Shown here: in pieces, positions 1-44,292 of the stretch
How the letters are laid out: every line of letters begins with the position of its first letter
Numbering within the stretch: position 1 is the stretch's first letter
NCBI GenBank assembly: GCA_913030945.1
Contig: CAJWEP010000004.1
Coordinates: 1 to 44,292 of the forward strand
Direction: 5' to 3'
DNA: 44,292 bases
Source: an uncultured Verrucomicrobiota bacterium
GTDB taxonomy: Bacteria > Verrucomicrobiota > Verrucomicrobiia > Limisphaerales > UBA1096
Notes under the pieces: generated by a model
What the model was told of the DNA's origin: nothing
The model's database searches: none
What the model saw: the letters and a program-made list of their open reading frames with translations, nothing else
Made by a program: the position numbers and the translations under genes

Positions 1-2252
1 TTCCAGTTTTTCACAAAAACGGTGCTTGGCTTCATGCCACTGATCCACTCACCAAATAGTTCGACCGCCGCATAATCGACCGCACCTGAAACCAAGGGCG
101 GCATCTGTCCCCTGCCCCTCCGGTTCAGTCGCTGCAGTAACACCGATTGCTCCGGAACGCCCGGCGACACCAGCATGGCGTTGGCAATGCCGAAGGTGTC
201 GTGCTGAGGCCGCGCCTCAATGAGGCGCATTCGGCGCCGTGAGGTGGTAAGGCCCAACTCCATCATCGAGTTGCCGCCACCAGCCTCGACATGGCAGACC
301 GCACAGTTGATGTGCAGATAGGAACGGGCTCTCTTTTCGAGATCCTCTGAAATATTGTATGGGTTCACCAAGTGTCCTGCAGGCTTGCCACTTCGTTTCG
401 GTGGATTGTTGAACAAACCAATATGGGAAAGCGTGCGCAGTTGGTTATCGGTGATAGAGCCATAATCGCGATTCCGATTCGTGTTGTGGCCAGTGAGGCC
501 TAGCACAAAACCCGCTGCTCGACTATGACAAGCCATACAATCCGCCCGACTTGGGAAAACCCAATTCTGCCGTCGAAATCCGCCCGGTGACTTGGAATCA
601 GCCACGCGAAATGTCGCCTTCGCCCCGTCGCGGGGAATGAGTTCGGCGTCGGTTTGCGCTTCGTTCCACCCATACGAATAGCCGACCCATTCGTTTTGCT
701 GCCGCAACAGAATGCGCGACTCGACGCGGAACTGCTTGGCCAAGCCGCGGTGATCCTCCCGCTCCACGGACAGCGTCTGCACCAGCGCCGAACCGTTGGG
801 GAACGTCCATGGACGGCTTTGGTTGAAACCAACCTGCTCTTCACCTGGAACCGCCATCCAGCGCTCGGCCAAGGCGCCGTCGTTCCAGCCCGGGGCAATC
901 ACCAAGTAACCGATCACGCCCGGCCGCATCTCGTGCGTCTCGGTATTGGCAAACAAGCCTGTATCGCTCAAGCGAGTTGGGAAAGGCAGCGTCCGTTGAA
1001 CTCTGGGCTGCGGCACTATTCGGTAAAAGCCGCTGCCATGATCGACAACCAGCAGGTCGCCCGACCGAGTCGTGGCAAACCCCACGATCGCCAGCGCAGT
1101 ATCGGCAAATTCGCGTTGCGACACGACCTTCTCCCCGTTATGCCTGATGCCCCAGATCTTCCCTGTGTTGTAGTCGCCGTAGACAAAATGCCCGCGTAAA
1201 TCCGGCCACTTGGCCCCGTGGTAAACCACCCCACCCGTGATCGAGCGCGCCTCCGAATGGGGATGCTCCGCCGTCGGCAACGTCAACGGATGCGGGCCAA
1301 GTTTGCGATTGAGGTAAAACGGGTGGCTCCCCTCGTAAACGCTCCAACCGTAGTTCTCCCCGGGACGTATCAAATGCACAGTCTCCCACAGGTCCTGCCC
1401 GTTGTTACCGGCCCAAACCTGCCCAGTCACCGAGTCAACAGTCAATCGCCATGGGTTACGCAGTCCGTAAGCATACAGTTCCGGCCGAGCATCCGGCAGA
1501 TCAACGAACGGATTATCCGGCGGAACAGTGTACGGTTTTTCCTCTGAAGTATGCGCTATGTCGATGCGTAGCACGCTCCCGAGCAGATCATCGAGCGTCT
1601 GTCCGGACAACCATTTGTCAGAGTCGCTCGTGCCGTCGCCAGTGGAAATGTAGAGCATACCGTCGTGCCCGAATGCGATGCCGCCGCCATCGTGCCCACG
1701 GGATGACCACTCTATGATGACATGTTCGCTCTGTAGATCGATCGACAAATCCGGCTGGTGATTGACGACAAAACGCGAAACTCGGTTCCCCTTTTCCCCA
1801 TCGAACTTGTCCGTTTTCAGGTTCGTGAAAAGGTATATGTAACCGTTGTCCGCGTAATTCGGATCAAAACAAAACGAATAGGCGAGACGCCCTCGCAACT
1901 CGATAAGCACCTTTCGCTCCTCCACCATCGGATCGTCTCGAAACGCAACCAACTCAACAGGTTTTCCATTCGACTCGTGCAGCAGCGCGAACAACTGATC
2001 ACTGCCAGGCTCGGGTGCGATGAACATCGGTGCGCGCCAAACTTGATTGGTGTATATCTTCTCGACCGTGTACGGCGGTGGCGTTTCCGGGGTGCCAATA
2101 AGACGCTTGTTCTGCCAAATCTCGCGCTCGGCCAAGCCGAACGGTTTCTCGTCCTGCGCAATCACACCGCCGCCCAAGCCAAGTGACAAGCATGCGGCCA
2201 CAAGCAAAAAACCGGGGGCAGAAGTGAAGTATAACAGGTTCAACCTGGACAT
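1..2252 (-). CDS. PQQ-dependent sugar dehydrogenase-like beta-propeller (glucose/sorbosone dehydrogenase family) with C-terminal cytochrome c-like region; 3' end beyond window
   Basis: Manual minus-strand translation from ATG at 2252 is open to the window edge (so absent from the ORF track): signal-like N-terminus, ...RGHDGGGIAFGHDGMLYISTGDG..., ...YGLRNPWRLTVDSVTGQVWAGNNGQDLWE...; heme c motifs CMACH (...SRADCMACHSRAAGF...) and CAVCH (...LHINCAVCHVEAGGGNS...). Confidence 0.85.
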   Translation of the reverse strand, partial: MSRLNLLYFTSAPGFLLVAACLSLGLGGGVIAQDEKPFGLAEREIWQNKRLIGTPETPPPYTVEKIYTNQVWRAPMFIAPEPGSDQLFALLHESNGKPVELVAFRDDPMVEERKVLIELRGRLAYSFCFDPNYADNGYIYLFTNLKTDKFDGEKGNRVSRFVVNHQPDLSIDLQSEHVIIEWSSRGHDGGGIAFGHDGMLYISTGDGTSDSDKWLSGQTLDDLLGSVLRIDIAHTSEEKPYTVPPDNPFVDLPDARPELYAYGLRNPWRLTVDSVTGQVWAGNNGQDLWETVHLIRPGENYGWSVYEGSHPFYLNRKLGPHPLTLPTAEHPHSEARSITGGVVYHGAKWPDLRGHFVYGDYNTGKIWGIRHNGEKVVSQREFADTALAIVGFATTRSGDLLVVDHGSGFYRIVPQPRVQRTLPFPTRLSDTGLFANTETHEMRPGVIGYLVIAPGWNDGALAERWMAVPGEEQVGFNQSRPWTFPNGSALVQTLSVEREDHRGLAKQFRVESRILLRQQNEWVGYSYGWNEAQTDAELIPRDGAKATFRVADSKSPGGFRRQNWVFPSRADCMACHSRAAGFVLGLTGHNTNRNRDYGSITDNQLRTLSHIGLFNNPPKRSGKPAGHLVNPYNISEDLEKRARSYLHINCAVCHVEAGGGNSMMELGLTTSRRRMRLIEARPQHDTFGIANAMLVSPGVPEQSVLLQRLNRRGRGQMPPLVSGAVDYAAVELFGEWISGMKPSTVFVKNW

Positions 2253-2342
2253 GGTTGGAGCAAATCTAATGGGGGCGGCGGCTTGGGGCAAGCAAAGCGC
2301 TTGGCGAAACGGAACTTGTTGGCAACAGTAGCGTCGTCGAAC

Positions 2343-3134
2343 ATGATGCCGCGCATGGAACTGAACGGGAAAAACGCGCTCATTACCGGGGCGAGTCGCG
2401 GCGTCGGCGCAGCGACAGCAATCAAGTTGGCCAAGGCAGGATGCAATGTTGCCATCAATTGCAACCAATCCATCGACCGCGCCAAGCAGGTGGCCGCTCA
2501 ATGCCGTGGCCTCGGCGTGAAAGCCATTGTCGTGCAGGGCGACGTGGCCAGCGATGCCGATTGCCGGCGCATCGCCACCAAATCGGTCGAGGCGCTTGGC
2601 CAACTGGACATCCTGATCAACAATGCCGGCACAACGCGCTTCATCAACTTTCACGATCTGGACAAGGTGAACGACAACGATTGGGAACGCATCCTCGGCG
2701 TGAATCTGAAGGGCCCGTTCCAATGCGCCCGGGCTGCCCGCAAGGCACTCGAAGCCGGCGACGGCGGGGTAATCGTCAACACCGCTAGCGTGGCCGGCAT
2801 CACCGGAGCGGGCAGTTCCATTCCCTACTGCGTGTCCAAAGCCGGTGTAATCAACCTGACGCTTGGCTTGGCACGCACGCTTGGCCCGAAGATTCGCGTC
2901 AATGCGGTCGCGCCAGGCTTCATCGAGGGCGAATGGCTGCAAAGAGGCCTTGGCAATAGCTTCGAATCTGTCCGCAACAAAAAAGCCACCGAAGGACTGC
3001 TGGATGCCGTCAGCACACCCGAGGACATCGCCGACGGCATCCTGTCCATGATCACTTGCGCCAAGGTCACCGGACATATTTTGACCGTGGATACCGGTCA
3101 CACCATCGGCCCTCGCATCGGCTCAGGAATTTGA
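2343..3134 (+). CDS. SDR family oxidoreductase (FabG-like)
   Basis: MELNGKNALITGASRGVGAA (Rossmann TGxxxGxG), ILINNAGT, SxxxYCVSK catalytic motif, PGFIEGE; the ORF track start at 2283 is probably too far upstream. Confidence 0.85.
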   Translation: MMPRMELNGKNALITGASRGVGAATAIKLAKAGCNVAINCNQSIDRAKQVAAQCRGLGVKAIVVQGDVASDADCRRIATKSVEALGQLDILINNAGTTRFINFHDLDKVNDNDWERILGVNLKGPFQCARAARKALEAGDGGVIVNTASVAGITGAGSSIPYCVSKAGVINLTLGLARTLGPKIRVNAVAPGFIEGEWLQRGLGNSFESVRNKKATEGLLDAVSTPEDIADGILSMITCAKVTGHILTVDTGHTIGPRIGSGI

Positions 3135-3241
3135 GCAAACCAAAACCCGAAAAGACAGATCGTCTGGAGAAATGGAAGCTGATGGCGTTGGATAATCGCA
3201 ACTTGATGGAGCATTTCCCGCGCTCAATTCGGTCGCAATAA
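3131..3241 (+). CDS. Possible 36-aa microprotein, TTG start overlapping the SDR stop codon
   Basis: TTGA overlap (TTG start / TGA stop); AGGA just upstream; reads (M)SKPKPEKTDRLEKWKLMALDNRNLMEHFPRSIRSQ. Confidence 0.25.
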   Translation: MSKPKPEKTDRLEKWKLMALDNRNLMEHFPRSIRSQ

Positions 3242-3264
3242 TAGGACCATCAAGGCTGGGGCAA

Positions 3265-4446
3265 TTAAAACACCACCAAACAGAGAAGTACCGTCACGAT
3301 AAAGAGAATCACGGCCGCAATCACGCGATCCCTCGTGGGGAAATCGAGGTTCAACTCGGCCGTCCAAGGCTTGGGCCGATTGCGCTTGGCCAAGCGCTTG
3401 GCGTCACCTCGGCCAACGTCGGTGGCCAACGGCAACTCGCGAAGATTGGGGTCATCGTACGGCTCCTCCTCCGGCTCGTCCGGCGGAGTGAAGGTCAGCG
3501 GCTCGTCTGTCTTGTGCGCCAGTTCGCCGACCTCCATGGTCAGCGCCTCGCCCGGCTCCGCAACCATGACCTCCAGGCTGGCCGTCTTTGAGGCAGTCTT
3601 GCCATCCAGCGCCTCTTGGTCATCTTCGATTCCCGAGTGGGCGGCGGAGAAACCGACCGACTCGGGCTTGCCCGATTTTGTGGATTCGCCACTCTTCCGC
3701 CTCTCATTCAGCGGCGGTTGCGCCAACTCGATTTCCCCGAAGCTTTTCCCCTGAATAGCGATCAACTGCTTAAGCTTGGCCAGTTCGAGCACGGCAAGAA
3801 ACGTCGTGATGACCTCGAGCCGGCTCCCGGCTGACTCGAATAACTCAACGAACGGAATGGTTTCTCGCTTCGAAAGGATGCCCCGAATAAGGGCGATCTT
3901 CTCAGTGACCGTCCATCGGTCGGCAATGATCTCCCCTGTTTTGTCAGCGCGTTGTTTTTCGGTTTCCTCAAACTGCCTAAGCACCTGGTTCACGGCGTCG
4001 ATGAGGTCGAAAATAGACGCCTCTCTTGCCGATTGCGGCGGTAGTGGCGGCACTTTCGGCTTGGCCCCCTGCCGCTCAAAACTCTGCTCCCGCTCCCACT
4101 CCATCCGCCGGAAATCGTCTGCGGCATCCTTGAATTTCCGGTACTCGACGAGCTGGCGGATCAGGTCCCAGCGCGGATCCTCTTCTTCGTCCTCTTCAGA
4201 AATCACCTGTTGGTCGACCGGGAGCAATTCCTTGCTCTTGATGTACATGAGCGTAGAGGCCATCACGATGAACTCGCCGGCGAGGTGGAGGTCGAACTGT
4301 TTCATCAGCTCGATGTACTCGCAAAACTGATCGGCCAGCTTGACCATGTCCACCTCGTAAATGTCGACTTCCTCCTTGCGGACGAGATGCAGCAGGAGGT
4401 CCAGTGGGCCCTCGAACACTTCAAACTGGTACCGCAACTCACTCAT
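3265..4446 (-). CDS. scpA: Segregation and condensation protein A (kleisin) with long acidic linker and C-terminal transmembrane segment
   Basis: MSELRYQFEVFEGPLDLLLHLVRKEEVDIYEVDMVKLADQF...EFIVMASTLMYIKSKELLP is ScpA; the C-terminus RDRVIAAVILFIVTVLLCLVVF is a hydrophobic helix. Confidence 0.9.
   Translation of the reverse strand: MSELRYQFEVFEGPLDLLLHLVRKEEVDIYEVDMVKLADQFCEYIELMKQFDLHLAGEFIVMASTLMYIKSKELLPVDQQVISEEDEEEDPRWDLIRQLVEYRKFKDAADDFRRMEWEREQSFERQGAKPKVPPLPPQSAREASIFDLIDAVNQVLRQFEETEKQRADKTGEIIADRWTVTEKIALIRGILSKRETIPFVELFESAGSRLEVITTFLAVLELAKLKQLIAIQGKSFGEIELAQPPLNERRKSGESTKSGKPESVGFSAAHSGIEDDQEALDGKTASKTASLEVMVAEPGEALTMEVGELAHKTDEPLTFTPPDEPEEEPYDDPNLRELPLATDVGRGDAKRLAKRNRPKPWTAELNLDFPTRDRVIAAVILFIVTVLLCLVVF
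3382..3397. repeat. Extended copy of iterated palindrome, GCGCTTGGCCAAGCGC (in scpA)
   Basis: Perfect 16-bp palindrome, followed by CTTGGCG. Confidence 0.9.
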
Positions 4447-5945
4447 TGGCCTGCCGTAAGAAATTCGAGGATGGGAACAGCCTGATAGACAACCCGCAGT
4501 TTCCAGTCGGTGAACGCATCGCCGATGGTCAGGACACCGTACGTGTCGAACTTGTAACTGTTGCCGCGGCCGTAGTAGCTATCTGGCGCAACGTTGAAGG
4601 TCCACACGGAGCCGTCCTTCAGCAGCCGCTCGGCACCATGCTCCAGTTTGCACTTGCTGCGAAGGACAGCCGCCGTGGCGTTGGCCTTGGCCAGGCTATC
4701 ATGCTCGTGCCAGTGCCGGAAAAGGCCGTTGCCGGCGACCAGGCGCCGCATCATCGGGTTGACCGCAGACGAATGTTGGTGCGCCCGGAAGACGCCCCGC
4801 AGCCGGGCCGTCGCACCGGCAGAGGCGTCGAGCACGATCCGCGTTCCGGCCTTGCCGTACACGTACCCGCGCCCCTCCATGTAGCCCAAACCCGGCTCGC
4901 CAGCAAACACGGTGAAGTCGTTCCACATGAAGCCGTTGATCATCGGTGACATCGGCGCAAGCGGCGTGTAGTCCCGGATCGTGGTTTTCAGGAAATCCCG
5001 ACGTGTGAGATCGGCCGTGTCAAGCAGGCCCGGGTGCTCCACTAAAAAAGTGCCGCCGGTCATCTGGCCGAGCAGTTGGTACGCGACCGCCGGCCTGGCA
5101 TCAAGCAATGCGCCTGGCAGGTAGCCCGGCTCCATGCCGCCGTGGTTGCACTGGAGAAAATCCGCGCCGCTGCCGACGTAAATCACCACCGGGAAAAAAT
5201 CGTACAGCCGGCCGATCAGCGCCGGGTTGAACCGTTTCGCGTATTTCTTCTGGCACTCGGCGAGAAACCCGTAGGTGGGAATCATCTGCACGTCCTCGTG
5301 ATTACCGCGAGCCATGAACACCCGCTCTGGGTTGGCCAGCTTGAGCCGCAGCAGCGTGTAAAGCACCTCGATGCCGTAGTTGCCGCGATCCGTGTAGTCG
5401 CCGAGGAACACCAAGTAACGGTTCGGCTTGGCCAAGCGAAAGCCTTCCAGCGTGCCAACCTGGTTGAGCGAATCAAGCATGGCGATGAACGAGTGAATGT
5501 CGCCGTGAAAATCGCCGTGAAAGATCACCTCACTGCCGGGCGGCACCTGCAGCTTTTGGGCGAACGGCTGAAACGGAATCGGCGGCTTCAGGAAATAGGC
5601 GCGGTTGGTGTTGAAAAACTCGTCCGCCTTGGGCTTGCCACCGACCCAGTTTGCAGTGGGACTCATCGAGCCGGTCTTGAACGACTCGAACGCCGCCCGC
5701 AAAGCGCTGTCTACCTCCGCAAACGAAGGCAGCGCCGTCTGGAGCTTGGCCGTTCCCGCTTGACCAAGCAGCATACGGTTGCTGGGAAGCTTGGCACAGG
5801 CGGCTCGCCATTGAGCGAATTCGGGATACTTGGCAGACCGATAGGGATTCCCGTCCGCCGGGACGGTTTGTGCCAAGCCAAGCACTAGCAATAACAATAG
5901 CGCCTGGCCAATCGGTTTCCGGGGGTGACTTCTCCTTGGTCGCAT
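4443..5945 (-). CDS. Exported PPP-family metallophosphatase (Ser/Thr phosphatase-like)
   Basis: Signal peptide MRPRRSHPRKPIGQALLLLLVLGLAQTVPADG; PPP motifs HGDFHGDIH, FLGDYTDRGNYG, ARGNHED. ATG 5945 preferred over the track start 6347. Confidence 0.8.
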   Translation of the reverse strand: MRPRRSHPRKPIGQALLLLLVLGLAQTVPADGNPYRSAKYPEFAQWRAACAKLPSNRMLLGQAGTAKLQTALPSFAEVDSALRAAFESFKTGSMSPTANWVGGKPKADEFFNTNRAYFLKPPIPFQPFAQKLQVPPGSEVIFHGDFHGDIHSFIAMLDSLNQVGTLEGFRLAKPNRYLVFLGDYTDRGNYGIEVLYTLLRLKLANPERVFMARGNHEDVQMIPTYGFLAECQKKYAKRFNPALIGRLYDFFPVVIYVGSGADFLQCNHGGMEPGYLPGALLDARPAVAYQLLGQMTGGTFLVEHPGLLDTADLTRRDFLKTTIRDYTPLAPMSPMINGFMWNDFTVFAGEPGLGYMEGRGYVYGKAGTRIVLDASAGATARLRGVFRAHQHSSAVNPMMRRLVAGNGLFRHWHEHDSLAKANATAAVLRSKCKLEHGAERLLKDGSVWTFNVAPDSYYGRGNSYKFDTYGVLTIGDAFTDWKLRVVYQAVPILEFLTAGQ

Positions 5946-6054
5946 CTTCCAGCCGGTCTCAAAAAGAGTGCGCCCGCCGAGTCGCCCATTCAAGGCAAAA
6001 GGAAAGCATTGCGCCATCCCGCCGTACCGCCTAGCTTTTGCCGAACTGTTCGTC

Positions 6055-7320
6055 ATGAAAACTGGAATATTCCAAAGAATAATCAAAATTTGGACGGTTC
6101 CCTTGGCCGCGTTATTCGGTGCTTTGAGTATCTCGGCCAGTGACTGGCCCCAGTGGCGCGGCCCCACCTCGAACGGGCACGTGGCCAAGGGCGATCCACT
6201 CCCCAGCAAACTGGGCGATTCGCCCAGGATTCTCTGGCGCATCAAGACCGGCCCCGGCCATTCCGCGCCGGCGACACAGGGCAACCTGCTAGCCGTCTCC
6301 GAGGAACAGGGCGACACCGAGGTGCTGCGCCTCCTCGACAAGCGCACCGGCAGGCAACTCTGGAAAACGGCCTACGGCCAGACATATGAGGACGAATACG
6401 GCGCCGGGCCGCGCTGCGCGCCGCTGTTCGACGGCGACCGAATTTACGTCCAGACCTGCCGCGGCGAACTGAGCTGCTTCAGCACCCGGGATGGCTCCAG
6501 GATTTGGGGTGTCGATTACCAGTCCCGATTCAAAGTCAAGTGGATCAAAAACAAAAAACAAAACGAGGCCGCTGCCGCGCGCCGGGGCTACAGCGGCACG
6601 CCGTTGATCGATGGAGATCACCTGATCTGCTCGGTGGGCGGCGTCCCCGGGACCGGCGTCGTCTGTTTCGACAAGTTCACCGGCGATGTTGTGTGGAAAT
6701 CGCAGGATGACCTAGCCAGCTTTGCCAGCCCGTTGATCACCACGCTCGCGGGCCGGCGACAGTTCGTCACGCTCGGCGCCGAGAGGCTCTTCGGCGTGGA
6801 CACCAAAACCGGCGAACTGCTCTGGAACCTGCCGTTCCCCACGCTTTATTTTCGAAATGTCGTCACGCCTATCGCCGCCGGCAACAGCGTGATCGCCGCC
6901 TCCCACTCCGAGGGCATGCTCTGCATGGGCGGCAACGGCAACGCCGGTGAAGCCGTTCGCAGGTGGAAGGATGCCAAGCTCAAGATCAACCTCGCCACGC
7001 CGGTCGTCGTGGGTGGCAGCCTGTACGGCTTCGCCGAGAAGGACCGGTTCATCTGTGTCGATACCGCCAGCGGCAGGCTGAACTGGGAGGAGCGCGGCTT
7101 CGGCAAATTTTACGCCTCAACGCTGACGGACGGCAAGCGACTGCTTGTGCTCGGCCAAATGGGCGAACTGATCCTGCTCAATCCCAACCCGGGGGAATAC
7201 GAGGAACTGGACCGGGTGCAGGTCTGCGGCAAAACCTGGAGCTTCCCGGCCTACTCCGGCGGCCGGCTCTTCGTCCGCGACCAGAAAACCCTCCAGTGCC
7301 TCCAACTCACCGGCGAATAA
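6055..7320 (+). CDS. PQQ-binding-like beta-propeller repeat protein, exported
   Basis: Signal peptide MKTGIFQRIIKIWTVPLAALFGALSISASDWPQWRGP; DWPQWRGP and repeated propeller motifs (LLDKRTGRQLWKTAYG, CFDKFTGDVVWKSQDD). Confidence 0.85.
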   Translation: MKTGIFQRIIKIWTVPLAALFGALSISASDWPQWRGPTSNGHVAKGDPLPSKLGDSPRILWRIKTGPGHSAPATQGNLLAVSEEQGDTEVLRLLDKRTGRQLWKTAYGQTYEDEYGAGPRCAPLFDGDRIYVQTCRGELSCFSTRDGSRIWGVDYQSRFKVKWIKNKKQNEAAAARRGYSGTPLIDGDHLICSVGGVPGTGVVCFDKFTGDVVWKSQDDLASFASPLITTLAGRRQFVTLGAERLFGVDTKTGELLWNLPFPTLYFRNVVTPIAAGNSVIAASHSEGMLCMGGNGNAGEAVRRWKDAKLKINLATPVVVGGSLYGFAEKDRFICVDTASGRLNWEERGFGKFYASTLTDGKRLLVLGQMGELILLNPNPGEYEELDRVQVCGKTWSFPAYSGGRLFVRDQKTLQCLQLTGE

Positions 7321-7324
7321 CGCA

Positions 7325-7356
7325 CTTGGCCAAACGCTTGGCCAAACGCTTGGCCA
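7325..7356. repeat. Tandem array of the CTTGGCCAA palindromic unit, 12-bp period
   Basis: CGCACTTGGCCAAACGCTTGGCCAAACGCTTGGCCATTG between convergent stop codons. Confidence 0.9.
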
Positions 7357-7359
7357 TTG

Positions 7360-8715
7360 TCAGACCGTGTCCGGCGTGGGGTGGATCCACGGGACGGTGT
7401 AGGGGCGGCTGAGGAGCCGGTTGGCCTCGGGGTCGCCAATGACGGTGTGGTTTTCCGGATCCCACCGCAGGGTGCGGCCACCAAGCTTCTGCGACAGGTT
7501 GGCCAGAATGCAGCTAACGCTGGAAATGTGGCCCTGCTTGATGTCGGCGACCGGGCGACTGCGCTTGGCCACGGCATTGAGGAAATCGATCATGTGCACG
7601 CGAACAGCCGGGGCGACGTGCCGCTCGAGCGCCTTCTCGGTTTTGTCCTCGGGGTACTCCTCCAATTCCATCTTGACGTCGCGATGAACCGGCTTGGCCT
7701 CGCCGCCGCGCGGGATGAAGTCGTAGCTGTTGACGCTCAGCTTTAGTGTGCCCTTGTCGCCGTAGAGGAAGGCCGCCCACGGATAGTCGGGATCAGGCGC
7801 GTGCCCCCAGGCACGGTGCTGCCAGACGACCTGCAGGTCGTCGAAGTCGAAGCACGCCGTCTGCGTGTCGGTGGTGTTGGCCTTGGTCTGCTTGTCAACG
7901 AGAATACCGCCCTGCGACACGACGCTGCTCGGCCAGCCGAGATCGAGCATCCAACGGACCGTGTCGAGCATGTGCACGCACATGTCGCCGACGATGCCGT
8001 TGCTGTACTCCATGAACGCACGCCAGCCGCGCGGGTGGCAAAGCTCGTTGAACGGGCGACTCGGCGCGGGACCGCTCCACATGTCATAATCGAGATTCGC
8101 TGGCGGCGGGCTGTTGGCCGGGTTGCTGCGGTTGCGCATGTGGTAGTAGCAGCATACTTCCGCGTGGGCGACCTTGCCGAGCAGGCCCTTGGCGACGATC
8201 TGCTCTCGAGCCTCCATGAGATGCGGCGTGCTGCGGCGCTGCGTGCCGACCTGCACAACGCGATTGTATTTTCGAGCCGCAGCGAGCATCGCCTGGCTCT
8301 CGACCACGTCGATGCTGGTCGGCTTCTGCACGTACACGTCGCATCCGGCCTGGACGGCGGCGATCATCGGCAGCGCGTGCCAGTGGTCCGGCGTGGCGAT
8401 GAGCACGAGATCGAGCTTGTTTTCTTTCAGCAACTCCTGGTAGTCGCCGTAGGTCTTGGGTCGGTTGCCGGACTTTTGCCGCTTGGCCACCATGTCGACC
8501 GCCTCGGAAAGCATCGTGCTGTCGACGTCGCACAACGCCACCACATCGACGGGGGCAACCTGAATGAGCCGGAACAGGTCAATCTTGCCGTACCACCCGG
8601 TGCCAATCAGTGCGACACGCTTGATCGGCCCGCTGGCGATGTCGGCCGCGGTCGTGGCGATGGAAGAGTAAGCCAGACCAGCCGCGCTGGTTCCCAGAAA
8701 AGTTCGACGGTTCAC
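7360..8715 (-). CDS. Gfo/Idh/MocA family oxidoreductase with TAT-like signal
   Basis: MNRRTFLGTSAAGLAYSS (TAT-like); VALIGTGWYGK; DLVLIATPDHWHALPMIAAVQAGCDVYVQKPTS. Confidence 0.9.
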   Translation of the reverse strand: MNRRTFLGTSAAGLAYSSIATTAADIASGPIKRVALIGTGWYGKIDLFRLIQVAPVDVVALCDVDSTMLSEAVDMVAKRQKSGNRPKTYGDYQELLKENKLDLVLIATPDHWHALPMIAAVQAGCDVYVQKPTSIDVVESQAMLAAARKYNRVVQVGTQRRSTPHLMEAREQIVAKGLLGKVAHAEVCCYYHMRNRSNPANSPPPANLDYDMWSGPAPSRPFNELCHPRGWRAFMEYSNGIVGDMCVHMLDTVRWMLDLGWPSSVVSQGGILVDKQTKANTTDTQTACFDFDDLQVVWQHRAWGHAPDPDYPWAAFLYGDKGTLKLSVNSYDFIPRGGEAKPVHRDVKMELEEYPEDKTEKALERHVAPAVRVHMIDFLNAVAKRSRPVADIKQGHISSVSCILANLSQKLGGRTLRWDPENHTVIGDPEANRLLSRPYTVPWIHPTPDTV

Positions 8716-8804
8716 GCGCGTGGTTTAACCACTCGGGCATGCAAACTCAAGCTTGCCCATACACCGGATTGCCCTTGGCCAGGCGGGCGGATAAGCTGCC
8801 GCCC

Positions 8805-9287
8805 ATGCGTCCGTACAGGTTACTGTTTGTTTGCATGGGGAACATCTGCCGCTCCCCTGCCGGTGAGGCGGTGATGCGCCACCTGGTCGAGGCCGAGGGC
8901 TTGGCCGGGCGGGTCGAGTGTGACTCGGCCGGCACGATCGCGTTTCACACCGGCAACCCGCCGGATCACCGCATGCACTCGGCGGCGGCCGGACGCGGCA
9001 TCACGACCAACGGCCAGGCGCGACAGATTTGCGATGACGACTACCATTCGTTCGACCTAATCTTGACGATGGACGATGAGAATCTGGTGAACGTCCGGAA
9101 CATGGCCCCGGCCGGGGAGTCCCCGGCGCAGATTCGGCCGTTCTGCGATTTCGTCACCGTCTCCACCGCGACTGAGGTGCCCGACCCGTATTACGGCGGG
9201 TCGAAGGGATTCGAGACAGTGCTCGACCTGCTCGAGGACGGCTGCGCCAGCCTGCTCGAACACGTTCGCAGCCAAGTCGCCGGTTAA
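8805..9287 (+). CDS. Low-molecular-weight protein-tyrosine phosphatase
   Basis: LLFVCMGNICRSP active-site loop; DLILTMDDENL; VPDPYYGG. Confidence 0.92.
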   Translation: MRPYRLLFVCMGNICRSPAGEAVMRHLVEAEGLAGRVECDSAGTIAFHTGNPPDHRMHSAAAGRGITTNGQARQICDDDYHSFDLILTMDDENLVNVRNMAPAGESPAQIRPFCDFVTVSTATEVPDPYYGGSKGFETVLDLLEDGCASLLEHVRSQVAG

Positions 9288-9293
9288 CCACCA

Positions 9294-10154
9294 ATGTGGG
9301 ACGAGATCGTCGAGCAAATCTGCGCAACCACCGGCGTGGCGTTCCGACTGGCCAACGCGCGGCCGGTCGACGGCGGGTGCATCAACGAAGCGTACCGGCT
9401 CGACGGTGACGGAGGCCCATTCTTCGCCAAGCTCAACCGGGCCGACGAATTATCGATGTTCGAGGCCGAGGCCGACGGACTGCGCGACATCGACGCCACG
9501 GGGACGATCCGCGTTCCCCGGCCCATCTGCCACGGCGTCAGCGGGAGCCGGGCGTACCTCGTGCTCGAGCACATCGAACTGGGCGGGGGCGGTTCGGAAA
9601 CGGAACTTGGCCGCCGCTTGGCCAAGCTGCACGCCGCGCCGCGGGCGCACTACGGCTGGCGGCGCGACAACACGATCGGCAGCACCCCGCAGCCGAACCC
9701 GGAGGGCGACGACTGGGTGGCCTTCCTACGTGAGCACCGGCTGGGCTTCCAGTGCCGCTTGGCCAAGCGCAACGGATTGCGGCTCGACGACGCGAACAAA
9801 CTGCTTGGCCAACTCGACCGTTTTTTTACCAACTACGAACCAAGACCGTCACTGCTGCACGGTGACTTGTGGTGCGGCAACGTGGCGTTCGGGCCAGGCG
9901 GCGAGCCGGTGATTTTCGACCCGGCGACATATCGCGGCGACCGGGAGGCGGAGTTTGGATTGGCGGATATGTTCGGTGGTTTTGGAAGCGCCTTTTGGTC
10001 GGCGTACGAGGCGGAGTGGCCACTCGATCCCGGTTACAGCACACGCAAGCTGCTGTACCGCCTTTACCACACGCTGAACCACTTCAACATCTTCGGCGGC
10101 AGCTATGGTTCAGCAGCGGAGGGAATCGTCGGCCGCTTGCTTCAAGCACTGTAA
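9294..10154 (+). CDS. Fructosamine kinase / ketosamine-3-kinase family protein
   Basis: FFAKLNRADELSMFEAEADGLRDI; SLLHGDLWCGNVAFGPGGEPVIFDPATYRGDREAEFGLADMFGGF. Confidence 0.88.
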   Translation: MWDEIVEQICATTGVAFRLANARPVDGGCINEAYRLDGDGGPFFAKLNRADELSMFEAEADGLRDIDATGTIRVPRPICHGVSGSRAYLVLEHIELGGGGSETELGRRLAKLHAAPRAHYGWRRDNTIGSTPQPNPEGDDWVAFLREHRLGFQCRLAKRNGLRLDDANKLLGQLDRFFTNYEPRPSLLHGDLWCGNVAFGPGGEPVIFDPATYRGDREAEFGLADMFGGFGSAFWSAYEAEWPLDPGYSTRKLLYRLYHTLNHFNIFGGSYGSAAEGIVGRLLQAL

Positions 10155-10223
10155 ACAGATAATTCCCGGCGATGCCGGCCGGGGGGTTGGTGAAAAACGA
10201 TTTGATTACTCGGCGGTGGCCGG

Positions 10224-12140
10224 TTACACCTCAGCCTCGGCCTCCACGCCGGCGGCCGCGCTCGGCCCAGTGACGGTGTGCTGCTCGATGGTGTCGATCC
10301 GATAGCGCCGTGACTCATTATTGACCTCGAGCTTGGCCTCCTCGCCAGGTTTTTTACCGAGGAACGCCTGGCCCAACGGCGTGAGGTAACTGAGGATTTG
10401 GTTGTCTGGATCGCCGTCCCAAGCGCCGAGAATGATGAATGTCTCCGGCTTATTGGTCTCGAGGTTGGTCACGCCCACCTTGTTGCCGACGGTGACCTGA
10501 TCGGTCGTGGCATCGGAAAAGTCGGTGGCCCGGGCGCGTGTCAGATCGACTTCCAGTTCGCCCTTGCGGGAGAGGAGCAGTTTCTGCGTTTCCTTGGCCG
10601 CCTTGAACTCGTGATTCTCACGCAGATCGCCATAGCTGCGTGCGATGGCGATCTCCCTGGAGTTGGCGGGAATCTTCTCCTTGACCAGCTCCTCGTACTC
10701 AAGTTTGCGCCGCTCGAGGCTAGGCCAGGAGACGACAAGAGTATTGTCCTCCTTGACCTGATCGCCGGAAATCATCGGCTGGATTGAGGGGAACTCCTTG
10801 ACGATGCGGCCCAGTAGCGAGCGCTTGTCCATGTCGTCAAAGCAGTTGGTCGACTGCAGCGCGCGCACCAGGTCCTCGATCAGTTCAACGTCAGCGGAAC
10901 TGATCAGGTCAGTTATCAGTTCCTGATCGCTTAGAATCAAATCCCCCAGCTTGCTGGTTTTGCGATCCTCAAACCGGTCATTTTCAATGGCGGCCATCAT
11001 CGCACGGAACACTCCCGGGCCGAGGATGTCGGCAAAGCTGTCGGAACGGTTCTTGCCTACCCACAGCATCAGGTCGGTGCTAGCCTCTCGCTTGCTGATG
11101 AGTCTTGTCAGTCTGGCCTTGAACTTTTCGAAATGACCGGTGTCGATGAGAATCTGGATCAGTTCCCCCACCAACCGAAGCCCGGTCTCGTTGAGCAGCT
11201 TGAGGTAGGTGTCGACCCAGATGTCCGGATGGGCTTCGCGAAAAGCCTCCAGAGCGAGCTTCTGCTTTGTGGCGGAAAGGCCCTCGATCACTCCGGCCAG
11301 ATTGTCCGCTTTCTCAAAAATGTCGTCTGCTCTCAGTTCCCCTTCCTGCGGCTGGTCGCCGGACTGTGTGCGGATGGCGTCGCGCAGCAGGATCGCCTCG
11401 AGTGCCAGTGACGGCTTGAGTGTCAGATGGTTCTTGATGGCGGTGTTCAGGATGGCCACCACCTCCTCCAGCACTGCCTCCTTGTTTTCGACATCGTCAA
11501 TGCCTTTCCAAAGCTCGCTGACTGCGGCCAACTGCGCCTTCAAGCCCTTGGCATCGCGGATATTTCTCATCAGTTTGTCCGCCGGGGAGAGTTCCTCGGC
11601 GTGGTAGACAATCGGCTCAGTTTTCTTGACCGGCAACTGAAAGTGCCCGTCGCTCTTCATTTCCTTCTTGGCGTTGGCCCACCATTTTTTCCAGTCCTCC
11701 TCGATGACATCCGGCACCAGCGACTCCTGTATCTGCGCGATGGTCGACTGCCCGCCGTAGCTCTCGAGCACCAGCTTGATCAACTCGAGGTGGTGCAGGG
11801 CGCCCATGCGTTTCAGGCCCGCCAAGTCGGTTGCCTTACGCGCCAGAATATGGCTCGAACTGAGCGGACTGAGCACCTTCGCGGCAAACCCCAGGTCCAT
11901 TGGGTGTCCCGGCTTGGACTGGAAGTCGATGGTCATCTTGGCCATCAACGTGTCCACCGTGGTGATCTTCCCAAACCCCCACGATCGGTGCGTGCAAAAT
12001 CCAGCCGTCACCAAATCCGTCAGCGTATCCGTGAGCTTGGGATCCAGTTTCCCATCGAGCACCAGTCGCTTGAACTCGCTCTGGAGTTGATCGGATTGCT
12101 CTGTGGTGGTGGTTGCTTCCTCGGTCATTTTTTCGCTCAT
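10224..12140 (-). CDS. Large GreA/GreB-type transcript cleavage factor fusion
   Basis: C-terminal third is GreA-like (IPANSREIAIARSYGDLRENHEFKAAKETQKLLLSRKGELE...ILSYLTPLGQAFLGKKPGEEAKLEV); about 430-aa N-terminal region. Start at MSEK (12140) or MTEE (12128). Confidence 0.8.
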   Translation of the reverse strand: MSEKMTEEATTTTEQSDQLQSEFKRLVLDGKLDPKLTDTLTDLVTAGFCTHRSWGFGKITTVDTLMAKMTIDFQSKPGHPMDLGFAAKVLSPLSSSHILARKATDLAGLKRMGALHHLELIKLVLESYGGQSTIAQIQESLVPDVIEEDWKKWWANAKKEMKSDGHFQLPVKKTEPIVYHAEELSPADKLMRNIRDAKGLKAQLAAVSELWKGIDDVENKEAVLEEVVAILNTAIKNHLTLKPSLALEAILLRDAIRTQSGDQPQEGELRADDIFEKADNLAGVIEGLSATKQKLALEAFREAHPDIWVDTYLKLLNETGLRLVGELIQILIDTGHFEKFKARLTRLISKREASTDLMLWVGKNRSDSFADILGPGVFRAMMAAIENDRFEDRKTSKLGDLILSDQELITDLISSADVELIEDLVRALQSTNCFDDMDKRSLLGRIVKEFPSIQPMISGDQVKEDNTLVVSWPSLERRKLEYEELVKEKIPANSREIAIARSYGDLRENHEFKAAKETQKLLLSRKGELEVDLTRARATDFSDATTDQVTVGNKVGVTNLETNKPETFIILGAWDGDPDNQILSYLTPLGQAFLGKKPGEEAKLEVNNESRRYRIDTIEQHTVTGPSAAAGVEAEAEV

Positions 12141-12185
12141 CAGGTAAAACTCGGCCTGCGCCGCCAAAGCCGGCATCCTAGCGGC

Positions 12186-13520
12186 GTGTCGGGTAGAAAA
12201 TCAAGACAAATTGTGCTTCAATCTTTGTTGCGCTCACAACAAACGCAGCGAGCCGTCGAGCCAATCCTCGCTCGCCAATTCCGGTCCGCCGCGCTCTCAA
12301 GCGTCGACACCGGACTCTGCCGAGAACTCGTCTCCGGCTGCGTTCGATGGCGGCGGCTGCTTGACTGGCTGATCGAGCGCGCCACCGAAGGCCGAGAACA
12401 GAAACCGGCCGTGCGGGAGATTCTCCGGCTCGGCCTGTACCAGATTTTCTTCCTCAACCGCATCCCCGAGCACGCCATCGTTGATGAGAGTGTCCGCCTG
12501 GCCAAGGCCGAGAGATGCCTCGGCCAAGCCGGTTTCATCAATGCCATGTTGCGGCGCTTCCTCCGCGAGCGGGAGCAAATCACCCGTGACATTGCGAATC
12601 TGCAGGAGGAACGCCCGGCGCTTGGCCAATCCCACCCCGACTGGCTTTTCGAGCAGTGGGAACAGCGCTGGGGCCGCGAAAAAACCATTCGCCTCATGGA
12701 ATGGAACAACCAGCCGGCCCCGACCTGTGCCCGCGTCAACCGCCTCGTCACCGACCCCGTACACTTGGCCAAGCGTTGGGATGACGAAGGCGTTGAGGCC
12801 ACGCCAATCAACTGCGACTGGGCCCAACCGGACAGCCTGTTTCGCCTCCGCCAGCACCCCCCGCTCGAGTCACTCGGCAGCTTTCGCGACGGCCTGTTCT
12901 ACATTCAGGATCCCAGCACACTGCTGCCCGTCGACCTGCTCGATCCGCGGCCGGGCCAGGCCGTACTCGACCTCTGCGCCGCGCCTGGCGGCAAGACTTG
13001 CCACATCGCCGGGCAAATGAAAAACGAAGGTCAGCTCAGCGCGCTCGACACCAGCGAATCGCGGCTCGGGTTGCTGCGCGAAAACTGCGACCGCATGCGC
13101 GTCACCTGCGCCACGCTTGGCCAAGCGGATGCCGTGGCGACGGGCGAGTACGACCGGGTGCTCGTCGACGTCCCCTGCTCCAACACCGGCGTCATGCGTC
13201 GTCGGCTCGACCTACGCTGGCGTCTCAGCCCCGGCCAAGCCAAGCTGTTCGCCGACGAGCAGCTCAAGCTGCTTGGCCAAGCCGCAGCACACGCCAAGCC
13301 AGACGGCCAACTCGTGTACAGCACCTGCAGCATCGAACCGGAGGAGAACAATCAACTCGTCGCCCGCTTCCTCGAGGCCAACACCGGATGGGCACTCGCC
13401 GACGAGCGCATGCTGCACCCGGTCGAAGACCACATCGACGGCGCCTACGCCGCCCGCCTCACGCGAAAGACAGGCGATAAGCGCCCCGGCCGGCCAATCG
13501 GATTTTTGGTGAAGCAATAA
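12186..13520 (+). CDS. rsmB: 16S rRNA (cytosine-C5) methyltransferase RsmB-like
   Basis: NusB-like N-terminus; VLDLCAAPGGKTCHIA; VLVDVPCSNTGVMRRRLDLRWR; LVYSTCSIEPEENNQLV. GTG start at 12186 inferred; the track ORF start at 11427 lies antisense inside the gre gene. Confidence 0.87.
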   Translation: MSGRKSRQIVLQSLLRSQQTQRAVEPILARQFRSAALSSVDTGLCRELVSGCVRWRRLLDWLIERATEGREQKPAVREILRLGLYQIFFLNRIPEHAIVDESVRLAKAERCLGQAGFINAMLRRFLREREQITRDIANLQEERPALGQSHPDWLFEQWEQRWGREKTIRLMEWNNQPAPTCARVNRLVTDPVHLAKRWDDEGVEATPINCDWAQPDSLFRLRQHPPLESLGSFRDGLFYIQDPSTLLPVDLLDPRPGQAVLDLCAAPGGKTCHIAGQMKNEGQLSALDTSESRLGLLRENCDRMRVTCATLGQADAVATGEYDRVLVDVPCSNTGVMRRRLDLRWRLSPGQAKLFADEQLKLLGQAAAHAKPDGQLVYSTCSIEPEENNQLVARFLEANTGWALADERMLHPVEDHIDGAYAARLTRKTGDKRPGRPIGFLVKQ

Positions 13521-13845
13521 TCCCGGACGACTGGGCCGTTGATGAGGTGTTCCTGGATGATGCGCTCGAGGACCTCAGGTGTGCAGGAGTGATACCAGGC
13601 ACCCTCCGGCAATGGGGCCTCGCGTGCAGACCCGGAGACAGTTGGCCTTGGTGCGGTGCACTTTTGGCTCGGTGCCAACGAGGCCAAGCTCCTTGAGCCG
13701 GGTTTTCAAAAACGCCCTCGACTCGAGGCCGCCCGCCTTGTCGCAGCACTTGGGCTCGGACTGGTCGGCGCAGAGAAAAAATGTGACGCTCAATTTTTTC
13801 CAGCCCGAGCGTTGCCGAGACTTTCTCGAGTTGCTCGTCCGCCAC
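13445..13845 (-). pseudogene. (2Fe-2S) thioredoxin-like ferredoxin, at least two frame disruptions
   Basis: Three minus frames carry consecutive pieces: MADEQLEKVSATLGLEKIERHIF | LCADQSEPKCCDKAGGLESRAFLKTRLKELGLVGTEPKVHRTKANCLRVCTRGPIA | LPEGAWYHSCTPEVLERIIQEHLINGPVVRDYCF. Confidence 0.72.
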
Positions 13846-13848
13846 GGG

Positions 13849-15111
13849 TTATTGGATCGGCTTGAGTTCGCGTATCCAGACGTTCCGGTAACGGACCGGG
13901 TTGCCGTGATCCTGCAACTGGATGTGCCCGGGGCCGTGCACCCTGTACGGCCGGGTTTTCTTGTGGCCGAGGATTCCCGGAATCTCCACGCCGTGCTGGG
14001 TGAGCACACCATTGTGCAGTACGGTGATGCGCGCCTTCTTGACGACTTTGCCGTCCGCAAACTCAGGTATCTCGAAAATGATGTCGTACGACTGCCAGAC
14101 TCCCGGAGGGCGGGAAGCGTTCACCCGCGGCGGACGGAAGCCGTAGAGCGAACTGGCCTGACCGTCCGGGTAGGTGAGGTTGTCGTAGTTGTCCTGCACC
14201 TGCAATTCGTAGATCCCGGCGAGGAAGACGCCGGAATTACCCCGCCCCTGGCTGCTGCCCTTCACCTCCGACGGGCTTGCCCACTCGATGTGAAGCTGCA
14301 CGCTGCCGAATTTCTGTTTCGTGCGGATGGTGCCGGATTTTTTTCCGCACTCGAAGTAGCCGTCGCCAAGCGTCCACTTGGGCGAGTTGCCCTTGCCGTC
14401 TTCCCACGCGTCAAGATTGGTTCCGTCGAACAGCACGATCGCATCGGAGGGCGGCGTGCCCGGCACATCGCTCGGCGCCACCGTGCCGGGATGAATCTGG
14501 TGCGGCTGGGGGCGGAACGGATCGTGCACCACCCACGGGGTTCCGGGAATCTTCGGCGTGTTGGTGTAGCCGAAGCGCACGCCCTTGAGCGACTCAAGCT
14601 CGACGATCCGGTAGCCGCTCATGTCGCTGGCGCGGTTCGGGGAGGAGATGCCGCCGGTGTACGACACCACGCCGATGATGTCGGATTTGCCAAGGCGGCT
14701 CCACTCGTCGCCGGAGCGGTACTCGTAAATAAAGAAGGCCCCGTCGAAGCCAAGCCGCAGGCTGACGGTATCGGCAACATCGGCCTGCCCAACGAGAGAG
14801 CGTTCGCCATCGCGAAAGCGCACGGCATAGATCACGCCCTCCGACCGGAACACGGAGGCGTAACTGCCTCGCCCGGCGCTCAGAAAAATGCCGCCGCTCC
14901 CCTCGATGGAGATCTCCTGCACCATGCCCTGAACGAGGCCGCCCAAGTCGCGGCGTTTCACCTCCCAGCCGCCGGTACCGGGAATCTCGGTGAAATCGCT
15001 CCAACCTTCCCTAGAAAAGTCGGCATCCTCAAAGTGCACCTTGTCCGCCGCTTGGCCTGCAACCAGCCCAAGCGACAGAATCACCGCCGTAAAAAACGTT
15101 GTTTTAGTCAT
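13849..15111 (-). CDS. DUF1080 (3-keto-disaccharide hydrolase-like) exported protein
   Basis: Signal peptide MTKTTFFTAVILSLGLVAGQA; IVLFDGTNLDAWEDG...GNSGVFLAGIYELQVQDNY...PVRYRNVWIRELKP. Confidence 0.88.
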   Translation of the reverse strand: MTKTTFFTAVILSLGLVAGQAADKVHFEDADFSREGWSDFTEIPGTGGWEVKRRDLGGLVQGMVQEISIEGSGGIFLSAGRGSYASVFRSEGVIYAVRFRDGERSLVGQADVADTVSLRLGFDGAFFIYEYRSGDEWSRLGKSDIIGVVSYTGGISSPNRASDMSGYRIVELESLKGVRFGYTNTPKIPGTPWVVHDPFRPQPHQIHPGTVAPSDVPGTPPSDAIVLFDGTNLDAWEDGKGNSPKWTLGDGYFECGKKSGTIRTKQKFGSVQLHIEWASPSEVKGSSQGRGNSGVFLAGIYELQVQDNYDNLTYPDGQASSLYGFRPPRVNASRPPGVWQSYDIIFEIPEFADGKVVKKARITVLHNGVLTQHGVEIPGILGHKKTRPYRVHGPGHIQLQDHGNPVRYRNVWIRELKPIQ

Positions 15112-15259
15112 GATAGCAAAAAATCGGGTACGCATTTATAACAGCTTAGCCAAGCGCACCCTAGCGACAAAAACAAATTATTTCAGAAAATGGCTTGTGC
15201 AGCAGCAGACCATTGACTAGTTTTTTTGCCCTTTTTTCGAGGAAGGGGACCAGAACCAG

Positions 15260-15472
15260 ATGCAGAAGAAAGCCAAATCCATCAAGACGCGCAAGTCAGT
15301 AGCCAAGCGGTTCAAGATCACCGCCTCGGGCAAAATTGTCAGGAATCGCCCCGGAAAACGGCACCTTTTGGCCAGCAAAAACGCCAAGCGCCGCCGCAAA
15401 CTCGGAACCCCGGCGCTCGTGGACAAGACCGATTACGCACGGGTGATGGAAAATCTGCCGTTCAGCCGCTGA
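15260..15472 (+). CDS. rpmI: 50S ribosomal protein L35
   Basis: MQKKAKSIKTRKSVAKRFKITASGKIVRNRPGKRHLLASKNAKRRRKLG. Confidence 0.95.
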   Translation: MQKKAKSIKTRKSVAKRFKITASGKIVRNRPGKRHLLASKNAKRRRKLGTPALVDKTDYARVMENLPFSR

Positions 15473-15500
15473 GGCTTAAACCCGTCAATTCAATTCAATC

Positions 15501-15863
15501 ATGAGAGTCACCAACGCAGTCGCCTCCCGCAAACGCCGCAAGCGCATGATCGAAGCCGCTAAGGGTTTCCGTCTGCGCCGCTCTAAACTTTACCGCTACG
15601 CCAAGGACGCAGTCGAGCACGGCCGCCAGTACGCCTACCGCGACCGCAAAAACAAAAAGCGCACCTTCCGTGCCCTCTGGAACCTGCGCATCAACGCTGC
15701 AGCCCGTGACGCTGGCATCACTTACAGCCGCTTCATCGAGGGTCTCAAGGCCGCCAAGGTCGAAGTCAACCGCAAAGTGCTGGCCGATCTGGCCGCAACC
15801 GACTCGGTGGCCTTCGGCGAACTGGTGAGCACCGCCAAGAGCGCACTCGAGGCCAAGGGCTGA
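15501..15863 (+). CDS. rplT: 50S ribosomal protein L20
   Basis: MRVTNAVASRKRRKRMIEAAKGFRLRRSKLYRYAKDAVEHGRQYAYRDRKNKKRTFRALWNLRINAA. Confidence 0.96.
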   Translation: MRVTNAVASRKRRKRMIEAAKGFRLRRSKLYRYAKDAVEHGRQYAYRDRKNKKRTFRALWNLRINAAARDAGITYSRFIEGLKAAKVEVNRKVLADLAATDSVAFGELVSTAKSALEAKG

Positions 15864-15890
15864 GCAATTGGCCAAGTTGACTTTTTGAGT

Positions 15891-15924
15891 GGGCGGTCTT
15901 TAATGGCCGCCCTCTTTTGTTTTC
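15891..15924 (+). terminator. Rho-independent terminator or attenuator-like hairpin between rplT and pheS
   Basis: GGGCGG-tctttaatgg-CCGCCC followed by TCTTTTGTTTT. Confidence 0.6.
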
Positions 15925-15943
15925 AAAAAGGGAAACGTGAGCC

Positions 15944-16948
15944 ATGTCATTCCTGGACGAAATCACTCCGCTGAAGGAAGCCGCCCTGCAGGCGCTCGAG
16001 GCCGCCGACAGCCTGGCCAAACTCGACGACGTGCGCGTGCTGTACCTCGGAACCAACGGCCAATTCACCGGACTGCTCAAGCAGATGAGCGGCTTGGCCA
16101 AGGAGGAACGCCCCGCCATCGGCAAAGCAGTCAACTTGGCCAAGGCCGAACTCACCCAGACGCTCGATCGCCGACGCAAGGAACTCGAACTCGCCGTCGC
16201 CACTCCGCAACGCGCCACCGACTTCACCGCGCCGGGCCGGCGCCGACCGCTTGGCAAACAGCACCCGCTCACGCAGGTCACCGAGGACATCGTCCGCAGC
16301 TTCCGCAAAATCGGGTTCGCCGTCGCCGACGGCCCGGAGATCGAGAGCGAACGCTACTGCTTCGACGCTCTCAACACCCCGGCCGACCACCCCGCTCGTG
16401 ACACACAGGACACTTTCTTTTTGGACACTGCCGACCGGCCGCTGCTCCGCACTCACACATCGTCGGTGCAGATTCGTGTGATGGAAAAGACCCCGCCGCC
16501 GGTTCGAATCATCGTGCCGGGCCGCGTGTACCGCCGAGACACCGCCGACGCCACACACAACCCGACCTTCCACCAGATTGAAGGCCTGTATGTGGACAAA
16601 AACGTCACCGTCGGCGACCTCAAGGGTACGGTGGAGTTTGTATTCAAAGAACTGCTAGGCAAGGAAGTGAAGCTGCGTTTTCGGCCGCACTACTTTTCCT
16701 ACACCGAGCCGAGCCTCGAGATTGATTTCAGCAGCCCACTCGTCCGCAAGATGGGCAAGGAATGGCTCGAGATCGCCGGCTGCGGCATGGTGCATCCGGC
16801 GGTGTTTGAAAACGTCGGGTACGACCCCGGGGAATGGAGTGGCTGGGCGTTTGGCTTCGGCATCGAGCGCATCGCGATGATCCGCTACGGCATCAGCGAC
16901 ATCCGTTTGTTCTACGAAAACGACCTCCGGTTCCTCGACCAGTTTTAG
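15944..16948 (+). CDS. pheS: Phenylalanine-tRNA ligase alpha subunit
   Basis: HPLTQVTEDIVRSFRKIGFAVADGPEIE...LLRTHTSSVQIRVME...NPTFHQIEGLYVDKNV...GWAFGFGIERIAMIRYGISDIRLFYENDLRFLDQF. Confidence 0.96.
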   Translation: MSFLDEITPLKEAALQALEAADSLAKLDDVRVLYLGTNGQFTGLLKQMSGLAKEERPAIGKAVNLAKAELTQTLDRRRKELELAVATPQRATDFTAPGRRRPLGKQHPLTQVTEDIVRSFRKIGFAVADGPEIESERYCFDALNTPADHPARDTQDTFFLDTADRPLLRTHTSSVQIRVMEKTPPPVRIIVPGRVYRRDTADATHNPTFHQIEGLYVDKNVTVGDLKGTVEFVFKELLGKEVKLRFRPHYFSYTEPSLEIDFSSPLVRKMGKEWLEIAGCGMVHPAVFENVGYDPGEWSGWAFGFGIERIAMIRYGISDIRLFYENDLRFLDQF

Positions 16949-17104
16949 CGCTTATAGCCAAGCGGAGCGTATGCCGTCTGGATAAATTTATTCCCAAGGG
17001 CACGAATGCACTTGATTGGTGTTTGCCAATTGTTACTTTTTCGCAGTCGCGAGCAGGGCTGATCTACAGCGCAAACCAAAACCGCGACCACTCCGAAACC
17101 TGAC

Positions 17105-18049
17105 GTGAAAATATTCGCTGGCAGTTCCAACCTTCCCCTTGCCGATGCCATTTGCAGTAACATTGGCATCGAGCCGGGCAAAATCTCCATCACCGCATTC
17201 CCCGACGGGGAAACCTTTGCCAAGATAGAGGAAAACGTCCGAGGTGAGGATGTGTATGTGATTCAATCGACCTGCCCGCCGACAAATCATCACTTGATGG
17301 AGCTGTTCATCATCATGGACGCGCTCAAGCGGGCCAGCGCCGACCGCATCACAGCGGTGCTGCCGTTTTACGGCTACGCCCGACAGGATCGGAAGGATCA
17401 GCCGCGTGTGCCGATCTCGGCCAAGCTCGTGGCCAATCTGCTGGTGGCTGCCGGGGCCAACCGCATTTTGACGATGGATCTGCATGCCCAGCAGATTCAG
17501 GGCTTTTTCGACATCCCGGTGGATCATCTGTACGCCTCGCCGGTAATCTTCGCCTATCTTAAATACGCCAAAAAGGAGAACCAAGTGGTTGTCAGTCCGG
17601 ATGTGGGCGGGCTAAAAATGGCCCACGCCTACTCGGAAATGCTCGGGGCCGACCTGGCAATCGTCGCGAAACGCCGCACAAGCGCCACCGATACCGAGTC
17701 GGTTGGCATTATCGGCGATATTGAGGGTAAAAACGCACTTTTGGTCGACGACCTCACCGAAACGGCCGGCACGCTGGTGAATGCAGCCTCCATTCTCAAG
17801 GAGCACGGCGCAGCGAGCGTTCGGGCCTGTGTTTCGCATACAATTCTTAATAATTTGGGTATCGATCGGCTGAAGAACTCTTGTATTGACGAACTTATAA
17901 CAACTGATACAGTCCCCCGCCCCGAAATCGAGGGGTTGAACATAAACACCCTCTCCGTTGCGGGATTGCTGGGGGAAGCCATCCAGCGAATACACAACAA
18001 TTCCTCGGTGAACTCCCTGTTCCGGTTCAAGGGAGCGCGTACCACCTGA
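17105..18049 (+). CDS. prs: Ribose-phosphate pyrophosphokinase
   Basis: MKIFAGSSNLPLADAI...AVLPFYGYARQDRKDQPRVPISAKLVANLL...LTMDLHAQQIQGFFDIPVDHL; GTG start. Confidence 0.96.
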   Translation: MKIFAGSSNLPLADAICSNIGIEPGKISITAFPDGETFAKIEENVRGEDVYVIQSTCPPTNHHLMELFIIMDALKRASADRITAVLPFYGYARQDRKDQPRVPISAKLVANLLVAAGANRILTMDLHAQQIQGFFDIPVDHLYASPVIFAYLKYAKKENQVVVSPDVGGLKMAHAYSEMLGADLAIVAKRRTSATDTESVGIIGDIEGKNALLVDDLTETAGTLVNAASILKEHGAASVRACVSHTILNNLGIDRLKNSCIDELITTDTVPRPEIEGLNINTLSVAGLLGEAIQRIHNNSSVNSLFRFKGARTT

Positions 18050-18084
18050 GCACCGCCGAGGGAGGCAGTTTTTGGTAATATTAC

Positions 18085-18783
18085 ATGAAAGCAATCTCGT
18101 TGGCCGCGATTCCGCGGACGTTGATTAAAACGACAGGCAGCAAAAAAGTCCGCCAAGGCGGAGGGTTGCCCGGCGTTGTTTACGGCAATGGTGAACCACA
18201 GAGCGTCGAGCTCGAAGCCAAGCAATTTGGCAAAGCGGTAAAATCCACCGAGGCGAAAAACTTCCTTGTGGAACTGGAAATTGAAGGCAAAAAGAGCAGA
18301 GCACTTGTGCAGGATATCCAGAAGAACCCCCTGACAAACATGTTCATCCATGTCGATTTCAAGCGCCTGACTGAAGACAGCGTGGTCACAGCCCAAGTCC
18401 CGCTGCAACCTCTCGGTACCGCCGAGGGCGTGAAGCTGGGCGGGGTTATGTTGACGCCGATGCACACAATCACGCTAAAAGGTCGGCCGGCAGACATCCC
18501 AGAAAGCCTCGAGCCGGACGTCAGCCATCTAGAGGTGGGCCAATCCATTTACCTGGAGGAACTCGCATTGCCAAAAGGGGTCACCGCTATCGGTTCTCCA
18601 AAGGCTCTGGTAATCGCAGTTGCCACCTCACGCATGCAGATGATGGCCGAGGCCGAAGAGGCAGCTGCGGCAGAGGCAGCTGCGGCAGAGGCAACCGCCG
18701 AGGGCGAAGCCCCAGCAGAAGAAGGTGCCAAGGAAGAAGGCGGCGCCGATGCTGCCGAGGGCGGGGACAAGAAGGAAGGTTGA
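18085..18783 (+). CDS. rplY: 50S ribosomal protein L25/CTC with Ala/Glu-rich C-terminal tail
   Basis: KVRQGGGLPGVVYGNGEPQSVELEAKQF...DVSHLEVGQSIYLEELALPKGVTA; tail EEAAAAEAAAAEATAEGEAPAEEGAKEEGG. Confidence 0.92.
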   Translation: MKAISLAAIPRTLIKTTGSKKVRQGGGLPGVVYGNGEPQSVELEAKQFGKAVKSTEAKNFLVELEIEGKKSRALVQDIQKNPLTNMFIHVDFKRLTEDSVVTAQVPLQPLGTAEGVKLGGVMLTPMHTITLKGRPADIPESLEPDVSHLEVGQSIYLEELALPKGVTAIGSPKALVIAVATSRMQMMAEAEEAAAAEAAAAEATAEGEAPAEEGAKEEGGADAAEGGDKKEG

Positions 18784-18845
18784 CAAATTTGAGCGACGAC
18801 CCGCCGAATTGGCAGGACCGTCGTGTTCTTTGAGAAGGCCCGCGT

Positions 18846-19490
18846 ATGGAAGAGACATACCTGATCGTGGGCTTGGGCAATCCCGGGAAGAGTTACGCCG
18901 ACACCCGGCACAATGTCGGGTTCATGGTGCTCGATCGCTTGGCCAAGCGCCAGGGTGCCGAGTGGGAAGTGAACAAAAAATTCGCAGCCCACTTGGCCAA
19001 AGGCACTCAGGAAAGCAACACTGTCTTCTTGTGCAAGCCACAGGGCTACATGAACTTGAGCGGCCAAAGCGTGGTGCCCCTGGCAAAGTTTTACCAGATC
19101 CCCTTCGGGCGGATCATGGTGGTGGTCGATGACCTCGACCTGCCGCTCGGTGCCATACGCATGCGCCCCGGCGGAGGCACGGGAGGCCATCGGGGCCTGG
19201 ATTCCATTCAGGGATTGCTTGGAAAAGACGATTTTTCGCGGCTTCGACTCGGGATCGGCCGGCCGGAGCCGAATGGTGATGTTTCCGGCTTCGTGCTGGG
19301 CAAATTTGCTGAAGCGGAAACCGAACTGCTAGAACGGGTGCTGGAAACGGCAGCGAACCAACTCGTCTGCTGGGTGCTTGAAGACATCCAGCAGGCCATG
19401 AACAATTACAACGGGGACTACTCCCCAACAGGGAAAAAGACAGATGACGAAATACGAAGGAACGATCATCCTGAAGGAAACAGGACGTGA
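18846..19490 (+). CDS. pth: Peptidyl-tRNA hydrolase
   Basis: YLIVGLGNPGKSYADTRHNVGFMVLDRLAKR...CKPQGYMNLSGQSV...VVVDDLDLPLGAIRMRPGGGTGGHRGLDSIQ. Confidence 0.95.
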   Translation: MEETYLIVGLGNPGKSYADTRHNVGFMVLDRLAKRQGAEWEVNKKFAAHLAKGTQESNTVFLCKPQGYMNLSGQSVVPLAKFYQIPFGRIMVVVDDLDLPLGAIRMRPGGGTGGHRGLDSIQGLLGKDDFSRLRLGIGRPEPNGDVSGFVLGKFAEAETELLERVLETAANQLVCWVLEDIQQAMNNYNGDYSPTGKKTDDEIRRNDHPEGNRT

Positions 19491-19731
19491 AAGCACCGTC
19501 GAGGAACTGCAGACCCTCATCTCAGCCGAGATCGACACGGCCGGCGGAAAGGTCGGCGAGTTCAACGCTGTGGGCCAGAAGGACTTTGCCCGGATAGCCA
19601 ACCGCAAAAACCCCGATGGCTACTACCTCGAGGTCACGTTCGAGGGAGATCCTGCCGCGACCGGCGACCTGAAAAAACGCCTACTCAAGCTAAAGGACGT
19701 CTTCCGCGTATTCTTCACTAAGCCGGCGTGA
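19444..19731 (+). CDS. rpsF: 30S ribosomal protein S6
   Basis: MTKYEGTIILKETGRESTVEEL...NRKNPDGYYLEVTFEGDP...FRVFFTKPA; overlaps the pth 3' end by 47 nt. Confidence 0.82.
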   Translation: MTKYEGTIILKETGRESTVEELQTLISAEIDTAGGKVGEFNAVGQKDFARIANRKNPDGYYLEVTFEGDPAATGDLKKRLLKLKDVFRVFFTKPA

Positions 19732-19775
19732 ATCGCGGATTGATTTCGAAGGTGCAAACCGTTTAAACTGCAGTC

Positions 19776-20222
19776 ATGGCAAGCTTCAACAAAGTGATCC
19801 TGATGGGCAACCTGACCCGTGACCCTGAGTTGCGTTACACCTCCGGCGGCACCGCGATCGCCAAGCTGGGCCTCGCCGTCAACCGCGTCTGGCGTGACAC
19901 CGAGGGGCAGCAAAAGGAAGAAACCACCTTCGTGGACGTTGATGCATTCGGCAAACAAGCCGAGACCCTCGGGCAATACATGCAAAAAGGCCGCCCGATT
20001 CTCATCGAAGGCCGACTCAAACTTGACCAATGGGAGGATAAAAACACTGGCCAAAACCGTAGCCGACTGGGCGTGGTGCTCGAGCGTTTCACCTTTATCG
20101 GCGGTGGCGCCGGCCAAACCGATGGCGGTGGCGCTGCTCCGCAGCAATCCGCTCCACCCCCCTCCCAACCCACGGAAGCCCCCCCCGCTGACGGCCCCGG
20201 GGAAGACGATGTCCCGTTCTGA
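19776..20222 (+). CDS. ssb: Single-stranded DNA-binding protein
   Basis: MASFNKVILMGNLTRDPELRYTSGGTAIAKLGLAVNR...; acidic tip ending GEDDVPF. Confidence 0.96.
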   Translation: MASFNKVILMGNLTRDPELRYTSGGTAIAKLGLAVNRVWRDTEGQQKEETTFVDVDAFGKQAETLGQYMQKGRPILIEGRLKLDQWEDKNTGQNRSRLGVVLERFTFIGGGAGQTDGGGAAPQQSAPPPSQPTEAPPADGPGEDDVPF

Positions 20223-20251
20223 ACACAACCTTACGCAAAACAAAGTAAATC

Positions 20252-20764
20252 ATGGCTAAGACTGACGTTATTTTAATCAAGAATGTGGATGGGTTGGGCG
20301 GAGAATCCGACCAGGTCAACGTAGCCACCGGGTACGCCCGCAATTATCTCCTACCTCAGGGGCTGGCCATCCCATTGACCGATGGCAATGAGCGCCGCCT
20401 CGAGGCGCTTCGCAAGGCTCGCCTGGCCCGGGAAATCCACGAGGCAAAGGATGCCAAGGAACTGTCTGCAAGTTTCAAACACCTGATTTTACTGTTGAAG
20501 GTCAAGACCGGCGACGCTGGCAAAATGTACGGCTCGGTCACCCCGGCAAACATCATCGAGCAGCTCAACGAGCAGTTCGAGATCAAACTCGACCGCCGGA
20601 AGGTTCACCTTGAAGAGCCAATTCGCACCGTGGGCGACCACGACGTCGAGTTGCGGCTGCATTCCGAGGTCAGGACCACTCTAAAGGTTCGTGTGGAAAG
20701 CATCAACCCGCTTCCGGAAGAGAAAGCCGAACCCGCAGCAGAGGAAGCCCCAACCAAGGCTTAA
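20252..20764 (+). CDS. rplI: 50S ribosomal protein L9
   Basis: VILIKNVDGLGGESDQVNVATGYARNYLLPQGLAIPLTDGNERRLEAL...KTGDAGKMYGSVTPANI. Confidence 0.95.
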   Translation: MAKTDVILIKNVDGLGGESDQVNVATGYARNYLLPQGLAIPLTDGNERRLEALRKARLAREIHEAKDAKELSASFKHLILLLKVKTGDAGKMYGSVTPANIIEQLNEQFEIKLDRRKVHLEEPIRTVGDHDVELRLHSEVRTTLKVRVESINPLPEEKAEPAAEEAPTKA

Positions 20765-20784
20765 GCCAAGTCTACCAACTCTCG

Positions 20785-20819
20785 AAAAAAAAGCAGGACA
20801 CACAACGTCCTGCTTTTTT
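20785..20819. terminator. Strong bidirectional intrinsic terminator between convergent rplI and carA
   Basis: AAAAAAAA-GCAGGAC-acacaac-GTCCTGC-TTTTTT. Confidence 0.92.
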
Positions 20820-20856
20820 GTATTCTGGAAGGAAAATTTAGGAGTGCTTGGCAAAA

Positions 20857-22035
20857 TCACCCGTGCTTTTCGATCAATTGGCGGAACTCACCGAACATTC
20901 CGCTCGAGTCATGCGGGCCGGGCGAAGCCTCCGGGTGATATTGAACGCAGAACACCGGCTTGGTCTTGTGGCGCAACCCCTCGACCGTCTGGTCGTTGAG
21001 GTTGATACGGTTCACCGACACATCGCCTGGCAGTGTGTCAGCATCGACCGTGAAACCGTGGTTCTGCGAGGTGATCTCCACCCGGCCGCTCTCGAAATCC
21101 TTCACCGGCTGGTTGGCACCGCGATGGCCAAACTTGAGTTTGCTCGTCCTGCCGCCCATGGCCAGGCCGAGGATTTGGTGGCCAAGGCATATGCCGAAAA
21201 TCGGCAGCCCCTTCTTCAGCAACGCCGCAACTGCCTCCGCCGCGTACGTCACCGCCACGGGGTCGCCGGGGCCGTTTGAGAGAAAAATGCCGGCCGGTTG
21301 GTGCCTGAGCGCCTCCTCCGCCGGAGTGTTCGCCGGCACCACCGTCACCGCAAAACCAGTCTGCCGCAGCTTGCGCAGGATGTTGTACTTGATGCCAAAA
21401 TCGTAGGCGACAATCGGGATGTCCGCCGCCGGCATCGGATCGCGCTGTTGGCGGCCGTCCGACTCACTCGGCCCCTTGGGCAACCGAAACGCCGGGCTCA
21501 ACTCGTCTTTTTCATCCCACCTAAACGCCAACTCGTGGGTAACCTCCTTCACATAGTCCACGCCGACCAAACCGGGCCACTCCTTCGCCTTGGCCAAGGC
21601 GTCCTCAGTGGTGGTTCCATCTTCCGTCGTGAGATAACCGTTCATCGCGCCCCTGACACGTAGCTTTTTGGTCAGAGCCCGGGTGTCAATGCCCTCAATG
21701 CCGGGGATGCCGTTGCGCTCCATGTAGTCGCCCAGTGAACTGTCCGCGCGGTAGTTGCTCACGACCGGCGACAGTTCATGCACGACAAACCCGCTGGCGT
21801 GTGTCTGGTATGATTCCACATCCTGCTCGTTGACACCGTAATTGCCAATGAGCGGATAGGTCATGCTGATGATCTGCCCCTTGTACGACGGGTCGGTCAG
21901 GATTTCCTGATAACCCGTCATGGAGGTGTTGAAACACACCTCCCCGGCGATCGACGCCGCAGCGCCAAACGCCTGCCCCTCGAAAATGGTGCCGTCCTCC
22001 AGTGCAAGGATGGCTCTTGGCCCCAAGCCAGACAT
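20857..22035 (-). CDS. carA: Carbamoyl-phosphate synthase small subunit
   Basis: [16 protein letters not shown]...[38 protein letters not shown]...[19 protein letters not shown]...[18 protein letters not shown]. Start MSGLG at 22035. Confidence 0.95.
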
Positions 22036-22150
22036 CGACGGGGAGATTACTGACACGGCACCCAATCGGCAAGCACGCCGCAAGATTGCGGACAACTTGA
22101 CCAAGCGCGGCGGCGTGACAGCCAAGCTTGGTTTCCCTATCCTGCGCCGA

Positions 22151-23902
22151 GTGAAAACCATTTCTTTTCTGGCCAAGTTTATCATCGCCGGCTCACTGTT
22201 CGATCCAAGCATCTTCGCACAACAGGAGCAGTACCTCATCCATCCCGACTCGAAAAAGCAGGCTGGCGTTCCCAGCGGCAAAGTTACCCAGGCGGAGTTT
22301 ACCGACTCCACGGTGTACCCCGGAACGGATCGCGACTACTGGATTTATGTGCCGGCACAGTACAAGCCTGGCCAGGCGACCAGCCTGATGGTGTTTCAGG
22401 ACGGCAAAGCCTATGTCAATGGAGCCACCATCAACGCGCTCGACAATCTCATCCACCAAGGTGACATCCCAGTGATGATCGGCGTGTTCATCAATCCAGG
22501 CGTGGTGCCGCCGCAAAACGAAAACGCCCAGGCCCGCTTCAACCGCAGCCTCGAGTACGACGACATGAGCAATCGCTACGCCCGGTTTTTGATCGACGAA
22601 CTGCTGCCTCATATCGAGCGGGAGCACGGCATCAGGTTTAGTTCCGACCCGAACCAGCGCGGCATCACAGGGGCAAGTTCCGGCGCAATTTGCGCCTTCA
22701 ACGTCGCCTGGCACCGGCCCGATTCGTTTCGCCGTATTTACTCGACCATCGGCACTTACGTCGGCCTTCGCGGCGGCGACGAGATTCCGACGCTGATCCG
22801 TAAAACCGAGCCAAAGCCGCTCCGCATCCTTCTGCAGGACGGCGAAAATGACCTGAACATTTACGGCGGCGACTGGTGGATCGCTAACAAAATGATGCAG
22901 CGCGCACTCAGTTTTTCCGGCTACGAGTTGAAATACGAATGGGGCAATGGGGGGCACAGCCGCAAACACGGCAACGCGATTTTTCCCGACGCGATGCGCT
23001 GGCTTTGGCACAGCGATGCTGGCGAGGTGAAGACGCATTACGACCAGTGCCGCAACGAGGCGGTGCGCTTCCTCGAGCCGGGCGAGGATTGGCAACTGCT
23101 GAGCGACGGCCACGGCTGGGCCGAGGGCTTGGCCGCGATGCCGGATGGCACCGTGTTTTTTACCGACGTGCCGGCATCGAGAATTTACCGCATCGGCATC
23201 GACGACAAAGTCGAGTTGTTCGCCGAAAACACCGGCCGCGCCAACGGCCTGCGCCTTGGCTCCGACGGTCTGCTCTACGGCGCAGCCAATGGTGCGGGAC
23301 AGATTGCCGCTTGGGATCCGGAAACGGCCAAGCGCACCGTCGTCGCCGAGGGCGTGAAATGCAACGACCTCGTGGTACGACACGACGGAACGATTTATTT
23401 CACCAACCCGCCCGAGAACAAAATCATGATGATCCGCAAAGACTCCGGCAAAGCGGTCGGCGTGGATGACTTCCGCAATCCGAACGGCCTCACGTTGAGT
23501 GCCGACCAGACGATGCTGTTCGTCGGGCACTTCCCCGGCCGGTTTATTTACAGCTACACCATGAACGACGACGGCACGCTGGCGAACAAGCAGCAGTACT
23601 ACTACATGCACGTGCCGCCCAACTCACTGGAAGGACACCTCGACGGCATGTGCGTGAGCCGCGATGGCTGGCTCGTGGCCGCCACCGAGTTGGGCGTGCA
23701 AATCTGCGATCAACTCGGTCGCGTGCACCTGATTTTGCCCAAGCCGCGCTTGGCCAAACGCGTGTCGTACACGGCCTTCGGCGGCAACGATTGGAAAACG
23801 CTTTACATCGCCACCGGTAACCGGGTTTACAAGCGGCGAACCAAGCTCACCGGCGCGCAACCGTGGCGGGCCCCGGTCAAACCGCCCCGTCCCCGTTTAT
23901 AA
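22151..23902 (+). CDS. Esterase D/enterochelin-esterase-like domain fused to SMP-30/gluconolactonase-like propeller, exported
   Basis: N-terminal half: [26 protein letters not shown]...[18 protein letters not shown]-terminal half: [26 protein letters not shown]...[25 protein letters not shown] start 22151 inferred. Confidence 0.82.
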
Positions 23903-23945
23903 GCCAAAAACGGCTGTTTTTCGCCGTCATAGTCCCATATAACCG

Positions 23946-23973
23946 TTGACACTTAAAGTGTCACGCGTATGAT
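23946..23973 (+). promoter_or_regulatory. Sigma70-type promoter of pgk with overlapping perfect inverted repeat
   Basis: TTGACA (23946-23951), 16-bp spacer, TATGAT (23968-23973); TGACACTT-A-AAGTGTCA spans 23947-23963. Confidence 0.65.
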
Positions 23974-23997
23974 TTCGCGCCCTTTTTTCGGGGGTAA

Positions 23998-25218
23998 ATG
24001 GCCAAGCTGACCATCAACGACATCGAGCTTCGCGGTAAACGCGTGCTGATACGCGTGGACTACAATGTGCCCATGGCCGAGCAGGACGGCGCGATGGTGA
24101 TCAACGACGACACCCGAATCCGCGCCACCCTCCCGACGCTAAAGTTGATGATCGAAAATGGGGCGAAAATCACTCTCGCCGCGCACCTTGGCCGACCCAA
24201 GGGCGAGCGCGTGCCGTCGATGAGCCTGCGCCCCGTCGCCGACAAACTCGCCGGGTTGGTCGGCCAGCCGGTTGCCTTCTGCGACCAGTGCGTTGGCCAA
24301 GCGGCCGAGGACGCCGCAACCAAGCTGGAGGACGGCGAACTGTTGCTGCTGGAGAACGTCCGCTACCATGCCGAGGAGGAGACAAACGACCCGGCCTTTG
24401 CCGGGCAACTCGCGCGCGATGTTGACATTTTTGTGAATGACGCTTTTGGCGCAGCCCACCGCGCGCATGCCTCCACCGTCGGGGTGGCCAACATCATTGC
24501 CGACCGCGGCGGCCAATGCGCAGCTGGTTTGCTGATGGAACGTGAACTACAATTTCTCGGCGAAGAACTCGAAGCACCCGATAGCCCGTTCGTTGTCATT
24601 CTCGGCGGCGCGAAGGTCTCTGACAAAATAAAGGTGATCGATCGCCTGCTCGAGAAGGCCGATACGATCCTCATTGGCGGCGCGATGGCGTACACCTTCA
24701 AGCTGGCGCGCGGCTTTGGCGTGGGCGATTCACTGGTGGAGCCGGACAAGACCGGCATCGCCCAGGCCGCGCTGGACAAGGCAACGGAACGCGGCGTCGA
24801 ATTCCTGCTGCCAACGGACAACCTGATTTCACGAATGAAAGACGGCGCCTGGGCGGATCCGGAAGTGAACAACGCCCAAGACATCCCCGACGACAGCGAA
24901 GGGGTGGACATTGGCCCCGGATCGACAGCCAGGTTTTGCGAGGCGATCGCCGGCGCGAGGACAATTTTGTGGAACGGACCGATGGGCATCTTTGAGGATG
25001 AGCGCTTCGCCGGAGGCACGTTCGCGGTGGCCAAGGCCGTATGCGAGGCGACCGCCAACGGGGCCAAGAGCATCATCGGCGGCGGCGACAGCGTGAAGGC
25101 GCTGAACAAGGTCGGTCTCGGCGGCCAAGTCACCTTCATGAGCACCGGAGGCGGCGCGAGCCTCGAGTTTCTCGAGGGCAAGGCACTTCCCGGCGTCGCG
25201 GCATTGGCCAACAAGTAA
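23998..25218 (+). CDS. pgk: Phosphoglycerate kinase
   Basis: GKRVLIRVDYNVPM...RIRATLPTLKLMIENGAKITLAAHLGRPKGE...VVILGGAKVSDKIKVIDRLLEKADTILIGGAMAYTF. Confidence 0.97.
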   Translation: MAKLTINDIELRGKRVLIRVDYNVPMAEQDGAMVINDDTRIRATLPTLKLMIENGAKITLAAHLGRPKGERVPSMSLRPVADKLAGLVGQPVAFCDQCVGQAAEDAATKLEDGELLLLENVRYHAEEETNDPAFAGQLARDVDIFVNDAFGAAHRAHASTVGVANIIADRGGQCAAGLLMERELQFLGEELEAPDSPFVVILGGAKVSDKIKVIDRLLEKADTILIGGAMAYTFKLARGFGVGDSLVEPDKTGIAQAALDKATERGVEFLLPTDNLISRMKDGAWADPEVNNAQDIPDDSEGVDIGPGSTARFCEAIAGARTILWNGPMGIFEDERFAGGTFAVAKAVCEATANGAKSIIGGGDSVKALNKVGLGGQVTFMSTGGGASLEFLEGKALPGVAALANK

Positions 25219-25227
25219 TATTTGCGA

Positions 25228-25992
25228 ATGGAAAAAGAACGAAAACTCTTCATTGCCGGAAACTGGAAGATGAACAAGACCATCGCCGAGTCGCTCGACC
25301 TGGCCAACGGCCTGATTCGCGAGCTCAAGGACGTTACGGAGGTGGACATCGCCATCTGCCCAACTTTCACCGCGCTGGCCGCGGTGTCCGAGGCGGTTTT
25401 CGATTCGAACATCCGGCTTGGCGCGCAAAACATGAGCCAGAACGGCTACGGCGCCCACACCGGCGAAATCGCCGCCGGGATGCTGAAGGAATTCTCCGTT
25501 CGGTACGTCATTCTCGGCCATTCCGAGCGGCGCCAGTACCAGCGCGAGTCGGACGAACTGGTCGCCGCTAAGGCCAAGGCCGCCCATGAGGCCAGCCTCA
25601 AGCCGATCGTCTGTGTGGGCGAACAACTCGAGGATCGTGAAAGCAGTCGCACGGAGGAGGTCGTCGGTTCGCAGGTCCGGGGCAGCCTGACAGGCTTGAC
25701 CGCGGATCAAATGGAGTGCACGGTCGTCGCCTACGAGCCGGTCTGGGCGATCGGCACCGGCAAAACCGCCACGTCCGCGCAGGCACAGGAAGTGCACGCG
25801 TTCATTCGCAACCTGCTGGGCGATATCTTTGACGAGGACACGGCCCGGCGCGTGCGCATCCAGTACGGCGGCAGCGTCAAACCGGGCAACGCGCGGGAGT
25901 TGATGACCCAGCCCGACGTGGATGGCGCGCTGGTGGGCGGCGCCTCGCTGGACGTGAGAAACTTTTCCGAGATTATCCTAAACTCGATCTGA
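25228..25992 (+). CDS. tpiA: Triosephosphate isomerase
   Basis: RKLFIAGNWKMNKTIAES...VILGHSERRQYQRESDELV...VVAYEPVWAIGTGKTATSAQAQEVH...QYGGSVKPGNA. Confidence 0.97.
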   Translation: MEKERKLFIAGNWKMNKTIAESLDLANGLIRELKDVTEVDIAICPTFTALAAVSEAVFDSNIRLGAQNMSQNGYGAHTGEIAAGMLKEFSVRYVILGHSERRQYQRESDELVAAKAKAAHEASLKPIVCVGEQLEDRESSRTEEVVGSQVRGSLTGLTADQMECTVVAYEPVWAIGTGKTATSAQAQEVHAFIRNLLGDIFDEDTARRVRIQYGGSVKPGNARELMTQPDVDGALVGGASLDVRNFSEIILNSI

Positions 25993-26010
25993 CAAACAAA
26001 ACACGAAATC

Positions 26011-26508
26011 ATGAGTGTCCTGATTGGAATATTGACAACCGTACTCGTCCTGAACTGCTTCTTTCTGGTGTTGCTGATCCTGATTCAGCTGCCAAAGAAA
26101 GAGTCCGGCTCCGGCTTGGCCTTCGGCGGCGGCACGCTGGACATGGCACTCGGTGCCGGTGCAGGAAACGTGCTGACCAAGCTCACCAAGGCTTCCGCCT
26201 CGCTTTTTCTGTTGCTCTGCCTGGTGCTGGCCATCATCGGCAATCCCAGCAAAAGCGACATCAGCGAGCGCATTGGCGCCCAAGCGCAACCCTCCTCGAT
26301 ACCTGCCTCGGTACCGGCCCCAACACCAACCGGCACGCTGGATTCCGTGCCGGTTCAGGCTGAAGTGACCGACAAGGTGGATGACGCCCTAGCCGGTGCC
26401 GCTGATACCCCAGTGCCGATAACCCCTGAGGCTGGCACGCCTGCGGCTGCCCCGGAGAAACCGGCTGTGACACCGGCCGCACCGCCGGAGGGCGGGGAGA
26501 AAAAATAA
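26011..26508 (+). CDS. secG: Preprotein translocase subunit SecG
   Basis: Two TM segments; LVLLILIQLPKKESGSGLAFGGG; Pro/Ala-rich C-terminal tail. Confidence 0.85.
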   Translation: MSVLIGILTTVLVLNCFFLVLLILIQLPKKESGSGLAFGGGTLDMALGAGAGNVLTKLTKASASLFLLLCLVLAIIGNPSKSDISERIGAQAQPSSIPASVPAPTPTGTLDSVPVQAEVTDKVDDALAGAADTPVPITPEAGTPAAAPEKPAVTPAAPPEGGEKK

Positions 26509-26518
26509 GCGAGACACC

Positions 26519-28144
26519 ATGACTTTCAACGGCGTTCCTGTGCATCGGCTGGGGACGCTTTTTTTGTGCCTGTGCCTGCTTGGCCAAGCGGGCTGTTTTC
26601 AGCGGCACGAACCGGCCGACTTCGTCGTCATCAACGGCCCCGACCCCGAGTCCCTTGACCCGGTGATCATCACCAGCCAGGCGGACGGACGCATCGTCTC
26701 GGCGATGTTCGAGGGGCTCACCCGCTTCAACGCCGTTACCGCACAGGCCGAGCCAGCCTTGGCCAAGGGCTGGGAGATTTCTGGTGACGGCACCGTTTAC
26801 ACCTTCCACCTGCGGGACAGCATCCAATGGTCCACCGGCGGGCGGATCACCGCGCACGACGTGATTTACTCATGGCGCCGCGCCATCAATCCCGCCACCG
26901 CCAGCGACTACGCCGGGATGCTCTTTTACGTGAAGAATGCCGAGGCCATCAACAGCGGCAAACTGACCGACCTTAGGCGGCTTGGCGTACAGGCGATCGA
27001 CGACAAAACCGTGCGCGTCGAGTTGACCTCACCCACTCCGTTCTTTCTCGAGTTGTGCGCGTTTTGGACGCTGGCCGTCGTGCCGGAAAAGGCAATCGCA
27101 CAGCACGGCGATCAGTGGTGCCTTAGCAAGCCCCTGCCGGTGAGCGGCTCGCACTCGCTCGACTTTTGGCGCGTGCGCGACCGGGTGCGCCTCCGCAAAA
27201 ACAATCTTTACTGGGACGCAGCCAACACCCGAAACAACGTCGTTGACTTCCTGCCGGTCGAGGCGGCGGCGACGGCGATCAACCTCTACGAAGCCGGCCA
27301 GGCCGATGTCATTTGGGACAAGAGTCTCGTGCCGCCCGAGCTGCTCGACGCCCTCAGCCCGCGACCCGACTTTCACAGGTTCGACTACCTCGGCACCTAC
27401 TTCGTGCGGTTCAACACCACGAAAAAACCACTCGACGACCCGCGCGTCCGCAAGTCGATGGCACTGGCCATCGACAAGGCCCGCTTGGTCGCGAAATACA
27501 CCAAGGGCGGCGAACGCCTGGCCGAACACTTCGTCCCGCCCGGCACCGGCAATTACACCTCGCCAAGCGGCCCAGCGCACGATCCCGGCTTGGCCAAGCA
27601 ACTACTCGCCGAGGCCGGCTACCCCGGCGGCAACGGTTTCCCGGCCAACTTCGAGTACCTGTTCAACTCGAACGACCTGAACAAAAACATCGCGGTCGAG
27701 TTGCAGCGCATGTGGCGCGACACGCTGGGCATCCAGATCAAGCTGCGCCAGGCGGAGAATAAGGTGTACCTCGCCGCCCAAAGTGCGCTCGACTACCACC
27801 TCTCACGCAGCAGTTGGATCGGCGACTACAACGACCCCAACACCTTCCTCGACATGTTCATGACACAGAATGGAAACAACCGCACCGGCTGGGCGGACGC
27901 CGACTACGATCGACTCATCCGCCTGGCCAACGCCACCCCCGACTTGGCCAAGCGCAACGCGCTGTTCCGCGAGGCGGAGACGATACTCATAGCCGACGAG
28001 TTGCCGATCTTCCCGCTGTTTTTCTACGTCGGCATCAATATTTACCACCCGGAGCGCATCGGCGGCATCCACCCGAACATCCTCGATATCCACCCAATCA
28101 GCGCCATATACACCAAGAAAAACGCATCAGCGGCGAAAAAGTAA
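26519..28144 (+). CDS. Peptide ABC transporter substrate-binding lipoprotein (OppA-like)
   Basis: Lipoprotein signal LGTLFLCLCLLGQAGC; DPESLDPVIITSQADGRIVSAMFEGLTRF...FHLRDSIQWSTGGRITAHDVIYSWRRAINPATAS...YAGMLFYVKNAE. Confidence 0.9.
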   Translation: MTFNGVPVHRLGTLFLCLCLLGQAGCFQRHEPADFVVINGPDPESLDPVIITSQADGRIVSAMFEGLTRFNAVTAQAEPALAKGWEISGDGTVYTFHLRDSIQWSTGGRITAHDVIYSWRRAINPATASDYAGMLFYVKNAEAINSGKLTDLRRLGVQAIDDKTVRVELTSPTPFFLELCAFWTLAVVPEKAIAQHGDQWCLSKPLPVSGSHSLDFWRVRDRVRLRKNNLYWDAANTRNNVVDFLPVEAAATAINLYEAGQADVIWDKSLVPPELLDALSPRPDFHRFDYLGTYFVRFNTTKKPLDDPRVRKSMALAIDKARLVAKYTKGGERLAEHFVPPGTGNYTSPSGPAHDPGLAKQLLAEAGYPGGNGFPANFEYLFNSNDLNKNIAVELQRMWRDTLGIQIKLRQAENKVYLAAQSALDYHLSRSSWIGDYNDPNTFLDMFMTQNGNNRTGWADADYDRLIRLANATPDLAKRNALFREAETILIADELPIFPLFFYVGINIYHPERIGGIHPNILDIHPISAIYTKKNASAAKK

Positions 28145-28279
28145 AAAAAAGCGTTTTAGCGCTTCACATTTGCCTCGGTTTTTAAGACATTTGCCGCCCT
28201 TTTCGCCGGGAAACCAATTGGCAGAAAACCCAAGTGCTTGGGCTTCAAGGCTTTTTGACTCCTTTGCAATAGTAGAAAA

Positions 28280-29263
28280 ATGAGTGAATCCAAAGAAAAC
28301 GCCCCGTGGGTGACGTTCCGCCCTGAGATCAAGGTTCTGGACTGCACCGTCCGCGACGGGGGCCTTATCAACAACCACCTTTTTGAGGATGACTTCGTCA
28401 AGGCTGTCTACGACACCGCCATCCAGGCCGGTATCGACTACATGGAACTGGGCTACAAAGCCTCCAAGACGCAGTTTGCCCGGGAGGAGCACGGCGACTG
28501 GAAATACTGCGACGAGGATGATCTGCGCCGGATCGTCGGCGACAACGACAGTCCGCTCAAGCTCACCGCCATGGCCGACGCCGGCAAGACCGACTACAAG
28601 ACCGACATCCTGCCGGCCGAGCAAAGCGTGCTCGACTGCATCCGCGTCGCCACTTACGCGCATCAGATTCCGACCGCGGTGGACATGATCAAGGACGCCC
28701 ACGACAAAGGCTACGAGACGACCTGCAACATCATGGCCATCAGCACAGTCGCCGACTCCGAGATCGACCAGGCACTGGACACGCTGGCTGAGACGCCAGT
28801 GGACACCATCGTCGTGGTGGACAGCTACGGGGCACTCTACCACGAGCAGATTCGGGAACTGGTCATCAAATACGTCGCCGTGGCTAACTCGGTCGGCAAG
28901 GAGGTCGGCATCCACACGCACAACAACATGCAGTTGGCGTTTGCCAACACCATCGAGGCCATCATCCAAGGCGCCAACCGCATCGACGCCACCATGCTCG
29001 GCCTGGGCCGCGGTGCCGGCAACTGCCCGATGGAACTGCTGCTGGGCTTCCTGAAAAACCCGAAGTTCGACCTTCGCCCGGTTTTCAAACTCCTGCAGGA
29101 ACACCTGATGCCGATGCGCCGCACCAAGGAGTGGGGTGCCCTCATCCCGTACGTGGTCACCGGCATCCTCAACCAGCATCCGCGTGCTGCCATGCGCATC
29201 CGCGCCACCGAGGACAAAAACAAGTTCCTGGACTTCTACGACGCCTGCATGTCGGAGGTCTGA
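28280..29263 (+). CDS. HMGL-like / 4-hydroxy-2-oxovalerate aldolase family protein
   Basis: IKVLDCTVRDGGLINNHLF; DYMELGYKASK; VGIHTHNNMQLAFANTIEAIIQGANRIDATMLGLGRGAGN. Confidence 0.82.
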   Translation: MSESKENAPWVTFRPEIKVLDCTVRDGGLINNHLFEDDFVKAVYDTAIQAGIDYMELGYKASKTQFAREEHGDWKYCDEDDLRRIVGDNDSPLKLTAMADAGKTDYKTDILPAEQSVLDCIRVATYAHQIPTAVDMIKDAHDKGYETTCNIMAISTVADSEIDQALDTLAETPVDTIVVVDSYGALYHEQIRELVIKYVAVANSVGKEVGIHTHNNMQLAFANTIEAIIQGANRIDATMLGLGRGAGNCPMELLLGFLKNPKFDLRPVFKLLQEHLMPMRRTKEWGALIPYVVTGILNQHPRAAMRIRATEDKNKFLDFYDACMSEV

Positions 29264-29349
29264 GCCGAAAAGAGAACGGTTGCACATCTGGAGTAGAAGG
29301 ATTCGACCCAAATTCACTTCAGCAACCTTGATTTTTTCCGCCTAGATTA

Positions 29350-29586
29350 ATGGAAACATTAGGATTTATAATAATGTTGATCGGCGGACTCGGGGGTCTA
29401 ATAACTGTAATAGTCCTTCTTATAGCAGCATTTCAGGAAGGTATCGGCTGGGGTCTTGGTAGCCTGTTTTGTGGTATCGTCTTGTTGGTCTTTTGCATCA
29501 AGAATTTCTCGGAAGTGCAAATGCCATTTCTGGCTAACATCGGCTTTAGTATTTTGTTTGGCATTGGAAGAGCAATGGTTGGTTGA
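29350..29586 (+). CDS. Small hydrophobic (membrane) protein of unknown function
   Basis: 78 aa with multiple hydrophobic stretches METLGFIIMLIGGLGGLITVIVLLIAAF...GSLFCGIVLLVFCI...IGFSILFGIG; locally AT-richer than surroundings. Confidence 0.5.
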   Translation: METLGFIIMLIGGLGGLITVIVLLIAAFQEGIGWGLGSLFCGIVLLVFCIKNFSEVQMPFLANIGFSILFGIGRAMVG

Positions 29587-29697
29587 TTCATTTGCATTCA
29601 ACTCGTCGCAACAATCTTCATATTATTCAAGGCGGCCCAACGGCCAGTTTTTTCTTTCCCGCTGGCATCAGTAATCCTCCCCCGCTAACGTCTCTTC

Positions 29698-30798
29698 GTG
29701 GATGCGCGCGAGGCTTTGGTGGTTTTGAATCTGCTCGAGGGGATCGGGCCGGTTCGGGTGCGGCAATTGCTCAAGTTCTTTGGCGATGCCACCAAGGTGC
29801 TGCAGGCGAGTCGCCCCGCCCTCATGCGCGTCAAGGGCATCGGCGACGACCTGGCCGGTGCCATCTCTAAATGGCAGTCAACCACTGACTTGGCGGGTGA
29901 ACTCAAGCGCGTCGAGGAGTTCGGTACGCGGCTTGTTTTTCAGGCCGACGACGAGTACCCGGAGTTGCTCCGCGAGATTTACGACCCGCCGATCGTCCTC
30001 TATTTGAAGGGCCGCCTGCTGCCGGAGGACAAAAACAGCATCGCGATGGTCGGCGCGCGGCGCACGACGCATTACGGGCAGGATACCGCCCGCAAGCTGG
30101 CCTACCAACTCGCCGGCCACGGTGTCACGGTGGTCAGCGGCGGCGCACGTGGGATCGACTCCGCCTCGCACCAGGGTGCGCTCTCGGGCAAAGGCCGCAC
30201 CATCGCCGTGCTCGGCAACGGCATCAACGTTGTTTACCCGGCCGAAAATGCGGAGTTGTACGAGCGGATCGCCAACAACGGCGCGGTGATCACCCAGTTT
30301 CCGTTCAATCGCAAGGGCGACAAGCAGAGTTTCCCAATCCGCAACCGCATCGTCGCCGGGATGACGCTAGGCACTGTGGTCGTCGAAGCCGATCTGAAAA
30401 GCGGTTCGCTCATCACGGCCAACATGGCTGCCGACAACAACCGGCAAGTGTTCGCCGTACCTGGCCGGATCGACTCACCGCAGAGCCGGGGCTGCCACAA
30501 CCTCATCCGTAACGGCGCTGCACTATGCGAAAACGCAGAGGACATTCTCACCGAGTTCGAGCATCTGTTCCCCAACCAAGCGCTTGGCCAAGCGGATGAC
30601 TCCGAGCCGATGCCGCTGGCTAATCTCACGGAACAGGAACAAGCCGTGTTCGACGTGCTCGAAACCACTGAGCAAACGATCGACACGATCATCGCCAACA
30701 GCGGCCTGCCGACGCCGACGGTTTCGGTGGCTCTGCTCGGGCTGGAAATGAAACGCTTGGCCAAGCAGCTCCCTGGCAAACTCTTCGCCCGCCGCTGA
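29698..30798 (+). CDS. dprA: DNA processing protein DprA
   Basis: YPELLREIYDPPIVLYLKGRL...IAMVGARRTTHYGQDTARKLAYQLAGHGVTVVSGGARGIDSASHQGAL...NRIVAGMTLGTVVVEADLKSGSLITANMAADNNRQVFAVPG; GTG start. Confidence 0.95.
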   Translation: MDAREALVVLNLLEGIGPVRVRQLLKFFGDATKVLQASRPALMRVKGIGDDLAGAISKWQSTTDLAGELKRVEEFGTRLVFQADDEYPELLREIYDPPIVLYLKGRLLPEDKNSIAMVGARRTTHYGQDTARKLAYQLAGHGVTVVSGGARGIDSASHQGALSGKGRTIAVLGNGINVVYPAENAELYERIANNGAVITQFPFNRKGDKQSFPIRNRIVAGMTLGTVVVEADLKSGSLITANMAADNNRQVFAVPGRIDSPQSRGCHNLIRNGAALCENAEDILTEFEHLFPNQALGQADDSEPMPLANLTEQEQAVFDVLETTEQTIDTIIANSGLPTPTVSVALLGLEMKRLAKQLPGKLFARR

Positions 30799-30799
30799 T

Positions 30800-32263
30800 T
30801 TACTTGGCAACAGTCTCGATCTTGGCGGCGGCATTGGCCCAGTTGATGGGCTTGTTGGGCAGGATGCCGAGGTAGAGGATTGCGGCGACGCAGAGGCCAA
30901 GCGCAACCCGCGTTGGCCAGGCGACTGCCACCGGCGAGTCGTCGGGCGTTTCTTTCGACCAGTAGATAGCGCGGATGATGCCGAAGTAATAATAGATCGA
31001 AACTACGACGCCGAACACCGCCACGGCCAGCAGCGCGAAGTAACCGGCATCACCGAACGCCTTGGCCGCCACAGATTTCACCAGCAGGAATTTGCCGAAA
31101 AAACCGGCCAGCGGCGGGATGCCAGCCAGCGACACGGCGCACAGCGTCAGCGCCAAGGCGAGGAACGGCGAGCGTTTGTTCAAGCCCGCGAGACAGGAAA
31201 TGTCCTCGCCCTCCCCCTCGCGAGTGACCAAGTTGATGATCATGAACGCCGCCACGAGCGTGAACAAATAACCGGCGAGGTAATACAAAATCGCCGCCGT
31301 GCCGTCGCCCGACTGGGCCACGATGCCCATCAGCAGATAACCGGCGTTGGCGATGCTGGAGTAGGCGAGCAGACGCTTGAGATTGCGCTGCGGCAGGGCG
31401 CAGAGGTTACCGTACAGAATCGTCAGCGCGGCGACAACCATCAGCATGCCGATCCATTGGGCGGTGAGTTCCGGGACAACGCTGCCAAACAGGCGAATCA
31501 ACAGCACGAAACCGGCCGCCTTCGAGCCGACCGCTAGGAAGGTCGTCGTGGGCGTCGGCGCCCCCTGATAAACATCCGGCGCCCAAACCTGAAACGGGAA
31601 CGCGGAAATCTTGAACGCCAACCCGGCAAACACAAACAGCATGCCAAACAAAAACACGTTACTCCCCAGCAACCCGGCGTGCGCGTCGCGGATCGCGTCG
31701 AACTTCAGGCTACCGGCCTCGCCGAACACGAGCGCGATGCCGTACACCAAAAACGCCGACGATACCGCGCCTAGGATCAGGTACTTCACGCCCGCCTCGA
31801 GCGAGTGCATCCGGTGTCGTTGGAAACTGACGAGGATGTAAAACGTCACGGTGATCAACTCGATCGAGACAAACAGCAGGCTGAAGTCGTTGGCCGACGC
31901 GGTAAACATCATCCCCGATAACGCAAACAGGATGAATGCTTGATACTCCGACACGCCGCTCCTCAACCGCGAGGCGAAGTCCACCGCAAACACCAGCACG
32001 AAGATTGCCGCCAACAGGAAGAATCGCTTGAAAAACAGCGCCAAGCCATCGAGCCGGTAAATCCCGCCGAACGCCTCGTCGCCGGCCAAGCCAGTGTAGC
32101 CACTGCGAAAGCTCAGCAGGAACACGAGGCCAAGCGCCCCGGCAGCAATCCAGCCAAGCGACGGGCGTGCCGACTCAGACAGGAACAGGTCGGCGAGCAG
32201 CACGAGCAGGCCCAGCGCGATCACCATCATCTCAAGTTGAACAAATTGCAGTTGACCGTCCAT
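30800..32263 (-). CDS. nuoN: NADH-quinone oxidoreductase subunit N
   Basis: Polytopic proton antiporter-like subunit: FILFALSGMMFTASANDFSLLFVSIELITVTFYILVSF...LLAYSSIANAGYLLMG; position in operon. Confidence 0.93.
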   Translation of the reverse strand: MDGQLQFVQLEMMVIALGLLVLLADLFLSESARPSLGWIAAGALGLVFLLSFRSGYTGLAGDEAFGGIYRLDGLALFFKRFFLLAAIFVLVFAVDFASRLRSGVSEYQAFILFALSGMMFTASANDFSLLFVSIELITVTFYILVSFQRHRMHSLEAGVKYLILGAVSSAFLVYGIALVFGEAGSLKFDAIRDAHAGLLGSNVFLFGMLFVFAGLAFKISAFPFQVWAPDVYQGAPTPTTTFLAVGSKAAGFVLLIRLFGSVVPELTAQWIGMLMVVAALTILYGNLCALPQRNLKRLLAYSSIANAGYLLMGIVAQSGDGTAAILYYLAGYLFTLVAAFMIINLVTREGEGEDISCLAGLNKRSPFLALALTLCAVSLAGIPPLAGFFGKFLLVKSVAAKAFGDAGYFALLAVAVFGVVVSIYYYFGIIRAIYWSKETPDDSPVAVAWPTRVALGLCVAAILYLGILPNKPINWANAAAKIETVAK

Positions 32264-32269
32264 GTCGAC

Positions 32270-33790
32270 TTATTTCCCGGCCGCCTCCGCGGTTTGTATC
32301 TGGCCTGCGATCGCAGACGGCTTGGCCAAGCTCACGATCTTCGTCACCTCGCCCTCAATGCGCTTGGTCAGCAGGCCCGGCGCAAAGCCGAACACCAGCA
32401 GCGCGGCCAGCAGCAAGCCAAGCGCCGCCGCGATCAGCGGACTGGCGTCGGCCGCCTTGGCCCAGTCACCGCCAATCGGCCCGTGCAGGATGTTGCGAAT
32501 GGCGCGCATCATGTACAGGCCGCCGATCACCAGCGCACTCCACGCGGCGATAACGGTGACCGTCTTGAGACCGGCCGACCATGCAGCAAAAAAGATCATC
32601 ACCTCCCCGGCGAAGTTGGCAAATCCCGGCAGGCCGCAGCCGGCCAACATCGCCATCAGCAACGCCGACCCAGCGAGCGGCATTTGGCGCAGCAGCCCAC
32701 CCATCCGGCTCATGTCCAGCGAGCCGGTCTGCCGGTACAGGTGCCCGCTCAAGCCAAAGGCCAGGGCGGCGAGCAGGCCGTGGGCGATCATCACCAGCAC
32801 CGCGCCGGTCAGGCCGATCACGTTCAGACTGGCGATGCCGAGGAAAATGAAACCCATGTGAGCCACGCTGGAGTTGCCGATGAGCAGATTGAGGTCTTTT
32901 TGGCGAACCGCCACTAAGCCGCAGTACAGCAGATTGGCCAAGGCCAGCCACGCCAGCACACCGAGCCAGCTTTGCGCGCCTGCCGGTGCCATCGGGATGG
33001 CCACGCGGATCAGACCGTACAGGCCGAACTTCTTCAGCACGCCGGCGTGCAGCATCGCGGTGGCGGTCGGCGCAGCACTGTAACCAAGCGGAGCCCACGT
33101 GTGGAATGGCCACAGCGAAACCAGGATGCCGAAGCCGAACATCAGCAGCGGGAAAATCCACCGCTGCGCCGACTCGGCAATCGGCGTCGCTTGCACCTTG
33201 GCGATCAAGTCCGGGATGCTGAACGACTCCGCACCGGTCTGCACGTACACGCCGATCAACCCGATCAGCGCCAACAACGCGCCTAGACTGAGGTAGAGCG
33301 TGATTTTGTAGGTTGCATAATTACGGTTCGCCCCCCTGCCCCACACGCCGATCATGATGAACGTCGGCACCAGCGCGAGCTCGTGGAAGAAGTAGAAGAA
33401 GAACAAATCCATCGAGGCGAACGCGCCAAGGATGCCGCCGATCATCAGGTTGAGCAGGATGTGAAACTCCTTCACCCTGTGCGTGATGTCGTCTGCGCAG
33501 CAGGCCGCCGCGAAGGCCACGATCGCGCCCATTAAAATAATGCCGATGTTGATGCCGTCGGCGGCCAGGTGAAAATTCAGCCTGAGGCTCTCGACCCACA
33601 CGACCTTGGTTTCGAACTGAATGCCGCCGCCTACCTTGAACGTGCAAAACGCAATCAGCGCGCATAGCAGCGTTAGCCCGGACGCCCCCAGCGTGATGCC
33701 GCGGATCACCCGCCGTTGCCTGCCGGGAACGAACCCAACGGCCGCGGCGGCGAGCAGTGGCAACAGAACAATGATCAACAACCAATCCAT
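32270..33790 (-). CDS. nuoM: NADH-quinone oxidoreductase subunit M
   Basis: FFYFFHELALVPTFIMIGVWG...LWPFHTWAPLGYSAAPTATAMLHAGVLKKFGLYGLIR...NSSVAHMGFIFLG. Confidence 0.94.
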   Translation of the reverse strand: MDWLLIIVLLPLLAAAAVGFVPGRQRRVIRGITLGASGLTLLCALIAFCTFKVGGGIQFETKVVWVESLRLNFHLAADGINIGIILMGAIVAFAAACCADDITHRVKEFHILLNLMIGGILGAFASMDLFFFYFFHELALVPTFIMIGVWGRGANRNYATYKITLYLSLGALLALIGLIGVYVQTGAESFSIPDLIAKVQATPIAESAQRWIFPLLMFGFGILVSLWPFHTWAPLGYSAAPTATAMLHAGVLKKFGLYGLIRVAIPMAPAGAQSWLGVLAWLALANLLYCGLVAVRQKDLNLLIGNSSVAHMGFIFLGIASLNVIGLTGAVLVMIAHGLLAALAFGLSGHLYRQTGSLDMSRMGGLLRQMPLAGSALLMAMLAGCGLPGFANFAGEVMIFFAAWSAGLKTVTVIAAWSALVIGGLYMMRAIRNILHGPIGGDWAKAADASPLIAAALGLLLAALLVFGFAPGLLTKRIEGEVTKIVSLAKPSAIAGQIQTAEAAGK

Positions 33791-33797
33791 TTCCCGA

Positions 33798-35564
33798 TCA
33801 AGTTAACGTGAAAATCAAAAGTGCAACCAAGCCGACTGCGAACCAAAAGGCGTACGTCTGCAGGTTGCCTGTCTGGGCCAGACGCAATACGCGTCCCGCC
33901 AACTCGGTCGTACCGTGTGTACCGCGCACCAGCAACCCGGCGATCACCCAGCGGTCGATCGTGTCTGCCAGCTTGGCCAGGTTCTCCTGCACATTGTCGA
34001 TGCACCATTGGTAAATTTCATCGAACCAAAACCGGTCGCGCAGCGCCTTGGCCAAGCGACCAAACCTGGCTGGAAGCGGGTCGGCCTCGGCACCGTTGTA
34101 CAGTGTATTGGCAACGAGCATGCTGAACACCAGCACGACCACCGAAGCGGCCAGCACCAGCGGATTCGGCGCGTGGGCGTTGAAGTAACCGGCGAGCACC
34201 GACGGTACCGCGAGCAAGAGCAGCGGCACAGTCATCACGGCGGAATTCTCTGCTGCATTCTTGGCGTGTGCCGATCGCGGTTCGCCCATGAACGCCACGA
34301 CGAAGAGCCTCGTCATGTAAAACGTTGTCAGCAAGGCGACGAACACGGCAACGAGGAACAGTAAAATGTTGTTCTCCAGCGCAACATCAAGGATGGCTTC
34401 CTTGCTGAAAAACCCGCTGAAGAGTGGCACGCCACAGAGCGCCATCGTACCGATCAAAAAAGTCCAGTACGTCCGGGGCATCCGCTCGCGCAGCCCGCCC
34501 ATTTTCCAGATGTCCTGCTCATGATGCAGCGCAACGATCACCGAACCGGCCCCTAGGAAGAGTAGCGCCTTGAAAGAGGCGTGCGTCGTCAGGTGAAACA
34601 TCGCCGCGTCGGGCGAACCCAATCCCACCGCCATCACCATGTAGCCCAGCTGTGAGAGTGTCGAGTAGGCCAGGATGCGCTTGATATCGTCCTGCTGCAC
34701 GGCCATCAGCGCAGCCATCAGTGAGGTCAGCCCGCCGATCCACGCGATCGCCTCCATCGCCCACGTGCCTTCGATCAGGAAAAACACACGGCATAGCATG
34801 TACACGCCGGCGGCCACCATCGTCGCGGCGTGGATGAGCGCGCTGACCGGCGTCGGTCCTTCCATTGCGTCCGGCAGCCATACGTGCAACGGCGTCTGGG
34901 CGGACTTGCCCATCGCCCCGCAGAAAATCAGGAACCCGGCTAGACCGGTGATCGCTGCCGTCTCGCCGGGGACCACCTTGGCCAAGTCGGCAAACCGAAC
35001 CGAGCCAAGCACGGCCCAGACCATTAAGATGCCGATCAGAAAACCAAAGTCGCCGACGCGGTTGGTGAGAAAGGCTTTTTTGGCGGCATCGGCCGCGCTG
35101 GGTTTCTCGAACCAAAAGCCGATCAACAAATAACTCGAGACACCGACCAGTTCCCAGAAGATGAACATCATCACGAAGTTGTCGGCCAACACAATGCCGA
35201 GCATCGAGAAAATGAAGAGGCTGAGAAAAGCGAAGTAGCGCTGGAAGTCGCGATCCTCCCTCATGTAGCCGAGTGAAAAAATGTGAATCAAACTACCCAC
35301 GCCGGTGACGACGCAGAGCATCAGTTTGCACAGCCCGTCAATCTGCAAACCGATGTCGATCTGTAGCCCCTCGATCTTGAGCCAAATAACGTTTGGGTGC
35401 AGTTCGCCGCCGGCAGCAATCAGCAGCAGCGTCAGCAAAAACGAACCGACGACGGCACCAACGGACATCGCTGCGCTGGCCTTGCGCGAGCGAAATGCGC
35501 CCAGGCCAATGGCCACCGCCGAAAACAGCGGGAGCAACAATATGAGCCATGCAGCGGTGTTCAT
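33798..35564 (-). CDS. nuoL: NADH-quinone oxidoreductase subunit L
   Basis: VGVSSYLLIGFWFEKPSAADAAKKAFLTNRVGDFGFLIG...TPLHVWLPDAMEGPTPVSALIHAATMVAAGVYMLCR...LAYSTLSQLGYMVMAVG. Confidence 0.96.
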   Translation of the reverse strand: MNTAAWLILLLPLFSAVAIGLGAFRSRKASAAMSVGAVVGSFLLTLLLIAAGGELHPNVIWLKIEGLQIDIGLQIDGLCKLMLCVVTGVGSLIHIFSLGYMREDRDFQRYFAFLSLFIFSMLGIVLADNFVMMFIFWELVGVSSYLLIGFWFEKPSAADAAKKAFLTNRVGDFGFLIGILMVWAVLGSVRFADLAKVVPGETAAITGLAGFLIFCGAMGKSAQTPLHVWLPDAMEGPTPVSALIHAATMVAAGVYMLCRVFFLIEGTWAMEAIAWIGGLTSLMAALMAVQQDDIKRILAYSTLSQLGYMVMAVGLGSPDAAMFHLTTHASFKALLFLGAGSVIVALHHEQDIWKMGGLRERMPRTYWTFLIGTMALCGVPLFSGFFSKEAILDVALENNILLFLVAVFVALLTTFYMTRLFVVAFMGEPRSAHAKNAAENSAVMTVPLLLLAVPSVLAGYFNAHAPNPLVLAASVVVLVFSMLVANTLYNGAEADPLPARFGRLAKALRDRFWFDEIYQWCIDNVQENLAKLADTIDRWVIAGLLVRGTHGTTELAGRVLRLAQTGNLQTYAFWFAVGLVALLIFTLT

Positions 35565-35567
35565 TGG

Positions 35568-35873
35568 TTACAGTTTCATCGTGGCCAAGTCCGCCACGTC
35601 GGTGGTTTGGCGTTTCCGATACAGGGCAACGATCAAAGCCAAGCCGACGGATACCTCCGCCGCCGCGACGGTGATGATGAAAAACACCATCACCTGGCCA
35701 TCGAGGTTGCCGTTGAATCGCGACATGGCCACGAGCGCCACGTTGGCCGCGTTGAGCATCAACTCGAGCGACATGTAGATGATCAGCAAATTGCGCCGCA
35801 CGATCACGCCCAGCAAGCCGATCGCAAACAGCGCGCCACTCACCAACAGATAATGGCTCAGGGTTGGTTCCAT
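35568..35873 (-). CDS. nuoK: NADH-quinone oxidoreductase subunit K
   Basis: HYLLVSGALFAIGLLGVIVRRNLLIIYMSLELMLNAANVALVA. Confidence 0.95.
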   Translation of the reverse strand: MEPTLSHYLLVSGALFAIGLLGVIVRRNLLIIYMSLELMLNAANVALVAMSRFNGNLDGQVMVFFIITVAAAEVSVGLALIVALYRKRQTTDVADLATMKL

Positions 35874-36421
35874 CAGCCTGGCTCCTTTCTGCTCAACAAA
35901 ATCACGCCAACCATCGCCACGAGAAGCAAGACGGAGACGATCTCGAACGGCAAAAGAAATCCTTTATCCTTGCTGAACAGCGCTTGGCCAAGCGCGCGTG
36001 TGCTACCGACCGCCTTGACCAGCTTGGCCTCCGTTTGATCCTCTTCTGCCACTTCGTGCTGCTGAGGGGCTTCGCCGTACGTCGATTCGAGCGAACTTTT
36101 GTAAACCAAAAACAGCGCGCCGACAGCCAAGATGCCCATGGCCAAGCTGACAAGATTCAGCTTGCGGCGAGCCGCCTCCCGGAGGTCGAGCAGCATGACC
36201 ACAAACAGGAACAACACCATTACCGCCCCGGCGTAAACGAGGATCTGCACCGCCGCGAGAAAGTACGCTCCGAGCAGCACGAACAGTCCCGAGATCGAGA
36301 TCATCGTTGTCACGAGAAACAACGCACTCGTCACCGGGTTGCGGCTCAGCGGATTCGCCACCACCAGCAGCGCGCTCAGCACTGCCAGCCCGGCGAAAAT
36401 ATTGAACAACGTTCCTTCCAT
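35873..36421 (-). CDS. nuoJ: NADH-quinone oxidoreductase subunit J
   Basis: RNPVTSALFLVTTMISISGLFVLLGAYFLAAVQILVYAGAVMVLFLFVVMLLDL. Confidence 0.95.
   Translation of the reverse strand: MEGTLFNIFAGLAVLSALLVVANPLSRNPVTSALFLVTTMISISGLFVLLGAYFLAAVQILVYAGAVMVLFLFVVMLLDLREAARRKLNLVSLAMGILAVGALFLVYKSSLESTYGEAPQQHEVAEEDQTEAKLVKAVGSTRALGQALFSKDKGFLLPFEIVSVLLLVAMVGVILLSRKEPG
35980..35995. repeat. Extended copy of iterated palindrome, GCGCTTGGCCAAGCGC (in nuoJ)
   Basis: Perfect 16-bp palindrome, same 16-mer as at 3382-3397. Confidence 0.9.
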
Positions 36422-36436
36422 ACCTCAGTCAAACCG

Positions 36437-37051
36437 TCAGTGAAACGCCGGTTGCTCGCCAGCCTCGCGAGTTTTCGTTTCCCATTTTTTGATGCCCTCG
36501 TCCACGTCGCACTGGACATGGTGATTGTAGGCCCGCTTGTCCGCTCCGCCCAGCGCGAGCAGTTTTCCCTTATTGTAGATCAACTCCTCGCGGGTCTCAC
36601 CGTTGATTGCATAGTCTTCCAGCAAAAAGATCGCCTCCTCTGGACAGACCTCCTGGCAAAAACCGCAGTAGATGCAGCGAAGCATGTTGATCTCGAACTC
36701 TTCCGGCATCTTCTCCGCACCCTCGCGATCGACCACACCACTGTCGCCAGGCGGCGTGATGCGGATGGCCTTCGGCGGACAGATAAACTCGCACAGCTGG
36801 CACGACACACACTTCGTCTTTTCGTCCACGTCCTTGACAAGATACGGCGCGCCACGGTAGCCGGTCGGAACATCCCACTTTTCCTCCGGATACTGCATCG
36901 TGGTCTTGGCGGTGAACTCCTTCTGTTTATCGCCATACACCTCTGAACGTTTCCACGAGAAAAAGTGACGCAGCGTAACCTTGAACCCGTTGATAAGCGT
37001 CGGCAAATACAACCGCTCCCACCAGGTCAGTTCTGTGCGTTTTACTTTCAT
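36437..37051 (-). CDS. nuoI: NADH-quinone oxidoreductase subunit I
   Basis: Two 4Fe-4S motifs: CVSCQLCEFICPPKAI and CIYCGFCQEVCPEEAI. Confidence 0.95.
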   Translation of the reverse strand: MKVKRTELTWWERLYLPTLINGFKVTLRHFFSWKRSEVYGDKQKEFTAKTTMQYPEEKWDVPTGYRGAPYLVKDVDEKTKCVSCQLCEFICPPKAIRITPPGDSGVVDREGAEKMPEEFEINMLRCIYCGFCQEVCPEEAIFLLEDYAINGETREELIYNKGKLLALGGADKRAYNHHVQCDVDEGIKKWETKTREAGEQPAFH

Positions 37052-37061
37052 CGTCCCGTCC

Positions 37062-38201
37062 TTAACTGTTCAGCACCCACAGCACAATTGCCGTGAGAAT
37101 GATGTTGGCCAAGCTCGCCGGCAGAAACCGCTTCCAGCCGATGTTCATCAATTGATCATAACGGAAACGCGGCAGCATCCAGCGTATCCAAATCATCAGG
37201 CCAAGGAACACCGTAATCTTCGCAATGAACACGCCGATGTGCACCAACCCTTTGCCAAGCGACTGGGCCGGTGTGTTGAAAAAGTCGCCGAGCGGCAGCG
37301 TCCAGCCGCCGCAAAACAGCACCACCATTAGCGCTGAGCCCGCAATCATCGCGGCGTATTCGCCCATGAAAAACAGCGCGAACCGCATCGAGCTGTACTC
37401 GGTGTTGTAACCTGCGACCAGCTCCGTTTCCGACTCCGGCAAGTCGAATGGTAGCCGGTTGGTTTCCGCAAAAATCGCGATCAGAAAAATTGCAAACGCA
37501 ATCGGCTGCTTAAACATCAGCCAATCTAAAATACTCTCGTGCTGATAGGCGACCACGCTGGAGAGGTTCAGTAACCCCGTGTCATTTAGGTAGTCCGACC
37601 ACGCCGTGGATTTATCAATCAGTTCAGCCTGCCAAGCAGGATCGGCCGCCAGCATGAACACCGGTACAACCGCCAAGCCCATCGCGATCTCGTAGGAAAT
37701 CATTTGCGCCGTCGAGCGGATGCCGCCGAGGAACGGATATTTCGAGTTCGAAGCATAGCCAGCTAGCACAACGCCGTACACTCCCAGCGACACGATGCCG
37801 AAGGTAAACAGGATGCCGACATCAAGATCAGCGATGACCATCTTCTGTGTCCCGAGCATCGAGCCAAACGGCAACACAGCAAGCACCACGAACGACGGCA
37901 CCATCGCCACCGCTGGGGCCATCCAATAAAATACTTTCCGCACATGAGCTGGCGTGAAGTCCTCTTTTACCAGCGCCTTCAGCCCATCGGCCAGCGGTTG
38001 GCCAAGACCAAGCAACTTGATGTTTGTGAACGGGATGCCAACGCGGTTTGGCCCAATACGATCCTGAATCCAAGCCGAGATGCGGCGCTCGGCAACGACC
38101 GAGTAGGCGACCATCGGCATCACGACGGCGAACACACACACCACCTTGAGCAGCGTCAGCACCCATGCTTGACCAAGCAGTTCTGTGATCGAGGCGAGCA
38201 T
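37062..38201 (-). CDS. nuoH: NADH-quinone oxidoreductase subunit H
   Basis: AWIQDRIGPNRVGIPFTNIKLLGLGQPLADGLKALVKEDFTP...ETNRLPFDLPESETELVAGYNTEYSSMRFALFFMGEYAAMI. Confidence 0.96.
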   Translation of the reverse strand: MLASITELLGQAWVLTLLKVVCVFAVVMPMVAYSVVAERRISAWIQDRIGPNRVGIPFTNIKLLGLGQPLADGLKALVKEDFTPAHVRKVFYWMAPAVAMVPSFVVLAVLPFGSMLGTQKMVIADLDVGILFTFGIVSLGVYGVVLAGYASNSKYPFLGGIRSTAQMISYEIAMGLAVVPVFMLAADPAWQAELIDKSTAWSDYLNDTGLLNLSSVVAYQHESILDWLMFKQPIAFAIFLIAIFAETNRLPFDLPESETELVAGYNTEYSSMRFALFFMGEYAAMIAGSALMVVLFCGGWTLPLGDFFNTPAQSLGKGLVHIGVFIAKITVFLGLMIWIRWMLPRFRYDQLMNIGWKRFLPASLANIILTAIVLWVLNS

Positions 38202-39901
38202 TACAATTTCACATCCGCACCGTTATCGCCCAAGCTGGCCCACGTCAACCCGGCGGCCTTGAACGCCTTCACCTCGTCGGCCATTTGGTTGAACAAACCC
38301 TCGATGCTGTTGAAGCCGTCGAGGCCGGTGACGTTGTGCACGAGCTCGTGCAGCACTTCCCACTCCGGCATCGCGTCGCCGGACGGCTCGAGGGCTTTTG
38401 TAAATTTCTGCACGCGCCCCTTCACGTTCGTGAACGTGCCGCGCTTCTCGGCGTGTGAGCAACCCGGCAGCAAATAGTCGGCCTTCCTCGTCGTGGCGTT
38501 GGGCAAAATGTCGCTGACGATGAGCATTTTCAACTTGCCGAGCAGCTTGGCGTCGATGCCGTGCTGCGTGACGTCCTCGCCGTACACGATCAGCGTCATG
38601 ATTTTGCCGGACACGATGCCCTTGACGATGGCGGACAATTTCGAGCCAACGCGCTGGGTCGTGACACCGATCAACTGCGCGCCGGTGGTGTTCGGGTTGC
38701 GATCGCCGGCGACGAGCAGATGATCGGCCTCTCCATTGCGGGGTACGGAGTCGGTCAACGCCTTGTAGCGCTTGGCCAATTTATTCAGCAGAAAAAGCTC
38801 CTCGTTGGTTTGCCGCGCCGACGCGACGATCGCGACCGAGCCTTCGGCGGCCTTGGCTAAGTGCCCGGAAATCTCCCGCAACGCGCTTGGCCAAGTTGTG
38901 TTTCCCCGCGGCCCGTGCAGCTTGCCCAAGCGATCGTCGCGACCGATCCACTTGTAATCGAGCCGGCCCGCGTCGCACATCCAGCAACTGTTGACCGCGT
39001 CGTTTTGGCGCGGCTCGTAGCGGTACATCCTGTTTTCGCGCGAGCCGATGACCGTGTTGCAGCCGGTGCCACAGCCGGTGCAGAGGCTTTTGGTTTCCTT
39101 AAGGAACCAGACGCGCATCTGAAAGCGGAAGTCATCCGACGTCAAAGCACCGACCGGGCAGATGTCCACGGTGTTGAGCGTGTAGTTGTTGTCGAACGGC
39201 TGGCCGGGATAGCTTGAAATCGCGTTGTAGCTGCCGCGGTTCACGATGCCCAGGGCATCGTCGCCGACGACACTGGCGGTGAAACGGATGCAGCGGGTGC
39301 ACAACATGCAGCGCTCGGCGTCGAGTGTGATGCGCGGGCCAAGGTCCACCGCCTTTGGCTTGTGTACCTTCACCTCGGCGAATCGGCTCTCTGGCTGGCC
39401 ATGATCAACCGAGTATTCCTGCAGTTTGCACTCGCCGGCCTGGTCGCAGATTGGGCAGTCGAGCGGGTGGTTGATCAGCAGCGACTCGAGCACCGCCTTC
39501 CGCATCTCCTTCGTCTCAGGGCTGCTGGCGTAAATTTCCATCCCCGGCACGATGCCGGTCGCGCAACCGATGACTCCGCGCGGTGTCCCCGGTTCGTACG
39601 GAAGCTGCATCGGGAACACCTTGGGCGAACCATCCTCGTTGGTGGGCGCCTTGCCGTCCGGACCAGGGCGTCCCGGCATGGCGACGTGCACGAGGCACAT
39701 TCGGCAATTGCCTGCCACCGGCATTTTGGGGTGATAACAGTAGTGTGGAATCTCGATGCCGGCCTGCTTGCACGCCTGCAGCACGGTGGTCGGTTCCGGC
39801 TTGCCCTGCCAATTGGGCATGGTGCGCGGCACCTCCACGGCGCAGCCGTCCACTTTCACCGTGACGGTTTCGACTGCTGGTTCTGTCCGCTTGGCCGCCA
39901 T
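38201..39901 (-). CDS. nuoG: NADH-quinone oxidoreductase subunit G
   Basis: IPHYCYHPKMPVAGNCRMCLV...NHPLDCPICDQAGECKLQEYSV...RCMLCTRCIRFTASVVGDDALGIVNRG...VDICPVGALTSDDF. Start MAAKRT at 39901. Confidence 0.92.
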   Translation of the reverse strand: MAAKRTEPAVETVTVKVDGCAVEVPRTMPNWQGKPEPTTVLQACKQAGIEIPHYCYHPKMPVAGNCRMCLVHVAMPGRPGPDGKAPTNEDGSPKVFPMQLPYEPGTPRGVIGCATGIVPGMEIYASSPETKEMRKAVLESLLINHPLDCPICDQAGECKLQEYSVDHGQPESRFAEVKVHKPKAVDLGPRITLDAERCMLCTRCIRFTASVVGDDALGIVNRGSYNAISSYPGQPFDNNYTLNTVDICPVGALTSDDFRFQMRVWFLKETKSLCTGCGTGCNTVIGSRENRMYRYEPRQNDAVNSCWMCDAGRLDYKWIGRDDRLGKLHGPRGNTTWPSALREISGHLAKAAEGSVAIVASARQTNEELFLLNKLAKRYKALTDSVPRNGEADHLLVAGDRNPNTTGAQLIGVTTQRVGSKLSAIVKGIVSGKIMTLIVYGEDVTQHGIDAKLLGKLKMLIVSDILPNATTRKADYLLPGCSHAEKRGTFTNVKGRVQKFTKALEPSGDAMPEWEVLHELVHNVTGLDGFNSIEGLFNQMADEVKAFKAAGLTWASLGDNGADVKL

Positions 39902-39903
39902 CG

Positions 39904-41307
39904 CTATCTCGTCGTGGCCTCCGCGCCGCGCTTGGCCAATCGGGTCTCGTCCTCCGCACCGCGTTGCTCGAAGTCGTCGCGGAACTTGTCCACGAAACTC
40001 AGCACCGGCCAAGAGCACGCCTCGCCGAAGGCGCAAACCGTGCGGCCCTGGATGTTGTGCGCAATGTGTCGTAAATACCCGGCATCGCCCTTCCGCGCTT
40101 GACCGCTGCGCATGCGCTTGAGCGCCTTGGCCATCCATAGCGAGCCTTCCCGGCACGGGGTGCATTGACCGCAACTCTCGTGCGCATAAAAATCAGAGAG
40201 ATTGCCAAGTACCTCGATGATGTCCACTGAATCGTCGAGCACGATGATGGCACTCGAGCCGGACATCGAACCGCACTTCATCAGCGTGTCGAAGTCGTAC
40301 GGGATGTCGAGCAGGTCGAGTTTTTGCTCGACGACCTCCCCCCGCTTGTCCTTGCTTTTGATGTCAAACTTCTCGCCGGCGCGGAACACTTTTGATGATG
40401 AACCGCCAGGAATGATGGCCTGCAGCTTGCGCCCGTCGTGCAGTCCATGACCGAAGTTCTTGTGAAAGATCAATTCGCCGAGGGTGGCCTTGCCAACCTC
40501 GATTTCGTAGTAACCGGGTCGCTTGACGTTGCCACTCAAGCTGACGATGCGAGTGCCGGTGTTGTTCGGCGTGCCCAGCGCAGCATAGGCATTGCCGCCC
40601 ATGGCCAGCACGTTGCGGACGTTGCAGAGGGTCTCGACATTGTTGACGATAGTCGGGCACATGTAGAGGCCAAGCGCGGCTGGAAAGTACGGCGGCTTGA
40701 TGCGCGGATACGGCCGTTTGCCCTCGAGCGACTCGATGAGTCCGGTTTCCTCGCCGCAAATGTACGCGCCCGCGCCTCGATGCACGTGAATCTCGAGATT
40801 GTATTTTGTGCCGCAAATACCCTTGCCAAGAAAGCCATTGGCCTTGGCCTCATTGATGGCATGGTTGAGGATTTTTGCGCCCTCCGGGAACTCACCGCGA
40901 ATGTAGATGTAGGCCAGCTTCACATCGTTGGCGTAGCACGACAGGATCATGCCCTCGATGAGTTGGTGCGGATCCTTGTAGATAATCTGCCGATCCTTGA
41001 ACGTTCCCGGCTCGGATTCGTCAGCATTGCAAATGAGATAGATCGGCTTGCCGGACTTACGATTGACGAAATTCCACTTCATGCCACAAGAGAAGCCCGC
41101 TCCGCCCCGGCCGCGCAGGCCGGACGCCAGCACCTCCCTGCGGATGGCCTCCTGCGGCGTCACCACGGCGCCCTTAACCTTCTTCGGCTTGAGCCGAAAT
41201 GCCTTTTTCAACGTCCGGTAGCCACCGTGTTTCAGGTAACACCCGATGTCATTCGTGTAACCCGCCTCGTCGGCGTGCTTCAAAACAAGTTTGGTTTCTT
41301 TCGGCAT
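39904..41307 (-). CDS. nuoF: NADH-quinone oxidoreductase subunit F
   Basis: GLRGRGGAGFSCGMKWNFV...YLICNADESEPGTFKDR...GAGAYICGEETGLIESLEGKRPYPRIKPPYFP...ESCGQCTPCREG. Confidence 0.96.
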   Translation of the reverse strand: MPKETKLVLKHADEAGYTNDIGCYLKHGGYRTLKKAFRLKPKKVKGAVVTPQEAIRREVLASGLRGRGGAGFSCGMKWNFVNRKSGKPIYLICNADESEPGTFKDRQIIYKDPHQLIEGMILSCYANDVKLAYIYIRGEFPEGAKILNHAINEAKANGFLGKGICGTKYNLEIHVHRGAGAYICGEETGLIESLEGKRPYPRIKPPYFPAALGLYMCPTIVNNVETLCNVRNVLAMGGNAYAALGTPNNTGTRIVSLSGNVKRPGYYEIEVGKATLGELIFHKNFGHGLHDGRKLQAIIPGGSSSKVFRAGEKFDIKSKDKRGEVVEQKLDLLDIPYDFDTLMKCGSMSGSSAIIVLDDSVDIIEVLGNLSDFYAHESCGQCTPCREGSLWMAKALKRMRSGQARKGDAGYLRHIAHNIQGRTVCAFGEACSWPVLSFVDKFRDDFEQRGAEDETRLAKRGAEATTR

Positions 41308-41322
41308 TCAGTGATTCGAGCC

Positions 41323-41349
41323 TTGACTCATCCAGCTCACTTTTAATAT
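41323..41349 (+). promoter_or_regulatory. Candidate promoter for tRNA-Gln
   Basis: TTGACT (41323-41328), 15-bp spacer, TAATAT (41344-41349), ending 17 bp before the tRNA 5' end. Confidence 0.4.
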
Positions 41350-41366
41350 CTATTCCCGCGCGGCGT

Positions 41367-41440
41367 TGCCGAATAGTGTAACGGTAGCACGAGTGACTCT
41401 GACTCACTTTGTCTAGGTTCGAATCCTAGTTCGGCAACCA
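41367..41440 (+). tRNA. tRNA-Gln (anticodon CTG), CCA encoded
   Basis: Acceptor TGCCGAA/TTCGGCA + ACCA; anticodon arm AGTGA-CTCTGAC-TCACT; T arm CTAGG-TTCGAAT-CCTAG; D arm GTG...CAC. Confidence 0.93.
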
Positions 41441-41443
41441 TCT

Positions 41444-41932
41444 TCATTCGTCGTATTTCTTCAGGATTTCATCCGCCCCGTCGTTCGAGACGTTCTCGTA
41501 AAAATCATCGTTGCACATCATCACCGGACCGGTGCCGCAACTGGCCAGGCACTCGGCGTACTCGACACCGTATTTGCCGTCCTTCGTCCGCTGCAACCCA
41601 GGCGCATCCGCGTCCAGACCAAGTCGCTTGCAAATGTGCCCGTGCAGCTTGGCGCTCCCGGCCAACGCACAACTCAACGTGCGACAGACCCGCACCACCG
41701 TCCTGCCCGGATCTTGCTGGCGCAGCATCGGATAAAATGTCACCAACTCGTGGATGTTGATCGATTTCAACTCCAGCCTGGCCGCAGCCCATTCCTCGGC
41801 CTCGGTGGAGATGTACCCGAACTCCTCCTGCAACGCATGCAGCACCATCAACGAGGCACTGCGCTTCTCCGGGTAGTTTTTCACAAGCCGGTTGATTTCG
41901 CGCTCCAGTTTTTTGGGAACTTCTAAACTCAT
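41444..41932 (-). CDS. nuoE: NADH-quinone oxidoreductase subunit E
   Basis: 2Fe-2S thioredoxin-like: VRVCRTLSCALAGSAKLHGHI...YAECLASCGTGPVMMCNDDFYENV. Confidence 0.94.
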   Translation of the reverse strand: MSLEVPKKLEREINRLVKNYPEKRSASLMVLHALQEEFGYISTEAEEWAAARLELKSINIHELVTFYPMLRQQDPGRTVVRVCRTLSCALAGSAKLHGHICKRLGLDADAPGLQRTKDGKYGVEYAECLASCGTGPVMMCNDDFYENVSNDGADEILKKYDE

Positions 41933-43185
41933 CGGTCGCATTCCCCCATCACGAAATCGAGCGATCCCAAAATCGCCACCACGTCGCTGATCATGTATCC
42001 CGGCAGCGTATGCGACAGGATGCTCAGGTTGGCGAACGACGGTGCGCGAATCTTCAGCCGGTACGGCACGCCACCGCCCTTGCTCATGATGTAAAAGCCA
42101 AGTTCGCCCTTCGGATTCTCGGCACCAAAATAAACTTCACCGGCAGGCGCGTCCTGCCCATGCGTGACGAGCATGAACTGATGGATCAACTCCTCCATGC
42201 TGGAGAGCACCTTCTGTTTGTCCGGCAAAACAACCTTGCCATCGTCCACGCTGACCGGGCCGCCGGGCAGCTTGGCCAGGCACTGGTCGAGCAGGCGCAC
42301 GCTCTGTCGCATCTCCTCCATCCGCACGAGGTAGCGGTCATAACAGTCTCCCACCTCGCCGTACGGCACATCAAAGTCGAGTTGATCATAAACGAGGTAC
42401 GGATGCGCCTTGCGCAGGTCGTACTCGACGTTGCTGCCGCGCAGGTTCGGGCCTGTCAGGCCAAAATCTATCGCTTCCTCCCGACTGATCACGCCGACGT
42501 CCTTCGTTCTATCAACAAAAATCTTGTTGCGCGTCAGCAACTTGTCCGTCTCGCCAATGGCCGCGCTGACTTCCTTGGTAAACTTGGCCAATTCGTCCGT
42601 CCAACCCTCCGGCAAATCACGCGACAACCCGCCAATGCGCGTGTATGTCGTCGTGAACCGTGCCCCGGTCAGAGCCTCGATCAGGTTGTATATTTTTTCG
42701 CGTTCGGTGAACGTGTGCAGGAACACCGTCAGCGCTCCAACGTCCATCGCAAACGCCCCAAGTCCAAGCAGATGCGCCGAGATGCGTGCCAGCTCACAGC
42801 AAATCACCCGGATGTATTGGCAGCGTTCCGGCAGCTTGTCGTGAATGCCAAGCAGCTTCTCCACCGCCAGCGAGTAGGCAACGTTGTTGGCCAACGGCGC
42901 AAGGTAATCCAGCCGATCAGTGTACGGAGTGAACTGGTTATACGTCATGTTCTCGGCGATCTTCTCGTCGCCGCGATGCAGGTAGCCGATTTCTGGGTCG
43001 GCCTTCGTGATAATCTCGCCATCGAGCTCGAGCACCAGCCGCAACACGCCGTGCGTTGCCGGGTGCGACGGCCCCATATTCAGGATCATCTTCTCGCCCT
43101 GCACATCCCGCAACTCCTCCATCGCCTGCGCCGAGCGCGCCGCGGAATCCTTCACCTCGAGTTGCCGTGTTGCCTCCATCGTCAC
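41929..43185 (-). CDS. nuoD: NADH-quinone oxidoreductase subunit D
   Basis: MILNMGPSHPATHGVLRLVLELDGEIITKADPEIGYLHRGDEKIAE...GAFAMDVGALTVFLHTFTERE...ILGSLDFVMGECDR. Confidence 0.96.
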   Translation of the reverse strand: MTMEATRQLEVKDSAARSAQAMEELRDVQGEKMILNMGPSHPATHGVLRLVLELDGEIITKADPEIGYLHRGDEKIAENMTYNQFTPYTDRLDYLAPLANNVAYSLAVEKLLGIHDKLPERCQYIRVICCELARISAHLLGLGAFAMDVGALTVFLHTFTEREKIYNLIEALTGARFTTTYTRIGGLSRDLPEGWTDELAKFTKEVSAAIGETDKLLTRNKIFVDRTKDVGVISREEAIDFGLTGPNLRGSNVEYDLRKAHPYLVYDQLDFDVPYGEVGDCYDRYLVRMEEMRQSVRLLDQCLAKLPGGPVSVDDGKVVLPDKQKVLSSMEELIHQFMLVTHGQDAPAGEVYFGAENPKGELGFYIMSKGGGVPYRLKIRAPSFANLSILSHTLPGYMISDVVAILGSLDFVMGECDR

Positions 43186-43760
43186 TCTTCGGGATTGCGC
43201 GCCCGCGGCTCGCGCGCGGTCGGGTCGTCGCCACCTGCCACGGTGACAAATGGCCCGCCCTCAAGCGGTGCCGCGTCGGTGAACGCCACGTCCGGCATCT
43301 CGCTTGGCTTGCCGGCCAACGGAAAATCTTTTCGTAACGGAAAAAACGGGTAGCCCTCCCACATCAGGATTCGCCGTAGATCGGGATGCCCGGCAAACCG
43401 GATGCCCATCATGTCGTACGCTTCGCGCTCGTGCCAGTTGGCCGTACGCCAAACCGCCGATACCGTGGGAAACTCCGACGCCTCTTCACCCACGCTGGTC
43501 TTCAGGCGCAAGTGGCAACCGTGTCCGTAACCGTAAAGGTGATAAACCGCCGTCCAGCGCGGTGTTTCCTCGTGGTTGTCGATGGTGGTAAGGTCGACCA
43601 GGAAATCGAAGCCCAGTGACTCCCTGGCAAACAGGCAGACCTCGGTGATTTGCGAGGCCTCCGACACCTCAAGCGTCAACTCGCCGCGAAACTCCACCGG
43701 CGCAGAGACAATCTCCTTGAATTGTTGCTCGAGCTTTTTGGCCAGTTGCTTCGCGCTCAT
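43182..43760 (-). CDS. nuoC: NADH-quinone oxidoreductase subunit C
   Basis: FDFLVDLTTIDN...VYHLYGYGHGCHLRLKTSV...TANWHEREAYDMMGIRFAGHPDLRRILMWEGYPFFPLRKDFPL. Start MSAKQ at 43760 preferred. Confidence 0.93.
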   Translation of the reverse strand: MSAKQLAKKLEQQFKEIVSAPVEFRGELTLEVSEASQITEVCLFARESLGFDFLVDLTTIDNHEETPRWTAVYHLYGYGHGCHLRLKTSVGEEASEFPTVSAVWRTANWHEREAYDMMGIRFAGHPDLRRILMWEGYPFFPLRKDFPLAGKPSEMPDVAFTDAAPLEGGPFVTVAGGDDPTAREPRARNPEE

Positions 43761-43767
43761 CCGGATC

Positions 43768-44292
43768 TCAGGCGACTGCCGCCTCCCTGGCGCGGGCTGG
43801 CTTGGCATCCTTGACGTGAGGCTCGTTTGAAATCTTGTTTTGCAGACGCATCAACCCCTCGAGCAACGCCTCCGGGCGCGGCGGGCATCCGCTAATGTAA
43901 ACATCCACCGGCAGCATCCGGTCCACCCCCTGCAACACGGCATAGCTGCGGTACATGCCGCCGGTCGAGGCGCACGCCCCCCCATCGCGATCACCCATTT
44001 CGGCTCCGGCATCTGCTCGTAAATCCGGCGCACCGCGAGCGCCATCTTGTAAGTGACCGTGCCCGCTACAATCATCAGGTCGGATTGGCGAGGCGAGAAC
44101 CGCATCACCTCCGCGCCAAACCGGGAGATATCGAACCGGCTCGCCCCCGCTGCCATCAATTCGATCGCGCAACAGGCCAGTCCCATCGGCATCGGCCAGA
44201 GCGAATGCTTGCGAAACCAGCTCACCGCCGCGTCCAATCTGGTGTGCACGACATCCCCTTCAACCTTGGAATTGTAGCCTATTTCAGTGCTG
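43768..44292 (-). pseudogene. nuoB: NADH-quinone oxidoreductase subunit B, frame interrupted at a C7/G7 run (possible assembly error); 5' end at or near window edge
   Basis: [75 protein letters not shown] in one frame; [45 protein letters not shown] in another; switch at 43977-43983. Confidence 0.85.

Follow-up and report, generated by a model that had tools for sequence, protein, structure and literature searches.

In S. aureus, the noncontiguous operon menE-menC-MW1733-ytkD-MW1731 has a gene of the opposite strand embedded within it, and the men operon is subject to reciprocal regulation through polymerase collision and RNase III (PMC7154746). A second related arrangement is the bidirectional promoter, which has a symmetric -10 element and a reciprocal start site 18 bp away (PMC10268837). 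A search of open-licence papers yielded nothing specific on the arrangement that we describe here, in which a tRNA-Gln(CTG) gene lies backwards between nuoE and nuoF.

The window, by which we mean the whole 44,292-nucleotide stretch of Limisphaerales DNA that was analyzed, shares with the S. aureus operon an opposite-strand gene lying between co-directional operon genes. The embedded gene also appears to have its own promoter, as judged from sequence conservation in relatives (-35 element in 81/81 loci and -10 element in 68/81), and operon transcripts reading through would be fully antisense to it, a geometry that an earlier, sequence-only reading of the window had described correctly. The two systems differ in that the embedded gene is here a tRNA rather than an mRNA, and in that this layout recurs through most of an order. 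Co-transcription of the flanking genes, reciprocal regulation and RNase III processing have been reported for S. aureus and would be putative at the present locus. The features of the window are collected in Table 1.

Table 1. Coordinates of the tRNA gene, its predicted promoter elements and the nuo genes in the window.
Feature	Position	Strand	Basis
nuo operon, nuoN to nuoB, running off the window edge	30800..44291	-	ORF list
nuoF, downstream flank of the junction	39904..41307	-	ORF; Pfam PF01512 and PF10589
-35 element TTGACT, predicted for the tRNA	41323..41328	+	TTGAC conserved in 81/81 loci
likely -10 element TAATAT, predicted for the tRNA	41344..41349	+	TANNNT conservation; 15-bp spacer
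tRNA-Gln (anticodon CTG), CCA encoded	41367..41440	+	ARAGORN; Rfam RF00005; cloverleaf conservation
nuoE, upstream flank of the junction on the nuo strand	41444..41941	-	ORF; Pfam PF01257

The nuoE-nuoF junction measures 136 bp and is the sole nuo junction longer than ∼15 bp, the others being overlaps or gaps of at most 15 bp (subunit letters besides E and F follow the order of the genes and features known for each family, without a separate search). It is composed of the tRNA and the promoter of the tRNA. On one side, the CCA end of the tRNA is 3 bp away from the nuoE stop; on the other, a gap of 59 bp lies between the 5′ end of the tRNA and the nuoF ATG, such that the nuoF leader (41308-41366) doubles as the tRNA promoter region. 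ORF and Pfam analyses thus agree with the sequence-only reading, which had placed the tRNA on the opposite strand between the two genes and 3 bp off the nuoE stop.

ARAGORN found a single tRNA in the window, the canonical tRNA-Gln(CTG) that had been recognized from the letters alone, and Rfam matched it to RF00005 on the + strand only, with 66.3 bits against a curated cut-off of 29. Across 39 distinct sequences, the 21 pairs of its cloverleaf show 99.5% standard pairing, and 10 of the 21 stem pairs have undergone compensatory change, through which the fold is kept. All 81 of 81 loci share the CCA end, the U1-A72 pair and the CTG anticodon. Judged from these compensatory changes and invariant positions, that is, from its evolution, the tRNA-Gln(CTG) is a functional gene under selection. 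In each of the three genomes with a tRNA listing, it occurs once. G041 and G039 both have a single TTG glutamine tRNA beside it, and in the window's own genome (G000), which is incomplete, the CTG gene is the only glutamine tRNA found. With its cloverleaf, encoded CCA, CUG anticodon and sigma-70-type promoter it resembles any ordinary bacterial tRNA-Gln(CUG) (RF00005), and its location alone is unusual.

To follow the arrangement through relatives and across the class, we searched for NuoE, scanned the resulting loci for tRNAs and counted by family label. We found nuoE, antisense tRNA-Gln(CTG) and nuoF in that order in 36 of the 40 Limisphaerales families with a NuoE match, including one family (f28) in which the contig ends at the tRNA. 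Conservation in relatives, which the sequence-only reading had proposed to check, is therefore extensive. Of 17 loci from the window's genus, 16 carry the arrangement and the 17th is cut by a contig end. In two of the remaining families (f11, genome G030; f35, G054), nuoF stands apart from nuoE with the backwards tRNA still upstream of nuoF. In the other two (f36, G055; f31, G050), nuoE and nuoF are adjacent without the tRNA; G055 keeps its tRNA-Gln(CTG) elsewhere in the genome, and none was found in G050 (78% complete). Outside the order, 39 nuoE-nuoF junctions showed both genes (34 from the class scan and 5 from named records), and this tRNA was in none of them. Most of the named records that carry the tRNA bear the label Limisphaerales, Verrucomicrobia subdivision 3 or simply Verrucomicrobia. 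The order forms one clade (99/97) in a tree of NuoF, and carriers of the tRNA occupy its deepest branches. The assembly of the window's genome is fragmented (345 contigs), which might raise the suspicion of an assembly chimera or a local accident; recurrence of the same arrangement in separately assembled genomes of dozens of families rules out a chimera and leaves such an explanation a negligible probability. In three loci, L039 and L076 among them, the nuoE frame extends ∼30 nt into the antisense tRNA, making an opposite-strand overlap.

One genome of the same class and a different order, G061, also has a backwards tRNA-Gln(CTG) upstream of nuoF. At this locus (L099), the tRNA (1501-1574) is 91% identical to that of the window and is followed by nuoF (1585-2991); an unrelated gene stands at the place of nuoE, with no nuoE nearby. 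The NuoF of G061 falls outside the Limisphaerales clade. The pairing of tRNA and nuoF in G061 is either older than the order and lost elsewhere, or arose twice, or was transferred.

We next consider the promoter, using 81 distinct loci of relatives that have the tRNA upstream of nuoF. All 81 have TTGAC at 39 to 45 nt 5′ of the tRNA, against ∼2 expected by chance. Following this -35 element, TANNNT was present in 68 of the 81 loci, with a spacer of 16 in 64 and of 15 in 4, the window included. Of the 13 loci without TANNNT, 12 belong to the window's own genus and have a weaker -10, which makes the exact -10 hexamer in the window less sure. A generic promoter scanner, which demands a spacer of 16 to 18 bp, missed the 15-bp pair of the window. 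In the promoter alignment, column information was highest at CTTGACTC and at the -10. A smaller, A-rich patch was also seen in the spacer just 5′ of the -10, at positions 14 to 16 counted from the first -35 base (A in 44, 45 and 53 of 64 loci). The distance from TTGAC to the tRNA has an SD of 1.6 nt, while that from TTGAC to nuoF has an SD of 81 nt and ranges from 3 to 367 nt. Because the distance is fixed to the tRNA and variable to nuoF, we assign the conserved -35/-10 pair as the putative promoter of the tRNA and not of nuoF. The sequence-only reading had taken the TTGACT and TAATAT boxes to be a promoter just upstream of nuoF; the boxes stand, on the + strand, and they point to the tRNA and away from nuoF. 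Among 41 loci without the tRNA at this place, the reverse complement GTCAA was found within 90 nt of nuoF in 4. The full promoter pair precedes other tRNAs of three genomes in 4/26, 6/43 and 5/45 cases, and by this comparison the predicted tRNA-Gln promoter is of the ordinary type for these bacteria, though unusually clean. Fifteen relatives have the start codon of nuoF only 3 to 7 nt from the -35 of the tRNA, so that start region and promoter element nearly or fully overlap.

Only a short stretch lies between the divergent tRNA and nuoF, a layout shared with genes served by bidirectional promoters (PMC10268837), and we considered whether a single such promoter could serve both. The -10 of the tRNA differs from those promoters in being asymmetric, with an A after the hexamer in only 15 of 64 loci, and the -18 position expected for a divergent start has A (53/64) rather than T. 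A bidirectional promoter is not supported.

Our promoter scans were confined to sigma-70-like pairs and our terminator scan to intrinsic terminators. Between the antisense tRNA and nuoF, the nuo strand showed no sigma-70-like pair at any of the 81 loci; the second promoter for nuoF that had been suggested from the window alone is not borne out, as the conserved pair there belongs to the tRNA. Across 51 short-gap and 28 longer-gap loci, neither strand had a conserved intrinsic terminator site in the junction. There was no convincing intrinsic terminator on the nuo strand, where three weak candidates came from the 28 longer-gap loci; the tRNA strand gave candidates in 2/51 short-gap and 4/28 longer-gap loci, the best of them in L032. 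Several loci (L025, L028, L032, L059, L062, L127, L129, L132, L137, L141 and L143) have inserts of ∼600 to 730 bp separating nuoE from the tRNA; over all lineages with long gaps here, the distance is 500 to 730 bp. The insert ORFs lie on the nuo strand and, judged by eye, belong to a nucleotidyltransferase-like family, often with a short second ORF; this family had no Pfam match. The inserts of L028 and L137 encode a PIN-type protein on the nuo strand, with a Pfam PIN match for L137. These inserted genes were judged from ORF layout, with the one Pfam match among those tested. As plausible genes co-directional with nuo, they indirectly favor read-through, as do the lack of a nuo-strand promoter pair and of a convincing nuo-strand terminator. 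Most likely, then, nuo transcription would pass through the tRNA junction. Transcriptional interference, which the sequence-only reading had raised, may occur.

Against read-through counts the separation of nuoF from nuoE in G030 and G054, where nuoF can be expressed independently. This would fit a split operon, in which nuoA-E and nuoF-N form separate units with the tRNA at their boundary and nuoF is driven by a promoter of an unscanned type or one inside the tRNA. G061, too, has nuoF downstream of the tRNA without nuoE, and in G054 the nearest ORFs of appreciable size on the upstream side face the other way, which implies that nuoF needs a promoter there. Room for one is sufficient in 22 of 79 loci, where the gap between tRNA and nuoF is at least 76 nt. 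However, the gap is 46 to 66 nt in the other 57 and the conserved positions are those of the tRNA promoter; together with the scan results above, this makes a split operon unlikely, although it is the strongest of the competing explanations. That the tRNA stayed with nuoF in G030 and G054 is itself expected, because its promoter lies on the nuoF side.

Mitochondrial transcripts provide a model of processing, tRNA punctuation, which could be invoked for an antisense tRNA-like signal: the nuo mRNA would contain the tRNA in antisense, and this copy would form a tRNA-like fold cut by RNase P or Z. The acceptor, T and anticodon arms of the antisense strand can indeed pair (-18.1 kcal/mol), but the fold is no better than that of shuffled sequences (z = -0.64), Rfam and ARAGORN do not recognize the strand, and some stem pairs are G-T and hence lost on the other strand. 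We therefore consider this signal very improbable, and the processing site that the sequence-only reading had imagined between nuoB-E and nuoF-N finds no direct support. A T-arm-like stretch beside the -35 in the antisense fold (41313-41322) occurs in part of the genus only, and we take it as chance.

How unusual is the placement? Using simple longest-ORF picks as gene calls, we found tRNAs lying antisense between two co-directional genes in 6/20 cases in G000, 9/44 in G041 and 13/46 in G039. This frequency (20 to 30%) is close to the expectation for random orientation, and antisense embedding of a tRNA is in itself ordinary here. Keeping both neighbors is rare. Between G041 and G039, 3 of 43 shared isoacceptors, from two loci, kept both, and tRNA-Gln(CTG) was the sole one of these with both flanks antisense; in the other, the tRNA Thr-Trp-Ser neighborhood (L208 in G041), both flanks are likewise kept, but the upstream neighbor that is conserved runs in the direction of the tRNAs. 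When G000 was compared with G041 or G039, tRNA-Gln(CTG) was the only 1 of 28 to keep both neighbors; the short contigs of G000 hide some neighbors of its other tRNAs, and this comparison calls for caution.

This exceptional conservation of position relative to other tRNAs, the retention of the promoter in every carrier and the use of collision and RNase III by the noncontiguous men operon of S. aureus (PMC7154746) could all be read as signs of regulatory coupling, in which the NuoA-E to NuoF-N ratio is set, or complex I is tied to the demand for tRNA, by head-on transcription or by RNase III cutting of the tRNA precursor paired with nuo mRNA, and selection for this effect preserves the arrangement. 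Yet linkage is by itself enough to explain why the tRNA was retained, the gene has moved in G055 and is absent from the G050 junction while nuoE and nuoF remain adjacent, and the gaps on either side of the tRNA vary widely in length. We accordingly judge coupling of this kind improbable. Slightly more doubtful still is its fullest form, an order-wide noncontiguous operon in which the tRNA, via head-on transcription and cutting of double-stranded RNA, ties the production of glutamine tRNA to the balance of output between the complex I operon's two halves. The data do not call for any regulation of nuo by the tRNA.

Taken together, we favor an ancient backwards insertion of a tRNA-Gln(CUG) with its own promoter, read through by nuo transcription and held in position mainly by linkage, at a probability of about 0.6. 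The tRNA would have lodged in the nuoE-nuoF junction in the Limisphaerales ancestor, or earlier, and have been retained since. Transcription of nuo would most likely cross the junction antisense to the tRNA, with nuoA-E and nuoF-N remaining one operon of noncontiguous geometry. Linkage would be the main force holding the tRNA in place: given a single-copy tRNA, a conserved operon order and a promoter that overlaps the nuoF start region, few rearrangements would be harmless.

The Limisphaerales offer dozens of natural replicates, along with a few losses and splits, of a tRNA that stands with its promoter head-on to a core respiratory operon. With these replicates one can examine whether antisense genes embedded in bacterial operons are tolerated or put to use, and the placement of the tRNA is a candidate genomic marker for the order.
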